9,407 nt of DNA from NCBI GenBank assembly GCA_002506255.1, contig DAXF01000029.1, positions 836 to 10,242 of the forward strand, read 5' to 3'. A model generated the notes under the pieces. That model worked only from the letters and a program-made list of their open reading frames with translations, was not told the DNA's origin and made no database searches. A program made the translations under genes and the position numbers. Source of the DNA: Methanomassiliicoccaceae archaeon UBA367. Lineage in GTDB: Archaea; Thermoplasmatota; Thermoplasmata; Methanomassiliicoccales; Methanomethylophilaceae. Shown here in pieces: positions 1 to 9,407 of this stretch (position 1 is its first letter; every line of letters starts with the position of its first letter).

Positions 1-2336
1 TTATCTGCTGCTTTGCGCATCCATTCCGCCGCTTTATCCAGGTCCTTCTCGACGCCCCTGCCGTCGCGGCAAGCCCTGGCTAAACGACCCATAGCGGTAG
101 TGTCACCGTTCGTTGCGTGGTATGTATAGATGCATATAGCACGCTCGATATCGCCCTCCGAACCCTTTATCAAATTATCAGCCATACTGACTGTGTGTGA
201 AAACCGACGCAATTGCTTTGGTTTTCCAATAATACATTGAGGGCTTACGGCTTCTCTGATGGATGTTTTTGATATCACACCTTGATTTCCGTGATATTCT
301 CCCCTACAGTATGTCAAAAAACCCCTCTTAAAACACACTATCTCATGATACCTGTGAATCTCCTCGTAATCTAGTATGCGTTCCGTACCTTGTGTTGAAA
401 AGACACCTTTGTTAAAATCGATATAATCAATATTCTCGAGCGCATATTCGTTGCCTGCGGTATCCTTTAGACATATCTGAGTCCAACTATAACGCGACGG
501 TTCATAACTGGTCGGAGTATCTCCTTCCTCGATTTGAACTCCTATTTCAGAATTACAACTAGACCCCCGTCTGATGGCTACGTTCCCGGAACGGAAGTCC
601 GTTGATGTTGTAAACGTGTCGCCATGTCTGAGTTCAATAACTTTTGTTTCTCCATCCCAGGAATGCAACTCGATTGATATGGAAATAGAATCTGGTTCCT
701 CTGCATTAAAAGAACAAACGTATCTTTTTTTTGCGTCCAAATATATATTCACGTCATCGATGAAAACTTCTTGGTCGACTCCCATCTGAATGCAACCACT
801 CGAATATACACTATTTGCGGGCCGACATTCACAGTTCGCATCGTCTATGGAGAAATGGTTTTTATTATGGCTGCAGACAATTAGTGGAGCGTTTCCAAAT
901 TGCCCCCAATTCCCCTTGGCATGCCTTTCTGCTATACAACTCGAATTCCTGCGAACATAATTGGGACCTGTCCCTCCAAATACTAGCGCTAACTTGCATT
1001 TAGTGACCAGGTGCGTCGCAATCAGATAACGCTCACCCTGAATCAATTTTCCGAATGGTTCTGTTATGTCATTATTAAAGAGAGTAGCATTGAGCGTTGA
1101 AACTTTTTTGAAGCGCATCTGTTCTATGGCGAACATTTTGTCTCCAAAACGATTTTTGAAAAAATCATACACCTCCTGATCCTCAGTACTTAGGTAAATA
1201 TGTGCGAAACCAAGGTTCTTCATTCTTTCTTCCACAATCTCAACTAATTCATACTCATCCAAAGGCACAGGGTGATTATATGGTTGAATAGAGACATAAT
1301 CCGTTCCGCGAGCAATCACCCCGATTGTTCTATCCCAACCGTTAAAGTTTTTAAATTCGGCATCTATCCTGTTATTGAGCGTGTCAGAGAGTGTCAGAGG
1401 CAGATCGGGGGGTGTGCGCTTCTTCGGCTTCGGGGACGTCCAGCGGGATATTATTACTTCCTTTCGAGTATATGCTTCATCCAGGGTCAGTGATGAAACG
1501 GGTTTGATGTAATAATGCCACGGGTTATAGCGACCAATATCACCATGATCAATCATCATAGAGTCATGATTTTGCATATCAACAACATAATCGCACTTCG
1601 ACTTGTCCTCTCCCTTGAAACTCTTGAAAAAATTGTAATGCCATATCAAGCCGTTTGTTTCATAAGGTACGACAACCCATGCTTTCTTGTCTGATACCTC
1701 TTTACCGAAGTCACATACTATTGCGTCCCCATCGAACTTTTCTTTATCAAGGTATCTTTTTGCGGTGATTATCTTATCGGCTGATATGCCCTCCGATATA
1801 AGCCCGTCCCTGATTGCAAATGAGTCGTAAATGTTTGCAACCAAAATTTTATCGTAATCCTCACAGCCTTCATTGTATCCTACTTGACCTTTGTCCTCGT
1901 ATGAGAAACCAACAACATTGTAATGCGTAAATGGGAATAAATGAACCAAGAGCCACATGGATTTACCATTGAACTTGTAAACGAACAATCGCTCTTTCTT
2001 CCGTTTGTCTATCACCAAACCTTCCGGAATGTTCTCGAACTTTCGTTCCCGGTTCGATAGCATTGCAAGAGATTCGAATTTGGCGTAGACATTGTGGTCT
2101 TTTGCTTTTTTGTACCATTCCAACGCTTTCGACGCATTTTTTCTAACGCCTTTGCCGTCACGGTACATGCGGGCAAGCCACAACATTGCATTGTAGTCCC
2201 CTGCCTCCGCCCTCTCCTTGCAGTAACCTACCACATCTGAGTCCTCGGTAAGAGGATTTTTGAAAAATAAGCACATCCTTTCTCCAAAATCCATATGCAG
2301 GCTCCCTGTAGCTTCTTTGTTCACATCACCGGACAT
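1..2336 (-). CDS. Sel1-repeat / fucosyltransferase-like / jelly-roll-like multidomain protein (3' end outside window)
   Basis: I translated this frame by hand: 778 codons run without a stop from ATG at 2336 to the window edge, so the C-terminus is missing. Residues about 35-90 hold a Sel1-like repeat (LARMYRDGKGV, then ALEWYKKA), and about 728-778 hold another (MGRLARACRDGRGV, then KAAEWMRKAA). Residues about 336-410 (GVIARGTDY, HPVP, IYLSTEDQEVYDFF, FGDK), followed by ERYLIATHLVTKCKLALVFGG near 435-455, resemble the donor-binding half of GT-B fucosyltransferase-like (NodZ/O-fucosyltransferase type) proteins. Residues about 160-195 (YDKILVANIYDSFAIRDGL) look like a small Rossmann-type segment. 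Residues about 500-615 are beta-rich and Cys-containing and end in GVQIEEGDTPTSYEP, a motif common in carbohydrate-binding-like domains of phage tail proteins. No signal peptide or membrane segment is evident. ATG at 2294 is an alternative start with an upstream GGGAG. The gene lies 99 bases after rfbE on the same strand and is AT-richer than most neighbours. A role in glycan transfer is inferred; the substrate is unknown. Confidence 0.8.
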   Translation of the reverse strand, partial: MSGDVNKEATGSLHMDFGERMCLFFKNPLTEDSDVVGYCKERAEAGDYNAMLWLARMYRDGKGVRKNASKALEWYKKAKDHNVYAKFESLAMLSNRERKFENIPEGLVIDKRKKERLFVYKFNGKSMWLLVHLFPFTHYNVVGFSYEDKGQVGYNEGCEDYDKILVANIYDSFAIRDGLISEGISADKIITAKRYLDKEKFDGDAIVCDFGKEVSDKKAWVVVPYETNGLIWHYNFFKSFKGEDKSKCDYVVDMQNHDSMMIDHGDIGRYNPWHYYIKPVSSLTLDEAYTRKEVIISRWTSPKPKKRTPPDLPLTLSDTLNNRIDAEFKNFNGWDRTIGVIARGTDYVSIQPYNHPVPLDEYELVEIVEERMKNLGFAHIYLSTEDQEVYDFFKNRFGDKMFAIEQMRFKKVSTLNATLFNNDITEPFGKLIQGERYLIATHLVTKCKLALVFGGTGPNYVRRNSSCIAERHAKGNWGQFGNAPLIVCSHNKNHFSIDDANCECRPANSVYSSGCIQMGVDQEVFIDDVNIYLDAKKRYVCSFNAEEPDSISISIELHSWDGETKVIELRHGDTFTTSTDFRSGNVAIRRGSSCNSEIGVQIEEGDTPTSYEPSRYSWTQICLKDTAGNEYALENIDYIDFNKGVFSTQGTERILDYEEIHRYHEIVCFKRGFLTYCRGEYHGNQGVISKTSIREAVSPQCIIGKPKQLRRFSHTVSMADNLIKGSEGDIERAICIYTYHATNGDTTAMGRLARACRDGRGVEKDLDKAAEWMRKAAD

Positions 2337-2435
2337 AACGTTTACCGCCTTGGGAGCGATTACAATCGTACTATACGAATCTTTTTATCGAAACGCCGCG
2401 TCTGGCCATGACTACCAGCAATGGACACTGGTTGT

Positions 2436-3452
2436 TCATACCTCGTCAACCCATCTTAGCATCGATGATATTCCTTCCGTCGCACTAACTTTGGGCTTCC
2501 AACCGATGTCATTGCTTATCTTCCCCACGTCGGCGACGAACACCTTCTGATCTCCCAGCCTGGGCGGCAGCTTTTCGTACTTCATATCCACACCCAATTC
2601 CCTGTTCAGAATATCGAACAGTTCCAAAAGCGAAAGGGACTGCTCCATGGTACCTCCTATGTTGTAGATCTTACCGGAAACCACGTCGCGTTTTTCGAGT
2701 GCGGTGTAATAAAGCGATATCATATCCTCTGCATGGAGTATATCTCTAACCTGTTTTCCACCGCCTGAGATTGTAAACCGTTCTTTGATGCCGTTGCTCA
2801 GGTCCAAGGCCTTCTTGCAGAACCACCCTACCCAGCCCTGATCGAATGTGGCGAACTGTCTGGACCCATACATGGATGAGTGCCTGAATACTGTGGTGTT
2901 GAGCCCGAATGTCCTTGAATAATCACGCATGTATTGATCCGCTGCCCCTTTAGAACAACCGTAAGGCGAACTGAAATCCAACGGAACGGACTCGTCAAAA
3001 CCGTTAGGGAACTCTTCACAGATAAAGCGCGTTGGTTTTTCTGTATAAGTGTACTGATCAAGGCTTCCGTATACCTTGTTCGTAGACGAGAAAAAAATGT
3101 GCGTCTTCGGACTGTGTTTGCGTACCGCCTCCAGTGTGTGCAATGTGCCCATCGCATTGATCTGGAAATCCTTATACGGATCGGCTATGGATGTCGTCAT
3201 TGCAACCTGTCCTGCCATATGGAATATCGCATCGTAGTTTCCGTTTCGTACCACATTCTCAACATCTTCTTTGTTTCTGACATCCCCGGGTATGAACTCG
3301 AACCCGCCCCTGGTCTTAAGCCATGATAGATTCTCCAAGGTTCCGGTACGTGAAAGATTATCGAAGACTGTAATATCATACCCTTTATCTATCCCATAAG
3401 AAGCAAGATTGCTCCCAAGGAATCCGCATCCGCCGTTAATCAGTATTTTCAT
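2436..3452 (-). CDS. rfbE: CDP-paratose 2-epimerase (CDP-tyvelose epimerase)
   Basis: This 338-residue extended short-chain dehydrogenase/reductase would interconvert CDP-paratose and CDP-tyvelose at C2, using tightly bound NAD+ in the cytoplasm. Visible features are the Rossmann motif GGCGFLGSNLA (residues 7-17), the segment GQVAMTTSI near 81-89, SSTNKVYG (122-129) with the catalytic Thr/Ser region, and the YxxxK pair Y164/K168 in SPYGCSKGAADQYM. The stretches VFRHSSMYGSRQFAT, DQGWVGWFC and QVRDILHAEDMISLY match my recollection of the Salmonella Typhi enzyme closely, and the length is as expected. I chose the ATG at 3452 rather than 3491 because the Rossmann fold starts there, a GAGGT site lies 6 bases upstream, and it forms an ATGA overlap with rfbS. 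It is the last gene of the rfb cluster. Specificity for paratose rather than another CDP-hexose is inferred from similarity and context. Confidence 0.93.
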   Translation of the reverse strand: MKILINGGCGFLGSNLASYGIDKGYDITVFDNLSRTGTLENLSWLKTRGGFEFIPGDVRNKEDVENVVRNGNYDAIFHMAGQVAMTTSIADPYKDFQINAMGTLHTLEAVRKHSPKTHIFFSSTNKVYGSLDQYTYTEKPTRFICEEFPNGFDESVPLDFSSPYGCSKGAADQYMRDYSRTFGLNTTVFRHSSMYGSRQFATFDQGWVGWFCKKALDLSNGIKERFTISGGGKQVRDILHAEDMISLYYTALEKRDVVSGKIYNIGGTMEQSLSLLELFDILNRELGVDMKYEKLPPRLGDQKVFVADVGKISNDIGWKPKVSATEGISSMLRWVDEV

Positions 3453-4285
3453 CTTCTTACCTCGCACATGGTTCTCAGCCCATCTTTCCAATTAATTTTC
3501 GCCTCAATGCCGTAGAGTTTCATAAGTTCAACATCTGCAACCGAGTCGGGCTCCCCTGGCCTCATCGGAACGGCACCATACATAAGATCTGATTGGGAAT
3601 CACATACCATTTTCATATAATCTGTGATTTCACAGATTGTCGGTGCATCCCCTGTGCCCAGAGGGATATCGTGGTATCCTGATTTGTCAATATCAAAAAT
3701 CATTCTTTTTAGATTACAAATCACGTCATCAATATGAATCAGATCTCTTTTTTGGGTGCCCTTCGTTAATTTTACAGATTCTCCGGCCTTCAGCTTCTCT
3801 ATGACTTCCGGGATAAAACGCCCGGGCGGCTCATTAGGCCCATAATATGTTTCGAGTATCACATTATAGAATGAGAGTTTCTTTTGCTTAGCCGTTAGCC
3901 AGCGTCCATAATCAGAGAACATCTTTTTTGTATATGTGTATTCGTTGAAGCCCTCGGGGAGTCCAGTACCTATTGTAACCACTTTTTCTACTCCGATATC
4001 GACGCATTTGGACAGTACCCGCAAAGGGTCACAGAGGTTCGATTCGATGATGTCTTTACTACATTCTGAGTTCTTAATGTACTTGCATGAAAGATTGACA
4101 AAAACATCTATAGGTCCGGTAAGACCACTCAGAGATTCGACTGACACTATTTCGGCACCGGCATCCCTGATTGCTCTGACATCAGATGTTGGTCTTACTG
4201 CGCAATATACATCATTTTCGCGTGCAATGTCTAATACAAGTCTCGTACCCACATATCCTGTACTGCCAAGCATCAGTATTTTCAT
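3449..4285 (-). CDS. rfbS: CDP-paratose synthase-like 4-ketoreductase
   Basis: This 278-residue NAD(P)-dependent short-chain dehydrogenase/reductase probably reduces the C4 ketone of CDP-3,6-dideoxy-4-ketoglucose to CDP-paratose. It shows an N-terminal GSTGYVGTRL dinucleotide motif (residues 7-16), IGTGLPEG (105-112), which aligns with the catalytic Ser/Thr region of RfbS (CGTSLPP), the YxxxK pair Y116/K120, then LETYYGP and LTKGTQKRDLIHIDDV (compare SGLQQRDFLYIKDL in Salmonella RfbS). The length is nearly that of the 279-residue Salmonella Typhi enzyme. The start overlaps the rfbH stop as ATGA, with a GAGG about 10 bases upstream. The gene is clearly AT-richer than its neighbours (30-40% GC in lines counted by hand), which hints at a separate origin. 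The alternative is abequose synthase (RfbJ, the C4 epimer). Paratose is preferred because the next gene is a paratose 2-epimerase. Similarity to RfbS is moderate, so the exact stereochemistry is inferred. Confidence 0.8.
   Translation of the reverse strand: MKILMLGSTGYVGTRLVLDIARENDVYCAVRPTSDVRAIRDAGAEIVSVESLSGLTGPIDVFVNLSCKYIKNSECSKDIIESNLCDPLRVLSKCVDIGVEKVVTIGTGLPEGFNEYTYTKKMFSDYGRWLTAKQKKLSFYNVILETYYGPNEPPGRFIPEVIEKLKAGESVKLTKGTQKRDLIHIDDVICNLKRMIFDIDKSGYHDIPLGTGDAPTICEITDYMKMVCDSQSDLMYGAVPMRPGEPDSVADVELMKLYGIEAKINWKDGLRTMCEVRR
3459..3463 (-). promoter_or_regulatory. Ribosome binding site of rfbE
   Basis: The minus strand reads GAGGT, then 6 bases, then ATG at 3452. The site lies inside the end of rfbS and supports the 3452 start over the in-frame ATG at 3491. 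It fits translational coupling across the ATGA overlap. Confidence 0.65.
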
Positions 4286-5616
4286 GATTTCAGAGCCTCG
4301 AGGATAATCTTCCCAATGTAATCTGTAATCTCATCAGTCATTCCCGGATAGACGCCGACCCAGAACGTACTGTTCATTATCTTGTCGGTATTTTTCAGAT
4401 CGCCTATCATGCGATATCCCTCACCGGTCTTTCGCATCCCGTCGAAACACGGATGTTTGATCAGATTGCCGGCGAACAGCATTCTCGTTTGTATTCCTTT
4501 ATTCTCTATGTACGAAACGATCTTCTTCCTGTCTACGCCCTCTCTGCACGTGATGAGGAACCCGAACCAGCTCGGTTCGCTTCCATCCAGAGGCTCCGGG
4601 AGCACGATCTTGCCCTCCGCATCTTTGAGTATGAGTCTCAGCCTTGTGAAGTTATGTCTTCGCTTTTCCACAAATCCTGGAAGCTTTTCCAGCTGGGCGC
4701 ATCCTATCGAAGCCTGCAGATCGGTCGCTTTCAGATTATATCCGAAATGAGAATAAACGTACTTGTGGTCGTATCCCAAAGGAAGATCGCCGTACTGCCT
4801 GTCGAATCTGTGCCCGCACAGGTTGTCCTGCCCTGATGCGCAAGAACAGTCTCTTCCCCAGTCTCTGAGGGAACGGACTATCTTGTTCAGTTTATCGTTG
4901 TTGGTATAAACCGCACCGCCTTCTCCCGTGGTCATATGGTGTGGCGGATAGAAGCTCGAGGTGCCAATGTCACCGATAGTCCCTGTAAAATATTCCCTGC
5001 CTTTGTATGCGTATCGTGAGCCCAAAGCGTCGCAGTTGTCCTCTATCAACCACAAATCGTTCCTGTCACAGAAATCCTTGACCCGCTCGATGTCGAACGG
5101 ATTTCCAAGCGTGTGCGCCAGCATGACAGCCTTTGTCTTTTCTGATAGAGCCTTTTCTAATTGATACGTATCAACGTTGTACTGAGGTATTGTAACATCC
5201 ACAAAAACCGGTATTGCACCGTACTGGATGATTGGAGTGACCGTGGTCGGGAATCCGCAGGCCACCGTTATGACCTCATCGCCGGGATGCACCGCGCGTT
5301 CCCCCAGCATAGGAGATGTGAGTGCCATGAAGGCAAGAAGATTCGCAGAAGAACCGGAGTTCACAAAACTGCAGTGTTTCACACAAAGATATTCTGAGAG
5401 CTTCTTCTCGAACAGGTCTGTATATCTTCCCGAGGTCAGCCAGAATTCGAGTGCAGAATCCACGAGGTTGACCATCTCCTCCCAGTCGTAAACGCGGGAG
5501 GCGTAAGGTACGCGGTCGCCCTCTGAGAATGACCTTCTTTTATGATACCTTTCACAGTATCTTCCTACGAGCTCCAGTATCTCTCTCTTCGCCTGTTCCT
5601 TATCGGTATCGGTCAT
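4282..5616 (-). CDS. rfbH: CDP-4-keto-6-deoxy-D-glucose 3-dehydrase (E1; PLP and [2Fe-2S])
   Basis: This 444-residue DegT/AscC-type enzyme removes the C3 hydroxyl of CDP-4-keto-6-deoxyglucose through a PMP-bound glucoseen intermediate, which a separate reductase then reduces. The diagnostic residue is visible: in SFYPPHHMTTGEGG the lysine that would hold PLP in related aminotransferases is His226. The iron-sulfur ligands are C257, C259 and C267 (a CxCx7C pattern in RDCSCASGQDNLCG) with C195 in EDNCDALGS. Other family blocks are NSGSSANLLA (87-96), YDHKYVYSHFGYNLKATDLQASIGCAQLEK and FAGNLIKHP. About 61 residues separate C195 and C257; I recall about 57 in the enterobacterial enzymes, the difference lying in the AYKGREYF loop. 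The start abuts the rfbG stop (TGA directly followed by ATG) with GGGTGAG just upstream. No partner reductase gene is present in this window. Confidence 0.95.
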   Translation of the reverse strand: MTDTDKEQAKREILELVGRYCERYHKRRSFSEGDRVPYASRVYDWEEMVNLVDSALEFWLTSGRYTDLFEKKLSEYLCVKHCSFVNSGSSANLLAFMALTSPMLGERAVHPGDEVITVACGFPTTVTPIIQYGAIPVFVDVTIPQYNVDTYQLEKALSEKTKAVMLAHTLGNPFDIERVKDFCDRNDLWLIEDNCDALGSRYAYKGREYFTGTIGDIGTSSFYPPHHMTTGEGGAVYTNNDKLNKIVRSLRDWGRDCSCASGQDNLCGHRFDRQYGDLPLGYDHKYVYSHFGYNLKATDLQASIGCAQLEKLPGFVEKRRHNFTRLRLILKDAEGKIVLPEPLDGSEPSWFGFLITCREGVDRKKIVSYIENKGIQTRMLFAGNLIKHPCFDGMRKTGEGYRMIGDLKNTDKIMNSTFWVGVYPGMTDEITDYIGKIILEALKS

Positions 5617-6681
5617 TCACTCACCCGCATATTCTTCGATCTGCGATTCCATGCATCCTGCCACATCGCCGTCGTTCACCCAGACCTCTGTCCATTCGAC
5701 CGTCTTTTTCACAGCCTTCTCGATATTCCATTTCGGAGAGAATCCTATCCTGGATTTCAAAAGAGAATTGTCCAGCTTCAGGAACGTAGCCTCGTGAGGC
5801 CCGTTCTCCTTGGTCCCCTCCCATTTCAATCCTCTGCCCCATATATCACAGAACATCGTCGCCAGTTCCCCAGTCGTTATGCAGTCTGAATACTCCGGAC
5901 CGATATTGTAGCTTCCTGCCTTTTTTATGTTTTCAGACTGGCATTTCACTATCCCCAGATAGCCGAAGAGAGGCTCCAATACGTGTTGGTAAGGTCTTAT
6001 GGAGGAGGGATTGCGCAAACGTATCGGCGTTCCGGAATATGCCGCCCTCACACAGTCCGGGATTATGCGTTCAAAGGCGAAATCCCCTCCGCCTATGACA
6101 TTCCCCGCCCGGGCTGTGGATATAGCACATCTCCCGTCGGCAAAGAAGCTCTTCCTGTAACTGCTCGTGATGATATCGGAACAGCTTTTGGAGTTGGAAT
6201 ACGGATCATGTCCGTTGAGGGGATCAATCTCCCTGTAGCCGTAGTCCCATTCTCTGTTCTCATATACTTTATCGGTAGTTACATTAAGGAAGGATTTGAC
6301 ACAGTCGTTCGAACGGACACATTCAAGGACGTTCACTGTGCCCATCACATTCGTTTCATATGTGTATCTCGGATCTTTGTAACTGTCCCTGACTAGCGGC
6401 TGTGCCGCCATATGTATTACGATATCCGGTCGAACCTCTGAAAAGAAATTCTCCATTGAGCGGATGTCGCGCACGTCCGCATATTTGGAACGGACGAAGG
6501 AATCCGCATTGATTATCTCATAAAGGTTCGGATCCGTGGGCGGTTTCAGTGAATAGCCGTAAACGTCCGAACCCAGGATATCCAGTATCTTGCACAACCA
6601 GGATCCCTTGAAGCCCGTGTGCCCGGTGACCAGGACCTTCTTTCCTCTGAAATGGTCGGACAGCGTCACCAGGTTTTCCAT
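5617..6681 (-). CDS. rfbG: CDP-glucose 4,6-dehydratase
   Basis: This NAD+-dependent extended short-chain dehydrogenase/reductase converts CDP-glucose to CDP-4-keto-6-deoxyglucose. With the chosen start it has 354 residues, close to the roughly 359 of Salmonella RfbG. Visible blocks are TGHTGFKGSWLC (19-30), MAAQPLVRDSY (91-101), NVMGTVNVLE (111-120), the catalytic TTDKVYENREW (135-145), DPYSNSK with Y161/K165, ARAGNVIGGGDFA and RPYQHVLEPL. An in-frame ATG at 6744 would add 21 residues inside the rfbF coding sequence. It has a GGAGG 9 bases upstream, but that GGAGG simply encodes part of rfbF (HGG). I prefer 6681 because family members begin about 15-20 residues before the Rossmann glycines, and GGAAGG precedes it. 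The chosen start overlaps the rfbF stop by 16 bases. The function is secure; the start is less so. Confidence 0.94.
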   Translation of the reverse strand: MENLVTLSDHFRGKKVLVTGHTGFKGSWLCKILDILGSDVYGYSLKPPTDPNLYEIINADSFVRSKYADVRDIRSMENFFSEVRPDIVIHMAAQPLVRDSYKDPRYTYETNVMGTVNVLECVRSNDCVKSFLNVTTDKVYENREWDYGYREIDPLNGHDPYSNSKSCSDIITSSYRKSFFADGRCAISTARAGNVIGGGDFAFERIIPDCVRAAYSGTPIRLRNPSSIRPYQHVLEPLFGYLGIVKCQSENIKKAGSYNIGPEYSDCITTGELATMFCDIWGRGLKWEGTKENGPHEATFLKLDNSLLKSRIGFSPKWNIEKAVKKTVEWTEVWVNDGDVAGCMESQIEEYAGE

Positions 6682-7436
6682 GGTGCCTTCCCCGAATCCC
6701 ATAGCGCCTGCAGACCCTCTTTGTCGCGCATTGTGTCCATGCATTGCCAGAAGCCTCCGTGCCTGTACGCCATCAGCTCCCCCTCGGAAGCCAGACGTTC
6801 TATTGGCTCTCTTTCGAATACAGTGGAATCACCCTCTATCATTTCGAACACATCGGGCTCCAAGACCATGAATCCGCCGTTTATCCATCCCGAATCCTCG
6901 GCGCTCTTCTCCCTGAAGGCCGTGATCGCGTCGCCTTCCATATCCATCATCCCGAAACGCCCTGCCGGACGTACGGCCGTGAGGGTGGCTTTCTTCTTGT
7001 GCTTTTTATGGAATGATACAAGCTCATCCAACCGCACGTCGGAAACGCCGTCACCGTAGGTCATGCAGAACGTCTCGTCCCCTATGTGTTTGGCTATTCG
7101 CTTTATGCGGCCGCCGGTCATGGTATTCAGTCCCGTGTCAATGACGGTAACCTTCCACGGCTCCGAGTCGTCCCTGTGCAACGTAACGTATCCTCCGTTT
7201 GTGAAATCGAAGGTCATGTCGCTGCAACGCATGGCATAATCCCTAAAATATTCTTTAATCATATGCTGTTTGTATCCTGCGCAGATCACGAAGTCCGTTA
7301 TTCCGTGCGAAGTATACATCTTCATGATGTGCCAAAGGATCGGCTGTTCGCCTATCTCTATCATAGGTTTTGGCCTGAGGTGGCTTTCCTCCGAGATCCT
7401 GGTTCCGAAGCCTCCGGCAAGTATTACGGCCTTCAT
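6666..7436 (-). CDS. rfbF: Glucose-1-phosphate cytidylyltransferase
   Basis: This 256-residue enzyme makes CDP-glucose and pyrophosphate from CTP and alpha-D-glucose-1-phosphate, the entry step for CDP-3,6-dideoxyhexoses. The N-terminal nucleotidyltransferase signature is LAGGFGTRISEESHLRPKPM (residues 6-25), with the RPKP lysine at 23. It is followed by ILWHIMKMYTSHGITDFVICAGYK, the YGDGVSDV metal-binding region, GRFGMM, INGGFMVLEPDVFEMI and the typical C-terminal FWQCMDTMRDKEGL. Length and block order are those of RfbF/DdhA, not RmlA. It is the first gene of the minus-strand cluster. No Shine-Dalgarno sequence precedes its ATG; instead a TATA-like box lies about 30 bases upstream, suggesting a leaderless or near-leaderless transcript. 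Confidence 0.96.
   Translation of the reverse strand: MKAVILAGGFGTRISEESHLRPKPMIEIGEQPILWHIMKMYTSHGITDFVICAGYKQHMIKEYFRDYAMRCSDMTFDFTNGGYVTLHRDDSEPWKVTVIDTGLNTMTGGRIKRIAKHIGDETFCMTYGDGVSDVRLDELVSFHKKHKKKATLTAVRPAGRFGMMDMEGDAITAFREKSAEDSGWINGGFMVLEPDVFEMIEGDSTVFEREPIERLASEGELMAYRHGGFWQCMDTMRDKEGLQALWDSGKAPWKTW
6686..6691 (-). promoter_or_regulatory. Probable ribosome binding site of rfbG
   Basis: The minus strand reads GGAAGG, 4 bases before the ATG at 6681, inside the end of rfbF. The spacing is short, so this supports the 6681 start only weakly; the competing ATGs at 6702 and 6744 remain possible. Confidence 0.4.
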
Positions 7437-7461
7437 GGTAAAACGAATGAGAATGGATGTG

Positions 7462-7472
7462 TTTTATTATAT
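7462..7472 (-). promoter_or_regulatory. TATA-like box of the rfbFGHSE cluster
   Basis: The minus strand reads ATATAATAAAA, centred about 31 bases before the rfbF ATG at 7436. Archaeal TATA boxes usually sit about 26 bases before the transcription start, which would place the start within a few bases of the ATG. That fits the missing ribosome binding site. This is inferred from sequence only. Confidence 0.5.
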
Positions 7473-7516
7473 GGTTTCTTTCTGAATTGAATAGAAATTT
7501 GAGATGCGTTTTCTCA

Positions 7517-7532
7517 TTTAAAAAATAATATA
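7517..7532 (+). promoter_or_regulatory. TATA-like box upstream of rmlA
   Basis: The plus strand holds a 16-base A/T run, TTTAAAAAATAATATA, the strongest TATA candidate facing rmlA. With usual archaeal spacing, transcription would start near 7550, leaving a leader of about 70-95 bases. Because the run is A/T on both strands it could also serve the opposite direction. Confidence 0.4.
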
Positions 7533-7643
7533 CCGGTTATGTTAACACTCATAAGTGGCGGGTGTGGTTTTGAAGACGGAGAAAGTTGTTTTTCATGATC
7601 CAACAAGATTAGGGATTAATACATGAATGGATGTTTGCTATTC

Positions 7644-8507
7644 ATGAAGGGCATAATCCTGGCCGGTGGCCTTGGTACAAGGCTCTACCCGGCCACGGTG
7701 CCCGTTCCGAAATGCCTTTTACCGATATACGACCGGCCGATGATCTTCTTCCCCTTATCCACTTTACTGCAGGCTAACGTAAGGGATATACTCATAATCA
7801 CGACCCGCCGCGACCAGGAAGGATTCATGCGACTATTGGGAGACGGTTCCAATCTCGGCATAAGGATAAGCTACGCCGTTCAGGACGTTCCCCGCGGAAT
7901 AGCAGACGCGTTCCTCATCGGAGAGGAATTCATCGGCGGCGATGACGTGATACTGATACTGGGGGACAACATCTTCCACAGCAGGACCATCGAATCATCT
8001 TTGAAAGACTCCATCGTGAATAACGAAGGCGCCACCGTATTCGGCATCGACGTTCCCGATCCGGAGCGTTTTGGTGTCATTGATTTCGACGAGAACTTCA
8101 ACGTCATATCGATAGAAGAGAAACCCGCCGTCCCGAAATCCAATACTGCGGCGGTGGGCCTGTACATATACGACGGCAACGTCTCGGAACACGCTAAAAC
8201 ACTGAAACCCTCTCCACGCGGTGAGCTGGAGATAACGGATCTCAATAACATCTATCTTAGGGACGGGAAGCTGAAAGCAAGACAACTTGACGGCGATTCC
8301 GTATGGTTCGATGCCGGCACCCACGAATCGCTGTTATCGGCAAGTGTTTTCGTATACAACATAGAGCAGGCCGGCGGGAAGATATCCTGCCCGGAGAAGA
8401 TAGCTTTGGAGAAGGGATACATCACGCCAGATAAGTTGAAAGAGATCGTCTGCGATAAGAAGAGCAGCTATTACGTACGGATAAGATGCGAATGCGGCAT
8501 CCGCTGA
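7644..8507 (+). CDS. rmlA: Glucose-1-phosphate thymidylyltransferase (RmlA type)
   Basis: This 287-residue nucleotidyltransferase would form dTDP-glucose (or UDP-glucose) from glucose-1-phosphate. Signature blocks in order are LAGGLGTRLYPAT (residues 6-18), VPKCLLPIYDRPMIFFPLS with Lys23, QDVPRGIADAFLIGEEFIG, ILILGDNIFHS, FGVIDFDENFNVISIEEKP, SNTAAVGLYIYD, RGELEITDLNNIYL and VWFDAGTHESLLSAS. These match RmlA/RfbA rather than RfbF or GalU. Small departures from the usual bacterial form are QDVPRGIADA where QPSPDGLAQA is common, and FDAGT where LDTGT is common. I chose ATG 7644 because LAGG motifs normally begin a few residues after the start; ATG 7623 would add seven residues and has an AGGGA upstream. 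No rmlB, rmlC or rmlD lies in the window, so the downstream dTDP-sugar is unknown. It is transcribed away from the rfb cluster. Confidence 0.92.
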   Translation: MKGIILAGGLGTRLYPATVPVPKCLLPIYDRPMIFFPLSTLLQANVRDILIITTRRDQEGFMRLLGDGSNLGIRISYAVQDVPRGIADAFLIGEEFIGGDDVILILGDNIFHSRTIESSLKDSIVNNEGATVFGIDVPDPERFGVIDFDENFNVISIEEKPAVPKSNTAAVGLYIYDGNVSEHAKTLKPSPRGELEITDLNNIYLRDGKLKARQLDGDSVWFDAGTHESLLSASVFVYNIEQAGGKISCPEKIALEKGYITPDKLKEIVCDKKSSYYVRIRCECGIR

Positions 8508-8510
8508 TCA
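8505..8510. other. Back-to-back stop codons of converging genes
   Basis: The six bases TGATCA contain the plus-strand TGA of rmlA (8505-8507) and the minus-strand TGA of the isomerase (8510-8508). There is no intergenic base, so any terminator of either gene must lie inside the coding sequence of the other. Confidence 0.9.
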
Positions 8511-9407
8511 AAGATCCGGAACGCGCTGTTTTACGCCCGCCTTCATATTATTCTCCATCTCCTTCTTCAGGGAGACGATGGGCTTCACCTCTATCGGATT
8601 CACACCCCTAAGCTTAGCCAAACGGTAGGAAACATGATCCCCCAGCATCAAGGCCTTAAGGAAGCATTCGGTCCTGTTCCTGCCATCCATCGTCACCTGG
8701 TAGAATGGCACACCGTTCTTCTCCAACGTAGCGTTAGTGGACTCCGGTATCCCGTTCATGCATTCAGGATACACATTAGGCATCAGCAGAAGAGGCAACA
8801 GCTCCTCCCTGGGCGTTTCCGTCCATCCCACGATCTCATTGTGATTGAACTCCGGCATGGTCCAGCTGAAGGACGAGATCTTGGAGTTCTCCGCCAGCTG
8901 AGAGCGCCAGCGCATGGCTACGGACGAAGCGGGCTCGTCAACGCATATGATAGGTATCTTATCGTGAATGGCCTCAGATATTCTTATGGCCGCGTTATCG
9001 CCGTCATCTTCGTTCAGTGCGTTATTGTAATCTCTCAGGCGGGGTATTGTATCTCTGATCATTCCCGCCACGTCCGTCCCGGCGGCCAGGTCCATCATCC
9101 TGCTGATGTAGCCGATCATGAATCCTATCGATTGGCGGGGCTGTATGCCTGCCGGCACTTTCACGACAAAGTCTCCGCGTTCCTTTGCGATCTTCTCGAT
9201 CTCACCGCCGGAGCATATGACGGCCACGGGACATCCCGTGCCCGCGGCCTCCCTGTACATGCTCAGCGTCTCATGAGTATTGCCGGAATAGCTTGCCACC
9301 ACGGCAAATGTCCTTTTAGATACCCATCCCGGCAGGGACGGGTATCTGAGCACCTCTATCGGAATGTCAGATACTTCCACGCAAAGATCCGCTACCACAT
9401 CGCCGGA
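8508..9407 (-). CDS. Bifunctional phosphoglucose/phosphomannose isomerase (N-terminus outside window)
   Basis: This SIS-domain isomerase interconverts glucose-6-phosphate, fructose-6-phosphate and mannose-6-phosphate, supplying glycolysis and sugar-nucleotide synthesis. The reading frame continues past the right edge: the first visible codons are Ser-Gly-Asp, then VVADL, which fits the end of the family's N-terminal GMGGS...SGD phosphate-binding region. About 40-50 N-terminal residues are therefore missing, and the GTG at 9398 is an internal valine codon rather than the start. Visible blocks are VASYSGNTHETL, ICSGGEIEKIA, VKVPAGIQPRQSIGFMIGY, MRWRSQLAENSKI, PEFNHNEIVGW (which by family analogy carries a catalytic Glu) and FLKALMLGDHVSYRLAKLRGVNPIEVKPI. 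Family members usually end shortly after VKPI..LK, so the last 15 or so residues (MENNMKAGVKQRVPDL) are an extension abutting rmlA. Confidence 0.92.
   Translation of the reverse strand, partial: SGDVVADLCVEVSDIPIEVLRYPSLPGWVSKRTFAVVASYSGNTHETLSMYREAAGTGCPVAVICSGGEIEKIAKERGDFVVKVPAGIQPRQSIGFMIGYISRMMDLAAGTDVAGMIRDTIPRLRDYNNALNEDDGDNAAIRISEAIHDKIPIICVDEPASSVAMRWRSQLAENSKISSFSWTMPEFNHNEIVGWTETPREELLPLLLMPNVYPECMNGIPESTNATLEKNGVPFYQVTMDGRNRTECFLKALMLGDHVSYRLAKLRGVNPIEVKPIVSLKKEMENNMKAGVKQRVPDL

What the first reader, a model, noticed from the sequence alone, without database searches (positions are those of the whole stretch)
2436..7436. Complete-looking CDP-tyvelose gene set in an apparently archaeal genome
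RfbF, RfbG, RfbH, RfbS and RfbE homologues occur in pathway order in one compact cluster. Tyvelose is best known from Salmonella serogroup D and Yersinia O-antigens. A full set in a gut-type methanogen would mean an archaeal surface glycan carrying a 3,6-dideoxyhexose, possibly mimicking bacterial or immune-recognised epitopes. The enzyme assignments come from visible motifs; the final sugar and the organism are inferred.
Basis: partly seen in the sequence, partly recalled or inferred. Interest (0 to 1): 0.7.

Follow-up and report, generated by a model that had tools for sequence, protein, structure and literature searches.

The report
Tyvelose sugar operon in rumen methanogen
A methane-making archaeon, probably from the rumen, carries a five-gene operon, apparently acquired from gut bacteria, that should make tyvelose, a rare sugar best known from the surface of Salmonella and Yersinia.

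Summary
RfbF, RfbG, RfbH, RfbS and RfbE homologues lie in pathway order at 2436-7436 as one coupled operon. F, G and H pass curated NCBIfam cut-offs. RfbE best matches Salmonella tyvelose epimerase and keeps 17 of 17 checked residues. RfbS is remote from characterised reductases; its catalytic loop fits paratose synthase, but the tree does not exclude the abequose type. RfbS and RfbE co-occur: 12 of 14 bacterial genomes with this RfbS have RfbE, and in 200 Lachnospiraceae genomes the same two carry both. CDP-tyvelose is the likely product.

The host is probably a Methanomassiliicoccales archaeon: the neighbouring isomerase is 90% identical to that of RumEn M2, and the rfb genes resemble it in codon usage. 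Nearest named relatives of RfbS and RfbE are gut Bacillota, so lateral transfer is likely.

Corrections: the set is not complete, since the RfbH partner reductase RfbI is absent, as it is near the bacterial cassettes. An archaeal tyvelose epimerase is already in print (PMC13098431). Surface display and epitope mimicry are untested.

The parts
6666..7436 (-). rfbF, glucose-1-phosphate cytidylyltransferase
   Evidence: TIGR02623 412.7 bits, cut-off 300.25; best PDB match 1tzf
5617..6681 (-). rfbG, CDP-glucose 4,6-dehydratase (likely start 6681; the longest ORF starts at 6744)
   Evidence: TIGR02622 419.2 bits, cut-off 278.45; PDB matches 1wvg and 1rkx
4282..5616 (-). rfbH, CDP-4-keto-6-deoxyglucose 3-dehydrase (E1); His kept in the SSFYPPHH stretch; 3 of the 4 clustered Cys seen in the Yersinia enzyme
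   Evidence: NF011936 698.3 bits, cut-off 423; 3bcx alignment; motif table
3449..4285 (-). rfbS, CDP-3,6-dideoxy-4-ketohexose 4-reductase, probably of the CDP-paratose synthase type
   Evidence: PF01370; 26% identity to Salmonella RfbS; GT-x-LP loop without the RfbJ-type insertion; tree
2436..3452 (-). rfbE (tyvE), CDP-paratose/CDP-tyvelose 2-epimerase
   Evidence: 1orr E 3.8e-143 and 9rl0 E 8.3e-140; 17 of 17 checked residues as in Salmonella TyvE
7437..7622 (.). intergenic region between divergent rfbF and rmlA; a TATA-like ATATAATA lies about 30 nt before the rfbF start, with no obvious Shine-Dalgarno sequence
   Evidence: sequence printed; the promoter reading is inference, no chance control was run
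3..2336 (-). downstream ORF (cut by the window end): Sel1 repeats around a middle domain that may be a FUT8-like glycosyltransferase; candidate user of the sugar
   Evidence: Sel1 PF08238 60.3 bits; residues 251-460 match a protein directly after rfbS in L036; two other relatives hit FUT8_N_cat below its cut-off, the L036 one does not
7623..8507 (+). rmlA, glucose-1-phosphate thymidylyltransferase (neighbour, dTDP-sugar pathway)
   Evidence: TIGR01207 365.3 bits, cut-off 360.65
8508..9407 (-). phosphoglucose/phosphomannose isomerase (cut by the window end); taxonomic marker
   Evidence: PF10432; TIGR02128 184.2 bits, below its cut-off 213.9, in this truncated copy; 90% identity over 86% of the query to RumEn M2; tree

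Best explanation
This is a CDP-tyvelose operon in a Methanomassiliicoccales archaeon, probably taken laterally from gut Bacillota and since adapted to the host's codon usage. RfbF makes CDP-glucose from glucose-1-phosphate and CTP. RfbG removes water to give the 4-keto-6-deoxy sugar. RfbH, a PMP and iron-sulphur dehydrase, removes the 3-OH with electrons from an unlinked donor, since RfbI is not here. RfbS reduces the 4-keto group to CDP-paratose. RfbE inverts C-2 with its bound NAD to give CDP-tyvelose. A glycosyltransferase, possibly the downstream Sel1/FUT8-like protein, would then place tyvelose on a surface glycan. Shown here: gene identities, order, coupling, residue conservation in RfbE, association of RfbS with RfbE, archaeal neighbour gene, codon usage. 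Inferred: activities, final sugar, electron donor, surface use, direction of transfer.
For: RfbF, RfbG and RfbH exceed equivalog cut-offs. RfbE's top solved match is Salmonella TyvE; it has the same residue as Salmonella TyvE at 17 of 17 sites named in PMC7851689, and the split {window, Bacillota, Salmonella} against {T. atlanticus, Azospirillum} has support 99/97. RfbS shares loop length and GT-x-LP with annotated Salmonella CDP-paratose synthase and not with RfbJ. Of 14 named Bacillota loci with this RfbS, 9 have RfbE directly downstream and 3 elsewhere in the fetched stretch; in their whole genomes 12 of 14 have RfbE at E 1e-60 or better and 14 of 14 have RfbH over cut-off. In 200 Lachnospiraceae genomes RfbH is in 69, RfbE in 2 and RfbS in the same 2. 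L029 and Salmonella serovar India have the same F-G-H-S-E order. Host: the neighbouring isomerase is 90% identical to RumEn M2 and groups with it; codon-usage correlation of the window rfb genes is 0.69 with the window isomerase and 0.19 with seven pooled Bacillota rfb genes.
Against: No RfbI relative in the window. RfbS is only 26% identical to Salmonella RfbS (92 bits, against 78 for RfbJ); its best match among the reference reductases is an Azospirillum protein (113 bits) that itself is closest to RfbJ, and one Bacillota relative, L042, scores higher to RfbJ (118) than to RfbS (99), while P0008 does the reverse (85 and 121). The tree does not resolve RfbS from RfbJ (89/18). The sugar pocket is the same in T. 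atlanticus TyvE, which converts CDP-glucose (PMC7851689), and Ser230 is found in 41 of 42 rows, Azospirillum included, so residues do not prove the substrate. Two of 14 RfbS genomes lack RfbE. Of the two genomes with both genes in the 200-genome draw, one is its centre and both were first found through RfbS. The rfb codon usage also correlates 0.42 with Bacillota locus L042. The window's genome is not held, and near relatives P0001-P0005 and P0089-P0095 carry no taxon name.
Confidence: 0.73

Rival explanations
1. The operon stops in effect at CDP-paratose or makes CDP-abequose: RfbS has another stereochemistry or RfbE is not used, so the glycan carries a different 3,6-dideoxyhexose.
For: RfbS is remote from both characterised reductases, some scores lean to the RfbJ side (Azospirillum reductase, L042) and the tree does not separate them. 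Two of 14 RfbS genomes have no RfbE. PMC13317340 predicts paratose alone in Clostridium butyricum from RfbF, G, H and S (passages seen).
Against: RfbE is intact, overlaps rfbS by 4 nt and keeps 17 of 17 checked residues. RfbJ has a loop 6 residues longer without GT-x-LP. Abequose would leave RfbE without a substrate of the right C-4 configuration (inference from the docking in PMC7851689).
Confidence: 0.15
2. RfbE works as a CDP-glucose/CDP-mannose 2-epimerase, as the T. atlanticus enzyme does, and feeds a mannose pathway rather than tyvelose.
For: T. atlanticus TyvE has the same sugar pocket and converts CDP-glucose (PMC7851689, section 9 read); 9rl0 is the second PDB match.
Against: RfbE follows RfbG, RfbH and RfbS in one operon; RfbE and RfbS co-occur; the tree sides with Salmonella TyvE; PMC7851689 states that Yersinia TyvE does not react with CDP-glucose (passage).
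Confidence: 0.06
3. The window is a chimeric metagenome contig that joins an archaeal isomerase gene to a bacterial rfb cluster.
For: RfbE is about 70% identical to many other proteins, the named ones among them bacterial, and the window's genome is not held.
Against: The rfb genes resemble the isomerase in codon usage more than they resemble Bacillota rfb genes; RfbS and RfbE each form a supported clade of unnamed near relatives apart from the named Bacillota; a TATA-like box and no visible Shine-Dalgarno sequence precede rfbF.
Confidence: 0.05

Closest known systems
Salmonella CDP-tyvelose block with F-G-H-S-E (serovar India, record NZ_CP022016.1)
   Same: Same gene order and same 4-nt S/E overlap; RfbG 44%, RfbH 54% and RfbE 61% identical
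   Different: An RfbI-like ORF lies beside rfbF there (named by position and recall), absent here; RfbS only 26% identical; RfbH there has the fourth Cys; bacterial O-antigen cluster
RfbS/RfbE cassettes of gut Bacillota (L029-L042)
   Same: Nearest named relatives: RfbE 62-71% in 12 loci, RfbH 62-74% in 6 loci, RfbS 33-42% in 14 loci; no RfbI relative in the fetched stretches
   Different: Bacterial hosts; lower GC3 in the seven genes measured; contiguous F-G-H-S-E only in L029, and in L034 with a 540-nt gap, the other stretches being split or partial
TyvE of Thermodesulfatator atlanticus and of the archaeon Methanocaldococcus villosus (PMC13098431, passages seen)
   Same: Same epimerase family; an archaeal TyvE is thus already in print
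   Different: The T. atlanticus enzyme accepts CDP-glucose; the M. villosus sequence and gene context were not examined here; the window enzyme sides with Salmonella TyvE
CDP-abequose block with RfbJ (Salmonella Abortusequi record CP075030.1)
   Same: Shared RfbF, RfbG and RfbH steps
   Different: RfbJ has a 6-residue longer loop without GT-x-LP, and no RfbE lies in the 5.9 kb fetched

Membership tests
CDP-tyvelose biosynthesis pathway | RfbF glucose-1-phosphate cytidylyltransferase | tested here: met
   TIGR02623 412.7 bits over cut-off 300.25
CDP-tyvelose biosynthesis pathway | RfbG CDP-glucose 4,6-dehydratase | tested here: met
   TIGR02622 419.2 bits over cut-off 278.45
CDP-tyvelose biosynthesis pathway | RfbH 3-dehydrase with His where aminotransferases have the catalytic Lys (recalled criterion) | tested here: met
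   NF011936 698.3 bits over cut-off 423; HH kept as in 3bcx and Salmonella
CDP-tyvelose biosynthesis pathway | RfbI/E3 reductase that feeds electrons to RfbH | tested here: inconclusive
   No match at E 1e-3 in the window or in loci L029-L042; the window's genome is not held; of 14 Bacillota genomes with RfbS, 10 have no match and 4 only weak partial ones
CDP-tyvelose biosynthesis pathway | C-4 reductase of the RfbS/RfbJ family | tested here: met
   BLASTP E 1.4e-25 to Salmonella RfbS and 2.3e-20 to RfbJ, in a set of ten sequences
CDP-tyvelose biosynthesis pathway | That reductase is RfbS (paratose) and not RfbJ (abequose) | tested here: inconclusive
   Loop motif and length as in RfbS; tree unresolved (89/18); the Azospirillum RfbJ-like reductase scores higher than Salmonella RfbS (113 against 92 bits)
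CDP-tyvelose biosynthesis pathway | RfbE/TyvE 2-epimerase with catalytic Thr-Tyr-Lys and CDP-binding residues | tested here: met
   17 of 17 sites as in Salmonella TyvE
CDP-tyvelose biosynthesis pathway | CDP-tyvelose or tyvelose detected | not testable with these tools
   Needs enzyme assay or sugar analysis
Methanomassiliicoccales (host) | Neighbour gene of that order | tested here: met
   Isomerase 90% identical to RumEn M2 over 86% of the query, grouped with it; taxonomy
Methanomassiliicoccales (host) | Genome-wide placement by marker genes | not testable with these tools
   No whole genome held for the window

The most novel reading that the evidence does not exclude
A rumen methanogen builds a tyvelose-bearing surface glycan with an RfbI-free version of the pathway, in which RfbH with three clustered cysteines takes electrons directly from the cell's ferredoxin pool, and a Sel1-repeat protein with a FUT8-like domain attaches the sugar. 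Archaeon and neighbouring Bacillota would share a 3,6-dideoxyhexose coat through gene transfer.
Probability: 0.25. Interest if true: 0.65.

Novelty: new member of a known kind. Interest (0 to 1): 0.42.

Why it matters
Tyvelose is treated as a signature of Salmonella and Yersinia, and PCR of its epimerase gene is used to detect Salmonella (PMC13098431 passage). PMC7725333 (passages seen) places tyvelose, paratose and abequose mainly in those genera and finds most rare sugars absent in Archaea. An F-G-H-S-E operon in a gut archaeon, with the same genes in gut Bacillota, would show that this sugar is shared across domains, that tyvelose genes in gut metagenomes do not by themselves point to enterobacterial pathogens, and that archaeal surface glycans can be built with laterally acquired O-antigen chemistry. 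It also raises a testable question: how RfbH is reduced in anaerobes without RfbI.

Tried and rejected
Chimeric contig: judged unlikely from codon usage and coherent near-relative clades. Phage or provirus origin: scans of viral contigs with the isomerase, RfbE and the Sel1 protein found no relative, though the short patterns used reach close relatives only; the RfbH scan found 28 loci with RfbH-like genes, none with an RfbS or an RfbE of more than 33% identity in my table. RfbS in the phage collection had one match at 25% identity. CDP-glucose/mannose epimerase and abequose readings: see rivals. A wider archaeal survey was not possible: the single genome-contig scan used one short pattern that, by my reading, the window's own RfbS does not fit, and returned 14 Bacillota loci and three weak partial matches, L043-L045; no archaeal genome handle was available. 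My first table of loci used a mis-framed RfbG query, so RfbG genes there are labelled as weak RfbE; one search repeats it correctly for 18 of the loci. A structure model of the middle domain of the Sel1 protein had mean pLDDT 41.7 and is not used. The Sel1 protein had no match among plasmids. PMC5011839 (ISO4-H5 genome, term look-up only) had no passage on CDP sugars. Paper searches, judged by listed titles and abstract starts except where passages are cited: tyvelose with archaea, methanogen and rumen, CDP-tyvelose with Methanocaldococcus, CDP-tyvelose or paratose epimerase (20 of 25 listed), paratose or glucoseen reductase (15 of 72 listed), dideoxyhexose with archaea, Methanomassiliicoccales with glycosyltransferase terms (12 of 315 listed). 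None reported a tyvelose operon in a methanogen; this covers only the held open-access library. One search was uninformative: none of the 10 papers listed held the enzyme term.
Full report
Observation. The window has five minus-strand genes in the order rfbF, rfbG, rfbH, rfbS, rfbE between 7436 and 2436. RfbF, RfbG and RfbH pass the curated NCBIfam cut-offs for glucose-1-phosphate cytidylyltransferase, CDP-glucose 4,6-dehydratase and RfbH; RfbS and RfbE pass none. RfbE's best solved relatives are tyvelose epimerase of Salmonella Typhi (1orr) and of Thermodesulfatator atlanticus (9rl0). RfbS matches the general epimerase family only. The junctions are a 16-nt overlap, directly abutting, and two 4-nt overlaps (coordinates, contexts), so the five genes look like one translationally coupled operon. 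Salmonella serovar India has the same order F-G-H-S-E and the same 4-nt S/E overlap.

Host. Beyond rmlA lies a phosphoglucose/phosphomannose isomerase gene. Among 83 homologues the only close one with a name is from Methanomassiliicoccales archaeon RumEn M2, 90% identical over 86% of the query, and a quick tree of 63 rows (most of those 83) puts the two in one eight-row group with SH-aLRT 100 (taxonomy). Codon usage of the pooled rfb genes correlates 0.69 with the isomerase and 0.55 with rmlA, but 0.19 with seven pooled Bacillota rfb genes (-0.01 with those of L029, 0.42 with those of L042); the downstream Sel1 gene is unlike the isomerase (0.03). A TATA-like box lies about 30 nt before the rfbF start with no visible Shine-Dalgarno sequence, which fits an archaeal short-leader promoter, though no chance control was run. 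No whole genome is held for the window.

Source. A scan of one genome per species with an RfbS alignment gave 17 loci, 14 of them with full-length RfbS, all from Lachnospiraceae, Oscillospiraceae/Ruminococcaceae or other Clostridia; two titles name rumen or omasum (L038, L042), others carry isolate names that I recall as rumen series. RfbE there is 62-71% identical to the window's (12 loci) and RfbS 33-42% (14 loci). L029 has the exact F-G-H-S-E order; L034 has it with a 540-nt gap before rfbS. In an RfbS tree of 50 rows (29 of the 88 homologues, the 14 loci, the window and six references) the window falls inside the supported 44-row family that holds all 14 Bacillota loci; in an RfbE tree of 42 rows (25 of the 120 listed homologues, 12 loci and references) it is likewise nested among Bacillota. 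Lateral transfer from Bacillota is the simplest reading; its direction is inferred from the spread of the genes in the named genomes, and archaeal genomes could not be surveyed.

Which sugar. RfbF, RfbG and RfbH are shared by several CDP-dideoxy sugars, so RfbS and RfbE decide. RfbE has the same residue as Salmonella TyvE at 17 of 17 sites that PMC7851689 (section 9 and passages read) names for catalysis, cofactor and substrate binding; the split that sets T. atlanticus and Azospirillum apart from Salmonella, Bacillota and the window has support 99/97. The one varying site, 230, is Ser in 41 of 42 rows and His in T. atlanticus only. Because the sugar pocket is the same in T. atlanticus TyvE, which works on CDP-glucose, residues alone do not settle the substrate. 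RfbS is 26% identical both to annotated Salmonella CDP-paratose synthase (92 bits) and to CDP-abequose synthase RfbJ (78 bits). Against my reading, its best match among the reference reductases is an Azospirillum protein (113 bits) that is itself nearest to RfbJ, and L042 is nearer RfbJ (118 against 99 bits), while P0008 is nearer RfbS (121 against 85). In the alignment 20 of 21 family rows have the loop GTGLP, P0025 has DTALP, Salmonella RfbS has GTSLP, and RfbJ and the Azospirillum reductase have a 6-residue longer loop of other sequence. The tree does not resolve RfbS from RfbJ (89/18).

Association. Of the 14 loci, 9 have rfbE directly after rfbS and 3 have it elsewhere in the fetched stretch. 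Searching the 14 whole genomes finds RfbE in 12 (E 1e-60 or better) and RfbH over cut-off in 14. In 200 Lachnospiraceae genomes RfbH passes in 69, RfbE at E 1e-90 or better in 2 and RfbS at E 1e-25 or better in the same 2. One of these, G001, is the centre of the draw and both had been found through RfbS, so this shows association but is a small sample. Association with RfbE argues for the paratose stereochemistry, since RfbE needs CDP-paratose.

What is missing. The classical pathway needs E3 (RfbI), a flavin and iron-sulphur reductase that feeds RfbH (recalled; PMC7851689 also lists E3 among the enzymes for CDP-paratose synthesis, passage). In Salmonella serovar India an unlisted 324-residue ORF, RfbI-like by position and recall, lies next to rfbF. 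No relative of it is in the window or in any other of the loci held at that point, L029-L042 included. In the 14 Bacillota genomes 10 have no match and 4 have weak partial ones, best E 2.4e-10 at 28% identity. These anaerobes thus probably use another electron donor. RfbH of the window also lacks one of the four clustered cysteines of the Yersinia enzyme (3bcx); that position is cysteine in only 3 of 36 comparison rows, L002 and the two Salmonella rows (L019 aligns with a gap there, and a 37th row, L030, did not reach the region), so the change is common in the family and not a sign of decay.

Use of the sugar. Directly after rfbE comes an ORF with Sel1 repeats around a middle domain. Residues 251-460 or parts of them match four places in two of the 14 genomes, one of them a protein that directly follows rfbS in L036. 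Two of these relatives hit the FUT8 catalytic domain below its cut-off, E 6e-4 and 1e-3; the L036 protein and the window protein do not. A role as glycosyltransferase is a lead only; the structure model was too poor to use.

Known context. PMC7725333 (passages seen) surveyed 303 archaeal genomes, says most rare-group sugars are absent in Archaea and names Salmonella enterica, Yersinia pestis and Y. pseudotuberculosis as the main holders of tyvelose, paratose and abequose. PMC13098431 (passages seen) counts TyvE of the archaeon Methanocaldococcus villosus among characterised TyvEs, so an archaeal TyvE is not new. PMC13317340 (passages seen) predicts paratose from RfbF, G, H and S in Clostridium butyricum. 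No listed paper describes this operon in a methanogen, within the held library.

Verdict. An intact-looking CDP-tyvelose operon lacking RfbI, very probably in a rumen-type Methanomassiliicoccales archaeon and of bacterial origin. It is a known kind of system in an unusual host. The exact dideoxy sugar, surface display and epitope mimicry remain untested.

Noticed in passing
window 4282-5616; loci L001-L048: The third cysteine of the RfbH cluster (CxCx3Cx3C in Yersinia and Salmonella) is replaced in the window and is Cys in only 3 of 36 comparison rows. The iron-sulphur ligand set of this family may differ from that of the Yersinia enzyme.
   Followed up: partly
window 3-2336: Sel1-repeat protein whose middle domain is related to proteins of Bacillota sugar clusters, two of which hit FUT8 below cut-off; also a weak sub-threshold PI-PLC-X match at residues 555-597.
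   Followed up: partly
L001 3151-9134: A contig classed as viral has RfbF, RfbG and RfbH (67, 59 and 73% identical) followed by a thiamine-diphosphate-type enzyme and a reductase, which looks like a branched CDP-sugar pathway (yersiniose or cillose type by recall) rather than tyvelose.
   Followed up: no
L048 677-9903 (Azospirillum oryzae plasmid): RfbF-G-H-reductase-RfbE with a second reductase further on that is closest to RfbJ (34%); the two reductases suggest another dideoxy sugar or two products.
   Followed up: no
200 Lachnospiraceae genomes (family of G001): RfbH passes its cut-off in 69 of 200 genomes, though RfbS and RfbE are in only 2; other CDP-deoxy sugars that use RfbH seem common in this family.
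   Followed up: no
L046, L050 (NZ_CP022016.1) and L047 (CP075030.1): Two Salmonella records filed as plasmids of 473 kb and 302 kb carry O-antigen sugar gene clusters; a 324-residue RfbI-like ORF of the first is not in the PLSDB gene table.
   Followed up: no
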